Positions 1 to 64,000 of a DNA stretch of 64,000 bases are shown here, piece by piece (the stretch's first letter is position 1; every line of letters begins with the position of its first letter). The translations under genes were made by a program, and so were the position numbers. Below the pieces are notes generated by a model. That model was not told the origin of the DNA and did no database searches. It saw nothing but the letters and a program-made list of their open reading frames with translations. Origin of the DNA: Lysobacter sp. MMG2 (GTDB lineage Bacteria; Pseudomonadota; Gammaproteobacteria; Xanthomonadales; Xanthomonadaceae); the NCBI RefSeq assembly GCF_016735495.2, contig NZ_JAERQY020000001.1:868001-932000 (forward strand). Direction: 5' to 3'.

Positions 1-300
1 TGGGTCGCGTTGCCGGGCATCGGCCCGTGGACGGCGCAGTACATCGCGCTGCGGGCGCTGGGCCATCCGGATGCGTTTCCTGTGGAGGATCTCGTCCTGC
101 AGAAGGCGCTGCCGGCCGACGGCACGCGCATGACCGCGAAGGCACTGGGCGCGCGTGCGCAAGCATGGAGCCCGTGGCGCGGCTACGCGGTGATCCACCT
201 GTGGCGCGACTGCGTGCCGACACCGGTCGCGCGCGCGGAGAAGCCCGCGCGCAAAACACGCACGGCGCGCAGCGATACCCGCGTAGAGGCGACCGCATGA
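1..300 (+). CDS. DNA-3-methyladenine glycosylase II (AlkA type), C-terminal part only
   Basis: Only the last 99 codons lie in the window; the reading frame is open at base 1. The fragment begins with a helix-hairpin-helix (LPGIGPWTAQYIALRAL, residues 4-20 of the fragment), which binds DNA in HhH-GPD base-excision glycosylases. The Asp at bases 88-90 in FPVEDLVL aligns with the catalytic Asp of AlkA. A basic tail rich in Arg and Lys follows. The family removes alkylated purines from DNA. The gene overlaps ogt by ATGA, so the two are translationally coupled alkylation-repair genes. The missing N-terminus may carry Ada-like domains, as in many relatives; this cannot be seen here. Confidence 0.85.
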   Translation, partial: WVALPGIGPWTAQYIALRALGHPDAFPVEDLVLQKALPADGTRMTAKALGARAQAWSPWRGYAVIHLWRDCVPTPVARAEKPARKTRTARSDTRVEATA

Positions 301-800
301 CGATCCGCTACGCGCACGTGCCCAGCCCGGTCGGCCCGTTGCTGCTCGCGGCGAGCGACGAAGGGCTGCATCTGATCGAGTTCCAGAACCCGCGTCATCC
401 CATGGCGCACTGCGCGCAATGGGAGGCACGCGAGTGCGACGTGATCCGCCTGGCGGCGCATCAACTGGGCGAGTATTTCGACGGCGCGCGACATGCGTTC
501 GATCTTCCGCTCGCGCCGCGCGGCACGCCGTTCCAGCTTTCGGTGTGGCACACGCTGGACTCGATTCCCTACGGAGCGACGATCAGCTACGCGCAACTGG
601 CGCAGCGCGTGGGCCGTCCGTCGGCGATGCGCGCCGTGGGCGCGGCGAACGGCCGCAATCCCCTGCCGATCGTGCTGCCCTGCCATCGCGTGATCGGCAG
701 CGATGGCAGCCTGACCGGGTTCGGCGGCGGATTGCCGACGAAGGAGTATCTGCTGCGGATGGAAGGGGCGTTGCCGGTGGCGGTGGATCTGTTTGGCTGA
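297..800 (+). CDS. ogt: Methylated-DNA--protein-cysteine methyltransferase
   Basis: This 167-residue protein repairs O6-methylguanine by moving the alkyl group irreversibly to its own cysteine. The active-site motif LPCHRVIG is present with Cys129, preceded by the DNA-binding helix and Arg finger region around SAMRAVGAANGRNPLPI. Length fits the Ogt type with a short N-terminal domain and no Ada domain. The start ATG at 297 overlaps the stop of the upstream glycosylase gene (ATGA), which decides the start and indicates one alkylation-repair operon. It ends just before a perfect inverted repeat that separates it from the convergent hutF. Confidence 0.95.
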   Translation: MTIRYAHVPSPVGPLLLAASDEGLHLIEFQNPRHPMAHCAQWEARECDVIRLAAHQLGEYFDGARHAFDLPLAPRGTPFQLSVWHTLDSIPYGATISYAQLAQRVGRPSAMRAVGAANGRNPLPIVLPCHRVIGSDGSLTGFGGGLPTKEYLLRMEGALPVAVDLFG

Positions 801-807
801 GAAGTTC

Positions 808-878
808 CCTTCTCCCCTTGCGGGAGAAGGTGGCGCGCAGCGCCGGCTTCGGGCACCTTCTCCCGCAAGGGGAGAAGG
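808..878. repeat. Dispersed palindrome, family A, copy 1
   Basis: A perfect 25-bp inverted repeat (808-832 and 854-878) with a 21-bp loop. The arm contains CTTCTCCCCTTGCGGGAGAA. The same arm recurs near 46.06-46.19 kb and 58.95-59.09 kb. It fills the gap between the convergent ogt and hutF genes and could act as a bidirectional terminator, but it has no T-run. Confidence 0.8.
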
Positions 879-893
879 AAAAGCGCTCTGCGA

Positions 894-2243
894 TCACTCC
901 GCCATCAAGCGCGCCATCGCCTCGCGATAGCGTTGCGCGATCGCGTGGCGTTGCAGGTGCGCACCGCCCTCCACCACGCGCCTGCCGCCCACGTACGCCT
1001 CGCGCACGAGCGGACGATTGCCGCTGAAGATCCAGCGGTCGACCGCATCTTCGGCCTTCAATCCGTACAACGCCGGTGCATCGGTGTCGAGCACCACCGC
1101 ATCGGCATACTCGCCCGTCGCGAACGTGCCGATCGCATGGCCCGTCGAATTCCTAGCGCTGCGTGCGACATCGCGCAGCAGCGTTTCGCCCACGCTCGGC
1201 GAGTCCGCGCGCACGGCGATGTTGCGATGGCGCGTGGACAGGCGCTGGCCGTATTCCAGCCAGCGCAGCTCCTCCACCGGGGAGACGGAGATGTGCGAGT
1301 CCGAACCCACGCCCCAGCGGCCGCCTGCATCCAGGTAATCGCGCAGCGGGAACAGGCCGTCGCCGAGGTTGGCCTCGGTGGTCGGGCAGATCGCCACGGT
1401 CGCGCCGCTGCGCGCGATGCCCTGCGTTTCCGCAGCCGTGAGGTGCGTGGCGTGAACCAGCGTCCAACGCGCATCGACCGCGGCGTTGTCGAGCAGCCAC
1501 TCCACCGGACGGGCGTTGCGCAGGGCCAAGCAGTCCTGCACTTCGCCGATCTGCTCGGCGATGTGGATGTGCACCGGCATCGCGGGCGGCAGGGCGTCGA
1601 GCACCGTGCGCATCGCCTGCGGCGGCACCGCGCGCAGGCTGTGCAGCGCGCAGCCGACATGCAGCGACGGGCCGACGTCCTCGCACAGGGTTTCGATCAG
1701 GCGCAGGTAGGCGTCGACGTCATGGCCGAAGCGGCGCTGGCGTTCGCCCAGCACGCGGCCGTCGAAGCCGCCGGTCATGTAGAGCACGGGCAGCAGCGTC
1801 AGCCGGATGCCCGCATCGCGGGCGGCGGCGATCAGCGCGCGCGACATCGCGGCCGGGTCGTCGTAGGGGCGACCGTCGGGCGCGTGGTGCAAGTAGTGGA
1901 ACTCGCACACCGTCGTGTAGCCGGCTTCCAGCATCTCAACGTAGAGCTGCGCAGCCACCGCCTGCAGCAGCTCCGGCGTGAACCGCGCGGCGAAGCGGTA
2001 CATGGTCTCGCGCCAGGTCCAGAAGGAGTCTTCCGGGTTCGTCTGGCGTTCGGCCAGACCGGCCATGGCGCGCTGGAACGCATGCGAGTGCAGGTTCGCC
2101 ACCCCCGGCACGATCCAGCTGGCGCTGGCGGTGGGCTCGGCCGACTCGATGGCGCGGATGCGGCCATGGTCGTCGATGTCGAAGCCGGCGTCGGGGCGCC
2201 AGCCGTCGGGGGTCCAGAGCATCGCGGCGTCGAGGGTCTTCAT
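894..2243 (-). CDS. hutF: Formimidoylglutamate deiminase
   Basis: HutF hydrolyses N-formimidoyl-L-glutamate to N-formyl-L-glutamate and ammonia in the five-step histidine degradation route. The 449-residue protein is an amidohydrolase-superfamily TIM barrel. The metal site is visible as NLHSHAFQRAM (His52, His54), a VHATH strand, and GSDSHISVSPVEEL near residue 320 carrying the metal-binding Asp. CPTTEANLGDG is typical of HutF. Length equals the usual 450 or so. It is divergent from hutI with a 94-bp gap. No hutH, hutU, hutG or hutC is in the window, so the rest of the pathway must lie elsewhere. No clear ribosome site precedes the ATG. Confidence 0.93.
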   Translation of the reverse strand: MKTLDAAMLWTPDGWRPDAGFDIDDHGRIRAIESAEPTASASWIVPGVANLHSHAFQRAMAGLAERQTNPEDSFWTWRETMYRFAARFTPELLQAVAAQLYVEMLEAGYTTVCEFHYLHHAPDGRPYDDPAAMSRALIAAARDAGIRLTLLPVLYMTGGFDGRVLGERQRRFGHDVDAYLRLIETLCEDVGPSLHVGCALHSLRAVPPQAMRTVLDALPPAMPVHIHIAEQIGEVQDCLALRNARPVEWLLDNAAVDARWTLVHATHLTAAETQGIARSGATVAICPTTEANLGDGLFPLRDYLDAGGRWGVGSDSHISVSPVEELRWLEYGQRLSTRHRNIAVRADSPSVGETLLRDVARSARNSTGHAIGTFATGEYADAVVLDTDAPALYGLKAEDAVDRWIFSGNRPLVREAYVGGRRVVEGGAHLQRHAIAQRYREAMARLMAE

Positions 2244-2325
2244 GCCGGCATTGTCGCCCGAGGGCGCGCTCGTGACGATCCTTCCGCCGATGCCCGGCGG
2301 CGATCCGGCCGGCCCGTGGCCCGGC

Positions 2326-2331
2326 TAGAAT
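2326..2331 (+). promoter_or_regulatory. -10 box TAGAAT of hutI, leaderless arrangement
   Basis: TAGAAT ends 6 bp before the hutI ATG at 2338, so transcription would begin at or within a base or two of the start codon. There is no Shine-Dalgarno sequence in the gap. The same hexamer sits 7 bp before lpxH. Confidence 0.5.
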
Positions 2332-2337
2332 CCCGTC

Positions 2338-3564
2338 ATGACCTCCAACGCGCATACAGCCTGGGACGGGCTGATCCTCGGTGCTTCGCTCGCCACGCTC
2401 GATGCGCCGCAGGGGTATGCGGACGTCCTGGATGGCGCGATCGCCTGGAAAGACGACACGCTGACCTTCGTCGGACCGCGCTCCGCCCTGCCCGACACGC
2501 CGCAGCGGCTGGCGCGCGAGGTGATCGAGAGCAAGGGCTGGATCACGCCCGGGCTGGTGGACTGCCATACGCATCTGGTCTTCGCCGGCGATCGCGCACG
2601 TGAGTTCGAACTGCGCCTGCTCGGCGCCAGCTACGAGGACATCGCCCGCTCCGGTGGCGGCATCCTCTCGACGGTGCGCGCCACGCGAGCGGCCGACGAA
2701 GGCGAACTGCTGCGACAGTCGCTGCCGCGCGCGCATGCGCTCATCGCCGACGGCACGACCACGCTGGAGATCAAGTCCGGCTACGGCCTGGACTTCGAGA
2801 ACGAACGCAAGATGCTGCGCGTGGCGCGGCGCCTGGAGCAGCTCGGGATCGGCGTGCGCACCACGTATCTGGCCGCGCACGCATTGCCGCCGGAGTTCGC
2901 CGGTCGCGCCGACGACTACATCGATGCGGCGATCGAATGGCTGCCGCGCCTGCATGCCGAAGGGCTGGTCGATGCGGTGGACGCGTTCTGCGAGGGCATC
3001 GGCTTCACGCCGGAACAGACGCGCCGCATGTTCGACGCCGCGCGTGCGCTGGGTCTGCCGGTGAAGCTGCATGCCGACCAGCTCAGCGACCTGGGCGGCG
3101 GCGCGCTGGCGGCAGCGTTCGATGGGCTGTCGGCGGACCATGTCGAACACACCAGCGACGAGAGCGTGCGCGCGATGGCGCAGCGCGGCACCGTCGCGGT
3201 GCTGCTTCCCGGTGCGTACCACGTGCTGCGCGAAACGAAGCTGCCGCCACTGGACACCTTCCGTGCGCACGGCGTGCCGATGGCGGTGGCCACCGACTGC
3301 AATCCGGGCACTTCGCCGCTGCAGTCGCTGCGCCACGCGATGCAGCTGGCGTGCACGCACTTCCGTCTCACGCCCGAAGAAGCCCTGCGCGGCGCCACGG
3401 TCAACGCCGCGCGCGCCCTGGGCCTGCACGATCGCGGCGTGCTGCGCGTGGGCGCGCGCGCCGACTTCGTGCTCTGGAACATCGGCCACCCGGCCGAACT
3501 GTGCTACTGGCTCGGCGGCCGCCTCGCGCAGGCCGTCCATGCCGGCGGGCATCGCGTCACTTGA
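2338..3564 (+). CDS. hutI: Imidazolonepropionase
   Basis: HutI hydrolyses 4-imidazolone-5-propanoate to N-formimidoylglutamate, the step just before HutF. The 408-residue amidohydrolase has the metal motif [12 protein letters not shown] (His77, His79), the substrate loop [13 protein letters not shown], the KSGYGLD motif, LHADQ, and [10 protein letters not shown] with the metal Asp near the C-terminus, all standard for HutI. The start follows a TAGAAT box by only 6 bp and has no ribosome-binding site, which suggests leaderless translation. It is divergent from hutF; the M19 dipeptidase gene follows by 26 bp and is probably cotranscribed. Confidence 0.95.
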
Positions 3565-3590
3565 AGCTTCACTTTCCACGGGGAAACAAC

Positions 3591-4790
3591 ATGCGTTTTC
3601 GCTTCGCCGCTCTGGGCCTGTCGCTGTCGCTGGCCGCCATTCCCGCCTCCGCCGCAAGCGACGCCGCGCAGCGGCTCGCGCACGACGCGATCATCGTCGA
3701 CACGCACATCGATGCGCCGAGCATGCTGCTCTCGCATTGGGACGACCTGGGCGTGGCGACGCCGGGCAAGGAGTTCGACTACCCGCGCGCACGCCAGGGC
3801 GGGCTCGACGTGGCGTTCATGTCGATCTACACCTCGCCCGACGAAGACGCCGCCGGCACCGCGTGGCAGAAGGCGAACACGCAGATCGACGCGGTCGAGG
3901 CGATGGTGGGACGTCATCCGGACAAGTTCGCGATCCTGCGTTCGCCCGCCGATCTGGAGAGACTGCGCAAGGGCGGCCGCGTGCTGCTGACGCCGGGCAT
4001 GGAGAACGGCGCGCCGATCGGCGACGACCTTTCCAAGCTGGCAGCGCTGCAGGCGCGCGGCGTGCGTTACATCACCCTCGCCCACAGCGCGAACAACCGC
4101 ATCGCCGATTCGTCCTACGCGCGCGACAAGAAGTGGGGCGGACTGAGCCCATTCGGCGAGCAGGTCGTGGCCGAGATGAACCGGCTCGGCATCATGGTGG
4201 ACGTCTCGCACATCTCCGACGACGCCGTGCGCGACGTGCTACGCGTCACCGACGTGCCGGTGATCGCCAGCCATTCGGGCATGCGCCACTTCACGCAGGG
4301 CTTCGAGCGCAACATCAGCGATGAGCTCGCGCTCGCGGTGGCGAAGGAAGGCGGCGTGGTGCAGTTGGTGTTCGGCACCGGCTTCGTCAATCCGCAGGCG
4401 GCATCGGACACGCAGGCGTACTTCATCGCGGAGGCGGCGTTCGACCAGGAGAACGCGAAGCTCGCCGCCGCGGGCAAGCCGGTGAAGTCGAAGGACGCGT
4501 TCGACAAGGAATGGGAGCTCGCGCATCCGTCGCCGGAAACGCACATCGATGCGGTGCTGGACCAGATCGACTACGCGGTGAAGCTGATCGGCGTGGACCA
4601 CGTCGGCATCGGTTCGGACTTCGACGGCGTCAGCGGCCACCTGCCGGTGGAGCTGCGTTCGGTGGCCGACTATCCGAACCTGGTCGAAGGCCTGCAGAAG
4701 CGCGGTCATTCCGACGCGGACATCCGCAAGATCCTCGGCGGCAACCTGCTGCGCGTGTGGACGCAGGTGGAGAAGGCGGCCAAGCGCTGA
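3591..4790 (+). CDS. Periplasmic membrane-type dipeptidase (peptidase family M19)
   Basis: A 399-residue zinc dipeptidase related to renal dipeptidase. It begins with a signal peptide (MRFRFAALGLSLSLAAIPASA) and likely cleavage near residue 21. The binuclear zinc ligands are visible as DTHID (His39, Asp41), a Glu in GMENGAPIG, SHSGMRHF and the C-terminal GIGSDFDGV signature. Family members cleave a wide range of dipeptides, including some D-amino-acid and cysteinyl-glycine substrates. It lies 26 bp downstream of hutI, which would link peptide breakdown to histidine use if the two are cotranscribed. A strong intrinsic terminator follows. Confidence 0.92.
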   Translation: MRFRFAALGLSLSLAAIPASAASDAAQRLAHDAIIVDTHIDAPSMLLSHWDDLGVATPGKEFDYPRARQGGLDVAFMSIYTSPDEDAAGTAWQKANTQIDAVEAMVGRHPDKFAILRSPADLERLRKGGRVLLTPGMENGAPIGDDLSKLAALQARGVRYITLAHSANNRIADSSYARDKKWGGLSPFGEQVVAEMNRLGIMVDVSHISDDAVRDVLRVTDVPVIASHSGMRHFTQGFERNISDELALAVAKEGGVVQLVFGTGFVNPQAASDTQAYFIAEAAFDQENAKLAAAGKPVKSKDAFDKEWELAHPSPETHIDAVLDQIDYAVKLIGVDHVGIGSDFDGVSGHLPVELRSVADYPNLVEGLQKRGHSDADIRKILGGNLLRVWTQVEKAAKR

Positions 4791-4820
4791 CGGGCCGCCT
4801 CCCGGCGCCGGAAAAACAAA

Positions 4821-4845
4821 AGCCCCGCCAAGGCGGGGCTTTTTT
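4821..4845 (+). terminator. Intrinsic terminator after the M19 dipeptidase gene
   Basis: AGCCCCGCC pairs with GGCGGGGCT (4821-4829 and 4832-4840) and is followed by six T. An A-rich run on the other side (4812-4820) means it may also end transcription of the convergent THX gene. Confidence 0.9.
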
Positions 4846-4876
4846 GCGGCACAGGCGGGAGGTCCCGCCGGAGCGC

Positions 4877-5065
4877 TTACTCCTTGGTGGCAGCCTTCTT
4901 CACCGCGACCTTCTTGGCGGCCGGGGCCTTGGCCACGGTCTTGGTCGCCTTCTTCGCGACCGGGGCGGCGGCGGTGCCGGCGGCCTTGGTCGTGGCCTTG
5001 CGGGCATTGCCGTAGCTGGAGTTGTAGCGCTTGCCCTTGGCGGTCTTGCGGTCGCCCTTGCCCAT
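4877..5065 (-). CDS. 30S ribosomal protein THX family, Lys/Ala-rich
   Basis: A 62-residue very basic protein. The N-terminal MGKGDRKTAKGKRYNSSYGN is the conserved part of THX-like small-subunit proteins; the rest is a low-complexity Lys/Ala/Pro tail (AAPVAKKATKT and similar repeats) like the tails seen in Xanthomonad versions. The start at 5065 is preceded by AGGAG with a 7-base spacer; an in-frame ATG ten codons upstream has no such site. It may bind the 30S subunit. The identification rests on the first 20 residues, so an alternative is a histone-like basic protein. Confidence 0.7.
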   Translation of the reverse strand: MGKGDRKTAKGKRYNSSYGNARKATTKAAGTAAAPVAKKATKTVAKAPAAKKVAVKKAATKE

Positions 5066-5219
5066 GTTCTGCTCCTGAACTGTCCAAATCCGCACGGGGT
5101 GCGGGGGTTACGAGATTACTGCGGTCGCTTCGCGCGAGGCCGCGCAGTCTACCACGCGGGAGCCTCTGCCCGTTCCGCCGCACACACCTCTCCCACTGGG
5201 CCTCGCCTGGAACGGCGAA

Positions 5220-5630
5220 TCAGTGCGCGCAGGTGGCGTCGTGCACGTGGCCGTGGTTCAGGCGCAGGTTCGCCAGATGGGCCAGGCCCACGAGCGTGCC
5301 GCCGAAGGTCATTGCGATCGCATGCGGAATCACGCTCTGGTGCAGTGGCTGGTACAGCACGCCGAACCACAGGATCGCCAGCCCCGGCACCATCAGCGAC
5401 AGCGCTTGCACGGCGCGATGTCGGCGGTAGCCCCAGAACATGCTGAACAGCCCCAGCCCAGTGGCGAACAGAACGAAGGCTTCCTCGAACCCCGTGCCCA
5501 GCCATGCCGCGACGCCCAGCGACGGCAGCACGGCGATCACCAGCGGCAGCAGCGCGCAATGGATCGCGCACAGCAAGGAGCCGAAGGCACCGATGCGGTC
5601 GAGCAGGCTGCGGGGGCGAAGAGGCGGCAT
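5220..5630 (-). CDS. MerC-domain inner-membrane protein
   Basis: A 136-residue protein with about four hydrophobic segments. The N-terminal DRIGAFGSLLCAIHCALLPL contains the Cys-x-x-x-Cys-type metal motif region of MerC (cysteine next to Ala-Ile-His-Cys). The C-terminus ends in a metal-binding tail, NHGHVHDATCAH. MerC proteins carry Hg(II) in mer operons, but no other mer gene is here. The gene is divergent from a His-rich TonB receptor and both flank a perfect Zur-type palindrome, so a role in zinc (or general soft-metal) handling is more likely than mercury resistance. That role is inferred. Confidence 0.75.
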   Translation of the reverse strand: MPPLRPRSLLDRIGAFGSLLCAIHCALLPLVIAVLPSLGVAAWLGTGFEEAFVLFATGLGLFSMFWGYRRHRAVQALSLMVPGLAILWFGVLYQPLHQSVIPHAIAMTFGGTLVGLAHLANLRLNHGHVHDATCAH

Positions 5631-5667
5631 GGAGGCGTGACTTTCGGGAGGGTGCGGAATCCGTTTC

Positions 5668-5680
5668 GTTATAATATAAC
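5668..5680. promoter_or_regulatory. Zur box between merC-like and TonB receptor genes
   Basis: GTTATAATATAAC is a palindrome with one central base and matches the core of the gammaproteobacterial Zur operator (GTTATANTATAAC). It lies 38 bp before the receptor ATG and 38 bp before the merC-like ATG, so one operator can control both. A zur gene is 5 kb downstream. Confidence 0.8.
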
Positions 5681-5717
5681 ATTACGCAACTTCCGCCACC
5701 CCACTCTACCTCGACCG

Positions 5718-7883
5718 ATGCCAAAGCGCTCGCTGACCCGCCGACTTCCCCTGGTGCTCGCCCTCGCCGCCGCGCTGCCCCTGGCCGCGCAGGCCGATGA
5801 CCAGGACCACGCCCATCAGCCCACCGACCTGGCCGGCGTGGAGGTCAAGGCGACGCCGCTGGTCGGCACGGCCGAGGATCTGGTCCGGCCGGTCGAGGTC
5901 CTGGCCGGAGAACGGCTCGACGAAGTCAAGGCGAACTCCCTGGGCGAGACCGTCGGCAAACTGCCCGGCGTGCAGTCCTCGTACTTCGGTCCTGGCGTCG
6001 GGCGGCCGATCGTGCGCGGCTTCGACGGCGCCCGCGTGCAGGTGCTGAGCGACGGCCTGGGCTCGGGCGACGTCTCCACCGTCAGTGTCGATCACGCGGT
6101 CACGCTGGAGCCGTTCCTGGCCGACCAGATCGAAGTGCTCAAAGGCCCGGCCACCCTGCTCTACGGCAGCGGCGCGATCGGCGGCGCCGTGAACGTGGTC
6201 GACGGCCGCATTCCCGAGGCAGTGACCGACCAGCCCCTGCAAGGCCGTGCCGAACTGCGCGGCAACACCGTCAACGACGAAAAGACCGGCATGTTCCGCA
6301 TGGATGGCACGTCGGCTTCGGGCAATTTCGTCTTCCACATCGATGGCCTGCATCGCGAGACCGGCGATTACGACATCCCCAACTACCCGGAAAGCCGCGA
6401 GCTGATGGCGCGCGAAGGCGAAACGCCGGACCCGGCCACGAAGGGCACGCTGCCCAACAGCTTCGTGCGCACCGACAGCGGCGCGCTGGGCGTGAGCTGG
6501 ATCGGCGAGCGCGGTTTCCTGGGCGTGGGCGCAAGCCTGTTCGACACGCGCTACGGCGTGCCCGCCGGCGCCCACGAACACGGGGACGACCACGCCCACG
6601 AAGGCGAGGAACCCGCGCACGAGGAAGAAGGCCCGGTCACCATCGGCATGACGCAACACCGTTATGAAGTGCGCGGCGGCCTGGACGACCTGGGCGTGTT
6701 CAAGTCGCTGCGCGCCAAGGTCGCCCATACCGAGTACACGCACACCGAATACGAGGGCGGCGAAGCCGGCACCGTCTTCGACAACACCAGCACTGAGGGT
6801 CGCCTGGAACTGGTGCACCAGCCGCTCTGGGGCTGGAACGGCGCCGTCGGCCTGCAGTGGGCCCAGCGCGATTTCGAGGCCATCGGCGAAGAGGCGTTCG
6901 TTCCTCCGTCCAAGGGACGCGATGCGGGCCTGTTCTGGCTGGGCGAGCGCACCTTCGGCGCGATCAAGACCGAGCTGGGCGCGCGCGTGGACCAGAACAA
7001 GATCGACGTGAACGAAGCCGAGGCGATCGGGCCGGATCGCGATTTCCATACGACGAGCCTGTCGGCGGCGTTCAAGTGGGACATCAACGAAGCGTTCCAC
7101 CTTTCGTTCGGCCTGGACCGCGCGCAGCGCGCGCCAACGGCGGAAGAGCTGTATTCCAACGGCCTCCACGTCGCCACTTCGAGCATCGAACTGGGTTCGC
7201 CGCTGATGGACGAGGAAACCGCGAACCGCGCGGAGATCGGCCTGCATTGGCACGGCGGCCCGTTCAAGGCGAGCGCGTCGGTCTATCACGTGAAGTACGA
7301 CGATTTCATCTACCTGGCCGACACCGGCGTGACGGAGGACGGCAACCCCGTGCGCCTGTGGACGCAGGACGACGCGCGCTTCAACGGTGCCGAAGCCGAG
7401 GTCAACTGGAACTTCGCCGACAACGACAGCGGCAGCTGGAACCTGCGCGTGTTCGGCGACGTGGTGCGCGGCGAACTGACCGGCAGCGGGACGCGCGAAG
7501 TGAGCTTCGCGGTGCCGCATGGCGATCATGCCCACGACTACACCGTCGATCTTCCGCGCGGCGGCAACCTGCCGCGGATCGCGCCGCAGCGCCTGGGCGG
7601 CGAGGTGCGCTGGGAGCTGGGTGCTTGGCGCGCATCGCTTGGCGCGATCCGTTACGCACGCCAGGATCAAGTCGCCGCGAACGAAACGGAAACGCCCGGG
7701 TACACGCTCGTCGACGCGCACGTCGCCTGGCACAAGGACACGCCGAAGGGCAACGCGTGGGAAGTGTTCCTCGACGGCAGCAACCTGCTCGACGAGGAGG
7801 CGCGCGTGCACACCTCCTTCCTCAAGGACGTGGCGCCGCTGCCGGGGCGTGGCGTGGCATTCGGCGTGCGGGCGTTCTTCTGA
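5718..7883 (+). CDS. TonB-dependent outer-membrane receptor, ZnuD-like zinc type
   Basis: A 721-residue receptor with a signal peptide (LPLVLALAAALPLAAQA), a plug domain (about residues 45-160, with the VLKGPATLLYGSGAIGGAVN signature) and a 22-strand barrel ending in aromatic FF. There are three His-rich stretches: DDQDHAHQ just after the signal peptide, a loop at about residues 286-304 (HEHGDDHAHEGEE and on), and HGDHAHD near residue 600. Such loops are typical of zinc receptors of the ZnuD class. The Zur box directly upstream supports repression by zinc. The substrate is inferred. A terminator follows. Confidence 0.88.
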   Translation: MPKRSLTRRLPLVLALAAALPLAAQADDQDHAHQPTDLAGVEVKATPLVGTAEDLVRPVEVLAGERLDEVKANSLGETVGKLPGVQSSYFGPGVGRPIVRGFDGARVQVLSDGLGSGDVSTVSVDHAVTLEPFLADQIEVLKGPATLLYGSGAIGGAVNVVDGRIPEAVTDQPLQGRAELRGNTVNDEKTGMFRMDGTSASGNFVFHIDGLHRETGDYDIPNYPESRELMAREGETPDPATKGTLPNSFVRTDSGALGVSWIGERGFLGVGASLFDTRYGVPAGAHEHGDDHAHEGEEPAHEEEGPVTIGMTQHRYEVRGGLDDLGVFKSLRAKVAHTEYTHTEYEGGEAGTVFDNTSTEGRLELVHQPLWGWNGAVGLQWAQRDFEAIGEEAFVPPSKGRDAGLFWLGERTFGAIKTELGARVDQNKIDVNEAEAIGPDRDFHTTSLSAAFKWDINEAFHLSFGLDRAQRAPTAEELYSNGLHVATSSIELGSPLMDEETANRAEIGLHWHGGPFKASASVYHVKYDDFIYLADTGVTEDGNPVRLWTQDDARFNGAEAEVNWNFADNDSGSWNLRVFGDVVRGELTGSGTREVSFAVPHGDHAHDYTVDLPRGGNLPRIAPQRLGGEVRWELGAWRASLGAIRYARQDQVAANETETPGYTLVDAHVAWHKDTPKGNAWEVFLDGSNLLDEEARVHTSFLKDVAPLPGRGVAFGVRAFF

Positions 7884-7917
7884 CGCCCCTGCTGCGAGCG
7901 CCCTTCCCCACCTGAAC

Positions 7918-7949
7918 AGCGCCGGCCCATCGCCGGCGCTTTTCTTTTC
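7918..7949 (+). terminator. Intrinsic terminator after the TonB receptor gene
   Basis: AGCGCCGGC (7918-7926) pairs with GCCGGCGCT (7932-7940) over a 5-base loop, followed by a T-rich tract. Confidence 0.88.
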
Positions 7950-7958
7950 CGGAAATGG

Positions 7959-7970
7959 GTGTATATACAC
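7959..7970. promoter_or_regulatory. Palindrome GTGTATATACAC before marR
   Basis: A perfect 12-bp palindrome ending 4 bp before the MarR-family ATG. Its size and place fit an autoregulatory operator that also overlaps the core promoter or ribosome-binding region. MarR binding is inferred. Confidence 0.55.
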
Positions 7971-7974
7971 GCTT

Positions 7975-8412
7975 ATGGAAACCCCAGCCGCCCCCCACAG
8001 CCTGTGTACCTGCTTCCGCCTGCGCAAACTGGCGCGACAGGTAACGCAACGCTACGACCGCGAGCTGGCCCCTGCCGGCCTCAACCTCAACCAGTATTCG
8101 ATCCTGCGCCGCGCCTCGCGCACGCCGCAAACCGTGAGCGCGCTGGCACGTGAGATCGGCATGGACCGCACCACGCTCAGTCGCGACCTCAAGCCGCTCG
8201 TCACCGCCGGCTGGATCGAACTGGCCAGCAGCGACACCGACGCACGCCAGCGCCTAGTGCAGGTGAAGCCCGCCGGCAAGCGCGTGCTCGAGCGCGCGCA
8301 GCCGCTCTGGCGCAAGGCGCAGGACGACATCGACGCACGCCTGGGCGCCACGGGCGTGAACGCATTGCACACCCATCTCGACCGCGCGATGGCGCGACTG
8401 GACGCCGAATGA
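7975..8412 (+). CDS. MarR-family transcriptional regulator
   Basis: A 145-residue winged-helix protein. The recognition region TVSALAREIGMDRTTLSRDLKPLV (helix-turn-helix, about residues 57-80) and the wing SSDTDARQRLVQV are clear. Two Cys residues (LCTCFRL) lie at the start of the dimerisation helix; whether they sense oxidants is not known. The gene begins 4 bp after a perfect palindrome and overlaps the MFS gene by ATGA, so it most likely represses its own operon (marR-MFS-cupin) until a small toxic ligand binds. Confidence 0.88.
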   Translation: METPAAPHSLCTCFRLRKLARQVTQRYDRELAPAGLNLNQYSILRRASRTPQTVSALAREIGMDRTTLSRDLKPLVTAGWIELASSDTDARQRLVQVKPAGKRVLERAQPLWRKAQDDIDARLGATGVNALHTHLDRAMARLDAE

Positions 8413-9650
8413 CCACTGCGCCCCACCCCACCGCGCGCTACTGGCCGCTGGTGCTCGCCGCCACGGCGATGCTGATGATCACCATGGGCGTGCGCCAATC
8501 GATGGGCCTGTTCGTCGCGCCGATCGGCCGCAGCACCGGACTGGGCATCGCACAGATCAGCTTCGCGCTTGCGATCGGCCAGTTCGTCTGGGGCGCCGTG
8601 CAACCGGTGTTCGGTGCGATCGCCGACCAGCGCGGGCCCGGCCGTGTGCTCGTGGCGGGCGGCATCCTGCTGGCCGCGGGCATGGTGCTCGCACCCACGC
8701 TGCCTTCCGAATGGGGACTGCTGCTCACGTTGGGCGTGCTCAGCGCGGCGGGCGCGGGCGCGGGCAGTTTCTCCATCCTGATCGGTGCGACCGCGCGGCA
8801 AATGCCAGCTGAAAAGCGCTCGATGGCGGCCGGCGTGATCAATGCCGGTGGTTCGTTCGGACAGTTCGTGTTCGCGCCGCTGGTGCAGGCCGTGATCAGC
8901 GCCGCCGGCTGGGCGGCGGCGATGTGGACGCTGGCGGCATCGGCGCTGATGACGCTGCCGCTTGCCTGGCCGCTGCGACGCCGCGCGGACGACGCGCCGC
9001 AGGCCGTCACGCCTTCCGCGCCCGGTATCGGCCTGCGCGAACAGCTGCGCATCGCGGTGCGCGATCGCAGTTACTGGATGCTGCACCTGGGCTTCTTCAC
9101 CTGCGGCGTGCACATCGCGTTCCTGGTCACGCATCTGCCGAGCGAGATCGCACTGTGCGGGCTGCCGGCCAGTGTGTCGGCGGTGTCGCTGGCGTTGATC
9201 GGCCTGTTCAACGTCGCCGGCAGCCTCACCGCGGGCTGGCTCGGCCAGCGCTGGCGCATGAAGTACCTGCTCGCGGCGATGTATGCCAGCCGCGCGGTGA
9301 TGATCGCGATCTACCTGGTCTCGCCGCCGACGCCCCTCACCTTCTTCATTTTCTCCGCGGGCCTGGGCCTGACCTGGCTGGCGACCGTGCCCCCGACCGC
9401 GGGCCTGGTGGGCAAGTTGTTCGGGCCGCGTTACCTGGGCACGCTGTTCGGACTGACGCTGCTGTCACATCAGCTCGGCGGATTCTTCGGAGCATGGGTA
9501 GGCGGGTTGGTCCTGGAGCGCTTCGGCGACTACAGCTGGATGTGGTACGCCGACATGGTGCTGGCCCTGCTCGCGGCCGCGGCGAACCTGCCGATCCGCG
9601 AAGCCGTTCCCGCACTGGTTCGCCCGCAGACGCAGACGGAGCCGACATGA
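8409..9650 (+). CDS. Major facilitator superfamily transporter
   Basis: A 413-residue protein with about 12 predicted membrane segments in two halves joined by a polar loop near residues 185-210. The first half has a GAIADQRGPGR loop in the position of the MFS A-motif between helices 2 and 3. It overlaps marR and the cupin gene by ATGA on both sides, so all three are made together. The context suggests export or uptake of the compound sensed by the MarR protein. The substrate cannot be read from the sequence. Confidence 0.88.
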   Translation: MTTAPHPTARYWPLVLAATAMLMITMGVRQSMGLFVAPIGRSTGLGIAQISFALAIGQFVWGAVQPVFGAIADQRGPGRVLVAGGILLAAGMVLAPTLPSEWGLLLTLGVLSAAGAGAGSFSILIGATARQMPAEKRSMAAGVINAGGSFGQFVFAPLVQAVISAAGWAAAMWTLAASALMTLPLAWPLRRRADDAPQAVTPSAPGIGLREQLRIAVRDRSYWMLHLGFFTCGVHIAFLVTHLPSEIALCGLPASVSAVSLALIGLFNVAGSLTAGWLGQRWRMKYLLAAMYASRAVMIAIYLVSPPTPLTFFIFSAGLGLTWLATVPPTAGLVGKLFGPRYLGTLFGLTLLSHQLGGFFGAWVGGLVLERFGDYSWMWYADMVLALLAAAANLPIREAVPALVRPQTQTEPT

Positions 9651-10012
9651 GCACGCAATCCGACGGAGCAATCAATCTCGCGCGCAAACTGGCGACGTTC
9701 GACGAGCATTGGCAACCGCGAACGGTTGCGACGTTCAACGGCCACGACATCATGGTCGTCAAGGTGAAGGGCGAGTTCATCTGGCACCATCACGACGACA
9801 CCGACGATCTGTTCCTCGTGCTGAGCGGGCGCATCCGCATCGAGCTGCGCGATCGCGTCGTGGAACTCGGCCCGGGCGAACTGTTCGTCGTACCGCGCGG
9901 CATCGAGCACCGGCCGGTGGCGGTGGAAGAAGCGCACTTGATGCTGATCGAACCGACAGGCACGCCGAACACGGGCAACGCCGCGACCGCGGCTCGGCGG
10001 CGTGTCGTCTGA
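9647..10012 (+). CDS. Small cupin-domain protein
   Basis: A 121-residue single-domain cupin. Motif 1 is visible as GEFIWHHHDDTDDLFLVLSG (His ligands and a Glu-to-Asp change at the acidic ligand position) and motif 2 as PGELFVVPRGIEHRPVA with its His. Such proteins bind a metal or small ligand in a beta barrel; the reaction is unknown. It starts inside the MFS stop (ATGA), forming the third gene of the marR operon, and may modify or bind the exported compound. A short basic tail (AARRRVV) ends the protein. Confidence 0.85.
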   Translation: MSTQSDGAINLARKLATFDEHWQPRTVATFNGHDIMVVKVKGEFIWHHHDDTDDLFLVLSGRIRIELRDRVVELGPGELFVVPRGIEHRPVAVEEAHLMLIEPTGTPNTGNAATAARRRVV

Positions 10013-10187
10013 CAACGACACGCGGACGCAACGAAGGGATGCGCCGAGCAGCGGATGAGATCGCGCCTATCACATGCACTTCTATTGTGAAATGCGATTT
10101 TTTCTCATGCGATTCACATGCATGACGCTAAGACTTTTTCGCAGTATGGCTCCGCGGCGACGTGCCGTGTCTCAGTGGAGCGTCAAC

Positions 10188-10541
10188 ATGAACAGCGCCA
10201 TTCTCCGGCCCTTCGCTTCATCGGATGTGCGGCGGCCGTCGTTCCGCTTGCGTGACGGCCGCTGGCTGTTGGCGACCGCACTTCTTCTGGCCGGCACGCA
10301 GAGCTGGGCACAATCCGGGACGATCACGATCCAGGGGGTGATCGTCGACGGAGTCACCGCGAACCACAACGAACAGGGCGTCGCGCCCGCGGGTTACCAG
10401 ACGCCGCGCGTCACCTCGACGCAGGAGTTGAACGACATCGCAGCGCCGCGTGGGGAGATCCTGGACTACTTCGCCGAACGCTCGAACGAGGCCGGCATCT
10501 CCACCGACCGTCTGCGGCTGGTGAAGGTGGATTACCTCTAG
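10188..10541 (+). CDS. Small secreted protein of unknown function
   Basis: A 117-residue protein I cannot assign. Residues 1-42 hold a basic region, a hydrophobic core (WLLATALLLAGTQSWAQ) and a likely signal-peptidase site after AQ or SWA. The mature part starts with a beta-like GTITIQGVIVDGV, reminiscent of fimbrial-type strands but too short to be a pilin. The start is set by GTGGAG 7 bases before ATG 10188; the frame is open further upstream (ATG 10074) without a ribosome site. Its TAG stop overlaps the convergent zur stop in the four bases CTAG. The leader region 10065-10140 is AT-rich for this genome. Confidence 0.6.
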   Translation: MNSAILRPFASSDVRRPSFRLRDGRWLLATALLLAGTQSWAQSGTITIQGVIVDGVTANHNEQGVAPAGYQTPRVTSTQELNDIAAPRGEILDYFAERSNEAGISTDRLRLVKVDYL

Positions 10542-11032
10542 GCGGCGGAAGGTGCCGCCGCGCAGCTGGCGCAGACGCCGTGCACTTCCAGCGTCTGCGC
10601 CTGCGGGGTGAAGCCGAGTTCGCGCGCGCGGCGGTCGAGCGTCTCGACGATGCGTTCGTCTTCCAGCTCCGTCGCCGACTGGCAGCGGTCGCAGATCAGG
10701 AACGGCACCGCATGCTGCGCCGAGCCCGGGTGGTGGCAGCCGACGAATGCGTTGATCGATGCAAGCTTGTGGATGAAGCCGTTCTCGAGCAGGAAGTCCA
10801 GCGCGCGATACACCGTCGGTGGGGCGGCGGCATCGTGCGTGGTCTTCATCTGATCGAGCAGTTCGTAAGCCTTCACCGGACGGCCGGCGTCGGCGATCAG
10901 ACGCAGGGCGTGCGCGCGGATCGGCGTGAGCCGCAAGCCACGCGCCTCACACGCGCGCTCGACCTCGTGCACGAAGGCGTCGCCGTCGTGGACGTGATGC
11001 GAGGGATCGGTGCAGGCGTGACCGTGGCTCAT
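10538..11032 (-). CDS. zur: Fur-family zinc uptake regulator
   Basis: A 164-residue Zur-type repressor. The winged helix contains LTPIRAHALRLIADAGRPVKAYELLDQM split by typical Zur residues, then PPTVYRALDFLLENG, INAFVGCHHPG, and two structural zinc Cys pairs: FLICDRC and GVCASC. The N-terminus is His-rich (SHGHACTDPSHHVHDGD). In the zinc-bound form it would repress genes with GTTATA-N-TATAAC boxes, one of which lies at 5668. The start at 11032 is chosen over an upstream in-frame ATG because the family begins there. It is 28 bp from the end of gltX on the same strand. Confidence 0.9.
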   Translation of the reverse strand: MSHGHACTDPSHHVHDGDAFVHEVERACEARGLRLTPIRAHALRLIADAGRPVKAYELLDQMKTTHDAAAPPTVYRALDFLLENGFIHKLASINAFVGCHHPGSAQHAVPFLICDRCQSATELEDERIVETLDRRARELGFTPQAQTLEVHGVCASCAAAPSAA

Positions 11033-11060
11033 GGCGATTCCGTTTGCGGACAGTCCCGAT

Positions 11061-12467
11061 TTAGGCCCCGACCGGCACTTTTGCAAGGGCCGCGTCGATG
11101 CGCACCAGCGCTTCGGCCTGCCCTGCCAGGTACACGGTGTGGGAGATATCGGGCGAGACCTGCGTGCCGGTGATCGCCACGCGCATCGGCTGGGCGACCT
11201 TGCCCATGCCGATGCCCAGGGCCTCGGCGGTGGCGTGCAGCGCGGCCGACACCGACTCCGCGCTCCATTCCGGCAACGCGGCCAGGCGCTCTCGCGCGTC
11301 GGCCAGCGGCGCGCGCGCGGCGGCGGTGAGGTGCTTGGCGACTGCCGCGTCGTCGTATTGCGTGAGCGGGCCGAACCATACGGCGGCGCGTTCTGCCATT
11401 TCCTTCAGCGTCTGCACGCGATCGCGCAGCGCAATCACGATATCGGCCGCCTTCGGTCCCTTCGCCAGATCGAAGCCCTGCGCGAGCAGGTGCCATTCCA
11501 GGTGCTTGCCCACTTCGACCGGCTCGTCGCTCTTGAGGTACTGCTGGTTGAGCCAGCCGAGCTTGGCCGGATCCAGGCGCGAAGCCTTGGCGTTGACGTC
11601 CTTCAGGTCGAACAGCTGCGTCATCTGCGCGATGGAGAAGATCTCCTGGTCGCCATGCGACCAGCCCAGGCGCACGAGGTAGTTGAGCAGCGCGTGCGGG
11701 AGATAGCCCATCTCGCGGTACTGCATGACGTCCGCCGCGCCGGTGCGCTTGGACAGCTTGGCGCCTTCCGGGTCCAGGATCATCGGCAGGTGCGCGAAGT
11801 GCGGCACGGTCGCGCCGAGTGCGCGGTAGATGTTGATCTGCCGCGGCGTGTTGTTGACGTGGTCGTCGCCGCGCACGACATCGGTGATGCCCATGTCCAG
11901 GTCATCGACCACGACGGCGAAGTTGTAGGTCGGGTAACCGTCGGAGCGGAAGATCACCAGGTCGTCGAGCTCGCTGTTGGCGATCTCGATGCGTCCCTTC
12001 ACCTTGTCGTCCCACGCGACCACGCCGTCGAGCGGGTTCTTGAAGCGGATCACGCGGTTGGGATCGTCGCGGAAGCCTTCATTGCGATCGCGATAGGCGC
12101 CGTTGTAGCGCGGCTTGTCGCCGGCGGCCATCGCCTTCTCGCGCATGGCCTCCAGTTCGTCCTTGGTTTCGTAGGCGTAGTACGCCGTGCCGGCGGCGAC
12201 CATCTGCTCGGCCACCTCGCGGTAGCGGTCCAGGCGGTGCGTCTGGTAGATCGGGCCTTCGTCGTAGCCCAGGCCCAGCCACTCCATCGCCTGCAGGATG
12301 GCGTCGATGGCGGCCTGCGTGCTGCGCTCCTGATCGGTGTCCTCGATGCGCAGGATGAACTGCCCGCCGCGGCGGCGCGCCTCCAGCCAGCAGTACAGCG
12401 CGGTGCGCGCACCGCCGATGTGCAGGTAGCCGGTGGGACTGGGGGCGAATCGGGTGCGGCAGGTCAT
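11061..12467 (-). CDS. gltX: Glutamyl-tRNA synthetase
   Basis: The 468-residue class I synthetase charges tRNA-Glu. The HIGH-type signature is [11 protein letters not shown] (residues 10-19) and the KMSKS-type loop is KLSKR (237-241); [10 protein letters not shown] and the cysteine-poor anticodon domain are typical of bacterial GltX. The start was placed at 12467 because the family begins [13 protein letters not shown]; the longer frame upstream is non-homologous. A TAAAAT -10 box on this strand lies at 12497-12502. It is divergent from lpxH. Confidence 0.97.
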
Positions 12468-12496
12468 GCGGGCGGCTCGGAACGGCGGAACCGGCA

Positions 12497-12502
12497 ATTT
12501 TA
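12497..12502 (-). promoter_or_regulatory. -10 box TAAAAT of gltX
   Basis: TAAAAT on the minus strand, 29 bp before the gltX ATG. No good -35 hexamer is visible at 16-18 bp. Confidence 0.45.
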
Positions 12503-12545
12503 CCGGACCCGGGCGCCAGACCGCGTCGACCCGGCCGCCACCCCC

Positions 12546-12551
12546 TAGAAT
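12546..12551 (+). promoter_or_regulatory. -10 box TAGAAT of lpxH, leaderless arrangement
   Basis: TAGAAT ends 7 bp before the lpxH ATG at 12559, which puts the expected transcript start at or next to the start codon. No Shine-Dalgarno sequence is present. Confidence 0.5.
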
Positions 12552-12558
12552 TGCCGGC

Positions 12559-13296
12559 ATGACGACCCTCTTCATCTCCGACCTGCACCTGGACGACGAA
12601 CGCCCCGGCATCACGGATCTCTTCGTCCGCTTCATCCGGTCGGAAGCGCGCGGCGCGGACGCGCTCTACATCCTGGGCGACCTGTTCGAGGCCTGGGTCG
12701 GCGATGACGATCCGTCCGAGGCCGGCGCCATCGTCGCGCGCGAGCTGCATGCGCTGCAGGCCTCGGGCGTGCCCGTGTCGTTCATCCGCGGCAACCGTGA
12801 TTTCCTGCTGGGCGAGGACTTCGCGCGTCGCGCGGGCATGCGCATCCTGCCCGACCCGGCGGTGGTGGTGCTGTACGACGAGCCCACGCTGATCATGCAC
12901 GGCGACACGCTGTGCACCGACGACGTCGCCTACCAGCAGTTCCGCGCGCAGACGCGCAATCCGCAGTGGCAGGCGCAGTTCCTCTCGCAGCCGCTGGTGG
13001 CGCGCGTGGCGTTCGCGCAGCAGGCCCGCGCGGCCAGCAAGGCGCACCAGAGCGGGCTGAAGCAGCAGGGCACGATGGAGTCCATCACCGACGTCGCGCC
13101 CGCAACGGTGGACGGCACGTTCAGCCGCTTCGGGCTGGATCGCATCATCCACGGCCATACGCACCGCCCGGCCGTGCATGAACTCCATGTCGACGGCCGC
13201 CCGCGCGAACGCATCGTACTGGGCGACTGGTACGACCAGGGGTCGGTGTTGCGGGTGGATCGCAAGGGGTTCGACCTGCGCGGCCTGCCGCTGTAA
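12559..13296 (+). CDS. lpxH: UDP-2,3-diacylglucosamine diphosphatase
   Basis: LpxH hydrolyses UDP-2,3-diacylglucosamine to lipid X and UMP in lipid A synthesis, on the cytoplasmic face of the inner membrane. The 245-residue calcineurin-like phosphoesterase shows all metal motifs in order: SDLHLDD (Asp8, His10), [32 protein letters not shown] and HGHTHRP. Length matches the family (about 240). The start is 7 bp after a TAGAAT box. Its stop codon lies in the loop of a terminator hairpin. Confidence 0.96.
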
Positions 13297-13311
13297 ACGC
13301 AGGCCGCTTTT
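13280..13311 (+). terminator. Terminator overlapping the lpxH stop codon
   Basis: GCGGCCTGC (13280-13288) pairs with GCAGGCCGC (13299-13307), followed by TTTT. The lpxH TAA stop (13294-13296) lies in the loop. Confidence 0.75.
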
Positions 13312-13321
13312 CAGCCTCGAA

Positions 13322-14572
13322 TCAGGTCGACGCCAGGTCCGGGTGAAACGCCGAGTGGGCGGTTTTCCACGCCCACGCCGCATCGTCTTCGCCTTCTTCA
13401 ACGGTGATCGTCAACAGCAACAGACGGCCGTCCACGGCGACGCTGGTCATCAGATGGCGGGACGTTTCCAGTTCGCTCTCGTCCCAGTAGGCCGCGCCCA
13501 TGACGTGATGATCGGACCACCGTTCGGCCTGCGTGTCGCCGATCACCTTGTCGATGGCGCTTCCGGCGTCGAGGCCGTCCACCTTCAACGCGCTTACGTA
13601 GACCGCGCGCCGGCCGTCGTGAAGCTGGAGGTTGCCTCCGTCGTTGAGCACGTCGGTCTGGAAATGCCCGGGCAGCTCGACCGTCCAGCCACCGAACAGG
13701 GGATACGTGCACGTGCCGCGGCGATAGCCGATCGGGCCGGCGCGAGGCGCGTCCGCCGCCGGTTCGCGCAATAGAAGCTCCCGCAGTTCTTCGCGTTCGG
13801 GCGACTCGGTGCCGGCGCGCTCGTAGCAGGCCTGGACGAAAGCCATCGTGCGGCGTTCGGACTCGTCCCGCGGCGGAACCCACGCCAGTTCGCACCAGGC
13901 CAGGACGTCGGCGATCCCTTTCCAGAAGGCGGCGTCGCGGTCCATGCCCCACCAGGGGAAGAACGTCATCGCCGCAGCACGGCGCACCGAAGCGTCGGTG
14001 GCGAAGTCCGCGAACCACTCGCGCGTGCGCGCGCCCATCGGCGTGGCGATCATCCCGGCCAGGCGCGGCGATCGCTCTGCGATCGGCATGCACACCGAGC
14101 AGCGAGATTCACTGTCTGCGGCCGATTCATCGTCGGCGACGTGGGACGACAGCGCCGCCAGCCACTTGACCATCTCGTCCTGCAACGCATCGAAGTCACG
14201 CGACAGCGCGAAGCCGGATTCGTCGCCTTCGTCTTCTGCGGCCCAGTCCCATTCGACGGACATGTCCTGCGCCATGCGATCAAGCAGACGCACCAGGAGC
14301 GCGTGATAGCCCGGGCCGACCGTGCTCGTCTTGGCCTGGGCCTGCAGACGTCCGTCGTCGAGCAGTTCGATGTAGAGCCCTTCCTCCGCGGGATGCCACA
14401 CGGCCCACACACCGGCGTCGTCCTTGGTGACGGTCAGGCGCTCGGACAACAACGGATCACCCAGGCAATCCCGGTAAATCCGCGTCAGTTCCTGCGCCAG
14501 CGCCGCGATCGTGGGCTTCGCCCACGTACGTCGCTTCCACGGTGTGCTTGTGACCAGAAATCCGACGCCCAT
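13322..14572 (-). CDS. Conserved-looking protein of unknown function, 416 residues
   Basis: I do not recognise a family. The protein is soluble, acidic and rich in Trp (for example WDWAAEDEGDE, FFPWWGMD). A Cys pair appears in SRCSVCMPI. No signal peptide or membrane segment is seen. The last 120 residues alternate strands and short loops (GGWTVELPGHFQTDV, LLLLTITVEEGEDD), possibly a separate beta domain. The start at 14572 is set by AGGAGGAGG about 5 bases before the ATG, one of the strongest ribosome sites in the window; the frame continues 17 codons upstream without one. It is convergent with lpxH and lies downstream of the DUF455 gene on the same strand. Confidence 0.7.
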   Translation of the reverse strand: MGVGFLVTSTPWKRRTWAKPTIAALAQELTRIYRDCLGDPLLSERLTVTKDDAGVWAVWHPAEEGLYIELLDDGRLQAQAKTSTVGPGYHALLVRLLDRMAQDMSVEWDWAAEDEGDESGFALSRDFDALQDEMVKWLAALSSHVADDESAADSESRCSVCMPIAERSPRLAGMIATPMGARTREWFADFATDASVRRAAAMTFFPWWGMDRDAAFWKGIADVLAWCELAWVPPRDESERRTMAFVQACYERAGTESPEREELRELLLREPAADAPRAGPIGYRRGTCTYPLFGGWTVELPGHFQTDVLNDGGNLQLHDGRRAVYVSALKVDGLDAGSAIDKVIGDTQAERWSDHHVMGAAYWDESELETSRHLMTSVAVDGRLLLLTITVEEGEDDAAWAWKTAHSAFHPDLAST

Positions 14573-14623
14573 CTGCCCCTCCTCCTGAAAGGCGATCTTC
14601 GCCGCGCGCCCTGTGTCTGGCAA

Positions 14624-15448
14624 TCACCGGGGCGGAGCGTCGTTCCCCGTCAGCGCTTCGAGCGCCGCAAGTTCTTCCGGTCCGAATCCCGCCGCGCCGC
14701 GCGCTTCGTGATTGAACGGACCATGGAGAACCGCACGCGCATATTCGGCCAGCAACTCGCGAAAACGCGGCACGGGATCCACGCCCGCGCGTTCGCAATA
14801 CCAGCGGTACCAGCGCGAACCGGCGGCGACGTGGCCGACCTCCTCGCGCAGGATCACTTCCAGGATGTCGGCCGTGGCGTCGTCGCCCAACGCACGCAGC
14901 TTCACGATCATCCCCGGCGTGACATCCAGCCCGCGCGCTTCCAGCACGCGCGGCACCAGCGCCATGCGCGCCAGGCCGTCGTGCGCGGTCTTCTCGGCCA
15001 TTTCCCACAGGCCGTTGTGTGCGTCGAAATTGCCGTAGTCATGGCCGAACTCGCGCAGGCGATCGCGCAGCATGACGAAGTGTCGCGCCTCATCGTGGGC
15101 GACGCCGACCCAGTCGGCGTAGAACGCGCGCGGCAATCCACGGAAGCGGTACACCGCGTCCCAGGCCAGGTCGATCGCGTTGAATTCGATGTGCGCAATC
15201 GCGTGGATGAAGGCCGCCCGCCCATCGTTGGTGCCGAAACCGCGACGCGGCAGGTCGCGCGGATGCACCAGCAGCGGGCGCTCCGGACGGCCGGGCATGC
15301 GGATGGGTTCGGGTTCGGGCGCATCGTCGGGCATCGACAACTCGCCACGCGCAAAGGCCTCCGCCGCGGCGAAGGTGAGCACCACCTTCTCCTCCGGCGA
15401 GGCCGCGTCGAGGCACGCGCGCGCGGTGTCGAACAGCGAAGCGGTCAC
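14624..15448 (-). CDS. DUF455 ferritin-like protein
   Basis: A 274-residue all-helical protein of the ferritin-like DUF455 family, no enzyme activity established. Metal-ligand style motifs are present: AHIEFNAIDLAWDA, AHDEARHFVMLRDRL (ExxH) and REEVGHVAAGSRWY (ExxxH). A diiron site is therefore plausible. The start is a GTG one base after the stop of the rraB-like gene (TGA-C-GTG), so translation is likely coupled; a longer frame exists but overlaps that gene. It is last in the purF transcription unit. Confidence 0.82.
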   Translation of the reverse strand: MTASLFDTARACLDAASPEEKVVLTFAAAEAFARGELSMPDDAPEPEPIRMPGRPERPLLVHPRDLPRRGFGTNDGRAAFIHAIAHIEFNAIDLAWDAVYRFRGLPRAFYADWVGVAHDEARHFVMLRDRLREFGHDYGNFDAHNGLWEMAEKTAHDGLARMALVPRVLEARGLDVTPGMIVKLRALGDDATADILEVILREEVGHVAAGSRWYRWYCERAGVDPVPRFRELLAEYARAVLHGPFNHEARGAAGFGPEELAALEALTGNDAPPR

Positions 15449-15449
15449 G

Positions 15450-15806
15450 TCAGTGCGTGTCGGTGGCCGGATCGCAGCCCCAGCCGTCGGGATAGCCGCG
15501 GTACTGCTCCGCAAGCCGGGCCAGCGCGCTTTCCAGCTCGGTAATCGCCTTGTGCTGCGGCGCCATCACGCGCGTCGCGCTGACTTCCCAGATGCCGTCG
15601 TCATCGTCGAAATCCGGGCCTTCGACCACCAGGTCGGGCTGCGCCGCTGCCGCGGCGGCGAAATCCTGCGCATCGGTTTCCTCCGCGAACACGTGGAAGA
15701 AATCGATCGGGCGCGGTTTTTCGAGGTCGTCGCCGTCCTCGATCATGCGCTTGAGCAGCTGACCGTTTTCGTCGCCCGGAATCAACGCCAGCCGCAACTC
15801 GCGCAC
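15450..15806 (-). CDS. RraB-family protein (ribonuclease E regulator B)
   Basis: A 118-residue acidic protein with the RraB pattern: LIPGDENGQLLKRMIEDGDD followed by LEKPRPIDFFHVFAEETDA. In E. coli RraB binds RNase E and changes the set of RNAs that it cleaves. Family function is transferred by similarity only. The start is GTG at 15806, one base after the purF stop in the heptamer TGACGTG, with GGAGG inside the end of purF. The same heptamer joins it to the next gene. Confidence 0.78.
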   Translation of the reverse strand: MRELRLALIPGDENGQLLKRMIEDGDDLEKPRPIDFFHVFAEETDAQDFAAAAAAQPDLVVEGPDFDDDDGIWEVSATRVMAPQHKAITELESALARLAEQYRGYPDGWGCDPATDTH

Positions 15807-15807
15807 G

Positions 15808-17274
15808 TCACGCCCTCCGCGTCTTCTTCGCTTCATCCGAGCGCAGCTGCTTGATGCGCTCGAAATAGCCCGGCTCGATGCCGGTCACGTACTCGCCGTT
15901 GAAGCACGAGGAGTCGAAGTGGTCGATGCGGTGCTTCGGGCCCGACACGGCTTCCTCCAGGTCGGACAGATCCTGGTAGATCAGCCAATCCACGCCGAGC
16001 AGCTTCTCGACTTCGTCGTCAGTGCGATCGTGTGCGACGAGCTCGTCGGCCGAGGGCATGTCGATGCCGTACACGTTCGGGAAGCGCACCGGCGGCGCGG
16101 CGGAGGCCAGGTACACCTTGCGCGCACCGGCGTCGCGCGCCATCTGCACGATCTGCTTGGAGGTGGTGCCGCGCACGATGGAATCGTCCACCAGCAGCAC
16201 GACGCGATTGCGGAATTCCAGCGGAATCGGATTGAGCTTGCGACGCACCGACTTCGCGCGCTCGCCCTGCCCCGGCATGATGAAGGTGCGGCCGACGTAA
16301 CGGTTCTTGATGAAGCCTTCGCGGTACTTCACGCCGAGCACGTTGGAGATTTCCAGCGCCGCGTCGCGCGAGGTGTCGGGAATCGGGATGACCGTGTCGA
16401 TGTCGTGGTCCGGGCGCAGGCGCAGGATCTTCTCGCCGAGCTTCTGGCCCATGCGCATGCGCGCCTTGTGCACCGAGACCTCGTCCATCATCGAGTCCGG
16501 GCGCGCGAAGTACACGTACTCGAAGATGCACGGCGTGTGCTGGCGCGGTTCGGCGCACTGGCGCGTGAACAGTTCGCCGCGCGGCGTGATCACGATCCCC
16601 TCGCCCGGACGCACGTCGCGAACGCGCTCGAAGCCGAGCAGGTCGAGTGCGACCGACTCGGAGGCGACCGCGTACTCGTCCTGGCCGCCGCTGTGGCGCT
16701 TGCCCAGCACCAGCGGGCGGATGCCGTTGGGATCGCGGAACGCCACCAGGCCCAGGCCCAGCACCGTGGCGACCACGGCGAATCCGCCGACGCAGCGACG
16801 GGTCACGCCTTCGACCGCGCGGAACGCGGCCTCGGGGTTCAGCGCCTTCTGCGTGTCCAGTTCGTGCGCGAAGACGTTGAGCAGCACTTCCGAATCGGAT
16901 TCGGTGTTGACGTTGCGGCGGTCCTGCTCGAACACCTCGCGACGCAGCGCATCGGTGTTGATCAGATTGCCGTTGTGCGCCAGCGCGATGCCGAAAGGCG
17001 AGTTCACGTAGAACGGCTGCGCTTCGTCGGAGCCTTCACTGCCCGCCGTGGGATAGCGACAGTGGCCGATGCCGACGCGGCCTTCCAGCAGCAGCATCGA
17101 TGCTTCGTCGAACACATCGCTGACCAGGCCGTTGCCCTTGTGCACGCGCAGCTTGCTGCCGTTGGCCGTGGCGATGCCGGCCGCGTCCTGGCCGCGATGC
17201 TGCAGCACCGTCAGACCGTCGTAGAGCTGCGCCGCGACGTCGTTGTGGCCGACGATTCCGAGAATGCCGCACAT
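15808..17274 (-). CDS. purF: Amidophosphoribosyltransferase
   Basis: PurF makes 5-phosphoribosylamine from PRPP and glutamine, the first committed step of purine synthesis. The 488-residue protein starts [12 protein letters not shown], so removal of Met exposes the catalytic Cys of an Ntn glutaminase. The C-terminal half is a phosphoribosyltransferase domain with [15 protein letters not shown] as the PRPP loop. The start at 17274 follows from the need for Cys2; the longer frame upstream is not homologous. cvpA lies 43 bp upstream, the arrangement known from many gammaproteobacteria. Confidence 0.97.
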
Positions 17275-17317
17275 GGTGATGAGTCCTGCTGTGAAGTTGT
17301 GTGTTGCGTGGAGGCCG

Positions 17318-17896
17318 TCAGGCCTCGCTGACCGGCGCCGGCAGGGCCGGTCCGGTGTCCGGCGTCGCCGCCGGGGATGATTCCTCGTGGCCCGGCGTGC
17401 CGCGACCGTCGAGGTCGACATGCTCCGCGGCCCACTCCGGCAGCCATGCGCGCATCCACTGCGCACCGAAAACGAACACCGGCACCACCTGCGAGCGCTG
17501 CCATTCCGGCTCGCGCGGCAGGGCCGTCAGGCCCAGCAGCAGCACCAGCGCGCAGGCGACGAACGCGCCGCGTGCGATGCCCAGTGCCAGACCGAGCGCG
17601 CGGTCCAGCCCCGACAGGCCGACCGACTGCACCAGCTTGCGCACCAGCCAGCCGACCAGGCCGACCACCACCAGCACGCCGATGAAGCACAGCGCATAAC
17701 CGCCGAACAGCTCGCCCGCGCCGACGTCACCGTCGCCAGAGAGCATCAGGCCGACGTCCGCACCGAAGCGGAACGCTGCCCAGCCGGCCAGGACCCAGGC
17801 GATGAGCGAGGCGAGCACGCCGACGAAGCCGCGCATCAGCCCGAACACTGCCGACATCGCGACCACCGCCAGCAGCACCCAGTCGATCGCGCCCAT
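17318..17896 (-). CDS. cvpA: CvpA family inner-membrane protein
   Basis: A 192-residue protein with four to five hydrophobic segments ([20 protein letters not shown], then [16 protein letters not shown] and others) and a Pro/Ala-rich C-terminal tail. CvpA was named from colicin V production; later work ties it to envelope stress, but its activity is unknown. Position just before purF is the conserved context. The gene follows the SPOR protein gene by 22 bp. Confidence 0.92.
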
Positions 17897-17918
17897 GTTC
17901 CGCCCGGCCTAGATGGGG

Positions 17919-18953
17919 TCAGGGATGCGGGCGGACAATGCCGCTCACACCCAGCCGGGACGCCACCTGGGCCTTGAGCTGGTCGGCATCGGCGCGGCTG
18001 GAGACGGGGCCGACGCGGACGCGGTTCAGGACGCCCTTGTCGGTGCGGACCTGTTCTACGAAGGCGCTGAAGCCGGCGCCGCGTGCGCGGTCGCGCAGCT
18101 TGTCGGCCTCCGAGGCGCTGCCGAAGGCACCCAGTTGGACCGCGAACCCCACACCGGCGGCGGCCGGCGTGCTCGGACGCGCGGCGGGCTGCGATACGGG
18201 GGTCGCGGGCTTCTCGACCTTCGCGACCGGCTTCTCGGGTGCCGGAGCGGGTTTCGGCGCGGCGGGCTTGGTTTCGGCCGGCAGCGGCTTCGAGGCCACC
18301 GGGGCGGGCTGAGATTCGGCCAGCGGGACCGGCGCCGACACGGCGGCGGCCTGGGCCGGCGCCGGCTGCGAGACGGCCGCGACCGGCGCAGCGGTTTCGG
18401 CGTCCAGCACCACGACCTTGGCGCCGACGTCGCCGCGCACGCGACCGGACTGCAGGCGCGCGGCTTCGGCCTCGGCCTGCGTGGCGAACGGGCCGATGCG
18501 CACGCGGTGCAGCGTGCGGCCATTGCTCGGCACGGGTTCCTGGTAAGCCGCGAGCTGGGCGCCCTGCAGCGCCTTGATGACGCGGTCGGCGTCGCCGGCG
18601 CTGGCGTAGCTGCCGAAGCTCACCGCGAAGTTGCCGCCCGCGGTGGCGGCCGGCAGCGCGCCTTCGACCGGCGCAGCCTGCGGCGCGACGGTCGTGTCCA
18701 CCGTGGGCAGCGTGTCGTTGGCGTTCGCGTCGGCGTTCATGCCCAGTGCGCCGCCTTCCGGCGCCTGGCCCGGGCTCACCAGGGGCAGTTCGCGGGTCTC
18801 GAAGTCGCCCTGCGGCGCCTTGGGAAGTTCGAGCGGGACATTGGACGCCCCGCTTTCGGGCGCCGGCCCCTTGATCAGCATCGGCAGGAAGATCACCGCC
18901 AGTGCGATCAACACGACCGCACCGATGACGCGCTGTTTCAGGGCAGGTTCCAT
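17919..18953 (-). CDS. DedD-like protein with two SPOR domains
   Basis: A 344-residue inner-membrane-anchored protein. One N-terminal membrane helix (VIGAVVLIALAVIFLPMLI) follows a short cytoplasmic start. Two SPOR repeats are visible: about residues 109-175 (NFAVSFGSYASAGDADRVI to the next) and 266-340 (GFAVQLGAFGSASEADKL). Between them lies a Pro/Ala/Lys linker. SPOR domains bind denuded septal peptidoglycan; DedD of E. coli has one and helps cell constriction, so the duplicated domain is notable but not rare in this group. It sits between folC and cvpA as in related genomes. Confidence 0.9.
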   Translation of the reverse strand: MEPALKQRVIGAVVLIALAVIFLPMLIKGPAPESGASNVPLELPKAPQGDFETRELPLVSPGQAPEGGALGMNADANANDTLPTVDTTVAPQAAPVEGALPAATAGGNFAVSFGSYASAGDADRVIKALQGAQLAAYQEPVPSNGRTLHRVRIGPFATQAEAEAARLQSGRVRGDVGAKVVVLDAETAAPVAAVSQPAPAQAAAVSAPVPLAESQPAPVASKPLPAETKPAAPKPAPAPEKPVAKVEKPATPVSQPAARPSTPAAAGVGFAVQLGAFGSASEADKLRDRARGAGFSAFVEQVRTDKGVLNRVRVGPVSSRADADQLKAQVASRLGVSGIVRPHP

Positions 18954-19034
18954 CGGTTCTCGTTTACCGCAGGCGGATTGCCGCGCGAATTATACCCTCG
19001 CGATCCGCCGCGACTGGCACGGCGTCCGCAACGT

Positions 19035-20339
19035 TCAGTCGCGGGCGAGCGATTCCAGCGCCGCCGCCACGGTGTGGAAGGAACCGAACACGAGCACCCG
19101 ATCACCCGGTGCCGCCGCCGCGCGGGCCGCAGCGAGGGCCTGCGCGACCGTCGCATGGCGTGCGCCCTCGCCCGCCGGCGTGCCGCGAAGGCGTGCGGCG
19201 AGCGCGTCGACGTCGGCGCCGCGCGGGCCGGCCTCGGTCAAACCGGCCAGGTGCCAGGCGTCCACGCCGGACGCCAGCGCCGCGACGACGCCCTCCACGT
19301 CCTTGTCCACCAGCGCCGCGTAGACCGCGATGAGGCGACCGGGCGCCGGCTCCGCGCGCAGCCAATCGGCCAGCGCGCGCGCGGCCTGCGGGTTGTGGCC
19401 GACATCGACGAGGATCTCCACGCCGTCGCGCTCGAACCGCTGCAGACGGCCACCGACGTGCGCGTTCTCGATGCCTGCAGAGATCGCCGCACGCGGCAGC
19501 GGCTGCGGCGGCCGGGGCAACGCGCGCAGCGCGGCAATGGAGACCGCGGCGTTGCGCAACTGCACGGGCGCGGCGAGCCGCGGCATCGGCAAGTCCATGC
19601 GACGCCCGACCTCGCGCCAACGCCAGCGCACCGGTTGCGGGCGCCCGTCGGCATCCAGCTCGGGCCCGAGCGGCTCGAAGAAGAAATCGTTGGAGATGCG
19701 CCAGGTCGGCGCACCGATGCGATACGCATGGCCGAGCACGCTCGACGGCGGATCGTCGTCGCCCAGCACCAGCGGTTTCCAGGCGCGCGCGATGCCGACC
19801 TTTTCCGCGCCGATGGCTTCGCGGTCGTCGCCCAGATAGTCCTGGTGGTCCAGGTCCACGGTCGTGATCACGGCGACGTCGGGGTCGACGAGGTTGGTCG
19901 CGTCGAGTCGCCCGCCGAGCCCGACTTCCAGGACGGCCAGGTCCAGGCCCGCGCGCTCGAACAACCACAGCGCCGCGAGCGTGCCGTACTCGAAATACGT
20001 CAGGGGCGTCTGGCCGCGTGCGTCTTCAATGGCCTCGAAGGCCGTGACCAGCGCGGCGTCGCCGACGTCCGCGCCGTCGATGCGCACGCGCTCGTTGTAG
20101 GCCAGCAAGTGCGGCGAGGTATACGCACCGACCTTCCAGCCCGCGGCCCGCGCGATGGCCTCGATGAAGGCGACCGTCGAGCCCTTGCCGTTGGTGCCCC
20201 CCACCGTGATGACGGCCTTGGCGGGCCGGCCCACGCCCAGCCGGTGGGCGACTTCGCGGATGCGTTCCAGCCCCATGTCGATGGTCTTGGGGTGGATGCG
20301 TTCGATGTACTGGAGCCAGTCGGGGAGCGTGCGGTTCAT
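19035..20339 (-). CDS. folC: Bifunctional dihydrofolate / folylpolyglutamate synthase
   Basis: FolC adds glutamate to dihydropteroate and to folates, using ATP. The 434-residue Mur-ligase-fold protein has the P-loop VGGTNGKGST near residue 47, the SPHLLAYNERVRI motif, the TYFEYGTLAALWLFE segment, and NLVDPDVAVITTVDLDHQDYLG for substrate and magnesium binding. It heads the folC-SPOR-cvpA-purF run. In related genomes accD often precedes folC; here the upstream gene is an unrelated amidohydrolase and a 133-bp gap intervenes. Confidence 0.95.
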   Translation of the reverse strand: MNRTLPDWLQYIERIHPKTIDMGLERIREVAHRLGVGRPAKAVITVGGTNGKGSTVAFIEAIARAAGWKVGAYTSPHLLAYNERVRIDGADVGDAALVTAFEAIEDARGQTPLTYFEYGTLAALWLFERAGLDLAVLEVGLGGRLDATNLVDPDVAVITTVDLDHQDYLGDDREAIGAEKVGIARAWKPLVLGDDDPPSSVLGHAYRIGAPTWRISNDFFFEPLGPELDADGRPQPVRWRWREVGRRMDLPMPRLAAPVQLRNAAVSIAALRALPRPPQPLPRAAISAGIENAHVGGRLQRFERDGVEILVDVGHNPQAARALADWLRAEPAPGRLIAVYAALVDKDVEGVVAALASGVDAWHLAGLTEAGPRGADVDALAARLRGTPAGEGARHATVAQALAAARAAAAPGDRVLVFGSFHTVAAALESLARD

Positions 20340-20472
20340 GCGGGGATTATCGCCTGCGTGGGCTCCCCGCTCGCACGCCCATCGACACGGCGATCATCGC
20401 GACCGCGCGCGGACGCCTGCCCGGCCTTCGACGCCGCGGCCTTCCGGGCGTCCGTTCTCGGCCGGTTCCGAT

Positions 20473-21885
20473 CTAACGGATCGTGTTCTTGAAGATCCGC
20501 CCGTCCTTCACGATGACGCGGAAGTTCTGCTGCGGACGCGTGATGAGCGAGATGTCCGACAACGGATCGCCTTCCACCAGGATCATGTCGGCGATCGCCC
20601 CCACTTCGATCACGCCCAGCCTGCCGGGATACGGATTGCGCTTGCCCGACAAGGCCAGAAGCTGGGCGTTGGTGCTGGTGGCCATGGTCAGCGCCTCGGC
20701 GGGCGTGTACCACTTGGTGAGGCTGGCCAGCAATTCACCCTGCCGACGCGCGAGCGCAGCGGAGAACAGCACGTCCGTACCGAAGGCGGTCTTGAGCTTG
20801 TACTTCTTCGCCAGCCGGTACGCATTGTCGGTGCCGGCCAGCACCTCGCGTCCCTTCGCGTATTCCTCCGAATCCGGCGGAAAAGCGCGGATCAGCTCTT
20901 CCGGCAGCGGCTGGATGCTCAGCCACGTGCCCTTGTTCGCCATCAGCTGCGCCGTGGTTTCGTCCATCAGGTTGGCGTGTTCGATGCACTGGACGCCGGC
21001 TTCGACCGACTGCCGGATGGCATCGGGCATGTAGGCATGCGCCGTCACGTACGTGCCCCAGTTGCCGGCTGCGACGACGGCCGCGCGCAGCTCCTCCGGG
21101 CTGAAGGTGACGACATCGAGCGGACTGTGCGGCGAGGAAACACCGCCGCCGGCGGTCAGCTTGATCTGCGACGCTCCGTGCATCAGCTGCTCGCGCACGC
21201 GGATGCGAACCTCGTCGGGGCTGTCGGCGATGGCGGTATCGCCCAGGACTTCGGTACGCGATTCGGAGGCGCCGAGCGTGCGCGGCAACTCGATCGGGCT
21301 GCGGAAGTCGCCATGGCCGCCGGTGACGCTGATGATCGCGCCCGAAGGATAAATGCGCGGCCCGGCCTGCCAGCCTTCGTCGATGGCGCGCTTGAGACCG
21401 AACGAATTGCCGCCCACGTCGCGCACCGTGGTGAACCCGCGCTGCAGCGTGTCCGACGCTTCCGCGCCCGCGAGGAGGTTGAGGTAGCCCGCCGTCGACG
21501 TCATCGCCACGGCGATGGTCGGGCGCACGGCCATGGTGTGCCAGTGCATGTCGATCAATCCGGGCATCAGCGTGCGTCCGCCGCCGTCGATGATCGTCAT
21601 TCCCGCCTCGGCGGGCATGTCGACGTCGCCGATCTCGACGATGCGATTGCCGCGCACCAGCACGTTGCGTGCGGACTGCAGCGACGGATCGATGCCGTTG
21701 AAGATGCGGACGTTGCGGAACAGCACACTGGTTTGCGAAGCCGCCGGTCGTGCCGACGCCGCGGCGTCAGCCGGTGCCGTCTTCGCGCTCGTGGCGACGT
21801 CGCCCCGCGAAGACTCCGACGGCTTGTCGCCGCAGCCTGTCACGCACAGCACTCCCGCGAGCAGGAGCATCTTGAGCGAGGCCAT
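20473..21885 (-). CDS. Secreted lipoprotein amidohydrolase
   Basis: A 470-residue metal-dependent hydrolase. The N-terminus is a lipoprotein signal (LLLAGVLCVTGC) with the lipidated Cys near residue 18, followed by an Ala/Ser/Pro linker. The amidohydrolase barrel starts near residue 55: metal motif DMHWHTM, carboxylated-Lys candidate in ASQIKLTAGGG, His in TAHAYMPDA, IEHANLMDE, and the metal Asp in FGTDVLF. The set resembles Xaa-Pro dipeptidase/imidazolonepropionase-like amidohydrolases (prolidase-type) found in this group, suggesting hydrolysis of peptides or toxins in the periplasm. Substrate unknown. Confidence 0.85.
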   Translation of the reverse strand: MASLKMLLLAGVLCVTGCGDKPSESSRGDVATSAKTAPADAAASARPAASQTSVLFRNVRIFNGIDPSLQSARNVLVRGNRIVEIGDVDMPAEAGMTIIDGGGRTLMPGLIDMHWHTMAVRPTIAVAMTSTAGYLNLLAGAEASDTLQRGFTTVRDVGGNSFGLKRAIDEGWQAGPRIYPSGAIISVTGGHGDFRSPIELPRTLGASESRTEVLGDTAIADSPDEVRIRVREQLMHGASQIKLTAGGGVSSPHSPLDVVTFSPEELRAAVVAAGNWGTYVTAHAYMPDAIRQSVEAGVQCIEHANLMDETTAQLMANKGTWLSIQPLPEELIRAFPPDSEEYAKGREVLAGTDNAYRLAKKYKLKTAFGTDVLFSAALARRQGELLASLTKWYTPAEALTMATSTNAQLLALSGKRNPYPGRLGVIEVGAIADMILVEGDPLSDISLITRPQQNFRVIVKDGRIFKNTIR

Positions 21886-22053
21886 GCGCGCTACTCCGTG
21901 TCGTGAGTAGCGCCTCGTCTACCGGGGCCGCCGTGAATGAGGCGTGATGGTTACCGCGCCGGCGCATGCGTCATGGACGCGCGCGCCGACGACGCGAACC
22001 GGCCAGGGCCGCAACGCGCGAAATCCGGCGGCGCTGCCGTGTACTTGCGTCGA

Positions 22054-22695
22054 TTACAGCGCGCGGTGCACGGCTTCGCCGAAGAACGGCGTGTGGTGGC
22101 TGCAATCGTTGAGGCGCACGACATCGAGGTGATCGACGTCCGGCCCTTCGAGCAGGTTGATCGTCGTCGGCGCCTGGCGGAAGGTCCACAGTCGCGCGAG
22201 CGGAATGCCCAGCACGTGGCACAGCAGCACGCGGTTCACGGCGTCGTGCGCGACGACCAGCAGCGTGTCGTTGTCGCCGAGCCCTTCCGTGGCACGTGCG
22301 AAGGCCGGCCACGCGCGATCGAACACGTGCTGCAGCGATTCGCCTTCCGGCATCAGCACTTCGTGCGGTGCGTCGCGCCAGGCTTGCAGGCGCTCGCCAT
22401 CGCGTTCGCGGATCTCGCTGGCGAGCAGCCCTTCCCACGTGCCGTGGGCGATCTCCATCAGGCCCGGGTCCAGGGTGAGCGGCAGATCGCGATCGCCGAG
22501 GGCGAACTCGGCGGTCTGGCGCGCGCGCCCCAGCGGCGAGGCGACGGCGCGCGTGATCGGCACTTCGCGCAGGCGCTCGCCCAGCGCACGGGCCTGGCCG
22601 ATGCCGACTTCGGACAGCGGGATGTCTTCCTGGCCCTGGTAACGGCCTTCGGCGTTCCAGGGCGTTTCGCCATGACGTGCGAGCAGAATGCGCAT
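22054..22695 (-). CDS. Histidine phosphatase family protein
   Basis: A 213-residue phosphoglycerate-mutase-like phosphatase. The catalytic motif is LLARHGETPWN (RHG at residues 7-9), followed by SPLGRARQTAE, MEIAHGTWEGL (acid residue) and VVAHDAVNRVLL with the second His. It resembles GpmB and alpha-ribazole phosphatase; without cobalamin genes nearby the substrate is open. The start is the ATG at 22695, where the family begins. Confidence 0.88.
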   Translation of the reverse strand: MRILLARHGETPWNAEGRYQGQEDIPLSEVGIGQARALGERLREVPITRAVASPLGRARQTAEFALGDRDLPLTLDPGLMEIAHGTWEGLLASEIRERDGERLQAWRDAPHEVLMPEGESLQHVFDRAWPAFARATEGLGDNDTLLVVAHDAVNRVLLCHVLGIPLARLWTFRQAPTTINLLEGPDVDHLDVVRLNDCSHHTPFFGEAVHRAL

Positions 22696-22840
22696 GATCG
22701 GATCCGTGTGTGGGGCGGTGCGACGATAGCGTCGCGCCGAAGCACCGCAGCCTAGCAAAAGCCGCAGGCCGCACAACGGTTGCACTGGCAACCGCCGCCC
22801 GGCTGCGGGACCATGCGCTTCCCCACATGGAACCAGAGCG

Positions 22841-23239
22841 ATGGCACAGGTCAAAGGCGAGTTCGACGTCAAGCGCACGCCGGAAAGCGGGTTCGACCTC
22901 GGCGGCGGCACCGTCGCGGGGCACTTCCGCTTCGACAAGCAGTTCCACGGCGCGCTCGACGCCACGGGCGTGGTGCACATGCTCGCGGTGGGCACGCCAG
23001 TCGACGGCTCGGCGGCCTATGTCGCGATCGAGCGCATCAGCGGCACGCTCGATGGCCTCACCGGTTCGTTCCTCACCCAGCACAACGGGACGCTGGACCG
23101 GGGCGAACCGAGTCTGTCGGTGACGGTGGTGCCCGACTCGGGCACGGACGAACTCACCGGGCTGCGCGGCCGCATCGTCATCGACATCGTCGAGGGCAAG
23201 CACTACTACACCTTCGACTACGAAATCAGCGAGGGCTAG
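22841..23239 (+). CDS. DUF3224 domain protein
   Basis: A 132-residue protein predicted as an all-beta barrel like allene oxide cyclase folds. It contains GHFRFDKQFHGALDATGVVHM, split by typical DUF3224 positions, GSFLTQHNGTLDRG and VVPDSGTDELTGLRG. No catalytic function is established for the family. It stands alone between a histidine phosphatase gene and a convergent TPR-like gene. Confidence 0.82.
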   Translation: MAQVKGEFDVKRTPESGFDLGGGTVAGHFRFDKQFHGALDATGVVHMLAVGTPVDGSAAYVAIERISGTLDGLTGSFLTQHNGTLDRGEPSLSVTVVPDSGTDELTGLRGRIVIDIVEGKHYYTFDYEISEG

Positions 23240-23266
23240 GCGACCCCGCCTGCCCGCATCCGGTCG

Positions 23267-24679
23267 TCAAAGACCGGCTGCCTCGCGATAGCCGCGCAGC
23301 GCGAAGTAGAGCCCGACGGCGGTGCGCTCCATGTGGATCGGATCGCGTTCCACGCGGGGCGAGTGGAATTCCATCAGCGCAAGCTCGCGCCATGCCGCGC
23401 GCGCCGCCTCCTTGTCAGGGCTTGAGTAGCGAAGCCACAAGCCCAGGATTGCCTGATCCTGGGGGAACTGCCGACGGGCCCGATCCAACTGCGCCAGATC
23501 CTCCGCCGTTGGCGCAGGATTGCCGACCAGACGACCGGCCAGGCGGCTGGCCGCGAACCTCACGTCGCCATAGCGCGTCCATCCCAATTCATCCGTCTCC
23601 TTGAGGCCCGGGTCGCTCACCCGCGCCTGCATCGCCGCCAGCAGACGCAGCGCACCGATATCGCCCGCGTCCGATCGGGCACGCCCGGCGAGCGATGCCG
23701 CGTGCGCCGCGAGCAACTCCTGCGCCGAAGCGATGTCGAGATTGATCGCGGTAACGACCAGCAACCTCGCAAGGGCCGCATCGTCCGGCAGCGGATAGCG
23801 CCCCAATGCGAGCCCGCACGTTTCCATGCGCTGCTTCCATTCGGCCTTGACGGATGCGTCGGGATCTCCGCTCGCTTCGGACGCGCTCGCTTCCGCCTCG
23901 AACGCAGGACGCAGGCACGCGAGCTGCCCAAATACCGCCGGTGCTTGCGGACTGGAGGGCGCCGCGGCCTGCGCAAGCGCGGCCAGGGCCTTTCCGCGGT
24001 CCTGGCCGATACCGAAGCGAATCGCGTTCTCCAGGCCGCCGTCCAGGTCCGCAAGCGAACCCGATGCCCTGAATGCCAGCAGGCGGTCGGCGTGCGCCCT
24101 GAGCGCGGGCCGCTCGCCCCACAGTTGTTCGAGCACGTCCTCGAAGCGCCCGTGCAGGCGGCCCTTGACGCGATCGAACATCGCGAATGCGCGCTTGTCG
24201 TCGCCGAGCTTCAGATAACAGTATCCGGCGAGCATCGGCATGTAGCCCGTGACCAGGTCGCTGCGTTCCAACGCCGTCCAGGCCTCCAGCGCCTTGGGAC
24301 ACTCCTCGCGCCGCGTGTAATGCAGCGCCAGCTCCAGCCGCACCAGATCGTCGCCCTTGCTCAGTTCGTACGCCTGCGTGTGCCATCGGTAGGACGCGTC
24401 GGGGTACAGCGAAAACAGCAGGTTTCCCGCGGTGAAATACGAACGCCAGTCGGCCTTGTCGATCGCCTTGTCGAAGCGCGCAAGGGCCCGGTCCGGATGC
24501 CCCTCCAGGTAATCCGGAACGGCGGCACGCTGGACTTCATCGAAACGGCGACCCGATGCCTCGATCCTTGCGATATCCGACGTCCGATCCGAGGCCTCCG
24601 ATCGAAGGGGAAGCAGCCCGGCCATGGCGAAAACGAACACGATGCCGCACTTGGCAACGTTGAAACTTTGCGAGTTCAC
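23267..24679 (-). CDS. Secreted helical-repeat protein of unknown function
   Basis: A 470-residue protein starting with a signal-like segment (CGIVFVFAMAGLLPL, cleavage near SEA). The rest is alpha-helical with TPR-like units, for example LEGHPDRALARFDKAIDKAD, ALEAWTALERSD and YLKLGDDKRAFAMFDRVKG. Such repeats usually mediate protein contacts. No enzyme motif is seen. It lies upstream of nothing obvious in function, 89 bp downstream of the first S46 peptidase gene on the same strand, so it may be cotranscribed. Confidence 0.65.
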   Translation of the reverse strand: MNSQSFNVAKCGIVFVFAMAGLLPLRSEASDRTSDIARIEASGRRFDEVQRAAVPDYLEGHPDRALARFDKAIDKADWRSYFTAGNLLFSLYPDASYRWHTQAYELSKGDDLVRLELALHYTRREECPKALEAWTALERSDLVTGYMPMLAGYCYLKLGDDKRAFAMFDRVKGRLHGRFEDVLEQLWGERPALRAHADRLLAFRASGSLADLDGGLENAIRFGIGQDRGKALAALAQAAAPSSPQAPAVFGQLACLRPAFEAEASASEASGDPDASVKAEWKQRMETCGLALGRYPLPDDAALARLLVVTAINLDIASAQELLAAHAASLAGRARSDAGDIGALRLLAAMQARVSDPGLKETDELGWTRYGDVRFAASRLAGRLVGNPAPTAEDLAQLDRARRQFPQDQAILGLWLRYSSPDKEAARAAWRELALMEFHSPRVERDPIHMERTAVGLYFALRGYREAAGL

Positions 24680-24768
24680 TGACTTGTTGGCTCCATGCCT
24701 GGCTGCGTTGCAGCACCGTGCGCCACGCTGTCGGGCGACAGCGTGGACATTGTTTTCGCAGACGTGCC

Positions 24769-26937
24769 CTACTTCTTCGGCGCCACGCCCATCTCGGCCA
24801 GCAACTGCGGCGCCGGATACACCTCCTGCATGATCCAGCGCATGTAGCGTTGGTCGACCGCGATCATGCGCGTCATCGCCGGATCGAACACCCAGTTGCT
24901 GCTCACCGACTCCCAGTTTCCGTCGAACGCCAGGCCCACCAGCTTGCCCTGCGCATCGAGCACAGGCGAGCCGGAATTGCCGCCCGTGATGTCGAGGTCG
25001 GACAGGAAGTTCACCGGCACCGTCTTGAGCTTCTTGTCAGCCAGTCCGCCGTAGTTCTTCGCGGCGATGGCGTCGAGCAGCACTTGCGGCGCGTTGAACG
25101 GATCCTTGCCGGTGGCCTTCGCCGCGACTTCCTCCAGGCGCGTGAACGGCACCTGCTTGCTGCCGTCGGTCTTGGTGTAGCCCATCACGTTGCCGAAGGT
25201 GATGCGCAGCGACGAATTGGCATCGGGATAGACGAACTGCCCCTTGCTCTTCTTGTAATCGGCCACGGCCTGCAGATAGCGCGGGCGCGCCACGAGCGCG
25301 TCGCCGGCGCGCGCCTTGCCTTCCTGCTCCAGCTGCAACACGGTCGGCATGATCGCCACCGCGAACTGCACGGCCGGATCCTTGCTCTTTTCCAGCGTGG
25401 CGCGGTCGGCCTTCATCAGCGCGATGCGCTGGTCGGTGCTGCCCAGCTTCGTCTTCGACAGCTTGTCGAGCGCGGCGTTGATCGCCTTCGCGTCGTTTCC
25501 GCCCAGCCACTTGTCCAGCGCCGGCACGCGCTGCGCGTCGGGGAGCTTCACGTATTCGCGCAGCCAGTAGGCCTGGAGTTCGCGGTCCATCGCCGGCACG
25601 TAACGCCGTTCCATCTGGCGCATCGCGCCTTCGATGGTCGGCAGGTCGCGCTCCTGGTAACCCTGTTCGCGCTCACTGTCGGGCTTGGCGCGCTCCAGCG
25701 AGAGACGGTACAGCTGCGTCGCAGCGCCCAGCGTGCCGGTGCTGCGCAATTGGCCGAACACCAGGTCGCGCTCGCGGTGCGTGCGCGCCGCCTCGTCCAG
25801 CGACACCAGCTTGGTGTGCGCCGCCAATGCCGCCTCGCCTTCCGCGCCCTGACCGCGCAGCCACTCCAGCACGGCGGCTTCTTCCGAATGCTTGGTCTGC
25901 GCCGCGCCGATGCGCTTGAAGCCTTCGAGCTGGCCGTCGTAATTCTTCATCACGTTCTGCCAGCCGCGCACGGTGCTGGCGTACTTCACCGCAATGTCGG
26001 GATTCTTCGCGCCTTCGGCCTGCACCAGGGCGACGAGCTTCTTGTAGTGCTCGCCGATGGTCGGGTACGTCCAGTTCGCGGTTTCGTCGAACTCCTCGGC
26101 CAGCGCGTAACGCGCGGTGCGGCCCGGGTAGCCGGCGACCATGACGAAGTCGCGCTCGCCCAGCGGCTTGTCGGCCAGCTTGAGGTGGTGCTTGGGCACG
26201 TAGGGCACGTTGTCGGGCGAGAACGCCGCCGGTTTGCCGTCCTTGCCGACGTAAGCGCGATAGAACGCAAAGTCACCGGTGTGGCGCGGCCACATCCAGT
26301 TGTCCACTTCGCCGCCGTAGTTGCCGATGCTGCCGGGCGGCGCGTAGACCAGGCGCACGTCCTTGATTTCGAGATTGCGGAACAGGCGGTAGCTGTTGCC
26401 GCCGGAGAAGCTGTACAGGCGGCAGCGATAACCGGCTTCGCGCTCGCACGAGGCGACCAGTTGCTTCTCGATCTTCTCCAGTGCCTGCGTGCGACCCAGC
26501 GCGTCGGGGGCGGCATCGATGGCGGCGTGCACCTGCTTGGTGACGTCCTGAATGGTGTCCAGTGCGTAGATGCGTGCGTTGGGTCCGGCGGACACTTCCT
26601 GCGCGAGCGTGGCGGCGTTGAAGCCGTCCTGCATCAGGTTTTTTTCGGGCGTCGAATTGAGCTGGATCGCGCCGTACGCGCAATGGTGGTTGGTGACGAC
26701 CAGGCCCTGCGGCGAGACGAAGCTTGCGGTGCAGCCGCCAAGCGAAACGACGGCCGCCATCGGATCGCCGGTGAGGTTGGCCAGCTGCGAAGGATTGAGC
26801 TTGAGGCCGGCCTTCTTCAACGGTCCGGCGATCTCCGGCAACTGCTGCGGCACCCACATGCCCTCGCCCGCCGCGGCGGTACCCGCAGTGGCGACCAATG
26901 CAACGAACACGGCCGCGGCCAACCCCGTATGACGCAT
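24769..26937 (-). CDS. S46 dipeptidyl peptidase, DPP7-type
   Basis: A 722-residue periplasmic serine exopeptidase that removes N-terminal dipeptides. It has a signal peptide ending near residue 23 (VATAGTAAA), then GEGMWVPQQLPEI typical of S46. The triad is readable: His85 in VVTNHHCAYG, Asp222 in RHTGDFAFY, Ser655 in ITGGNSGSPVLD. Residue 673, in FDGNWE, is Gly, as in DPP7 enzymes that prefer hydrophobic residues; the Pseudoxanthomonas enzyme DAP BII has the same length. The start at 26937 follows GAGGAG by 6 bases. A paralogue lies immediately upstream. Confidence 0.92.
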   Translation of the reverse strand: MRHTGLAAAVFVALVATAGTAAAGEGMWVPQQLPEIAGPLKKAGLKLNPSQLANLTGDPMAAVVSLGGCTASFVSPQGLVVTNHHCAYGAIQLNSTPEKNLMQDGFNAATLAQEVSAGPNARIYALDTIQDVTKQVHAAIDAAPDALGRTQALEKIEKQLVASCEREAGYRCRLYSFSGGNSYRLFRNLEIKDVRLVYAPPGSIGNYGGEVDNWMWPRHTGDFAFYRAYVGKDGKPAAFSPDNVPYVPKHHLKLADKPLGERDFVMVAGYPGRTARYALAEEFDETANWTYPTIGEHYKKLVALVQAEGAKNPDIAVKYASTVRGWQNVMKNYDGQLEGFKRIGAAQTKHSEEAAVLEWLRGQGAEGEAALAAHTKLVSLDEAARTHRERDLVFGQLRSTGTLGAATQLYRLSLERAKPDSEREQGYQERDLPTIEGAMRQMERRYVPAMDRELQAYWLREYVKLPDAQRVPALDKWLGGNDAKAINAALDKLSKTKLGSTDQRIALMKADRATLEKSKDPAVQFAVAIMPTVLQLEQEGKARAGDALVARPRYLQAVADYKKSKGQFVYPDANSSLRITFGNVMGYTKTDGSKQVPFTRLEEVAAKATGKDPFNAPQVLLDAIAAKNYGGLADKKLKTVPVNFLSDLDITGGNSGSPVLDAQGKLVGLAFDGNWESVSSNWVFDPAMTRMIAVDQRYMRWIMQEVYPAPQLLAEMGVAPKK

Positions 26938-27079
26938 GCGCAACTCCTCGCTGAAGTTCAACGGCCGAGTCTAGCCTGCACCGGCGTGGCGCGGCCATGC
27001 TGCGGCGCACAGCGACGGGGAGTTCTCACGCGGCCATTCATGCGTCGACGAACGGGCCGGATCGGCAAACGCCGCTGGA

Positions 27080-29254
27080 TCATTCCGCCGGCAGGTTCAT
27101 TTCCTTCAGCAGATGCGGCGCCGGATACACCTTCGCCAGCAACCAGCGCAGGTAGCGCATGTCGACGTGGATCGCACGCTTGAAGCGCGGATCGAACATC
27201 CAGCTGGCGCTCACGGCTTCCCAGTTGCTGTCGAAATTCAGGCCGATGAGCTTGCCTTCCGCATCCAGTACAGGTGAGCCGGAATTGCCGCCCGTCGTGT
27301 CGAGATTGGTGAGGAAATCGACCGTCTGCGTCTTCAGGCTGGGCTCGGCGGTGCTGCCGAAATCGCCCTTGGCGATCGCATCGAGCAGCGGCCTGGGTGC
27401 GTTGAACGGCTCTTCGCCGGTGTGCTTCTCGACGATGCCCTGCACCGTCGTCAGCGGGCGGTAGTGCACGCCGTCGCGCGGCTCCATCGCGCTGATCCGG
27501 CCGTAGCTGACGCGCAACGTGGAGTTGGCATCCGGATACACCGCGCGCCCTTGCGAGTTGCGGTAGGCGATCAGCGCGCGCATGTACGCAGGACGCAGGC
27601 GCAGCAGCTCGCCGGCACTGGTCTTGCCCGCGTCGTCCAGGCGCAGGATCGCCGGCATCAGCGTGGCGGCGGCCTTGAGCAGCGTGTCGTTGGATGCGGC
27701 GAGCGTCGCCGAATCGGCCTGCATCGCCGTCAGGCGCTTGTCTTCGTCGCCCAGCTGCGTGCCGGCGTACATCGCGTCGAGCTTCTGCTTCAGCTGCGCG
27801 GGCGTGGTGCCGAAGACGGCGTCGAACTCCGGCACATGCTGCGCGGCCGGCAAGGCCTGGTACTGCGTGAGCAGCTCGGTCAGCAGCGCTTTTTCGACCT
27901 GCGGGGCGTAGCGGCGCTGGGCCTGCTTGAGCTGGCCGGTGATCAGCACTTCATCGCGCTGCTGGTAGCCCGCTTCGCGCTGCGCGTCGGGCTTGGCGCG
28001 CTCGTTGGCGAGGCGCTGCACGGTGAGCGCGGCGCGCAGCAGTTGCGTCTGCGACTGCACCAGCCCCAGCAGCTGTTCACGCTCGCGCATGGCCACGCCC
28101 TTGTCGAGCACGGCCTGCGCGGCGGCGATGTCGGCGCGTGTGGCGGCCGCATCGGGTTGCTTGTCGAGCCAGGCGAACATCGCCGCCTCGTCCTCGCGCC
28201 GCACGCGCGCGGCGTCGCTGCGACGCAGGCCGTCGAGCTCGCCCTGCGCGCGCTTGAGCGTGTTCTTGAAGCTGCGCACTTGCGAGGCGTACGCCACGCG
28301 CGCGGCTTCGTCCTTCGCCGCCGTGCCTTCGACCACGTCGATCATCTTCTGGTACACCGCCACGCGCGAGGGCAGCTGCCAGTCGATCTGATTGGCGAAC
28401 TCCGAGGCCATGCGATGACGGAACGTCACGCCGGGATAGCCGGCGAGCATGGCGAAATCGCCTTCCTTCACGTTGCGCGTGGACACCTGCAGGTGCGCCG
28501 GCGGCACGTAAGGCACGTTGTCGGGCGAGTAGTCGGCGGGCTTGCCGTCCTTGCCGACGTAGGCGCGCAGCAGGGTGAAATCGCCGGCGTGGCGCGGCCA
28601 GACGAAGTTGTCGACTTCGCCGCCGAAGTTGCCGATGTCGTTGGGCGGCGCGTAGACCAGGCGGACATCGCGCAGCTCGAGCTGGCGCACGAGGTAGAAA
28701 TCCGTGCCGTAGTACATGTTGGCGACGCTGCATCGGTAGCCGGGCTCGCGCTCGCAATCGGCGATGGCGGCCTTGGTCGCGGTGTCGACGGCGTCGTAAT
28801 AGGCGCGACCCTGCTTGCCGCGTGCATCGGCGAGGATGCGGTCGGTGATGCGGTCGAAGCCGGTGGTCACCAGGACGCGGTAGTCGGGGTTGGCCGGCAG
28901 CTCGCCGGCGCGGTCGGCGGCGATGTAGCCGTCCTGGATCAGGTCGCGTCCGGGCTTGGCGTTGTACTGGATCACGCCGAAGGCGACGTGGTGGTTGGTC
29001 AGCACCAGGCCGTCCTTCGACACGAACGCGCCGCTGGCGCCGCCGACCTTGACCACCGCATTCATCGGCGGCTTCGCCAGTTCGGCCAGGTCCTGGGCCT
29101 TGCCGCGGAAGCCGGCGGCCTTGAGCTGCCTGGCGATGTCGGGCAGCTGCGAGGGCATCCACATGCCCTCGTCGGCCTGGGCGGCGTTCAGGCCGGACGC
29201 GAGGCCGAAGACCAGCGGGATCGAAAGGGACAGGCTCAACAGACGGCGGCGCAT
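27080..29254 (-). CDS. S46 dipeptidyl peptidase paralogue with Ser at the S1 position
   Basis: A 724-residue paralogue of the neighbouring peptidase with a signal peptide (LLSLSLSIPLVFGLASGL, cleavage near ADE). It keeps the S46 start DEGMWMPSQLPDI and the triad residues: His89 in VLTNHHVAFG, Asp in RHAGDFTLL, Ser658 in TTGGNSGSPVLD. The residue 18 positions after the catalytic Ser is Ser (FDSNWE), where known DPP7 has Gly and DPP11 has Arg, so its P1 preference may differ. The two genes are 142 bp apart and likely arose by duplication. Confidence 0.9.
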   Translation of the reverse strand: MRRRLLSLSLSIPLVFGLASGLNAAQADEGMWMPSQLPDIARQLKAAGFRGKAQDLAELAKPPMNAVVKVGGASGAFVSKDGLVLTNHHVAFGVIQYNAKPGRDLIQDGYIAADRAGELPANPDYRVLVTTGFDRITDRILADARGKQGRAYYDAVDTATKAAIADCEREPGYRCSVANMYYGTDFYLVRQLELRDVRLVYAPPNDIGNFGGEVDNFVWPRHAGDFTLLRAYVGKDGKPADYSPDNVPYVPPAHLQVSTRNVKEGDFAMLAGYPGVTFRHRMASEFANQIDWQLPSRVAVYQKMIDVVEGTAAKDEAARVAYASQVRSFKNTLKRAQGELDGLRRSDAARVRREDEAAMFAWLDKQPDAAATRADIAAAQAVLDKGVAMREREQLLGLVQSQTQLLRAALTVQRLANERAKPDAQREAGYQQRDEVLITGQLKQAQRRYAPQVEKALLTELLTQYQALPAAQHVPEFDAVFGTTPAQLKQKLDAMYAGTQLGDEDKRLTAMQADSATLAASNDTLLKAAATLMPAILRLDDAGKTSAGELLRLRPAYMRALIAYRNSQGRAVYPDANSTLRVSYGRISAMEPRDGVHYRPLTTVQGIVEKHTGEEPFNAPRPLLDAIAKGDFGSTAEPSLKTQTVDFLTNLDTTGGNSGSPVLDAEGKLIGLNFDSNWEAVSASWMFDPRFKRAIHVDMRYLRWLLAKVYPAPHLLKEMNLPAE

Positions 29255-29355
29255 GGTGTGGGCGGGGCTCGCGGGGCGGTTCGGAGAGCCCGGGACGATA
29301 GGCGAACCCGCCCGTCCACGGCAAACCGCCTCCCGGTCAAGGGCGGGGCGGCGCG

Positions 29356-29361
29356 TATAAT
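29356..29361 (+). promoter_or_regulatory. -10 box TATAAT of tdh
   Basis: A consensus TATAAT 38 bp before the tdh ATG. No clear -35 hexamer is seen. Confidence 0.6.
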
Positions 29362-29399
29362 TCGCCCCTTCTTTCCCGCCAGTCGCGGACGATTCCCAC

Positions 29400-30434
29400 A
29401 TGACGCAAACGATGAAAGCCCTGGTCAAGCGCGAAGCCGGCAAGGGCATCTGGATGGAAGAGGTGCCGATCCCCTCGCCCGGCCCGAACGAGGTCCTGGT
29501 CAAGCTCGAGAAGACCGCCATCTGCGGCACCGACCTTCACATCTACCTGTGGGACGAGTGGAGCCAGCGTACGATCAAGCCGGGCCTGGTGATCGGACAC
29601 GAGTTCGTCGGCCGCGTGGTCGAACTCGGCGCCGGCGTGACCGGCTACAAGATCGGCCAGCGCGTGTCGGCCGAAGGGCACATCGTCTGCGGCCATTGCC
29701 GCAACTGCCGCGCCGGCCGCCAGCACCTGTGCCCGAACACCGTCGGCATCGGCGTGAACCGCAACGGCGCGTTCGCCGAATACATCGTGATGCCGGCCAG
29801 CAACCTGTGGCCGATCCCGGACCAGATTCCGTCGGAACTGGCCGCGTTCTTCGATCCCTACGGCAACGCCGCGCACTGCGCGCTGGAGTTCGACGTGGTC
29901 GGCGAGGACGTGCTGATCACCGGCGCCGGCCCCATCGGCATCATCGCCGCGGGCATCTGCAAGCACATCGGCGCGCGCAATGTCGTCGTCACCGACGTCA
30001 ACGACTTCCGCCTCAAGCTCGCCGCCGACATGGGCGCCACGCGCGTGGTCAACGTCGCCAAGACCTCGCTCAAGGACGTGATGGCCGACCTGCACATGGA
30101 AGGCTTCGACGTGGGCCTGGAAATGAGCGGCAACCCGCGCGCGTTCAACGACATGCTCGACTGCATGTACCACGGCGGCAAGATCGCGATGCTGGGCATC
30201 ATGCCCAAGGGCGCGGGCTGCGACTGGGACAAGATCATCTTCAAGGGCCTCACCCTCCACGGCATCTACGGCCGCAAGATGTACGAGACCTGGTACAAGA
30301 TGACGCAGCTGGTGCTCAGCGGTTTCCCGCTGGGCAAGGTGCTCACGCACCAGTTGCCGATCGATTCGTTCCAGGAAGGCTTCGAGCTGATGGAATCGGG
30401 CAAGGCCGGCAAGGTCGTGCTGAGCTGGAATTGA
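29400..30434 (+). CDS. tdh: L-threonine 3-dehydrogenase
   Basis: Tdh oxidises L-threonine with NAD to 2-amino-3-oxobutanoate, the substrate of Kbl. The 344-residue zinc alcohol-dehydrogenase-fold enzyme has the catalytic Cys42 in [22 protein letters not shown], a four-Cys structural zinc site ([15 protein letters not shown]) and the Rossmann loop GAGPIGI. It is close to E. coli Tdh in length and sequence. An ATG four codons in (29412) would match the E. coli start exactly and is an alternative. kbl lies 1 kb downstream, separated by a minus-strand gene. Confidence 0.96.
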
Positions 30435-30476
30435 TCGCGGCCGCTCCGTAACGACCCGTCGATCCCGCATGTAGCT

Positions 30477-30604
30477 GTCATCCCCGCGAAGGCGGGGATT
30501 CAGCTCGCAGTTCCGATTCCGCTCTCCGGAGAGCGTGACGCTTTCAACGTTGGATGGTGCCGCCATTCGGCGGCCCAACAGCCCCGCCTTCGCGGGAATG
30601 ACGG
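30477..30604. repeat. Dispersed palindrome, family B, copy 1
   Basis: Arms TCATCCCCGCGAAGGCGGGG (near 30478) and CCCCGCCTTCGCGGGAATGA (near 30582) face each other over about 80 bp. The same arm, often read as a 'CATCCCCGCNAANGCGGGG' hairpin, recurs at 43.6, 47.3-47.5 and 51.9-52.0 kb. It fills the gap between tdh and the convergent membrane protein gene. Confidence 0.85.
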
Positions 30605-30631
30605 CAAGAGCGACGCCCATGTTCGCAGCGC

Positions 30632-31309
30632 TCACACCAGCGTGACGCGCAACCCCTCGCGCCACCAGCGCCATGCCAGCACCGCGAACATCGCGGTCAG
30701 CCACAGGCCCAGGTGCCACTCCAGTACGTTCTCCCAGCGGTCGAGCAGGGCCGGATCGCTCAGCGTGTAGCGCACCGTCACGCTCGCCACGCCCAGCGCC
30801 ATGAAGCCCAGCGCGACCACGAGCAGCGAACGGTAGCCCGGCACCTTCGGCCCCATTTGCGACAAGGCGTGCAGCGTCGCCAGCAGGGCGAAGTACGTGA
30901 AGGCGAAATACAGGCTGATGCCATAACGCCGCATCGCTTCGTAGGCGCGGCCGTCCGTTCCCAGGAACGTCGCGTACAGCGCCAGAAACAATCCGGCCAG
31001 CAGCCCCAGCCACGGCAGCAACCGCGCGCCCGCGGGCGTGCGGCGACGCAACCACAGGGCCGCCGCCAGCCAGCACAGCACCTGCACCGTGGCGCACGGC
31101 AGCATCACCAGGCGGAACAGGTGGTTCCCGAGTCCGTACCGGGCAGCACGGCTGATCGACACGCATCCGTCCCAATACAGATTGCAGTCGGGGATCAGCC
31201 CGGCATGGACCGACAGCCACCATGACAGATGCCCCACGGCCAGCGGCAGCACTGCCGCCAGCATCGGCAAGGGCCACAGCGGCACGGACATGGCGGCGCG
31301 CGTGTTCAT
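30632..31309 (-). CDS. Integral membrane protein of unknown function
   Basis: A 225-residue protein with about six hydrophobic segments: PLPMLAAVLPLAVGHLSWWL, LFRLVMLPCATVQVLCWLAA, LLPWLGLLAGLFLALYATFL, a YGISLYFAFTYFALLATLHA segment, LLVVALGFMALGVASV and LWLTAMFAVLAWRWW. The first extracytoplasmic loop (IPDCNLYWDGCVSISRAA) holds two Cys. The layout recalls Frag1/DRAM-like or DUF998 membrane proteins, but I cannot settle it. It is read on the opposite strand between tdh and kbl, so it is unlikely to belong to threonine catabolism. Confidence 0.65.
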   Translation of the reverse strand: MNTRAAMSVPLWPLPMLAAVLPLAVGHLSWWLSVHAGLIPDCNLYWDGCVSISRAARYGLGNHLFRLVMLPCATVQVLCWLAAALWLRRRTPAGARLLPWLGLLAGLFLALYATFLGTDGRAYEAMRRYGISLYFAFTYFALLATLHALSQMGPKVPGYRSLLVVALGFMALGVASVTVRYTLSDPALLDRWENVLEWHLGLWLTAMFAVLAWRWWREGLRVTLV

Positions 31310-31397
31310 CGCGGCGGATGCTAGGGCATCGGCGCGACCTGCGCGTCAAGACGCCCGGTAAACTGGCCGCCTTCAGAACGCCCGCACGGACCCCGCA

Positions 31398-32603
31398 ATG
31401 ACCACCGACGCCTCCCCCACCGCCCGCTACGCGCAGGAACTGGATTCGATCCGCGACGCCGGCCTGTTCAAGTTCGAACGCATCATCACCTCACCGCAGT
31501 CGGCGGAGATCACGCTGGAAGACGGCCGCACGGTGCTGAACTTCTGCGCCAACAACTACCTGGGGCTGGCCGATCACCCTGATGTCATCAAGGCGGCGAA
31601 GGACGCGCTGGACACGCACGGCTTCGGCATGGCGTCGGTGCGATTCATCTGCGGCACGCAGGACCTGCATAAGCAACTGGAGAAGACCATCGCGGACTTC
31701 TTCGGCACGCAGGACACCATCCTCTACGCCGCCTGCTTCGACGCGAACGGCGGCCTGTTCGAGCCGTTGCTGGACGAGAACGACGCGATCATCTCCGACG
31801 CGCTCAACCACGCTTCGATCATCGACGGCGTGCGCCTGTGCAAGGCCAAGCGCTACCGCTACGCCAACTGCGACATGGCCGACCTGGAGAAGCAGCTGCA
31901 GCAGGCCAAGGCCGACGGCGCGCGCACGATCCTGATCACCAGCGACGGCGTGTTCTCGATGGACGGCTTCATCGCGCCGCTGGACGAGATCACCGCGCTG
32001 GCATCGAGGTACGGCGCGCTCGTGCACATCGACGAATGCCACGCCACCGGCTTCCTCGGCAAGAGCGGTCGCGGTTCGGCCGAAGTGAAGGGCGTGATGG
32101 ACAAGATCGACATCTTCACCGGCACGCTGGGCAAGGCGATGGGCGGCGCGCTGGGTGGTTTCACCACTGCGTCGAGCGAAGTCGTCGAGCTGCTTCGCCA
32201 GCGCTCGCGCCCGTACCTGTTCTCCAACTCGCTGCCGCCGCACGTGGTGGCCGCGGGCATCAAGGCCTTCGAGATGCTGTCCGCCGCGGGCGAACTGCGC
32301 GAACGCCTGGTCGAGAACACCGCCTACTTCCGGGACGAGATGACGAAGGCCGGCTTCGACATCAAGCCCGGCGTGCATCCGATCAGCCCGGTGATGCTGT
32401 ACGACGCGCCGCTGGCGCAGAAGTTCGCCGCGCGTCTGCTGGAAGAAGGGATCTACGCGATCGGCTTCTTCTTCCCCGTGGTGCCCAAGGGCCAGGCGCG
32501 GATTCGCACGCAGATGTCGGCCGCGCACACGCGCGAACACCTGGACCGCGCGATCGCGGCGTTCATCAAGATCGGCCGCGAGCTGGGCGTGATCAAGGGC
32601 TGA
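31398..32603 (+). CDS. kbl: Glycine C-acetyltransferase (2-amino-3-ketobutyrate CoA ligase)
   Basis: Kbl cleaves 2-amino-3-oxobutanoate with CoA to glycine and acetyl-CoA, completing the Tdh route. The 401-residue PLP enzyme has [14 protein letters not shown] at the N-terminus, [26 protein letters not shown] and the Schiff-base Lys246 in [13 protein letters not shown]. Length matches the E. coli enzyme (398). A strong terminator follows. Confidence 0.96.
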
Positions 32604-32642
32604 ACCCTGCGGTCGTCGCGGTCCGAAGTCGCGAGAAAAGAA

Positions 32643-32669
32643 AAGGCCGGTCGATGACCGGCCTTTTTT
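32643..32669 (+). terminator. Bidirectional intrinsic terminator after kbl
   Basis: AAGGCCGGTC pairs with GACCGGCCTT over a 3-base loop, with T runs on both strands. It serves kbl and the convergent secreted-protein gene. Confidence 0.9.
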
Positions 32670-32696
32670 CTGGCGCTTGTTCTACCGCGTCCGGGC

Positions 32697-33140
32697 TTAC
32701 TTGCCCTTCGCTTCAGCCGCGACCTGCGTACCGGCCGGGGCCGGCGCCGCACCACCCGACGCAGGGGCACCCTTCGCCACGCGGATGCCGCGCGACTTCA
32801 TCCAGGCATCGAATTCCTCGGCGGTCATCTTCTTGCCGTTCTGGTGCATGTTGAAGCGGTACGGCGTGTTGTCGAACTGAGTCTTGGGCTTGTACTCATT
32901 CGGATTGAGGTTGGCCGTTTCTTCCTTGGCCGGTTCGGCGGCCTTCGCCTCTTCGGCCTTGGCGGCCGGCTTGGCGGCGGCCTTCTTCTTGCCGGCGAAC
33001 GCCACGGACTGCGCGGCGTCGAAACGCACCATCGAATGCTGCGAGACCTGCTTGCCTTCCACCTTCACCTGCGTGCCGGTGTTCGCCGTAGCGGCGGCCG
33101 ACACGAGCAGCAGCGAAACCGCCATCGTTACCTTGAGCAT
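32697..33140 (-). CDS. Small secreted protein with FDNTP/MTAEEFDAWMK C-terminal module
   Basis: A 147-residue protein of unknown function. Residues 1-19 are a signal peptide (VTMAVSLLLVSAAATA). A Lys/Ala/Glu-rich low-complexity stretch (50-75) leads to a 42-residue module at 83-124 with FDNTPYRFNM, QNGKKMTAEEFDAWMK and RGIRVAKG. The same module forms the C-terminus of the protein encoded at 34058-34555. Between about residues 130 and 147 the tail is Ala/Gly/Pro. The start at 33140 follows GTGGGGAAACAAAC. The module may bind a cell-envelope partner; this is inference. Confidence 0.65.
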   Translation of the reverse strand: MLKVTMAVSLLLVSAAATANTGTQVKVEGKQVSQHSMVRFDAAQSVAFAGKKKAAAKPAAKAEEAKAAEPAKEETANLNPNEYKPKTQFDNTPYRFNMHQNGKKMTAEEFDAWMKSRGIRVAKGAPASGGAAPAPAGTQVAAEAKGK

Positions 33141-33263
33141 GTTTGTTTCCCCACGACGAAGTTCGCGGAAGTGTCTGCCCAAGACGGTGCGCAGCGCAAG
33201 CAGAATTGTCGGAAAAACAGTGATTTCCCCCACACTCCTGCATTGATCTGGCAGGGCGCTCCA

Positions 33264-34061
33264 TCAATCCTTCACATCGACATTGCTGAATAGCGTCCTG
33301 ACCTCATCGGCAGCGAGTTCGCGCCAGCCGCCCTTGGGAAGCTCGCCCAGCGCGAGCGGACCGATCGCCACGCGCACCAGCCGCAACACGTCGATATCGA
33401 AGGCAGCGAGCAATCGACGGATCTGCCGGTTGCGGCCTTCGTCGAGGACGATCTCCAGCCACGCATTGCGTTCGCCTGCGCGCAGCAGCCGCGCCGACGC
33501 GGCCCGCAAATGCTCGCCGTCGGCGATGGCGCCTTCCATCAGCGCAGAAAGGAGTGCCGCGTCCGGCACGGCGTTCACCTGCACGTGGTAGGTCTTGAGC
33601 GGCCCGCTGTCCGGGTCGGTGATGCGCGCGGCCCAAGCGGGATCGTTACTGAACAGCAGCAGGCCTTCGCTGGCCTTGTCCAGGCGGCCCACCGGCGCGA
33701 GCCACGGCAGCCCGGCACCGTCGAAGCAGCGATAGACGGTGTCGCGCCCGCGTTCGTCCTGTGTCGTCGTCACCAGCCCGCGCGGCTTGTTGAGCATGAG
33801 GTAGACGCGCCGCGGCGCATCCAGCTCGCGGCCGTCCACGACGATGCGTTGGCCGCCGTTCTGGACGATGGGGAACTCGGGATCGCGCACGATGCGTCCG
33901 TCGATCTCGACGCGACCGGCCTGGATCCAGCGCGCGGCCTCCGCACGCGAACACAGTCCCTGCTTCGACAACACGCGCGCCAGCCCGTGGCGCGTTTGCG
34001 GCGCAGTGGCACTGCTGCGGGTGTTTCGAGCGCCGCCCGGCGCGCGCGGTGCGCGACTCAC
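33264..34061 (-). CDS. RsuA/RluB-type rRNA pseudouridine synthase
   Basis: A 265-residue pseudouridine synthase. An S4 RNA-binding domain (residues 26-75, LARVLSKQGLCSRAEAARWI) precedes the catalytic domain with Asp128 in VGRLDKASEGLLLFSND and the KTYHVQVNA and EGRNRQIRRLL motifs. The subfamily that modifies 16S or 23S rRNA (RsuA, RluB, RluE, RluF) cannot be fixed by eye. The start is GTG at 34061, in the overlap GTGA with the stop of the upstream secreted-protein gene, so the two are translationally coupled. Confidence 0.88.
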   Translation of the reverse strand: MSRAPRAPGGARNTRSSATAPQTRHGLARVLSKQGLCSRAEAARWIQAGRVEIDGRIVRDPEFPIVQNGGQRIVVDGRELDAPRRVYLMLNKPRGLVTTTQDERGRDTVYRCFDGAGLPWLAPVGRLDKASEGLLLFSNDPAWAARITDPDSGPLKTYHVQVNAVPDAALLSALMEGAIADGEHLRAASARLLRAGERNAWLEIVLDEGRNRQIRRLLAAFDIDVLRLVRVAIGPLALGELPKGGWRELAADEVRTLFSNVDVKD

Positions 34062-34555
34062 TTCTTGACGGGTTCGCTCTTCGGCGCTTCGACGGCGGGC
34101 GGCGGCGTTGCGACCGTCTTGGCCTTCACCACGCGCACGCCCTTGGCCTTCATCCATGCATCGAACTCTTCGGCGGTCATGCGCTTGCCATTCTGGTTCA
34201 TGTCGAACCGCCACGGCGTGTTGTCGAACTGCGTCTTGGGCTTGTACGCCGCAGGATCGTTGGCGTTCGGCATCGCTGCCGGTGCGGCGGGCAGCGCCTT
34301 GGCGACCTGGCACCCTTCCACGCGCAACCGGAACAACACCTGGTCCACCGACAGTGATTCGTCGAACGCCTGCGACAGCACGCCCGTCGGCGCGCCGAGC
34401 TGGTGACTGGGCACGACGAGTTCCGGCGCGATGGGCGCCACGACGGTCGGGCGAATCGGCAGCGACTTCGGCGCGGCCATCGAACCGCATTGCGCGCTCT
34501 GCGCCTGGACGGCGCCGGCAAGCAGCAGGCAGGACAAACCGATCAGGGTGCGCAT
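34058..34555 (-). CDS. Small secreted protein with FDNTP/MTAEEFDAWMK C-terminal module, paralogue
   Basis: A 165-residue protein of unknown function with signal peptide (LIGLSCLLLAGAVQA, cleavage near residue 18) and two Cys (C23, C82) in the mature part that could form a disulfide. The module at residues 104-145 repeats the one in the protein at 32697: KPKTQFDNTPWRFDM, NQNGKRMTAEEFDAWMK and KGVRVVKA. The N-terminal parts are unrelated, so the module is the shared functional unit. Its stop overlaps the GTG start of the pseudouridine synthase gene. Confidence 0.65.
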   Translation of the reverse strand: MRTLIGLSCLLLAGAVQAQSAQCGSMAAPKSLPIRPTVVAPIAPELVVPSHQLGAPTGVLSQAFDESLSVDQVLFRLRVEGCQVAKALPAAPAAMPNANDPAAYKPKTQFDNTPWRFDMNQNGKRMTAEEFDAWMKAKGVRVVKAKTVATPPPAVEAPKSEPVKK

Positions 34556-34652
34556 GGCGGTTTCCTCGAATCCCGGGCGCCGGCAGTGTACGCCTGTGGT
34601 ACCGCGAACGGCCGTGAACGCGCGCCGGCATGCACCTGACCGCAAGAACGAC

Positions 34653-34677
34653 GAAGCCCGGCGCGAGGCCGGGCTTC
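34653..34677 (-). terminator. Hairpin downstream of OmpA paralogue 1
   Basis: GAAGCCCGGC (34653-34662) pairs with GCCGGGCTTC (34668-34677); on the minus strand it is followed by GTCGTTCTT. Near-identical hairpins follow the other two OmpA paralogues. Confidence 0.6.
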
Positions 34678-34714
34678 GACGTGTTGCCGCGGAGAACCCG
34701 CGTCCCCCTGCCGT

Positions 34715-35830
34715 TTAGCGGGCGAGGTTCAACTCGGTACGGCGGTTCTTCTCGCTCTTGCAGGCCGGGAAGGCCTGGCCCATGTCTTCCAGCGGACGGC
34801 TTTCGCCGTAACCGATCGGACCGGCCAGACGCGAAGCGTCGACGCCGTTGCGGGTCAGGTAGTCGTACACCACGCGTGCACGGCGCTCGGACAGCTTCTG
34901 GTTGTAGCCTTCCTTGCCGCACTGGTCGGTATGGCCGGCCACTTCAGCACGCAACTCCGGATGGTTCCTGAGGATATCGGCCGCTGCGGAAAGCGTTTCG
35001 ATCGAACCCGGGCGCAGCGTCGCCTTGTCGAAGTCGAAGTTCACGCCGCGCAGATCGATGGACACCGCCGGCACCGGGCAACCGTCCGGACCGATCAACT
35101 CGCCGGCCTTCGAGTTCGGGCAGCGATCGTCGCAGTTGTTGACGCCGTCGCCGTCGTCATCGAGATCCTTGCAGCCCGGGGTGCGCGGCGGCGGCGGCGG
35201 CGGGACGGCGGCCGTGGCCGGCGCACCCAGCGGGATCACCACGCCGATCGAAGCCAGCAGGTCACCGTACCGGTCATCGCCGTTCAGGGCGGAGCTGCCG
35301 GAACGCGAACTGAAATCGCGATCGTCGAAGTCCGCGCGGTAAGCCAGCTCGGTGCGGAGCGCGGCGCGCTTGCCGAACAGCCCGCTCTGGATGCCGATGC
35401 CGACCTTCGCGGCGAGGTTGCCTTCCTCGCGCTGCTCAAGCGGTGCCGGAATGCCGGCGCCGAGGAACTCCTCTTCCGAACGCTGGTAACCCAGGCCCAT
35501 CAGGATGTAAGGCGCCCAGTCGCGACCCTCGGCGGTGAAGTGGCGACGCAGATCGAGCGAGATGCCGTACTGCGACCAGTTGAGGTCCTGGTTGTCCTCG
35601 AAATTCGGGTTCTGGTAGTTCAACTCTCCGTCGAGCGACCAGTTCTCGTTGAGGAACTTGCCCACGCCCAGGGTGCCGAACGGCGCATTGCGCGTCTCGC
35701 GGTGGCTGTCCTGAATGTTCATGCCGGCCGAACCAGTCAGGTACCAGCGGTCATCGAATTCCTGCGCGCTTGCCGCATGGGCAAACGAAAGGCCGGCCAT
35801 CACGGCCATACCCAGTAGACGAATCTTCAA
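34715..35830 (-). CDS. OmpA-family outer-membrane protein, tandem copy 1 (TTG start)
   Basis: A 371-residue OmpA-type porin/anchor. It has a signal peptide (AVMAGLSFAHAASA), an N-terminal eight-stranded barrel of about 200 residues starting DDRWYLTGSAGMNIQD, a Pro-rich linker (PPPPPPRTPGC), a calcium-type repeat (DLDDDGDGVNNCDDRCPNS) and a C-terminal peptidoglycan-binding OmpA domain (VNFDFDKATLRP, VAGHTDQCG, NRRTELNLAR). The start is TTG at 35828-35830: it lies 7 bases after AAGGAG and aligns with the ATG of copy 2. It is the most diverged of the three tandem copies and ends at a hairpin. Confidence 0.88.
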   Translation of the reverse strand: MKIRLLGMAVMAGLSFAHAASAQEFDDRWYLTGSAGMNIQDSHRETRNAPFGTLGVGKFLNENWSLDGELNYQNPNFEDNQDLNWSQYGISLDLRRHFTAEGRDWAPYILMGLGYQRSEEEFLGAGIPAPLEQREEGNLAAKVGIGIQSGLFGKRAALRTELAYRADFDDRDFSSRSGSSALNGDDRYGDLLASIGVVIPLGAPATAAVPPPPPPRTPGCKDLDDDGDGVNNCDDRCPNSKAGELIGPDGCPVPAVSIDLRGVNFDFDKATLRPGSIETLSAAADILRNHPELRAEVAGHTDQCGKEGYNQKLSERRARVVYDYLTRNGVDASRLAGPIGYGESRPLEDMGQAFPACKSEKNRRTELNLAR

Positions 35831-35987
35831 AGTGTCACTCCTTGCAGCAAGGGAATCAGCGGGGGATCTTCTGAAAGTGCTGCGCCGAACGGAAAGCTCT
35901 TGCTGCCGGCGCGCATTCACAAAGCGCAGGAATGATAAGAAATGGTTAGCCCGATTCCTCCGAGAAAGCTTCTCAGCCCGAAACGAC

Positions 35988-36012
35988 GAAGCCCGGCACG
36001 AGGCCGGGCTTC
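35988..36012 (-). terminator. Hairpin downstream of OmpA paralogue 2
   Basis: GAAGCCCGGC (35988-35997) pairs with GCCGGGCTTC (36003-36012); the minus strand continues GTCGTTTCGGG. It matches the hairpins after copies 1 and 3. Confidence 0.6.
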
Positions 36013-36051
36013 GAAGCAACGCGGAATGCTCCGCGTCTATTCCAACGTCCG

Positions 36052-37134
36052 TTAGTTCTGGACGTTCAACTCGGTACGACGGTTCTTCTCGCTCTTGCAG
36101 CCCGGGAAGGCCTGACCCATGTCTTCCAGCGGACGGCTCTCGCCGTAGCCGATCGGACCGGTCAGACGCGAGGCGTCGACGCCGTTGGTCGTCAGGTAGT
36201 CGTACACCACGGTGGCGCGACGCTCCGACAGCTTCTGGTTGTACGCATCCTTGCCGCACTGGTCGGTGTGGCCGGCCACTTCGACCTTCAGCTCCGGATA
36301 ACGCTTCAGGATCTCCGTCGCTTCCGACAGGATCGAGACCGCGTCAGGACGCAGCGTCGCCTTGTCGAAGTCGAAGTTCACGCCCTTCAGGTCGATCGAC
36401 ACCGGCACCGGGCAACCGTCCGGACCGATCGTCTGGCCGGCCTGCGAGTCCGGGCACTTGTCGTCGCAGTTGTTGACGCCGTCGCCGTCGTCGTCCAGAT
36501 CCGCGCAGCTCGGCGCGGCCGGAGCCGGCGGCGGAGCCACGGCCGGAGCACCCAGCGGGATGATCACGCCGACCGAGGCCAGCAGGTCGCCGAACCAGTC
36601 TTCGTCCGGGGCATTGATGCTGCCGTCGTCGAAGTCGGCGCGGTAGGCCAGCTCGGTGCGGATGGCGGCGCGCTTGCCCGCGATGGCGCTCTGCACGCCG
36701 ACGCCGACCTTGGCGGCCAGGTTGCCTTCCTCACGCTCGCCCGGGGAGACCGGGTTCGGGAACGCGTCGAACTCTTCTTCCGAGCGCTGGTAACCCAGGC
36801 CCATCAGCAGGTACGGCGCCCAGTTGCGGCCTTCGGCCAGGAAATGACGACGCAGGTCGAGCGAGACGCCGTACTGCGACCAGTTGAGGTTCTGGTTGTC
36901 GTCGTTGTTGGGGTTCTGGTAGTTCAGCTCGCCGTCGAGCGACCAGTTCGGATTGAGGAATCTGCCAACACCCAGGCCACCGAACGGCGCGTTGCGCGTG
37001 CCGCGGTCGTTGTCCTGGATGTTGAAGCCGGCCGTGCCGGTCAGGTACCAGCGGTCATCGAATTCCTGCGCGCTGGCGACTTGGGCAAACGCCAAACCGG
37101 CCAGCATCGCGGTGCTCAACAAACGGATCTTCAT
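36052..37134 (-). CDS. OmpA-family outer-membrane protein, tandem copy 2
   Basis: A 360-residue paralogue with the same order: signal peptide (LLSTAMLAGLAFAQVASA), barrel (DDRWYLTGTAGFNIQDN), Pro/Ala linker, DLDDDGDGVNNCDDKCPDS repeat and OmpA domain with AGHTDQCGKDAYNQKLSERR and NRRTELNVQN. Its 3' 480 bp are almost identical at DNA level to copy 3, including silent sites, while the barrel halves differ clearly, which points to gene conversion. The ribosome site is AAGGAG, 6 bases from ATG. A good sigma-70 promoter lies about 130 bp upstream. Confidence 0.9.
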   Translation of the reverse strand: MKIRLLSTAMLAGLAFAQVASAQEFDDRWYLTGTAGFNIQDNDRGTRNAPFGGLGVGRFLNPNWSLDGELNYQNPNNDDNQNLNWSQYGVSLDLRRHFLAEGRNWAPYLLMGLGYQRSEEEFDAFPNPVSPGEREEGNLAAKVGVGVQSAIAGKRAAIRTELAYRADFDDGSINAPDEDWFGDLLASVGVIIPLGAPAVAPPPAPAAPSCADLDDDGDGVNNCDDKCPDSQAGQTIGPDGCPVPVSIDLKGVNFDFDKATLRPDAVSILSEATEILKRYPELKVEVAGHTDQCGKDAYNQKLSERRATVVYDYLTTNGVDASRLTGPIGYGESRPLEDMGQAFPGCKSEKNRRTELNVQN

Positions 37135-37261
37135 CTGTCACTCCTTGGATCAGTAAGGAAGGTTGGGGGGAACACGTCCAAATACTGCAGGCGGCGCACA
37201 CACCCGGCAGGACCGCTGAACGGGGGCCAGAGGGGCTCGCCGCGGGTCACTGACGGGCGAA

Positions 37262-37289
37262 ATGATACACCCGTCAAGACGATTGTTAA
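37262..37289 (-). promoter_or_regulatory. Sigma-70 promoter of OmpA copy 2
   Basis: On the minus strand TTAACA (37284-37289), a 16-bp spacer, then TATCAT (37262-37267); each hexamer matches consensus at five of six positions. The leader would be about 120 nt, long enough for post-transcriptional control. Confidence 0.65.
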
Positions 37290-37330
37290 TACTAGTTAAC
37301 GTTATTTCAGAAGAAAGTCTGCTAAACGAC

Positions 37331-37354
37331 GAAGCCCGGCGGCTGCCGGGCTTC
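37331..37354 (-). terminator. Hairpin downstream of OmpA paralogue 3
   Basis: GAAGCCCGGC (37331-37340) pairs with GCCGGGCTTC (37345-37354); the minus strand continues GTCGTTTAGC. Confidence 0.6.
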
Positions 37355-37380
37355 GAAGTGCGGTTCCCCGCGACGTCCCC

Positions 37381-38487
37381 TTAGTTCTGGACGTTCAACT
37401 CGGTACGACGGTTCTTCTCGCTCTTGCAGCCCGGGAAGGCCTGACCCATGTCTTCCAGCGGACGGCTCTCGCCGTAGCCGATCGGACCGGCCAGACGCGA
37501 GGCGTCGACGCCGTTGGTGGTCAGGTAGTCGTACACCACGGTGGCGCGGCGCTCGGACAGCTTCTGGTTGTAGTCGTCCTTGCCGCACTGGTCGGTGTGG
37601 CCGGCCACTTCGACCTTCAGCTCCGGATAACGCTTCAGGATCTCCGTCGCTTCCGACAGGATCGAGATCGCGTCAGGACGCAGCGTCGCCTTGTCGAAGT
37701 CGAAGTTCACGCCCTTCAGGTCGATCGACACCGGCACCGGGCAACCGTCCGGACCGATCGTCTGGCCGGCCTGCGAGTCCGGGCACTTGTCGTCGCAGTT
37801 GTTGACGCCGTCGCCGTCGTCGTCCAGATCCGCGCAGCTCGGCGCGGCCGGAGCCGGCGGCGGAGCCACGGTCGGGGCCCCCAGCGGGATCACGACGCCG
37901 ACCGACGCCAGCAGATCGCCGTACCAGTCGTCGCCGTCATCGGCGGTGACACCGCCCGGCCGCGAGCTGAAGTCGCGATCGTCGAAGTCGGCGCGATAGG
38001 CCAGTTCGGTGCGGATGGCAGCGCGCTTGCCGGCCAGGGCGCTCTGGATACCGACGCCGACCTTCGCGGCGACGTTGCCTTCCTTGTCTTCGCCCGGCGA
38101 GTTCGGATCCGGGAAGCGGTCGAACTCGGCTTCCGAACGCTGGTAGCCCAGGCCCATCAGGACGTACGGCGCCCAGTTGCGGCCTTCGGCGTTGAAGAAG
38201 CGACGTGCATCGAACGAGATGCCGTACTGCGACCAGTTGAGATCCTGGTTGTCGTCGAAGTTCGGGTTCTGATAGTTCAGTTCACCGTCGAGCGACCAGT
38301 TGTCGTTGAGGAACTTGCCGACGCCCAGCGTGCCGAACGGCGCGTTGCGCGTATCGCGGTCGTTGTCCTGGATGTTCATGCCGGCCGATCCGGTCAGGTA
38401 CCAGCGGTCGTCGGCGACCTGTGCATTGGCGACCTGGACCAGACTCAGACCACCCAGCAGGGCGGCGCAGAGGAGTTTCTTATTCAT
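37381..38487 (-). CDS. OmpA-family outer-membrane protein, tandem copy 3
   Basis: A 368-residue paralogue: signal peptide (LLCAALLGGLSLVQVANA), barrel (DDRWYLTGSAGMNIQDND), linker, DLDDDGDGVNNCDDKCPDS repeat and peptidoglycan-binding OmpA domain. A Cys pair (in HTDQCG and PGCKSEKN) could form a disulfide, as in the other copies. AAGGAG stands 8 bases before the ATG. It is first in the tandem set as transcribed. OmpA proteins tie the outer membrane to the cell wall and affect permeability; three copies in a row are unusual. Confidence 0.9.
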   Translation of the reverse strand: MNKKLLCAALLGGLSLVQVANAQVADDRWYLTGSAGMNIQDNDRDTRNAPFGTLGVGKFLNDNWSLDGELNYQNPNFDDNQDLNWSQYGISFDARRFFNAEGRNWAPYVLMGLGYQRSEAEFDRFPDPNSPGEDKEGNVAAKVGVGIQSALAGKRAAIRTELAYRADFDDRDFSSRPGGVTADDGDDWYGDLLASVGVVIPLGAPTVAPPPAPAAPSCADLDDDGDGVNNCDDKCPDSQAGQTIGPDGCPVPVSIDLKGVNFDFDKATLRPDAISILSEATEILKRYPELKVEVAGHTDQCGKDDYNQKLSERRATVVYDYLTTNGVDASRLAGPIGYGESRPLEDMGQAFPGCKSEKNRRTELNVQN

Positions 38488-38672
38488 GTATCAAGCTCCT
38501 TGATCAGAAAATCGGGAACGGCGCCTGCGATGTCCCCATGGCGTTCCATGGTTGACGGCCGCCCTACGACGCCATCGGGACGCAGGTTAAGTTTGCAGAT
38601 GTGAAAGCGGTGTTAACGGTGAACTAACAAACATGAGAGTTCCCGGGGCTGTTTTTTCGGCTTGGAAGCAGT

Positions 38673-40136
38673 TCATCTGTCGAACAACGCCATGAATTGC
38701 GTGATCGGCATGGCGTCGAATCCACCTGGAGACGACGCCAGCGTCAACAGCGTGCGAGCCTGCATTTCAGGCAATTTCGAGGCGATCGCGTCCTCGAACT
38801 TGCGCATCAGTACCGGCATGCCTTCGCTGCGCCGCCGACGGTGGCCGATCGGATAATCGACGCACACGTTCGGCGTCGATGTTCCATCTTTGAAGAACAC
38901 CTGAACGGAATTGCCGATATACCGCTTGTCGGGATCGAAGTACTCCTGGGTAAACCGGGGGTTTTCGACGACGGTGGTCCGGGCACGCAGCGCATCGATC
39001 CGGGGATCGGCCGCGACGGCATCGGTGTAGTCCTCCGCGGTAAGACGGCCGAAGAGCAGCGGAACGGCCACCATGTACTGCAGGCAGTGGTCGCGGTCGG
39101 CGTAATTGGCCAGCGGGCCGGTCTTGTCGATGATCCGAAGCGCGGCCTGCTGGGTTTCGATGGCGATGCGCTCCACGGCATCCACGCCCCCGCGCGCCAG
39201 CTTGGACGCCACGTAGGGGTGCAACTGCATCGCGCACTCCACCGCCGTCTGGGCATGGAACTCGGCGGGGAAGCTGATCTTGAAGAGCACGTTCTCCATC
39301 ACGTAGCTGCCGAAGGGGCGTTCGAACTCGAACGGCTTGCCGTCGAAGGCGACGTCGTAGAAGCCCCACGTCGGCGCCGTCAGCGCGCTGGGATAGCCGA
39401 CCACGCCCTTGAGCGCATTGAGCGCATGGATCACCGCGCGGCGGCATGCGTCGCCCGCCGCCCAGCTCTTGCGCGGCCCCGTGTTGGGCGCATGCCGGTA
39501 GGTGCGCAGCGCACCGTTGTCGATCCAGCTGTGCGAGACGGCGGTGATGATCTGTTCGCGGTTGCCGCCGAGCATCGCCGTCGCCACCGCAGTCGATGCC
39601 AGGCGAACCAGGATGACGTGGTCCAGCCCGACACGGTTGAAGGCGTTGCGCAGCGCATAGCCGCCCTGGATCTCGTGCGCCTTGATCGCCCAGCCCAGCA
39701 CTTCGCGCACGGTCATCGCCGGTTTGCCCTGCGCTTGCGCCTGATGGCCCAGGTAGTCGGCGACGGCGAGGATCGCGCCCAGGTTGTCGGAGGGATGCCC
39801 CCACTCGGCGGCGAGCCAGGTGTCGTTGAAGTCGAGCCAGCGGATCTGCGTGCCGATGTTGTAGGCAGCCTGCGCGGGATCGAGCCGGTACCGCGTGTAC
39901 GGCACGCGCGCGCCGCCGGGCATCTGCGCACCGGGTACTAGCGGTCCGAGATGCTTCACGCACTCGGCATGGTCCATCGCCAATGCCGCGCAGGCGAGCG
40001 AATCCAGCAGCATGAAGCGCGCGGTCTCGTAGGCCTCGCGCGATCCCACGGCGGGGTCGAGGACGTAGTCGGCGACCTGCGTCATCGGGGCATCCGGCGG
40101 CGGGCGGACGGCGGAACGGATCGGAGCGTGGCTCAT
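38673..40136 (-). CDS. prpD: 2-Methylcitrate dehydratase
   Basis: PrpD dehydrates 2-methylcitrate to cis-methylaconitate in the methylcitrate cycle. The 487-residue MmgE/PrpD-fold protein matches E. coli PrpD (483) along its length: IRWLDFNDTWLAAEWGHPSD, KAHEIQGGYAL, NRVGLDH, TYRHAPNTGPRKSWAAGDA, SYVMENVLFKISFPAEFH and DRDHCLQYMVAVPLLFGRL. It stands alone here, about 19 kb from prpC, prpB and prpE. An alternative start 17 codons in would also suit the family. It is divergent from a dioxygenase gene. Confidence 0.93.
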   Translation of the reverse strand: MSHAPIRSAVRPPPDAPMTQVADYVLDPAVGSREAYETARFMLLDSLACAALAMDHAECVKHLGPLVPGAQMPGGARVPYTRYRLDPAQAAYNIGTQIRWLDFNDTWLAAEWGHPSDNLGAILAVADYLGHQAQAQGKPAMTVREVLGWAIKAHEIQGGYALRNAFNRVGLDHVILVRLASTAVATAMLGGNREQIITAVSHSWIDNGALRTYRHAPNTGPRKSWAAGDACRRAVIHALNALKGVVGYPSALTAPTWGFYDVAFDGKPFEFERPFGSYVMENVLFKISFPAEFHAQTAVECAMQLHPYVASKLARGGVDAVERIAIETQQAALRIIDKTGPLANYADRDHCLQYMVAVPLLFGRLTAEDYTDAVAADPRIDALRARTTVVENPRFTQEYFDPDKRYIGNSVQVFFKDGTSTPNVCVDYPIGHRRRRSEGMPVLMRKFEDAIASKLPEMQARTLLTLASSPGGFDAMPITQFMALFDR

Positions 40137-40271
40137 GCGGTGGGGTCCACGACGGCAAGCGCGTAGCGTGGTCCACCGCGTGCGGCCCCGCCGTGAAGCC
40201 GCCGTGGACGGAACGCACCGACGCGCAGGGCACGCTTGGAAAAGCCACGGCACAGGCACACCCTTATCGAC

Positions 40272-41063
40272 ATGGACGCTCCCAGCCACCTGCCCAGCCT
40301 GTTCCTCTCGCACGGCTCGCCGATGCTCGCCGTGCAGGATTCCCCTGCCGGCCGTTTCCTCGACGGTCTTGGCCGCCAGTTGCCCTGGCCCAAGGCGATC
40401 GTGGTCGCTTCCGCGCATTTCATGACCGAGCGGCCGATGGTCGGCGGCCACCTTCAACCGCATACCGTGCACGACTTCGGCGGTTTTCCCGCGCCGCTGT
40501 ACGAGATCCGCTACCCCGCGCCAGGCGCGCCGGATCTGGCCATCGACATCGCCGAACGTCTCGCCGTCGCCGGCCTGCCCGCACGCGTGCGCGAGAACCA
40601 CGGCCTCGACCACGGCGTCTGGGTGCCGCTGCGTCGCATGTATCCCGATGCCGACGTGCCGGTGGTGCCGCTATCCGTGATGCCGCACGGCGACGCTGCA
40701 CAGCACTTCGCACTCGGCCGCGCACTCGCGCCGCTGCGCGACGAAGGCGTGCTGATCGTCGGTTCGGGCGGATTCGTGCACAACCTAGGCGATCTGGACT
40801 GGCAGCATCCGGACGCGCCGTTCGCACCGTGGGCGAGTGAGTTCGCGCAGTGGATGCACGAACAGCTGGACGCGGGCGACATCGATGCGCTGCTCGACTG
40901 GCAGGCGCGCGCGCCGCACGCGCATCACGCGCATCCGACCGTGGAACATCTGATGCCGTTGTTCGTCGCGCTCGGCGCCGGCGGCTCGGCACCGACCGCG
41001 CGCACGCTGCATCGCTCGCATGAGTTCGGGTCGCTCGCACTGGATGCGTTTGCGTTCGAGTGA
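40272..41063 (+). CDS. DODA-type extradiol aromatic ring-opening dioxygenase
   Basis: A 263-residue LigB-fold protein like E. coli YgiD. Metal-site residues are visible in LFLSHGSPML (His), VVASAHFMTE (His) and ENHGLDHGVWVPLRR, with HTVHDFGGFP and GSGGFVHNLG. YgiD opens 4,5-DOPA. The true substrate here is unknown. The start 40272 is chosen because the preceding twelve codons of the open frame are not conserved in character; no strong ribosome site marks either. A family C palindrome follows. Confidence 0.85.
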   Translation: MDAPSHLPSLFLSHGSPMLAVQDSPAGRFLDGLGRQLPWPKAIVVASAHFMTERPMVGGHLQPHTVHDFGGFPAPLYEIRYPAPGAPDLAIDIAERLAVAGLPARVRENHGLDHGVWVPLRRMYPDADVPVVPLSVMPHGDAAQHFALGRALAPLRDEGVLIVGSGGFVHNLGDLDWQHPDAPFAPWASEFAQWMHEQLDAGDIDALLDWQARAPHAHHAHPTVEHLMPLFVALGAGGSAPTARTLHRSHEFGSLALDAFAFE

Positions 41064-41086
41064 GCGGCGATGCAGGTCGCCCGACA

Positions 41087-41201
41087 CCGTTCGCCCTGAG
41101 CGTAGGCCGCAGGCCGAAGTCGAAGTGTGGACGGCACATCACGGTTGAGGTCCGCTCCCCCTTCGACTTCGGCGCGTCGCGCCTACGCTCAGGACGAACG
41201 G
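41087..41201. repeat. Dispersed palindrome, family C, copy 1
   Basis: Arm CCGTTCGCCCTGAGCGTAGG at the left faces CCTACGCTCAGGACGAACGG at the right. Inner parts pair GAAGTCGAAG with CTTCGACTTC. Copies recur at 57.36-57.47 and 62.79-62.87 kb. It fills the gap between the dioxygenase and LysR genes. Confidence 0.85.
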
Positions 41202-41258
41202 AGTAGCGCCCTCGCGGCCACCCCAACCCCTCCCCCGGCGGGAGAGGGCCTCTGATGC

Positions 41259-42176
41259 TCACCTGCGCAGACAACTCTCCCACGGCGGATCCAAGAACCG
41301 CTCCGCCAGGAAATCCGCAAACGCCCGCACGCGCGGTGGTACGAGCCTGCGCTGCGGCATGACGGCGTAGATGCCGCTTTCGGCAATCGGGTAATCGGCC
41401 AGCACCTGCACCAGGCGCCCTTCGCGCAGGTCGTTGCACACGTGCCAGCTCGAATGGATGGCGATGCCCAGTCCCGCCACCACGGCATCGCGCACGAGCT
41501 CGCCGTAGTTGGTTTCCATGTGCCCGCGCACGCGCACCGCGATTTCGCCCCCGGCGCCGTCGCCGAAGCGCCACACGTCCTGCCGCCCCTGCGTGCCGAC
41601 CAGCAGCACGCATTCGTGTTCGGTCAGTTCCTGCGGTGTGCTCGGCATGCCGTGGCGGCGCACGTAGTCCGGCGAGGCGCAGAGCACGCGCTGGTTCACC
41701 GCGAGCTTGCGCGCCACCAGCGAGGAGTCGTCCAGCGCGCCGATGCGGATCGCCATGTCGAAGCCGGCACTCACCAGATCGACCATCTGGTCGGTCAGGT
41801 TGATGCTCAGCTTCACGCGCGGGTGCAGCGCGAGGAACTCCGGCAGCAGCGGCGACAGGTACTGCCGCCCGAACGACGCCGACGCGGTCACGCGCAGCGT
41901 GCCGGTGATCTCCTCGGCCGCCTGGCGCAGCCCGCCGGTCAGCGCCTCCAGGTCCTCCACCAGCGGCCGGCCCTGCTCGGCGAGCGCAGCGCCCTCGGGC
42001 GTGGCGTGCAGGCGGCGGGTGGTCCGGTGCAGCAGGCGCACGCCCAGGTCGCGCTCCAGCCGCTTCAGGCGCTGGCTGGCCACCGCCACCGACAGGTCCA
42101 GGCTGCGCGCTGCCGCGCTGATCGAGCCCAGGTCCAGCACGCGCAGGAACAGGGCGATGTCGCCGATGCGGTCCAT
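41259..42176 (-). CDS. LysR-family transcriptional regulator
   Basis: A 305-residue LysR regulator. The N-terminal winged helix (MDRIGDIALFLRVLDLGSIS, then AAARSLDLSVAVASQRLKRLE) is followed by a periplasmic-binding-protein-like effector domain beginning near residue 90. It belongs to the large group of proteins annotated as DNA-binding regulators of efflux or oxidoreductase genes. It is divergent from an MFS drug-efflux-type gene with a 113-bp gap, so it probably controls that gene and itself. Confidence 0.9.
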   Translation of the reverse strand: MDRIGDIALFLRVLDLGSISAAARSLDLSVAVASQRLKRLERDLGVRLLHRTTRRLHATPEGAALAEQGRPLVEDLEALTGGLRQAAEEITGTLRVTASASFGRQYLSPLLPEFLALHPRVKLSINLTDQMVDLVSAGFDMAIRIGALDDSSLVARKLAVNQRVLCASPDYVRRHGMPSTPQELTEHECVLLVGTQGRQDVWRFGDGAGGEIAVRVRGHMETNYGELVRDAVVAGLGIAIHSSWHVCNDLREGRLVQVLADYPIAESGIYAVMPQRRLVPPRVRAFADFLAERFLDPPWESCLRR

Positions 42177-42289
42177 GGCGGGCTCCTTCGTGGATTCTCA
42201 ACGATCCATTGAAACTGATTAGCCATCCTGCCGGTTTCCGAAGAAGATTCAAGCCCCTAGGCTGCCGTCCTCCCTCAGGACCCGCCGCC

Positions 42290-43549
42290 ATGGCCGCCCC
42301 TTCCCTACCCGCTTCCCTCTCTGCCGCACCCGGCCCGACGCCCACCGGCCGCCTGCCGCTGGCGCTGTACGCCCTGACCGCCGGCTCCTTTGGCATCGGC
42401 TGCGCCGAGTTCGTGATCATGGGCCTGCTGCTGCAGGTCGCCGCCGACCTGCATGTCTCCATCGCCGCCGCCGGCATGCTCGTGTCCGGCTACGCGCTGG
42501 GCGTGTTCGCCGGTGCGCCGATCCTGACGCTGCTCACGCGTCGCATGCCGCGCAAGGCCGTGCTGATGGCGCTGATGGGCATCTACACCGTCGGCAACAT
42601 CGCGTGCGCACTGGCACCGGACTACACCACGCTGATGATCGCCCGCGTGATCACCTCGCTCACGCACGGCACGTTCTTCGGCGTCGGCGCGGTGGTCGCC
42701 ACCGGGCTGGTGCCGGCCGAGCGCAAGGCCTCGGCGATTTCGATCATGTTCTCCGGCCTTACGCTCGCCACGCTGCTGGGCATGCCTGCCGGCGCGTGGC
42801 TGGGTCTGCACCTGGGCTGGCGTTCGACGTTCTGGGCGATGGGCGCGGTGGGCGTGATCTCGTTCGCCGTGATCGCATTGTTGGTGCCGCGCAGCCGCGA
42901 CACGGCCGAGCCGGTCGCACTGCGCGACGAACTGGCGACCATCGCGCGTCCGCAGGTGCTGCTGGGCCTGCTGATGACGATGCTCGGCTTCGCCGGCGTG
43001 TTCGTGGTCATCACCTACGTGCAGCCGTTGCTGACGCAGCTCACCGGTTTCGCCGAAAGCGCGGTGTCCCCGATCCTGCTCGTGTTCGGCGGCGGCATGG
43101 TCGTGGGCAACCTGCTCGGCGGCCGCCTTGCCGACCGCAAGGCCACGCCGGCGCTGATCGGCACGCTGCTGGCGCTCGCCGTCGTGTTGGCGGTGATGAG
43201 CTTCGCGTTGCGCAGCCAGATCGCGATGGTCGCCTTCGTCGGCCTGCTCGGCATCGCCGCCTTCGCCACCGTGTCGCCGCTGCAGCTGCGCGTGCTGGGC
43301 TTTGCCGAAGGCGCCGGACAGAACCTCGCCTCGAGCTTCAACATCGCCGCATTCAACCTCGGCAACGCGATGGGCGCATGGCTGGGCGGCGTGGTGATCG
43401 ACCGCGGGCCGGGGCTGGCGGCGATCACCTGGGTCGCATCGACCGTGACCGTCGCCGGCTTGCTGGTGGCACTGTGGAGCGTGTGGCTCGAACGCCGCGC
43501 GCCGCGTGCACAGGCGCTGCCCGTCGACTGCGTGCCCGAAAGCGCCTGA
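42290..43549 (+). CDS. MFS efflux transporter, AraJ/sugar-efflux-like
   Basis: A 419-residue transporter with about 12 membrane segments. GYALGVFAGAPILTLLTRRMPRK, interrupted by typical A-motif positions, and RVITSLTHGTFFGVGAVVA resemble the AraJ/CmlA group that exports arabinose-like sugars or drugs. A Pro/Ala-rich N-terminal tail precedes the first helix. The ATG at 42290 is used; the frame opens at a TTG 27 codons earlier inside the LysR promoter region. The divergent LysR gene is the likely regulator. A family B palindrome follows. Confidence 0.88.
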   Translation: MAAPSLPASLSAAPGPTPTGRLPLALYALTAGSFGIGCAEFVIMGLLLQVAADLHVSIAAAGMLVSGYALGVFAGAPILTLLTRRMPRKAVLMALMGIYTVGNIACALAPDYTTLMIARVITSLTHGTFFGVGAVVATGLVPAERKASAISIMFSGLTLATLLGMPAGAWLGLHLGWRSTFWAMGAVGVISFAVIALLVPRSRDTAEPVALRDELATIARPQVLLGLLMTMLGFAGVFVVITYVQPLLTQLTGFAESAVSPILLVFGGGMVVGNLLGGRLADRKATPALIGTLLALAVVLAVMSFALRSQIAMVAFVGLLGIAAFATVSPLQLRVLGFAEGAGQNLASSFNIAAFNLGNAMGAWLGGVVIDRGPGLAAITWVASTVTVAGLLVALWSVWLERRAPRAQALPVDCVPESA

Positions 43550-43560
43550 TATCGCCTTGC

Positions 43561-43647
43561 TCGTCGTTCCCGCGAAAGCGGGAACCCAGCGACTCTCGCG
43601 CCGTCGTAGGGCAAAGACACTGGATCCCCGCTTTCACGGGGATGACG
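43561..43647. repeat. Dispersed palindrome, family B, copy 2
   Basis: Left arm TCGTTCCCGCGAAAGCGGGA (from 43564) and right arm TGGATCCCCGCTTTCACGGG (from 43621) with GATGACGG. It ends 32 bp before the GTG start of the SGNH hydrolase, so an upstream in-frame ATG (43656) adjoins the repeat. Confidence 0.85.
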
Positions 43648-43679
43648 GAATCAGAATGGATTCGCTCCTGGAGAATGCC

Positions 43680-44939
43680 GTGTCGAAACGCTCCGCCCGC
43701 CTCGCCTTCATGGCCGCCTCGCTGCTCACCTTCGCGGCGCTCGCACCGCTGCACGCCACGCAAGCTCCGCAACCGACGTGGATCCCCACCTGGACCGCCA
43801 GCCCGCAGCCGCGCTGGGACGGTGACTTCGCGCTGCCGACCAACCTGCCCTTCCAGTTCTGGAACCAGACCGTGCGTCAGACCGCGCGCGTCAGCCTCGG
43901 CGGCAAGCGCGTGCGCGTATTGCTGTCGAACGAATACGGCACCACGCCGCTTGTCATCGGCGCCGCGCATGTCACCAAGGCCGGCAAGGACGCGACGATC
44001 GTCGCCGGCAGCGACCGCGCGCTCACCTTCGGCGGCAAGTCCAGCGTGACGATCCCCGCCGGTGCGCCAATGCTCAGCGATCCGGTCGAACTCGATGTCG
44101 CGCCGCTGACGGAGGTCTCGATCAGCCTGCACCTGCCAGAACCCACAGCGCCGGCCACGTTCCACTGGGATGCGCGCCAGACTTCGTACGTCGGCGCGGG
44201 CGATCAGACGGCGGCGGTGAAGTTCAAGCACGACACCACGCTCACCACGCGCGTGTTCGTCAGCGCCGTGCTGACCGAGGCGACGCCCGGCGCGCGCACC
44301 GTCGTCGCCATCGGCGATTCGATCACCGACGGCAACATGGCGACGATGGAAGCCAACACGCGCTGGCCCGATGCGCTTGCGCAACGATTGGCCCCGCGCA
44401 ACGTCGCCGTCGCCAATGCCGGCATTTCCGGTGCGCGCCTGCTGCGCGACCGCATGGGGCTCAACGCGCTCGCGCGTTTCGACCGCGACGTGCTCGCCCA
44501 GCCCGGCGTGAGCAGCGTGATCGTGCTGCTGGGCATCAACGATATCGGCTGGCACGGCACCCCGCTCGGCCCGGACGAGCCCATCGCGAGCGCCGACGAG
44601 CTCATCGCCGGCTACCGCCAGCTCATCGCCCGCGCGCATGCACACGGCGTGCGCATCGTCGGTGGCACGCTGACGCCGTTCGAAGGTGCGCTGCAGGACA
44701 CGCCGATGCGCGGCTACTTCAGCCTCGACAAGGAACGCGTGCGCCAGGCGGTGAACGCATGGATACGCGACAGCGGCGAATTCGACGCCGTCGTCGATTT
44801 CGACGCGATCACGCGCGACCCGGCAAACCCGCGACGCTTCCTGCCGGCGTACGATTCGGGCGACCACCTGCATCCGGGCGACGCGGGCTACCGCGCGATG
44901 GCGCAGGCGATCGATCTGGACGCACTGCTGCGCGACTGA
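43680..44939 (+). CDS. Secreted SGNH/GDSL-family hydrolase
   Basis: A 419-residue esterase-fold protein. A signal peptide (LAFMAASLLTFAALAPLHA) is followed by a beta-rich N-terminal domain of about 180 residues and then the SGNH domain: block I VVAIGDSITDG with Ser214, block II NAGISGARLL, block III VLLGINDIGW, block V GDHLHPGDAGY with Asp395 and His398. Related proteins act on acylated sugars or rhamnogalacturonan. GTG 43680 is preferred to ATG 43656: GGAG lies 6 bases before it and the signal peptide starts there. The ATG adjoins a dispersed repeat. Confidence 0.87.
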   Translation: MSKRSARLAFMAASLLTFAALAPLHATQAPQPTWIPTWTASPQPRWDGDFALPTNLPFQFWNQTVRQTARVSLGGKRVRVLLSNEYGTTPLVIGAAHVTKAGKDATIVAGSDRALTFGGKSSVTIPAGAPMLSDPVELDVAPLTEVSISLHLPEPTAPATFHWDARQTSYVGAGDQTAAVKFKHDTTLTTRVFVSAVLTEATPGARTVVAIGDSITDGNMATMEANTRWPDALAQRLAPRNVAVANAGISGARLLRDRMGLNALARFDRDVLAQPGVSSVIVLLGINDIGWHGTPLGPDEPIASADELIAGYRQLIARAHAHGVRIVGGTLTPFEGALQDTPMRGYFSLDKERVRQAVNAWIRDSGEFDAVVDFDAITRDPANPRRFLPAYDSGDHLHPGDAGYRAMAQAIDLDALLRD

Positions 44940-44983
44940 GTTCGCATTCCCTCCCCCTCTTTCCCCACCAGAGGATGCATTCG

Positions 44984-46012
44984 ATGGACTACCGTTATCT
45001 CGGCAATTCCGGCTTCCGCGTTCCCGCGCTGAGCTTCGGCACCGGCACGTTCGGCGGCAAAGGCGAACTGTTCGGCTCATGGGGCAACACCGACGTGGCC
45101 GAAGCGTCGCGCCTGATCGACGTCTGCCTGGACGCCGGCCTGAACCTGTTCGACAGCGCCGACGTCTACTCCGGCGGCGTGGCCGAAAGCATTCTCGGCG
45201 CGGCCATCAAGGGCCGGCGCGACAAGGTGCTGATCTCGACCAAGGCCACGTTCCGCTTCGACGAGAACGATCCCAACGCGGTGGGCTCCTCGCGCTTCCA
45301 CCTGCTGCGCACCGTGGACGCGCAGCTCAAGCGCCTGGGCACGGATTACATCGACCTGTTCCAGCTGCACGGCTTCGATGCGAAGACGCCGGTGGAGGAA
45401 ACGCTGCGCACGCTCGACGACCTCGTGCGCGCGGGCAAGATCCGCTACCTGGGCGTGTCGAACTTCTCCGGCTGGCACCTGATGAAATCGCTCGCCGCCG
45501 CCGATCGCCACGGCTGGACGCGCTACGTCGCCAATCAGGCGTACTACTCGCTGATCGGCCGCGATTACGAGTGGGAACTGATGCCGCTGGGCATCGACCA
45601 GGGCGTCGGCGCGGTGGTTTGGAGCCCGCTGGGCTGGGGGCGCCTCACCGGCAAGATCCGCCGCGGCCAGCCGCGTCCGGAAGTGAGCCGCCTGCACGCC
45701 AGCGCCGACTACGGCCCGCCGGTGGACGAGGAACATCTGTATCGCGTGGTCGATGCACTCGACAAGGTTGCCGAGCAGACCGGCAAGACCATTGCGCAGA
45801 TCGCGCTGAACTGGCTGCTGCAGCGACCCACGGTGTCGACCGTGGTGATCGGTGCGCGCAACGAAGAGCAACTGAAGCAGAACCTCGGCGCGGTCGGCTG
45901 GAACCTCACACCGGAACAGGTCGCGCTGCTGGACGAAGCCAGCGCGCGCACGGCGGTGTATCCGTACTGGCATCAGGCGGGGTTCTCGGAGCGGAATCCG
46001 TCGCCGGTGTGA
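44984..46012 (+). CDS. Aldo/keto reductase
   Basis: A 342-residue NADPH-dependent TIM-barrel reductase. The tetrad is in place: Asp57 and Tyr62 (FDSADVYSGG), Lys87 (STKATF) and His129 (LFQLHGFD). It resembles the Tas/YajO-like group acting on small aldehydes. GAGG stands 9 bases before ATG 44984; ATG 44975, three codons earlier, has none. It starts 44 bp after the SGNH gene and is probably cotranscribed with it. Confidence 0.9.
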   Translation: MDYRYLGNSGFRVPALSFGTGTFGGKGELFGSWGNTDVAEASRLIDVCLDAGLNLFDSADVYSGGVAESILGAAIKGRRDKVLISTKATFRFDENDPNAVGSSRFHLLRTVDAQLKRLGTDYIDLFQLHGFDAKTPVEETLRTLDDLVRAGKIRYLGVSNFSGWHLMKSLAAADRHGWTRYVANQAYYSLIGRDYEWELMPLGIDQGVGAVVWSPLGWGRLTGKIRRGQPRPEVSRLHASADYGPPVDEEHLYRVVDALDKVAEQTGKTIAQIALNWLLQRPTVSTVVIGARNEEQLKQNLGAVGWNLTPEQVALLDEASARTAVYPYWHQAGFSERNPSPV

Positions 46013-46060
46013 GTTAGTTCGGCCACCGCTCCCTTCGCCCCTCCCCTCCAGGCGATCGCC

Positions 46061-46193
46061 CCTCTCCCCTTGCGGGAGAGGGACAGGTTCGCGAAGCGAG
46101 CCAGGGAGAGGGGTGTGGCCGCTGTAATGGCACGCGCTTCGCGCGCCCCCTCTTCCGCCCCTTCAGGGCACCTTCTCCCGCAAGGGGAGAAGG
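46061..46193. repeat. Dispersed palindrome, family A, copy 2
   Basis: Left arm CCTCTCCCCTTGCGGGAGAG and right arm CCTTCTCCCGCAAGGGGAGA about 110 bp apart. The right arm ends 18 bp before the alcohol-dehydrogenase gene. Confidence 0.85.
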
Positions 46194-46211
46194 AAATGCC
46201 GGAGTTCCAGA

Positions 46212-47231
46212 ATGAAAGCCATCGCCCTCACCCGCTACCTCCCCATCGACGACGCGCAGTCACTGGTCGATATCGAACTGCCCGACCCGCCCAAGCCCAC
46301 CGGTCACGACCTGCTAGTGCGTGTCGAAGCCGTCTCGGTCAATCCCGTCGACACGAAAGTACGCTCGCCCAAACCGCAGGTCGAAGCGCAGCCGAAGGTG
46401 CTCGGCTACGACGCCGCGGGCATCGTCGAAGCCGTCGGCGACAAGGTCACGGCTTTCAAGCCCGGCGATCGCGTGTATTACGCCGGCGATATCACCCGTC
46501 CCGGCAGCAATGCGCAATTGCAGCTCGTGGATGCGCGCATCGTCGGTCGTCCGCCGTCGTCGTTGGACCAGGCGCAGGCCGCCGCGCTGCCGCTCACCGC
46601 GCTCACCGCGTGGGAGCTGCTGTTCCAGCGCATGCCTTACGACAGCGAGAACGGCGGCAAAGGCAAGACGCTGTTGATCATCGCCGGCGCCGGCGGCGTG
46701 GGTTCGATCGCGATCCAGCTTGCACGCCGCGCCGGCTTCACCGTCATCGCCACCGCTTCGCGCGAGGACACCATCGCGTGGGTGAAGGAGATGGGCGCGC
46801 ACCACGTCATCGACCACCGCCAGCCGCTCGCGCCGCAGCTGTCGGCGCTCGGATTCGATACGGTCGATGCCGCGCTGAACCTGTACGACACCAGCGGCTA
46901 CTGGGAGCAGCTGGGCGAAGTGCTCGCGCCGCAGGGCCATGTCGGCCTCGTCGTCGAGCCGAAAGAACCCGTGCGCCTGGGCGACCCGTACAAGTTCAAG
47001 TGCATCGGCATCCACTGGGAAATGATGTTCGGCCGCCCGCGTTTCCAGACGGCGGACATGGACGAACAGGGCCGCATCCTCGATCGCGTCGCCCAGCTGA
47101 TCGATTCCGGCGAGCTGCGCGGCACGCATCACGACACGCTGTCGCCGATCAACGCGCAGAATCTGCGCGAGGCGCATCGCCGCCTGGAGTCGGGGACGAC
47201 GATCGGGAAGCTGGTGTTGGCGGGCTGGTGA
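46212..47231 (+). CDS. Zinc-type alcohol dehydrogenase-like / quinone oxidoreductase
   Basis: A 339-residue medium-chain dehydrogenase of the zinc-independent group (ZADH/quinone oxidoreductase). It has VEAVSVNPVDTKVR in place of the catalytic zinc Cys region, GYDAAGIVEAVG, and the NADPH loop GAGGVGSIAIQLARRAG. No four-Cys structural zinc lobe is present. Family members reduce quinones or enones. GGAG 7 bases upstream of ATG marks the start, right after a family A palindrome. Its substrate is unknown. Confidence 0.88.
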   Translation: MKAIALTRYLPIDDAQSLVDIELPDPPKPTGHDLLVRVEAVSVNPVDTKVRSPKPQVEAQPKVLGYDAAGIVEAVGDKVTAFKPGDRVYYAGDITRPGSNAQLQLVDARIVGRPPSSLDQAQAAALPLTALTAWELLFQRMPYDSENGGKGKTLLIIAGAGGVGSIAIQLARRAGFTVIATASREDTIAWVKEMGAHHVIDHRQPLAPQLSALGFDTVDAALNLYDTSGYWEQLGEVLAPQGHVGLVVEPKEPVRLGDPYKFKCIGIHWEMMFGRPRFQTADMDEQGRILDRVAQLIDSGELRGTHHDTLSPINAQNLREAHRRLESGTTIGKLVLAGW

Positions 47232-47304
47232 GTGGCGCTTGCGCAGCCGGCGTGCAGCACGCCAACTGCAACCTGACGCGGGGAATTCCTGCCGTCTCCC
47301 AATT

Positions 47305-47508
47305 CCGTCATCCCGGCGAAAGCCGGGATCCATCTTGATCTCGACCTTCGCAGCGCCCACGTGCCTCGCGAACAGCCAAATGGATTCCAGCTTTCGCTGG
47401 AATGACGAGAGGGGGCGGGAGGCATGACGGCCTGGATTCCGGCCTTCGTCGGAATGACGGTAACGGAGGGGAAACGGCGTAGCCTGGGCAAGCGCAGCGC
47501 ACCCGGGC
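47305..47508. repeat. Cluster of family B palindromes plus a family D half-site
   Basis: Three family B hairpins lie at 47305-47333 (GTCATCCCGGCGAAAGCCGG), 47381-47408 and 47432-47460, in mixed orientation. A half copy of family D (GTAGCCTGGGCAAGCGCAGC) is at 47478-47508. They fill most of the 280-bp gap between convergent genes; nothing else is seen there. Confidence 0.8.
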
Positions 47509-47511
47509 GGG

Positions 47512-48291
47512 TCACACAAACCGCGCCAACACCTCACGCACGCCACCCAGATAACTGCCACCGAACAGATTGAGGTGGTTGAGCAGGTGGTACAGGTTGT
47601 AAACCGGCGCGCGCTCGCGCCAGTCCGGCGCGGGCTTGGCGATGCCCTCGTAGGCACGCCAGAACGCCTCCGGCGGTGCGCCGAACAGCGTGAGCATCGC
47701 CAGCTCCGATTCCGCCCAGCCGAAATGCACGGCGCCGGCATCGATCAGCGCGGGTGCGCCATCCCCACAGCAATGCAGGTTGCCCAGCCACAAATCGCCA
47801 TGCAGCAGCACCGCCGGTTGCGGCGGGATCAGCTTGTGCAGGCGCGCGCACAGCGCGTCGACCGCATCCACGTCGTCGGCCGCGAGATGCCCTGCATCGA
47901 ACGCGCGTCGCGCCTGCGGCAATAGACGATGCTGCGCGAAGAAGCGCCAACCGTCGTCCGCCCACGCATTCGACTGCGGCGTCGGCCCGCAGTAACCGTC
48001 GCGCTTGAAGCCGAACCGCGCGTTGCCGATCGCATGCTGCGCGGCCAGGCCTTCGCCGGCCTTCGTCCAGAAGCCGTCCTTCTGCACGCCGTCGCCGAGG
48101 TCCTCCAGCACCAGGCGTTCGGGTTCCAGCGCGAGCACGCGCGGGACACGCATCGCGCCCGCACCGGCCAATGTCGCCAGCCCTGCCGCTTCGGCACTGA
48201 AGAAATCCGCCGGCGCGCCCGGCCATCGCTTCACCACGACCGCGAGATTGCGGTACGTGGTGTGCTGGATCTGCTGGCGGCCGGTGTTCAT
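47512..48291 (-). CDS. Fructosamine-3-kinase family protein
   Basis: A 259-residue aminoglycoside-phosphotransferase-fold kinase. The Brenner motif LLHGDLWLGNLHC with catalytic Asp is clear, followed by LIDAGAVHFGWAESELAML, where the usual DP and READL of the family are replaced by DA and AESEL. Fructosamine kinases phosphorylate sugar adducts on protein lysines so that they fall off; activity here is inferred from family. It lies 10 bp downstream of mksB and so may share its mRNA, but a functional link is not evident. Confidence 0.82.
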   Translation of the reverse strand: MNTGRQQIQHTTYRNLAVVVKRWPGAPADFFSAEAAGLATLAGAGAMRVPRVLALEPERLVLEDLGDGVQKDGFWTKAGEGLAAQHAIGNARFGFKRDGYCGPTPQSNAWADDGWRFFAQHRLLPQARRAFDAGHLAADDVDAVDALCARLHKLIPPQPAVLLHGDLWLGNLHCCGDGAPALIDAGAVHFGWAESELAMLTLFGAPPEAFWRAYEGIAKPAPDWRERAPVYNLYHLLNHLNLFGGSYLGGVREVLARFV

Positions 48292-48301
48292 CGCGTGCGT
48301 C

Positions 48302-51109
48302 TTACGCCGCTTCCGCGTCGGCACGACGATCGCGCTTGAGCACCGCCACCGGCTCCGCCCACGCATTGCCGCCACGGCGCTTGCTCGTGGCCAGCACCAG
48401 GTCGGACGGCTCGAACACGTTGAGGTTGTGCGTGATCGGCGTGGTCAGGATGTACTGCGCATCGGTCGAACGCAGGAAGCGGCCGACCTTCTCGATGTTG
48501 AACACGTCCAGATGCGCGAACGGTTCGTCGATGAAGACGAAGCCGCCCGGCTGATCCTCGTCGCGCAGCAGGCCGACGAGCAGCAGCAGCGACTTCATGA
48601 CCTGCTGGCCGCCCGAAGCCTCGCCGTCGTCCAGGCCGATCCAGCCCTTGCGGTCGAAATCGAACTTCACCGTCAATCCCGCCTGCGCGAGTGCGACGTC
48701 CTCGTTCACCAGCTCCGGCATTTCAACGTCGACACCGATGCCCGCCAGTTCGCCCAGCGACGCCAGGTTCTTCTTGTAGCGACGCACGGTCGCGCGCAGC
48801 ACGTTCATGTACGCACCGCGCGCTTCTTCGGTGATGCGGCGGGCGCGATGCAGATGCGCCTCGCGCTTGCCAATGGCCGATTCGAGTCCGTCGTGGTCGG
48901 CGGCAAACTTGTCGCGCATCGCGATGCAGGCCGCATCCACGATGTAACCGCCGCGTTGCAGGCGTTCGTCGATGCGTTCGATCTCGCGACGCACCGCGCC
49001 GGCGCTTTCGTATTCCTCGCGCGCCTGTCGCAGCGACTCGATCGAACGCCACGCCACCGGCATCAGCGCGCGCTTCCTGCGGAAGTCGACGATGCGTTGC
49101 ACCAGCTGAGAGCGCTCCTGCGCGATCTGCTGGCCGCGCTCGCGCAGTTCGTTGTCGAGCGAACGGATCTCGCCCGCGCGCGTGGCGCCGGCGATGCCTT
49201 CGGCCTTGTCTTCGGCCTCCAGTCCGTCCAGTCGCGAACGCGCTTCGGCCAGCGCAAGGCCCGCCTGCTGCGCGGCCTCGGCCATCGCCGGCATGCGCTC
49301 GGCGGCGTCGGCGAATTCGGCCGCGCGCGTCACCAGCTCCTGTCCCGCGTCGAGCCCGAGCAGGCGCGACTGCTCGGCATCCACACGCTTGCCCAGCTCG
49401 CTCAGTTCGTCTTCGCGTGCGTGTGCGCGCTGCTGGATTTCGATCTGCTCGGCGCGCAGTTCCTCCAGCCTCACCTGGCGTGCGCCGCTGCCGAAGTGCG
49501 GTGCACCGCCGCCGATGTGGCGACCGCCGCGGTGCTCGCGCAGATAGCCCTTGCGCGTGATCCAGTCCTGCCCCTTCGGCAGTCGGCGGCCGTCGTCGAT
49601 GTCCTCCACGCGCTGGACCTTGTCCAGTTGCTTGGGCAGCCACGCCGGCGGCTCGCTGGAGAACTTCACGATCTCCAGCAGCGAGCCCTTGGTCGCCTTC
49701 TCCACGGGCGCCCGCGCGCCGACGACGAAATGGCGGTACTGCATGCGTTCGCCGAGCTTCCACGCGGCGGCTTCATCGCGCGGGTTTTCCAGCACGATCA
49801 GGTGACGGTACGGCGCGAGCACGGCTTCCACCGCCACCGACCACTTCGGATCGACGATGTCGACCAGCTCGGTGAGCACGCGGTGCTCGATGCCCGCCTC
49901 GTCCAGCGCGTTACGGAAGTCGCGTTCGAACGGTTCGACGATGCGACCGCCGCCGCTGAGCGCGGCGACCTGCGCGGCGATCTCGCCCGTGCGCTTGCGG
50001 TCGCGCTCGCCTTCCAGCTTGAGTTCCGCCTGGCGACGGCGGCCTTCCTCGATGCTGCGGCTCAGCGCTTCGACGTCGACGACGCCGCGCTGGGCCTGCA
50101 CGCGCGCCAGTTCGTCGCGACGCCGCACGAGCACTTCGGCGTCGCGCGCGTGGTCGCGCGCGGTGGTGAATTCGGCCTCGCATGCACGCACGTCGGCGCG
50201 GGCGCGCTCGATGGCGGCACGCAACTCGTCGCGCTGTCCGGTCGCACCGGACTCGCGCGTGCGCAGCTGGGCATGCACGCGTTCGCGTTCGCGCAGCGCG
50301 CGGCGCAGGCCGGTCAGGCGCGGGCGCGCGCCTTCCAGCGTGGCGCGCAGGTCGGCCAGTTCGATCTTCGGTGCGATCTCGGCCTGCAGGCGCTGGCGCT
50401 GGTTGTGCAGCGCCTGCCCTTCCTCGAACGAACGCACGTCCACGCGCGCCGATTCGAGCTTGAAATGCAGCTCGCCCAGGCCGTGGCGCAGCTGTTCGAT
50501 TTCCTTCTCGACGTCGAGCTGTTCGTTCTTGGCGCGCTGGTAATCGTCCAGCACGGCCTTGTCTTCGAACACGTCGAACACCAGTTGCAGCAGCTCGCGC
50601 GGCGACAGCTGGCAGAGCTTGTCGGTCGCACCCTGTTCCAGCGTGAGCACGCGGCAGATCGCGCGCGTCAGGCCCGCGCCGGCCAGGCGCACGCGGTAGT
50701 CGCGCACGCCGAGCCATTCGCCGCCCTGATCGAGCTGTTCGACCGGCACGTCGCCGGCGACGATCTGGTAATCGCGCGACCAGTCGCCGCCACGCTTGCG
50801 GATGCGACAGGCCAGCGTCACGGCCTCGTCCTTGATCGGGAAGAACGGACGGCCGCCGCGGCGGTCGGGGCGGTTGCTGACGACGGCGCGCAGCCAGGCC
50901 TGGCCCTTGCCGTTGTGGCGCAGGTAGGTCTTGTAGTCGCGCGCGGTGTCGCGGTCCTCGATGGCCAGCAGCGTGCGCAGCGCATCGAGCAGCGTGGTCT
51001 TGCCCGAACCGTTCGGGCCGACGACGGTGATGACGGAGGCATCCAGCGGCAGCTGGAAGCGCTGCCAGTAATCCCAGTGCACGACTTCGAGGCTGCGGAA
51101 CTCAAACAT
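48302..51109 (-). CDS. mksB: MksB/MukB-like SMC ATPase
   Basis: A 935-residue SMC-like ATPase. The head has Walker A GPNGSGKTT (residues 31-39), signature SGGQQ (832-836) and Walker B with Asp861-Glu862 (FVFIDEPFAHLD). Two long coiled-coil arms (about 190-410 and 530-800) flank a small hinge around 420-520 (VDIVDPKWSVAVEAVLAPYR). Length and the two partner genes identify the MksB/JetC class, shorter than E. coli MukB (1486). It overlaps mksE by 8 bp. With MksE and MksF it would form a loop-extruding condensin. No nuclease subunit gene is adjacent. Confidence 0.88.
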   Translation of the reverse strand: MFEFRSLEVVHWDYWQRFQLPLDASVITVVGPNGSGKTTLLDALRTLLAIEDRDTARDYKTYLRHNGKGQAWLRAVVSNRPDRRGGRPFFPIKDEAVTLACRIRKRGGDWSRDYQIVAGDVPVEQLDQGGEWLGVRDYRVRLAGAGLTRAICRVLTLEQGATDKLCQLSPRELLQLVFDVFEDKAVLDDYQRAKNEQLDVEKEIEQLRHGLGELHFKLESARVDVRSFEEGQALHNQRQRLQAEIAPKIELADLRATLEGARPRLTGLRRALRERERVHAQLRTRESGATGQRDELRAAIERARADVRACEAEFTTARDHARDAEVLVRRRDELARVQAQRGVVDVEALSRSIEEGRRRQAELKLEGERDRKRTGEIAAQVAALSGGGRIVEPFERDFRNALDEAGIEHRVLTELVDIVDPKWSVAVEAVLAPYRHLIVLENPRDEAAAWKLGERMQYRHFVVGARAPVEKATKGSLLEIVKFSSEPPAWLPKQLDKVQRVEDIDDGRRLPKGQDWITRKGYLREHRGGRHIGGGAPHFGSGARQVRLEELRAEQIEIQQRAHAREDELSELGKRVDAEQSRLLGLDAGQELVTRAAEFADAAERMPAMAEAAQQAGLALAEARSRLDGLEAEDKAEGIAGATRAGEIRSLDNELRERGQQIAQERSQLVQRIVDFRRKRALMPVAWRSIESLRQAREEYESAGAVRREIERIDERLQRGGYIVDAACIAMRDKFAADHDGLESAIGKREAHLHRARRITEEARGAYMNVLRATVRRYKKNLASLGELAGIGVDVEMPELVNEDVALAQAGLTVKFDFDRKGWIGLDDGEASGGQQVMKSLLLLVGLLRDEDQPGGFVFIDEPFAHLDVFNIEKVGRFLRSTDAQYILTTPITHNLNVFEPSDLVLATSKRRGGNAWAEPVAVLKRDRRADAEAA

Positions 51110-51821
51110 CGGCCTGCGCCTCCAGTGATTCGTCGGTGGTGTCGAGCACGTCGTCGTCCTCGATGCTGTCGGCATTGGCGGCCTGCGTCGCGCGCGCCTG
51201 TTCGACGACGTAACTCAGCGCGCCGTCCATCACGCGGCTGGCGATGCGTTCGTAGTCGAAGGCCAGGTCGAGCAGCGGGCCTTCGGCGATGCGCTCCTTG
51301 CGACGCACGATAAAGCCGTGGCGCTGCAACGCGCCCAGCGAAAGATTGATGCGGAACTTGCCGCCGAGCTTGTCGCCGAAGTCGGCGACGAGCGTGCGTT
51401 CGTTGATGGGCTCGACCATGTCCTGGCCGATGGGCACCGGCTTGAGTTCGGCGAACATCTGCTCCTGGTCCTGCTGGCGATCGCTTTCCTGCCGTGCGAT
51501 CTGGCGCTGGCGTTTGGGCAGCACCAGCAGCGACCACAGCACGACCAGCAACGCGAGCGCGTCGCGGTCCAGTTGCAGGTTGCTCGCGGCCCAGGCGCGT
51601 GCGCTTCCGAAGACTTCGTTCTCCTGCGCGCGCGCCACGCCCACGGCGACGTATGCAGCGTAGGGATGTTCGAGCAGGCGCATGCCGGCGGCGGCGAGGC
51701 GACGGTCGAGTTCGTCGCGAAGTTCCGCGTCGACCAGGACCTGGCGCACCGCGTGGTCGTCGCGCGGCAGCCAGCGTTCGGCGAGCAGTCGGGCGATCAG
51801 GGTGGCGGTGGGGTCGCTCAT
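51102..51821 (-). CDS. mksE: MksE/MukE-like condensin subunit
   Basis: A 239-residue protein between kleisin and SMC genes with overlaps on both sides (4 and 8 bp). It has a helical N-terminus (LDRRLAAAGMRLLEHPYAAYV), a hydrophobic helix DALALLVVLWSLLVLPKRQRQ and a winged-helix-like C-terminal half (GKFRINLSLGALQRHGFIVR), ending in an acidic tail. This is the pattern of MukE/MksE, which dimerises and binds the kleisin. Sequence conservation in this family is low; the gene order carries much of the evidence. Confidence 0.82.
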   Translation of the reverse strand: MSDPTATLIARLLAERWLPRDDHAVRQVLVDAELRDELDRRLAAAGMRLLEHPYAAYVAVGVARAQENEVFGSARAWAASNLQLDRDALALLVVLWSLLVLPKRQRQIARQESDRQQDQEQMFAELKPVPIGQDMVEPINERTLVADFGDKLGGKFRINLSLGALQRHGFIVRRKERIAEGPLLDLAFDYERIASRVMDGALSYVVEQARATQAANADSIEDDDVLDTTDESLEAQADV

Positions 51822-53377
51822 TGGGGTTCCGGGGTAGTTGCGGCGGAGGTCGCGGGCTTCTGCCGCTTCGGCTTTTGTTCTTGCTCGTCATTCCCGCGAA
51901 GGCGGGGTCTTTCGGTCCGCCGCACGGCGGCACTCTCCAGTGCCTTGGCTGTTCCCTGTGCGCTTGTGGGTTTCAAGTCGCTGGATCCCCGCTTTCGCGG
52001 GGATGACGATGGGAGAGCGGCAGCGTCATCGGCTGTGGTGGCGTCGCCGTGGAGGGGCCATTCGTCGCCATCGGATACATCGCGCGCTCCGGATTCGACC
52101 ATTGCATCGCCCTGCCCCACCAACCACGCCCGGCTCATGTACGCCACGCCCGCGCGCCCCACGTCCTCGAACTGCGTCCCCACTTTCCAGCGCAGCGGCA
52201 GTTGCGCGATGGAGGCGCTGACGCCGTTGCGGTTCTCCGCGCCGGGGTCGCCGATCAGGCCGAGCAGCGACAATCGGTACGCACTCACCGCGAAACCGTC
52301 CTGCGGCACCCAGTCCGACAGCGTGGTGTCGACGTCCGCATCCAGCGATGCCAGCTGCGACAGCCACTGCTCGGCGTGCGCGTAGTCGTTCTCGGCGACC
52401 GGCGCCTGCGTGTCGTGCGGTGCGCTCTGCGCCGGGGGCAGCGACGCGTCTTCCTGCGCTTCGCGCTCGCGTTCGACCAGTTCGTACTCGGCGATGTCCA
52501 GCGCGATGGGCGCCAGCACGAAGGCCGGCGCGACCACGTGCGCGAGCGCGTCGTGCGACAGCGCGGCGAGCGCGTCGGCGTCCATGCCGCGCAGGTAGCG
52601 GTTCACATCGGTGGACGACAGGCCGCTGGCGCCGATGTGCACGCGGTGGCGGTCGAGCTGGTTCAGCGCACGCTGGAACACCGAGGCCTGCCGCAGCATC
52701 GCGCTCTGCGCGCGGCCGATCTGCTGGGCGACGCGGTGCGTGGCCGCGTCGAGTTCTTCGTCGGCGGCGATTTCCTTGACGATCGCCGTGCCCTTCTCCA
52801 CCCACTGCCACACCTGCTGCAAGGTGCCGGCGGCGCGCTGGATGCGGTGTTCGGAACCGCTGAGCACGGCCTGATCGAAGTCCTCGCGGTATTCGTTGAG
52901 GCGCGACAGCAGGTGCTGCAGGTCGTCGCCGCGCACCTTGCCGACCGACTGGCCGGCGGCAAGCTGCGCGGTGACGTAGGCCAGCTCGTCGCCTTCGCGG
53001 TTGAACTGCAGCAGCAGGCCGATGGACGACAGCGCCTGGCGGCCAACCGGACTGATGCGGTAACGCTGGGTGTCGTTGTCCCAGCGCAGCAGGTCGTTGT
53101 CGCGCAGGCGGCCCAGCACGGTGTCGAACTTCACCGGATCCAGGTAGGCGAAGTGATCGCGCAGTTCCTGCGGGGTCCAGTCCGGCGCGGCGCCGCGCTC
53201 GCCGATGGCACGCAGCACCAGCAGGCGCACCATCACGCTCTCCTCGCCGCCGTGGAACAGGGTCGAGAAGGCGCGCAGGAGGTCGCGGGCGGAAAGCAGC
53301 GGGTGCAGGTCGGGCAGATCGGCCGCGACGATGCCGTCGCGCAGATAGTCCTGCAGGGGTGCGGAAACGTCGTCCAT
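51818..53377 (-). CDS. mksF: MksF/MukF-like kleisin with a repeat-encoded C-terminal tail
   Basis: A 519-residue kleisin. The N-terminal winged helix (about 25-100, LLVLRAIGERGAAPDWTPQELRD-like region) is followed by a helical bundle and a middle linker, then a C-terminal winged helix near residues 370-430 (GFAVSAYRLSLLGLIGDP). Residues about 457-498 are encoded by a family B palindrome (51885-52008) read in frame, giving SSSPRKRGSSDL and RTERPRLRGNDE. Without it the protein would be about 455 residues. ATGA overlap joins it to mksE. Start ATG 53377 agrees with the family. Confidence 0.85.
   Translation of the reverse strand: MDDVSAPLQDYLRDGIVAADLPDLHPLLSARDLLRAFSTLFHGGEESVMVRLLVLRAIGERGAAPDWTPQELRDHFAYLDPVKFDTVLGRLRDNDLLRWDNDTQRYRISPVGRQALSSIGLLLQFNREGDELAYVTAQLAAGQSVGKVRGDDLQHLLSRLNEYREDFDQAVLSGSEHRIQRAAGTLQQVWQWVEKGTAIVKEIAADEELDAATHRVAQQIGRAQSAMLRQASVFQRALNQLDRHRVHIGASGLSSTDVNRYLRGMDADALAALSHDALAHVVAPAFVLAPIALDIAEYELVEREREAQEDASLPPAQSAPHDTQAPVAENDYAHAEQWLSQLASLDADVDTTLSDWVPQDGFAVSAYRLSLLGLIGDPGAENRNGVSASIAQLPLRWKVGTQFEDVGRAGVAYMSRAWLVGQGDAMVESGARDVSDGDEWPLHGDATTADDAAALPSSSPRKRGSSDLKPTSAQGTAKALESAAVRRTERPRLRGNDEQEQKPKRQKPATSAATTPEPQ
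51885..52008. repeat. Dispersed palindrome, family B, copy inside mksF
   Basis: Left arm TCGTCATTCCCGCGAAGGCG and right arm TGGATCCCCGCTTTCGCGGG. The full element lies inside the 3' part of the kleisin reading frame, keeps it open, and adds about 42 residues. Confidence 0.85.
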
Positions 53378-53738
53378 GGAGGACCGGAAACTACGGGTGA
53401 GCCATGGTGGGTGAGGGGCGGGCGCGAGACAACTCTTGCGCGGCGGGCGGATTTGAGAGTGAGGCATGCCATCGAGGGCTAGGCTGCGGCGTAGCCCGGG
53501 TAAGGCGCAGCCGCATCCGGGGTTGGGGGGGCGTCGGATCGGTCTGGGCGTCGGATCGAACGTCCCGGGTGCGCTTCGCTTACCCGGGCTACGGGCTGTG
53601 TCACGTTTCCCGTTCCATCACTCCCGCCCACCCGCCGCCGGTCGCAAAGCCTGCTGCTGTCGATTCATTCCCGCGCCGTTCGTCGTATGCAGGAGGGCCG
53701 ACGACCTGCCGTCCCCTCATCAACGAAGGAGTGACCTG
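53378..53738. other. Intergenic region before the YCII-like gene
   Basis: 361 bp without a gene. It holds one family D palindrome (53490-53593) in the middle. The last 20 bp carry the AAGGAG ribosome site of the next gene. No promoter with clear hexamers is seen. Confidence 0.6.
53490..53593. repeat. Dispersed palindrome, family D
   Basis: Left arm GTAGCCCGGGTAAGGCGCAG (53491-53510) and right arm GTGCGCTTCGCTTACCCGGG then CTAC (to 53592). A half copy lies at 47478-47508. Confidence 0.8.
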
Positions 53739-54089
53739 ATGAAACGATTCCTCGCCGTGTTCCTGGGTTCGCAGGCGTCGATGGACGCCTGGAAGGCCCT
53801 GTCCGAGGACGAGCGCAGCCGCCGCGAGAAGGCCGGCATGGAGGCCTGGGGCCAGTGGGTCGGCAAGCACCAGAAGGCCATCGTCGACAACGGCAGCCCG
53901 TTGGGGAAGACCAAGCGGATCAGCGCCAAGGGCGTGGGCGACGTGCGCAACGAGCTGGCCGCCTGGACGGTGGTCGAGGCGGACTCACACGAGGCCGCGG
54001 CGCGTATGTTCGAAGGCCACCCGCACTTCACGATCTTCCCGGGCGATGCGGTGGAGGTGATGGAGTGCCTGCCGATGCCGGAGGGGTGA
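53739..54089 (+). CDS. YCII-like dimeric alpha-beta barrel protein
   Basis: A 116-residue protein with beta-alpha-beta pattern: MKRFLAVFLGSQASMDAW at the start, then TVVEADSHEAAARMF and HPHFTIFPGDAVEVMECLP. This matches the YCII/DGPF group of small dimeric proteins of unknown function. AAGGAG stands 8 bases before the ATG at 53739. It stands alone; a GC-rich hairpin (54115-54139) follows. Confidence 0.7.
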   Translation: MKRFLAVFLGSQASMDAWKALSEDERSRREKAGMEAWGQWVGKHQKAIVDNGSPLGKTKRISAKGVGDVRNELAAWTVVEADSHEAAARMFEGHPHFTIFPGDAVEVMECLPMPEG

Positions 54090-54114
54090 AATAGGCCGAC
54101 TGCCCTGCCTCTGC

Positions 54115-54139
54115 CCCTCCCCCTGCTTGCAGGGGAGGG
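54115..54139 (+). terminator. GC-rich hairpin after the YCII-like gene
   Basis: CCCTCCCCCTGC pairs with GCAGGGGAGGG with one bulged base and a TT loop. There is no T-run, so termination is uncertain. Confidence 0.4.
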
Positions 54140-54216
54140 AGATGACGGCCGAGAGGCTTCGTGCTTCCGGCGGCCTCCAATCAACTTCGGGCACCCGACC
54201 CGACGAACGCGCTTGA

Positions 54217-56346
<2,130 letters not shown>

Positions 56347-56814
56347 CCGAACTGCGCAAGCCTTGCAGGGCGGGGCCTGCAAGGCTGCCAAACGTACGAA
56401 ACCGCATCGTCGAAACAGCGGCGCGGTCACCGGTTCGCTCCGAAGCTGAACAGGCCGTTGGGATTTCCGGGCATCGACAGTCCGGACAAATATCCTTTCG
56501 CAACAATCAGTTGCGCTGTCCGGTCGGATTTTCCAGCCGGATCGACAGGCCCCGGTCAAGTCCCCTGTATTCACGTAGCGTTTAGATTCGCAAAGCTACC
56601 GTGCGCCAACTTTTTCAGCCGCCCCGCTTGGGCGGCGACCCTCACCGCCCGCGCACCCGATCTTCCGCGCGGCTTTGGTGAATGGGCAAAAGCGCGCCGT
56701 AGAGTGCGCTGCCCTCCCCAGTACGCCATGCCGGTTCGTGCCGTGGTTGCCGTCCTCCTCATAGGAAGCGGACCTCGAAGCGGATCGGCGCAACGGAGCA
56801 AGGAGTCCGATTAG
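56347..56814. other. 468-bp intergenic region before the SleB-type gene
   Basis: No convincing reading frame is seen; the small frames lack ribosome sites and do not resemble proteins. The part 56460-56600 is less GC-rich than its surroundings and contains short inverted repeats around TCCGGACA and TGTCCGG (56480-56535). It may hold a promoter or a small RNA. The ribosome site AAGGAG of the next gene is at its end. Confidence 0.4.
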
Positions 56815-57273
56815 ATGAAACTGGCTTGGATCCTGTGGCTGGCCTCTGTGCTTCCGCCGCAAACCGCCGATTCGCTGTGCCTGAGCACCACCGTCTACCT
56901 GGAAGCGCGCGACCAGTCGGTCCGCGGCCAGAAGGCGGTCGCCGAGGTCGCCCTGCGCCGCCGTGACAGCGGGCTGTGGGGCAACACCGTCTGCGACGTG
57001 GTGACCGCGCGCAAGCAGTTCGCGCCGACCCTGGTCTCGCCTGCCACGCGCCTGAGCAACACCGAGGCGTGGGCGGAGGCCGTCACCATCGCCCTCGACG
57101 CCGAGCGCAACTGGGCCCTGCCGCCCGGCCAGCGCAAGGAGATCGTCCCGGGCGCGAGCCACTTTGCCGCGCATGCGATCGCCAGCCCGTCGTGGCGCAC
57201 GGCGTATCAGGTGGCGACGATCGGCGATCACACCTTCTATAAGGTGCAGTCGTTGAAGCCGAAGCGCTCGTAA
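56815..57273 (+). CDS. SleB-type cell-wall hydrolase
   Basis: A 152-residue protein of the Hydrolase_2/SleB fold. Motifs: CLSTTVYLEARDQSVRGQKA with the catalytic Glu in LEAR, VAEVALRRRDSGLWGNTVCD, and a Cys pair. Spore-forming bacteria use SleB in germination; in this Gram-negative relative it would act as a lytic transglycosylase on peptidoglycan. A weak N-terminal hydrophobic segment (LAWILWLASVLPPQTA) may be a short signal peptide. AAGGAG lies 9 bases before ATG. Confidence 0.85.
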   Translation: MKLAWILWLASVLPPQTADSLCLSTTVYLEARDQSVRGQKAVAEVALRRRDSGLWGNTVCDVVTARKQFAPTLVSPATRLSNTEAWAEAVTIALDAERNWALPPGQRKEIVPGASHFAAHAIASPSWRTAYQVATIGDHTFYKVQSLKPKRS

Positions 57274-57619
57274 GCGCTGCGCTTTTTCGGGTCGCCTGCG
57301 GCGGCCTGTCCCTCTCGCGCAAGGGAAGGGGCTGTGCATGACAGGCATCCATACCCCGTTCGCCCTGAGCGTAGGCCGCAGGCCGAAGTCGAAGGGTGGA
57401 TGGGCCGGAAACACATCGGACTTCCCCGCCCTTCGACTTCGCCGCTCCGCGGCTACGCTCAGGGCGAACGGTTCCGTGGAAAACACCGCCTGGTCGCAAC
57501 GGTAAATGCGTCCCCGGCCAGTGCGCCCAAGGCAATAGTCCGTTTCACACCGTCGCATTGAGGCGGGGACGGGCCATCGTCCATAGTTCGGGATTGCCGC
57601 ACTTTCGAGGGATCCCCGC
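57274..57619. other. 346-bp intergenic region before the GST gene
   Basis: It contains a degenerate half of family A (about 57306-57333) and a full family C palindrome (57357-57471). The remaining 150 bp should hold the GST promoter; no hexamer pair is convincing. Confidence 0.6.
57357..57471. repeat. Dispersed palindrome, family C, copy 2
   Basis: Arm CGTTCGCCCTGAGCGTAGGC at left, GGCTACGCTCAGGGCGAACG at right, about 75 bp apart, with inner GAAGTCGAAG and CTTCGACTTC pairing. Confidence 0.87.
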
Positions 57620-58231
57620 ATGAAGCTCTACACCAAGCCCGGCGCGTGCTCGACCGCCGACCACATCGCCCTGCAGTGGACCGGCCAGCCCTTCGCGCTG
57701 GAGATCCTCGACAAGGAGACGATGAAGGCTCCGGCCTACCTGGCGATCAACCCGTCCGGCGCGGTGCCGGCGATCGTCGACGGCGACTTCGTGCTGACCC
57801 AGAACGCCGCGATCATGGGCTACATCGCCGACACCTTCCCCGAGGCCGGCCTGGCCGGCGACGGCAGCCCGCGCCAGCGCGGCGAAGCCGCCCGCTGGCT
57901 GGCCTTCGTCAATTCCGATATCCACCCGGCCTTCAAACCGCTGTTCGGACCGGCCGCCTTCATCGCCGACGAGGCCCAGCACGACGCCGTGAGGGACGCC
58001 GCGCGCAAGCGCGTGCGTGGGCTGTTCGAGTCGGCCGACCGCCAGCTCGCCGGCAAGCAGTGGATCGCCGGTTTCCGCAGCTACGCCGACCCCTACCTCT
58101 ACATCACGCTGCGCTGGGCCGACGGCCTGGGCATCGACCTGTCCGGACTGGCCAACCTGGCGTCCTTCAAGGCGCGCATGGAAGCCGACCCGGGCGTGCA
58201 GAAGGCGCTGAAGATCGAAGGCCTGGCGTAA
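57620..58231 (+). CDS. Glutathione S-transferase, beta-class-like
   Basis: A 203-residue GST. The thioredoxin-fold N-terminus (KLYTKPGACSTADHIALQW) has the Cys10/Ser11 pair that beta-class enzymes use, then the cis-Pro loop INPSGAVPAIVDGD and QNAAIMGYIAD. The C-terminal helical domain contains LAGKQWIAGFRSYADPYLYI. Family members conjugate glutathione to electrophiles or protect from oxidants. A GC-rich hairpin separates it from the convergent unknown gene. Confidence 0.92.
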   Translation: MKLYTKPGACSTADHIALQWTGQPFALEILDKETMKAPAYLAINPSGAVPAIVDGDFVLTQNAAIMGYIADTFPEAGLAGDGSPRQRGEAARWLAFVNSDIHPAFKPLFGPAAFIADEAQHDAVRDAARKRVRGLFESADRQLAGKQWIAGFRSYADPYLYITLRWADGLGIDLSGLANLASFKARMEADPGVQKALKIEGLA

Positions 58232-58249
58232 GCAAGGCGCACGGCGACG

Positions 58250-58272
58250 CGGAGGCGGTCCGGCCGCCTCCG
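58250..58272. terminator. Hairpin between gst and the unknown gene
   Basis: CGGAGGCGG (58250-58258) pairs with CCGCCTCCG (58264-58272) in the gap of two convergent genes. The T content after it is low. Confidence 0.5.
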
Positions 58273-58291
58273 TGTTCTCACCGCGGTGGCC

Positions 58292-58825
58292 TCAGGCTTC
58301 CGCGAGCGAGCGGAAACGCCGCTCCATCTCCATCGCGAATCCCACATCCCGGGCCTTGCCCAACGCCGTGTGGAAATCCGGCAACAGGGCCAGCAGGTCG
58401 CCGACGTCGCTGCAGCGTTCGACCTTGAGCTGCAGGAAGTACCCCCGCAGGCCCAGGTGCTCGCGCACCGTGTCGGACATCAGCGTGTACAGCGCGGAGT
58501 AGCCCACGGCCGATGCGATCGGCGCGGACGCCGTGGCGGCAGCCGGCTCGATCGCTGCGGGCCCCGGACGGGCGGCCTCGCGGATCGTGGCGGCCGCAGC
58601 GGCGGCCAGGCTCTGCGGCACGGCGATCAGCCCCATCGCTTCGAGCTGGGCCAATGCATCGTCCGGCCCCTTGAGCCCGCCGATCACGCCACGCAGCTGG
58701 CCGACATTGCGTTGGCCATCCACCATCAGCAGGATCGAGCGGAGCACGTTGGGCAGCTTCAGCGCGCGACTCTGAATCTCGTCGCGCCCGGCATCGGTCT
58801 TGTTCGGCACTTCGTCATCGCGCAT
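58292..58825 (-). CDS. Protein of unknown function, 177 residues
   Basis: No family recognised. The N-terminal 65 residues look like a winged helix (ALKLPNVLRSILLMVDGQRN, then VGQLRGVIGGLKGPDDALAQ and LEAMGLIA). A Pro/Ala linker (90-110) joins a helical C-terminal part (YTLMSDTVREHLGLRGYFLQ). The pattern is that of a small regulator or adaptor, with no enzyme motif. Start ATG 58825 has GGGGGA 5 bases before it; an in-frame ATG eight codons earlier does not. It faces the GST gene. Confidence 0.65.
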   Translation of the reverse strand: MRDDEVPNKTDAGRDEIQSRALKLPNVLRSILLMVDGQRNVGQLRGVIGGLKGPDDALAQLEAMGLIAVPQSLAAAAAATIREAARPGPAAIEPAAATASAPIASAVGYSALYTLMSDTVREHLGLRGYFLQLKVERCSDVGDLLALLPDFHTALGKARDVGFAMEMERRFRSLAEA

Positions 58826-58950
58826 GGTTTCCCCCAAACCACTAGCCACGAATGCCGGCCGACTATGCCACGGCCGGGCGTGGCGCGCGCGTGCCCGTGT
58901 TCATGGCCGCCTTCGGCAACGCAAAGGACTTCGTGCGTGCTGTTGCTGTT

Positions 58951-59087
58951 CCCTTCTCCCCTTGCGGGGGAAGGTGCCCCAAAGGGGCGGAAGAGGGGAC
59001 GCGCGTAGCGCGTGCTGTACGGCAGCGGCCCTACCCTTTCCCTGGCCGCCTTCGGCGGCCTGTCCCTCTCCCGCAAGGGGAGAGGGA
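58951..59087. repeat. Dispersed palindrome, family A, copy 3
   Basis: Left arm CCCTTCTCCCCTTGCGGGGG and right arm CCCTCTCCCGCAAGGGGAGA, about 90 bp apart, between two minus-strand genes. Confidence 0.82.
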
Positions 59088-59110
59088 TTTACACCCCTGA
59101 GTTCGTACTC

Positions 59111-59142
59111 GCCAAAGAAAAGGGCCGCATCGCGCGGCCCCT
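59111..59142 (-). terminator. Intrinsic terminator of prpC
   Basis: On the minus strand AGGGGCCGC (59134-59142) pairs with GCGGCCCT (59121-59128) and is followed by TTTCTTT. Confidence 0.75.
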
Positions 59143-59168
59143 TCCTGTCTTGCAAACGTCGAATGCGA

Positions 59169-60320
59169 TCAGCGCTTTTCGATCGGCACGTACGCGCGAT
59201 CTTCCGGCCCGACGTAGTTCGCGCTCGGACGGATGATCTTGCCGTCCTCGCGCTGCTCGATCACGTGCGCGCTCCAGCCGGTGGTGCGCGCGATGACGAA
59301 CAGCGGCGTGAACATCGGCGTCGGGATGCCCATCATGTGGTAGGCCGATGCGCTGTACCAGTCGAGGTTCGGGAACATCTTCTTGGTGTCCATCATCAGG
59401 TTTTCGATGCGCTCGGACACGTCGAACAGCGTCTGGTTGCCGCCGTCCGCGCACAGCTTGCGCGAGATCTCCTTGATGATCGGATTGCGCGGATCGCCGA
59501 TGGTGTACACCGGGTGGCCGAAGCCGATGATGATTTCCTTCTTCTCCATGCGCGCACGGATGTCCGCCTCGGCCTCATCGGCGGTGCCGTAGCGGCTGAT
59601 GATGTCCATCGCCACTTCGTTCGCGCCGCCGTGCTTGGGGCCGCGCAGCGCGCCGATGGCGCCGGTGATGCACGAATGCAGGTCCGAGCCGGTACCGGCG
59701 ATCACGCGCGCGGTGAAGGTGGACGCATTGAACTCGTGTTCGGCGTAAAGGATGAGCGACTTGTCCAGCGACAGCGCATGCAGCGCGCTCGGCGCTTCGC
59801 CGTGCAGCAGGTGCAGGAAGTGCGCGGCGACGGAATCATCGTCCGTCTCGACGTCGATGCGGCGGCCGTTGCGGGTGAAGTGCCACCAGTACAGCAGCAT
59901 CGAACCGAAGCTGGCGATGAGCTTGTCGGCGATGTCGCGGGCTTCGGAGGCCGGATGGCCTTCGCGCTCCGGCAGCACCGTGCCCAGCACCGAGCAACCG
60001 GTGCGCAGCACGTCCATCGGGTGCGCGTTGGCGGGCACCAGTTCCAGCGCTTCGGACACGATCGCCGGCAGGCCACGCAGGCGCTTGAGCTTGGCCTTGT
60101 AGGCCTTCAGTTGCGACGTCGTCGGCAGCGCGCCGTGCACGAGCAGGTGCGCGACTTCCTCGAACGTCGACTCGGTGGCCAGGTCGTGGATGTCGTAACC
60201 GCGGTAGTGCAGGTCGTTGCCGCTGCGGCCGACGGTGCACAGCGCGGTGTTGCCCGCGGCGGTACCGCTCAGGGCGACGGATTTCTTGGCCTTGGGCAGG
60301 ACCTGGTTGGTCTCGGTCAT
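59169..60320 (-). CDS. prpC: 2-Methylcitrate synthase
   Basis: PrpC condenses propionyl-CoA with oxaloacetate. The 383-residue citrate-synthase-fold enzyme has the short length of PrpC rather than GltA (427). Catalytic motifs are in place: [13 protein letters not shown] (His), [15 protein letters not shown] (His) and [18 protein letters not shown] (Asp). [10 protein letters not shown] and [18 protein letters not shown] are characteristic. The start at 60320 follows AGGAGG by 9 bases. prpB lies 246 bp upstream on the same strand, but the gap carries its own promoter-like elements. Confidence 0.93.
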
Positions 60321-60367
60321 GTGGGTATTCCTCCTCGTGCTTGTCCGGTCGTACCGGGGTGCGACGT

Positions 60368-60390
60368 TGTCAATTTTGCAGGGTGGCAAA
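60368..60390 (-). promoter_or_regulatory. prpC control region: -35 TTGACA next to TTTGC-N6-GCAAA
   Basis: A perfect TTGACA on the minus strand (60368-60373) adjoins an inverted repeat TTTGC-N6-GCAAA (60375-60390), 48-70 bp before the prpC ATG. No good -10 box follows at 16-18 bp, so activation may be needed. Regulatory role is inferred. Confidence 0.45.
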
Positions 60391-60566
60391 GGGGATTCGA
60401 TCAGATCAAAGCCTGACTGCGACGAGGTGTCGCAGGCGACCGTGGTGGGCACCTATCGCGCCCGCCACGGTCGAAATGGCGGACCGGACGCGCCGGCGGA
60501 GATAGGGACAGGGGGACTCAACGGGAAGGCCCTGTACGCTCCGTCGGCCGACCTTTTCATCGCGCC

Positions 60567-61451
60567 TTACTTCTTGCTCGCGAACAGCGCGTCGAGCTTG
60601 TCCTCGAACGCGTGGTAGCCGATGCGATCGTACAGTTCCTCGCGGGTCTGCATGGTGTCCACCACGTTCTTCTGGTGGCCGTCGCGACGGATGGCGGTGT
60701 AGACATTTTCTGCCGCCTTGTTCATGGCGCGGAACGCCGACAGCGGGAACAGCTGGATCGCCACGCCCACCGAGGCCAATTCGTCGCGGGTGAACAACGG
60801 CGTCTTGCCGAACTCGGTGATGTTGGCCAGCACCGGCACCTTCACCGCGTCGACGAAACGCTGGTAGGTGGGCAGGTCGTAGGCGGCCTCGGCGAAGATG
60901 CCGTCGGCGCCGGCCTCCACGCAGGCGATGGCGCGCTCGATCGCCGCGTCCACGCCATCCACGGCGATGGCGTCGGTGCGGGCGATCAGGAAGAAGTCCG
61001 GATCGGTCTTCGCATCGGCGGCGGCCTTGACGCGGTCGACCATCTCGCCCTGCGACACGACCTCCTTGCCCGGACGATGGCCGCAGCGCTTGGCCCCGAC
61101 CTGATCCTCGATGTGACATGCGGCGGCGCCGGCCTTGATCAGCGACTTCACCGTGCGCTCGATGTTGAACGCGCTGGGCCCGAAGCCGGTGTCGATGTCC
61201 ACCAGCAGCGGCAGGTCGCATACGTCGGTGATGCGGCGCACGTCGATCAGCACGTCCTCCAGCCCGGAGATGCCCAGGTCCGGCAGGCCCAGCGAGCCGG
61301 CGGCGACGCCGCCGCCGGAGAGGTAGATCGCGCGGTAGCCGGCGCGCTGGGCCAGCAGCGCGTGGTTGGCGTTGATGGCACCGATGACCTGCAGGGGCTT
61401 TTCGGCGGCGAGGGCGGCGCGGAAACGGGCGCCTGCGGAAGCGGAACTCAT
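60567..61451 (-). CDS. prpB: 2-Methylisocitrate lyase
   Basis: PrpB cleaves 2-methylisocitrate to pyruvate and succinate. The 294-residue ICL/PEP-mutase barrel has the DIDTGFG metal motif, [20 protein letters not shown] (KRCGH active-site loop) and IARTDA, which match E. coli PrpB (296 residues). AGGAG precedes ATG by 7 bases. It is divergent from the HTH-citrate synthase fusion gene, with a 97-bp gap that contains a perfect inverted repeat. Confidence 0.95.
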
Positions 61452-61473
61452 GGGGGAACTCCTGTCTGCGACG

Positions 61474-61490
61474 GGTGCCAATCTGGCACC
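61474..61490. promoter_or_regulatory. Inverted repeat GGTGCCA-ATC-TGGCACC between prpB and the fusion gene
   Basis: A perfect 7-bp inverted repeat with 3-base centre, 23 bp before the prpB ATG. It would lie over the prpB transcript start, a position that suits a repressor. Next to it (61501-61529) are repeated TTGATC and CAATC units; related TGATC units occur before prpC (60394-60410). Confidence 0.55.
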
Positions 61491-61548
61491 ATCCCACTGG
61501 TTGATCAATCTTGATCGTTCCAATCAATCTGTCTGGCAATCTATCGCC

Positions 61549-62796
61549 ATGGACGACCTCCTCTCCGCCCGCGACACCTGCCGTCTGCTCGGCATCAGCC
61601 GGGCCACGCTGTACGCCTACGTCAGCCGCGGCCTGCTCGAATCGCGCCCCGGCCCCGACCACCGCAGCCGCCTGTACCTGCGCCAGGACGTGGAGCGGCT
61701 GGCGGAGCGCCAGCGCATCGGTCGCGGCGCAGCGCGCGGGGCGGCGCAGAGCCTGGATCGCGGTTTGCCCGTGCTGGAGACGCGGATCTCGCTGATCCGG
61801 CCGGACGGGCCGTACTACCGCGGCCGTTCGGCGATCGCGCAGGTGCGCGCCGGTGCCAGCCTGGAGGACACCGCGCGTCTCCTGTGGGACTGCGGCAGCG
61901 ACGACCCCTTCGCGATGGCGGTGCCGGGCTGGCCGGACACCGTGGCGAGCATCGCCGTCGACGCACGTCTGCCGCCGCTGGAACGCACGATGGCGGCGAT
62001 TCCGCTGCTGGCGCTGCAGGAGCGCCATTCGTTCAACTCGGCGCCGCAGGTGCGGCATCGCGTCGCGGCGACGCTGCTGCGTCAGAACGCCGCGCTGCTG
62101 GTCGCGCAACCGCCGTCGGCCGATCCCGTGCATCGCGTGCTGGCACGCGCGTGGCGGCCGGGCGATGCGGCATTCGAGGACCTCGTGCGCGCCGCACTGG
62201 TGCTGTGCGCCGACCACGAACTCAACGTCTCCGCCTTTGCCGCGCGCGTGGTCGCTTCGACCGGTGCGCATCTGCACGCGACGGTGTGCAGCGGATTGGC
62301 GGCCTTGTCGGGGCCGCGCCACGGCGGCGCCACGGCACGCGCCTACGCATTGATCGCCGAAGCGTCTCAGGCCGATTCGCCACGCGATGCGATCGCAGCG
62401 CGATGGCAGCGCGGCGACGACCTGCCCGGCTTCCGCCATGCGCTGTACCCGGACGGCGATCCACGCGCGGCGGAACTGCTGCAACGCCTGCGCGACGCGG
62501 CGCCGGATCCGGCGCAGCTGGATGCACTCAACGCGATGGTCGAAGCCACCGAGGAAATCAGCGGTCAGCACCCGAACATCGACTTCATGCTCGCCGCGAT
62601 CTGCCACGCCTATGCATTGCCGGCGACGCCGGCGCTGGTGATGTTCGCCGCCGGGCGCCTCGCCGGCTGGCTGGCGCATGCGCTGGAGCAGCAGGCGCAC
62701 GGTGGACTCATACGACCGCGTGCGCGCTATGCGGGTGTGCAACCGGGCGGAGTGGAAGAGCACGCCGCAGCGGTATCTCCTCACCATTCGCCCTGA
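61549..62796 (+). CDS. Helix-turn-helix / citrate synthase domain fusion
   Basis: A 415-residue protein. Residues 5-52 form a MerR/excisionase-type helix-turn-helix (LLSARDTCRLLGISRATLYA, then YVSRGLLESR and a YLRQDVERL helix). Residues 75-390 match citrate synthase, related to PrpC: ADHELNVSAFAARVVASTG, GPRHGGA with His258, GFRHALYPDGDPRA with His297, and HPNIDFML with Asp345, so the three catalytic residues are kept. It is divergent from prpB and followed by convergent prpE, so a role as a metabolite-sensing regulator of the prp genes is likely but unproven. The stop codon lies in a family C repeat. Confidence 0.85.
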   Translation: MDDLLSARDTCRLLGISRATLYAYVSRGLLESRPGPDHRSRLYLRQDVERLAERQRIGRGAARGAAQSLDRGLPVLETRISLIRPDGPYYRGRSAIAQVRAGASLEDTARLLWDCGSDDPFAMAVPGWPDTVASIAVDARLPPLERTMAAIPLLALQERHSFNSAPQVRHRVAATLLRQNAALLVAQPPSADPVHRVLARAWRPGDAAFEDLVRAALVLCADHELNVSAFAARVVASTGAHLHATVCSGLAALSGPRHGGATARAYALIAEASQADSPRDAIAARWQRGDDLPGFRHALYPDGDPRAAELLQRLRDAAPDPAQLDALNAMVEATEEISGQHPNIDFMLAAICHAYALPATPALVMFAAGRLAGWLAHALEQQAHGGLIRPRARYAGVQPGGVEEHAAAVSPHHSP

Positions 62797-62871
62797 GCGT
62801 AGGCGCGCAGCATCGGTCGGTCGCAGCCCCGTCCGCCCTTCGACTTCGCTCCGCTACGCTCAGGACGAACG
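62785..62871. repeat. Dispersed palindrome, family C, copy 3
   Basis: Left arm ATTCGCCCTGAGCGTAGGC and right arm CGCTACGCTCAGGACGAACG, 50 bp apart. The TGA in CCCTGAGC is the stop codon of the fusion gene. The element fills the gap to convergent prpE. Confidence 0.85.
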
Positions 62872-62887
62872 GGAAATACGTCCGGTG

Positions 62888-64000
62888 TCAGCCTCCTGTA
62901 TCGGGGCCCCGCTCCAGCGCGCGCTTCACTTCCTCCAGCGCACCGGGGTCGTCGAGCGTGGACAGATCACCCGGATCGCGACTCTCCGCCAGCGCCTGCA
63001 ACGAACGCCGCAGCAGCTTGCCCGAGCGCGTCTTCGGCAACGCGTTGACCACGTACACGCGCGCCGGCTTCGCCACGCCACCGAGTTGTTCGACCACGCG
63101 CTGCTGCATCGCAGCGGCCGCATCGGCAGGCGATTCGTCGGGACGCTTGAGCGTGGCGAACACGACCGGTACCTGACCCTTGAGTTCGTCGTGCACGCCG
63201 ATGACGGCGGCCTCGGCGACACTGGGATGCGTGGAGCACGACTCCTCGATCTCGCGCGTGCCCAGGCGGTGACCGGCGACGTTGATGACATCGTCGGTGC
63301 GGCCGAGGATGAAGGTGTAGCCGTCCTCGTCGCGGATCGCCCAGTCCAGCGAGCTGTAGACGAGCTGCTTGAAGTGGCTGAAGTAGCTGGAAAGGAATCG
63401 CGCGTCGTCGTTCCACACCGTCGTCAGGCAGCCCGGCGGCAGCGGCGGCTCGATCACCAGCACACCCTTCTCGCCGGCCTTCACGTCCTCGCCGCTGTTG
63501 TCGTCGATCACGCGCAGCTTGTAGCCCGGCGTGGGCAATCCGGGCGAACCGAACTTCACCGGTTTCAGGTCCAACCCCGGCATCAGCGACAGCACCGGCC
63601 AGCCGGTTTCGGTCTGCCAGTAGTTGTCGATGATGGTCTTGCCGATGCCGTCGGTGATCCAGTGCGCGGTGGGTTCGTCCAGCGGTTCTCCGGCGAGGAA
63701 CAGCCACTGCAGCTTCGACAGGTCGTGCTTCTTCAGGAACGCGGGATCCTGTTTCTTCAACACACGGATGCCGGTGGGCGAGGAGAACATCGTGCGCACG
63801 CCGTACTGCTCGCAGATGCGCCACCACACGCCGGGGTCGGGATTCGTCGGTAGGCCCTCGTACAACACCGAGGTCGCGCCGGCGATCAGCGGCCCGTACA
63901 CGTTGTACGAATGCCCCACCGCCCAGCCGACATCGGACGTGGAGAACATCACCTGCCCCGCGCGCACGTCGTAGATCGACCACATCGACAACGCCAGCGC
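62888..64000 (-). CDS. prpE: Propionate--CoA ligase, C-terminal part
   Basis: PrpE makes propionyl-CoA from propionate, ATP and CoA. The last 370 residues lie in the window; the gene continues beyond base 64000. Signatures favour PrpE over acetyl-CoA synthetase: YGPLIAGATSVLYEGLPTNP, LAGEPLDEPTAHWITDGIG, DNYWQTETGWPVLSL and GRTDDVINVAGHRLGTREIE. The catalytic, acetylation-regulated Lys is in PKTRSGKLLRR near the C-terminus. It completes the activation step for prpC, prpB and prpD found in the window. Confidence 0.93.
   Translation of the reverse strand, partial: ALALSMWSIYDVRAGQVMFSTSDVGWAVGHSYNVYGPLIAGATSVLYEGLPTNPDPGVWWRICEQYGVRTMFSSPTGIRVLKKQDPAFLKKHDLSKLQWLFLAGEPLDEPTAHWITDGIGKTIIDNYWQTETGWPVLSLMPGLDLKPVKFGSPGLPTPGYKLRVIDDNSGEDVKAGEKGVLVIEPPLPPGCLTTVWNDDARFLSSYFSHFKQLVYSSLDWAIRDEDGYTFILGRTDDVINVAGHRLGTREIEESCSTHPSVAEAAVIGVHDELKGQVPVVFATLKRPDESPADAAAAMQQRVVEQLGGVAKPARVYVVNALPKTRSGKLLRRSLQALAESRDPGDLSTLDDPGALEEVKRALERGPDTGG

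Follow-up and report, generated by a model that had tools for sequence, protein, structure and literature searches.

Several described systems come close to the locus analysed here. In Xanthomonas and the enterics, prp genes are served by PrpR, a sigma-54/Fis-type regulator carrying a PrpR_N domain, and PMC9765439, with reference to an earlier survey, states that the Fis-family PrpR is used by all analysed Xanthomonadales. PrpR of X. citri represses prpB via the palindrome GTTGCAA-N2-TTGCAAC, according to the available part of the report (PMC12153269), and the GntR-type PrpR of Pseudomonas aeruginosa, a local prp regulator as proposed here for the fusion protein, is associated with the palindrome ATTGTCGACAAT in the accessible text on that protein (PMC9765439). 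The union of a DNA-binding domain with an enzyme-derived effector domain in a one-component regulator of a catabolic pathway is represented by BzdR (PMC3602430, available in part), a design that the fusion protein would share. Citrate synthase paralogues, too, have been linked to regulation: Caulobacter crescentus possesses CitA, CitB and CitC, a regulatory role is described for CitA, citB and citC bear consecutive locus tags, and CitC did not complement an E. coli gltA mutant (PMC7083601, available in part).

The window (the whole 64-kb stretch of Lysobacter DNA analysed) holds a gene that combines these themes, a helix-turn-helix (HTH) head on a citrate synthase body beside the methylcitrate genes. 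Judged by comparison with other genomes, the fusion, its linkage to prp genes, an accompanying operator-like site and a conserved pocket are all evident, and the gene is very probably a little-studied switch that would sense metabolism with an enzyme's own pocket. A literature search that did not take in Suvorova et al. (2012), a study of how propionate use is regulated, returned no description of an HTH-citrate synthase regulator, and the accessible parts of PMC2864759 and PMC6572756 contain nothing on the fusion.

Gene arrangement and domain structure

The fusion gene (61549-62796, forward strand, an open reading frame of 415 residues), which we propose to encode a one-component regulator, lies between prpB-prpC and prpE, as the sequence-only reading had placed it. 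The proposed targets are prpB (methylisocitrate lyase, 60567-61451, reverse strand) and, downstream of it, prpC (2-methylcitrate synthase, 59169-60320, reverse strand), both of which pass their NCBIfam equivalog cut-offs; prpB diverges from the fusion gene across a gap of exactly the 97 bp previously given (61452-61548). On the other side prpE (propionate-CoA ligase, 3' part, 62888-64000, reverse strand) converges on the fusion gene; it matches TIGR02316 over profile positions 264-628 with 674.3 bits, below the cut-off of 827.4, as would be expected where the end of the window cuts the gene. The remaining genes acnD and prpF (both above cut-off) stand together ca. 835 kb from prpBC on the same contig (L150, G000:C1:93872-98367), unlike the arrangement in many relatives, where there is one cluster. 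No match to the operator-like site described below was found at up to three mismatches in 14 kb around acnD-prpF; given this distance and the lack of a site, control by the proposed regulator would leave out part of the pathway in this genome, a point against the regulator reading. The window was earlier stated to hold neither a classical PrpR nor a GntR-type regulator, and for the two domains tested, PrpR_N and FCD, the same is true of the entire genome, from which both are absent.

The domain composition is borne out by Pfam, which places HTH_17 at residues 4-56 (61558-61716, forward strand; E 4.2e-9) and Citrate_synt at residues 71-391 (61759-62721, forward strand; E 4.3e-60), with the active-site columns of the latter intact. 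HTH_17 is a MerR/excisionase-like type, and a TLYAYVSRG stretch within it is almost invariant across the fusion family. The protein belongs clearly to PF00285 (204.1 bits against a gathering cut-off of 27) and stays below the cut-offs of MerR_1 (19.7 versus 21.6) and MerR (19.1 versus 28.2); two relatives (L094 and L115) exceed the former but not the latter. It is also far from the PrpC equivalog NF009006 (124.8 bits, cut-off 550) and below cut-off in all 21 named NCBIfam citrate synthase families listed, the best match of its citrate synthase part being NF009005 (150.7 bits, cut-off 332), to which mycobacterial CitA presumably belongs. The fusion protein has neither the PrpR_N and sigma-54 interaction domains of the sigma-54 PrpR nor the GntR HTH and FCD domain of the GntR-type prp regulators; it joins a DNA-binding domain to one derived from an enzyme, as BzdR does in principle. 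That it might be a second PrpC is ruled out by these family scores and by the tree described below.

Active site residues and structural model

In a computed alignment with GltA and PrpC of the same genome, the residues His258, His297 and Asp345, correctly reported as retained by the sequence-only reading, correspond to His276, His317 and Asp374 in the GltA reading frame (numbered from the first residue of the frame, whose start codon is unproven). To judge from this alignment, the fusion protein has the residues of an active citrate synthase, i.e. the His, His, Asp triad together with a set of His and Arg residues that we take, as we take the triad, to have its customary role, here the binding of oxaloacetate. 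Among 139 aligned fusion rows, many of which are close kin, Arg306, Arg389 and Arg391 occur in all, His223 and Arg370 in 138 each, His258 and Asp345 in 136 each, and His297 in 133; the putative oxaloacetate-binding residues are thus nearly invariant in the family. That 133 or more of these rows retain the catalytic residues would be expected of an enzyme as well, and in this respect counts against a regulator.

The exceptions comprise L278, L279 and L280, in which the operator-like site is absent and the entire triad is lost, and L265 and L288, which have lost His297 and have the site at one and two mismatches, respectively. An apparent tie between loss of the site and change of the active site (5/5 rows without the site versus 4/131 with it; Fisher p 3.5e-7, in a test that counts Asn226 as an inspected column, ignores kinship and was noticed post hoc) was set aside.

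An AlphaFold model of the single chain (mean pLDDT 84.9, pTM 0.78) consists of the HTH at ca. residues 4-57 followed by the citrate synthase body, with confidence below 50 at residues 61-75, 389-391 and 402-415; the low value at 389-391 counts against the regulator reading. Its best matches in the PDB are citrate and methylcitrate synthases, with TM scores normalised by target of at most 0.77 and a high rmsd in many rows.

A conserved site upstream of the fusion gene

The sequence-only reading had drawn attention to a perfect 17-bp inverted repeat in the gap. It exists (GGTGCCA-ATC-TGGCACC, 61474-61490, perfect 7-bp arms around a 3-base centre) and is the single match in the window, against none in 100 shuffles, but it is not kept as a repeat: perfect arms are found in none of 69 orthologous loci, which rules it out as the operator, and arms with one mismatch in only 4. 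The sole conserved half, AATCTGGCACC, recurs with at most one mismatch in 48 of the 69. On the reverse strand this half reads CAGATT (61485-61480), a possible weak -10 element of prpB 17 bp from TTGATC (61508-61503); a sigma-70 scan of the 97-bp gap found no promoter above its threshold.

What is conserved instead is an operator-like site, TTGATCAATCTTGAT-N7-ATCAA, at 61501-61527 (no strand assigned), made up of the half-sites TTGAT (61501-61505), TTGAT (61511-61515) and ATCAA (61523-61527). Scored as TCAATCTTGAT-N7-ATCAA (61505-61527 here) within 200 bp upstream of the fusion gene, it was found at up to two mismatches in all 79 loci with upstream DNA among the best 80 of at least 581 matches in a scan of species genomes, a list that leans to near kin. 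The match is exact in 74 of these 79, with one mismatch in 4 and two in 1, and 78 carry the 10-base core TCAATCTTGA unaltered. None of 395 single-base shuffles of these upstream stretches came below four mismatches, and in 16 related loci lacking the fusion none of the 41 measurable prp-gene upstream stretches (42 taken) came below five. In the 10 alphaproteobacterial loci of the list the core and the right half are kept and the first TTGAT half is not. With more distant homologues included (L040-L119 and L257-L316, a set containing the 79 loci and one further row without upstream DNA), the 136 rows with upstream DNA show 0, 1, 2, 3 and 4 mismatches in 101, 18, 6, 3 and 3 cases, respectively, and 6-9 mismatches in the remaining 5; these 5/136 homologues without the site count against the regulator reading.

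The association also appears when the pattern alone is searched, among 289 genomes belonging to the same class as genome G451, taken as Alphaproteobacteria. Ten of the 11 exact matches are at a fusion gene, nine of them within 100 bp by coordinates and the tenth (G884) preceding a fusion gene split between contigs; the eleventh (G922) has no fusion gene beside it. By coordinate count, 11 of 44 one-mismatch matches are at a fusion gene and 33 are elsewhere, and the site therefore also occurs elsewhere with one mismatch. The combined count at up to one mismatch (55 matches in 53/289 genomes versus 4 for the reversed control) was set aside as a clean statistic; because the reversed control differs in composition, and because of the 33 matches elsewhere, the exact matches are relied upon. 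The window contains no second copy of the site at up to two mismatches. Across the genome TTGATN7ATCAAYNT is matched exactly once (reversed control 0); on the basis of these exact matches, and with none at up to three mismatches around acnD-prpF, the idea of a wider regulon in this genome was dropped.

Distribution and neighbourhoods

Compared with the survey statement quoted above for the Xanthomonadales (PMC9765439, accessible portion), the picture in the present genome and its relatives is different: a full-length fusion occurs in 11 of 59 genomes and PrpR_N in 3, and no genome has both. Two of the PrpR_N genomes (L151 and L152) encode a PrpR_N and sigma-54 protein divergent from prpB, in the very slot held here by the fusion; in the third (G032) the PrpR_N gene is ca. 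3.6 kb from prpB. Six genomes of the same genus (L154-L159) have prpE-prpB-prpC in one direction, without fusion and without PrpR_N, which counts against the regulator reading; no regulator beside these genes was seen by eye in the reading-frame lists of 4 of the six. Their prpB is of another type, 66-67% identical to that of the window, and two prpB types are thus present within one genus. Wider samples contained the fusion in 4/369 genomes across the class (with 5 candidates scored in most genomes), 40/349 Pseudomonadota genomes and 32/289 genomes of the class of G451.

Of the best 80 of at least 581 matches, 70 (L040-L109) bear Lysobacterales or Nevskiales titles, except for one bin titled Candidatus Eremiobacteraeota, and in one of them (L087) the locus ends at the contig end upstream of the fusion gene. 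Among these best 80, a prp gene diverges from the fusion gene in all 69 non-alphaproteobacterial loci with upstream DNA, prpB in 67 and acnD in 2; prpB and the fusion gene are ca. 1.2 kb apart in L094 and L096. In the 10 alphaproteobacterial loci of the same list (L110-L119), with fusion homologues of ca. 45% identity, the divergent gene encodes a second citrate synthase, CS2. In CS2 (L110-L119 and L257-L298) a Glu occupies the column of Asp345, the catalytic Asp, in 17/17 rows examined.

Outside the Lysobacterales, the Pseudomonadota and G451-class samples held 64 distinct fusion genes, of which 58 were examined as 60 stretches, giving 59 matches with one gene split over two contigs. CS2 is faced by 39 of these, a PrpC-like gene by 1, and neither by 19. 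The neighbourhood survey thus divides the earlier expectation that the fusion tracks with prp genes: this holds in the Lysobacterales/Nevskiales lineage, but family-wide the homologues are mostly elsewhere, and since 39/59 face CS2, the situation that the sequence-only reading had named as speaking against it, homologues mostly away from prp genes, applies to the family and not to the lineage. Pfam identified three neighbours among the 19, as CoA-transferase family III (L260 and L302) and DUF2332 (L300), and genes resembling the former also face the fusion in L258 and L259; the CoA-transferase-like neighbours suggest that this class of regulator has further targets. Three annotated plasmid records show a citrate synthase neighbour in Agrobacterium fabrum and Chelatococcus and DUF2332 in Roseomonas; each carries the site, exact or with a single mismatch. 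Most of the plasmid-borne relatives listed go under the annotation 'citrate synthase family protein'. In plasmid At of A. fabrum C58 (NC_003064.2, L317), the annotated fusion start overlaps the neighbouring citrate synthase gene and covers the site; since it runs over a conserved site, the sequence suggests a true start ca. 105 bp downstream. A distant copy at ca. 6783-7948 of L160 (G051), split over two frames beside a citrate synthase-like stretch, with an operator-like core directly upstream and a transposase-like reading frame (by eye) a few kb away, has probably either begun to decay or been misassembled.

Origin of the fusion

A quick tree drawn from 80 citrate synthase domains (44 fusion rows, rooted on a single GltA row), which left out other citrate synthase families and in which the placement of three long rows is uncertain, puts the fusion rows in one clade (SH-aLRT 100) and CS2 in another (97). 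The two are sisters (95), with PrpC apart (100), and the stem of the fusion clade is long (1.75 changes per column). In this tree the sensor domain is closer to CS2 than to PrpC, and for this reason propionyl-CoA as a ligand is only a guess. The order of events that we infer is that an enzyme was duplicated, that one copy gained an HTH head and came to control the other, and that fusion and site would later have been re-targeted to prp genes in the Lysobacterales/Nevskiales lineage.

Proposed mechanism and alternatives

The fusion protein is in our judgement probably a local regulator of prpB(-prpC) and of its own gene, with the citrate synthase pocket as sensor and the conserved site as its binding site. 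Regulation of prpBC through an enzyme-fold sensor, as the sequence-only reading had proposed, is strongly supported: the gene neighbourhood speaks for it, an operator-like site accompanies the gene, and two relatives have PrpR in the position that the fusion occupies here; the operator would, however, be TTGATCAATCTTGAT-N7-ATCAA and not the 17-bp repeat, and the prp link belongs to one lineage, with CS2 or other genes in its place elsewhere. DNA binding, ligand, sign and dimeric state we infer as follows. A MerR/excisionase-like HTH would be joined to a duplicated citrate synthase; citrate synthases are usually dimers, and the two heads of a dimer could occupy the inverted half-sites TTGAT-N7-ATCAA (61511-61527), with the third half-site 10 bp upstream, between the divergent genes. 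The pocket, likely the sensor, would bind a di- or tricarboxylate, for example oxaloacetate or (2-methyl)citrate, alone or together with propionyl-CoA, and the open/closed movement of the citrate synthase body would alter DNA affinity. Repression of prpB and of the fusion gene itself, relieved by ligand, would be the favoured sign, given the distance of 21 bp between the end of the site and the start codon of the fusion gene.

The opposite sign, with a MerR-like activator distorting the promoter spacer, differs from this mechanism in that one respect and seems to us unlikely. The HTH of relatives does resemble MerR, the site may lie between weak divergent promoter elements, and PrpR of Salmonella activates (PMC12153269, accessible part), but the prp regulators of X. 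citri (same source) and P. aeruginosa (PMC9765439, accessible part) are reported as repressors. A possible though doubtful sub-case of the regulator reading, rather than its opposite, is a trigger enzyme, i.e. a protein that works as citrate or methylcitrate synthase and binds the operator as well, its turnover state (oxaloacetate plus acyl-CoA) setting transcription. Intact columns in the alignment with GltA, and a triad retained across the family beyond the needs of a pure binding pocket, argue for it; L265 and L288, which keep the site yet lost His297, the long stem of the fusion clade, which suggests a changed function, and a first part of the enzyme domain that is shorter in the alignment than that of PrpC, argue against.

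It is improbable that the conserved block serves as a common promoter, or is recognised by another factor, and is not bound by the fusion: both -35 regions might fall within it (TTGATC, from sequence) and its one-mismatch pattern is also found away from fusion genes, but the sigma-70 scan is negative at its threshold, the tested prp promoters without fusion lack the block, its palindrome fits a dimer, and it accompanies the fusion gene beside neighbours as varied as prpB, acnD, CS2, CoA-transferase and DUF2332. A spare methylcitrate synthase beside the prp genes, with a non-regulatory HTH, would account for the complete active site and agree with the annotation of the plasmid relatives; this is very improbable, since the HTH stretch and the DNA site persist all the way from Lysobacter to Rhizobium, a span over which whole-protein identity falls to ca. 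45%, prpC already adjoins the locus, and the fusion clade is not near PrpC.

On the preferred reading, that of an enzyme-fold regulator, the annotation of the plasmid relatives lists as enzymes what is probably a family of transcription factors. With considerable reserve, one may picture a widespread, unrecognised class of proteobacterial regulators in which a duplicate of citrate synthase with a DNA-binding head and its own operator first policed its twin, was later re-targeted, operator included, to the methylcitrate operon in the Lysobacterales, and is still catalytic, so that flux through one active site is read directly as transcription. If the ligand is confirmed, the protein could offer a propionate- or oxaloacetate-responsive switch.

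Comparison with known systems

The sigma-54/Fis PrpR shares with the fusion the slot divergent from prpB and, presumably, the target; it differs in having sigma-54 interaction and PrpR_N domains, and the X. citri PrpR palindrome, in the accessible part of that report (PMC12153269), differs from the fusion-linked site. The GntR-type PrpR of P. aeruginosa is distinguished by its FCD sensor, a domain missing from the present genome, and by a different palindrome (PMC9765439, accessible portion). Among citrate synthases, mycobacterial CitA (PDB 6wgy, 8gm9) is one of the close structural matches, unlike the fusion in that its chains of 373-380 residues align over the enzyme part only. For CitA of C. 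crescentus, the accessible text (PMC7083601) mentions no DNA-binding domain, unlike the fusion; by analogy, our guess is that CitC of that organism is an HTH fusion and CitB its CS2 neighbour. BzdR differs in its fold, a shikimate-kinase-like sensor, and, in the available part of its description (PMC3602430), in that loss of enzymatic activity was essential, whereas the catalytic residues of the fusion are kept in most members, in an example of enzyme-to-regulator evolution in which enzyme sibling, regulator and operator are all still visible.
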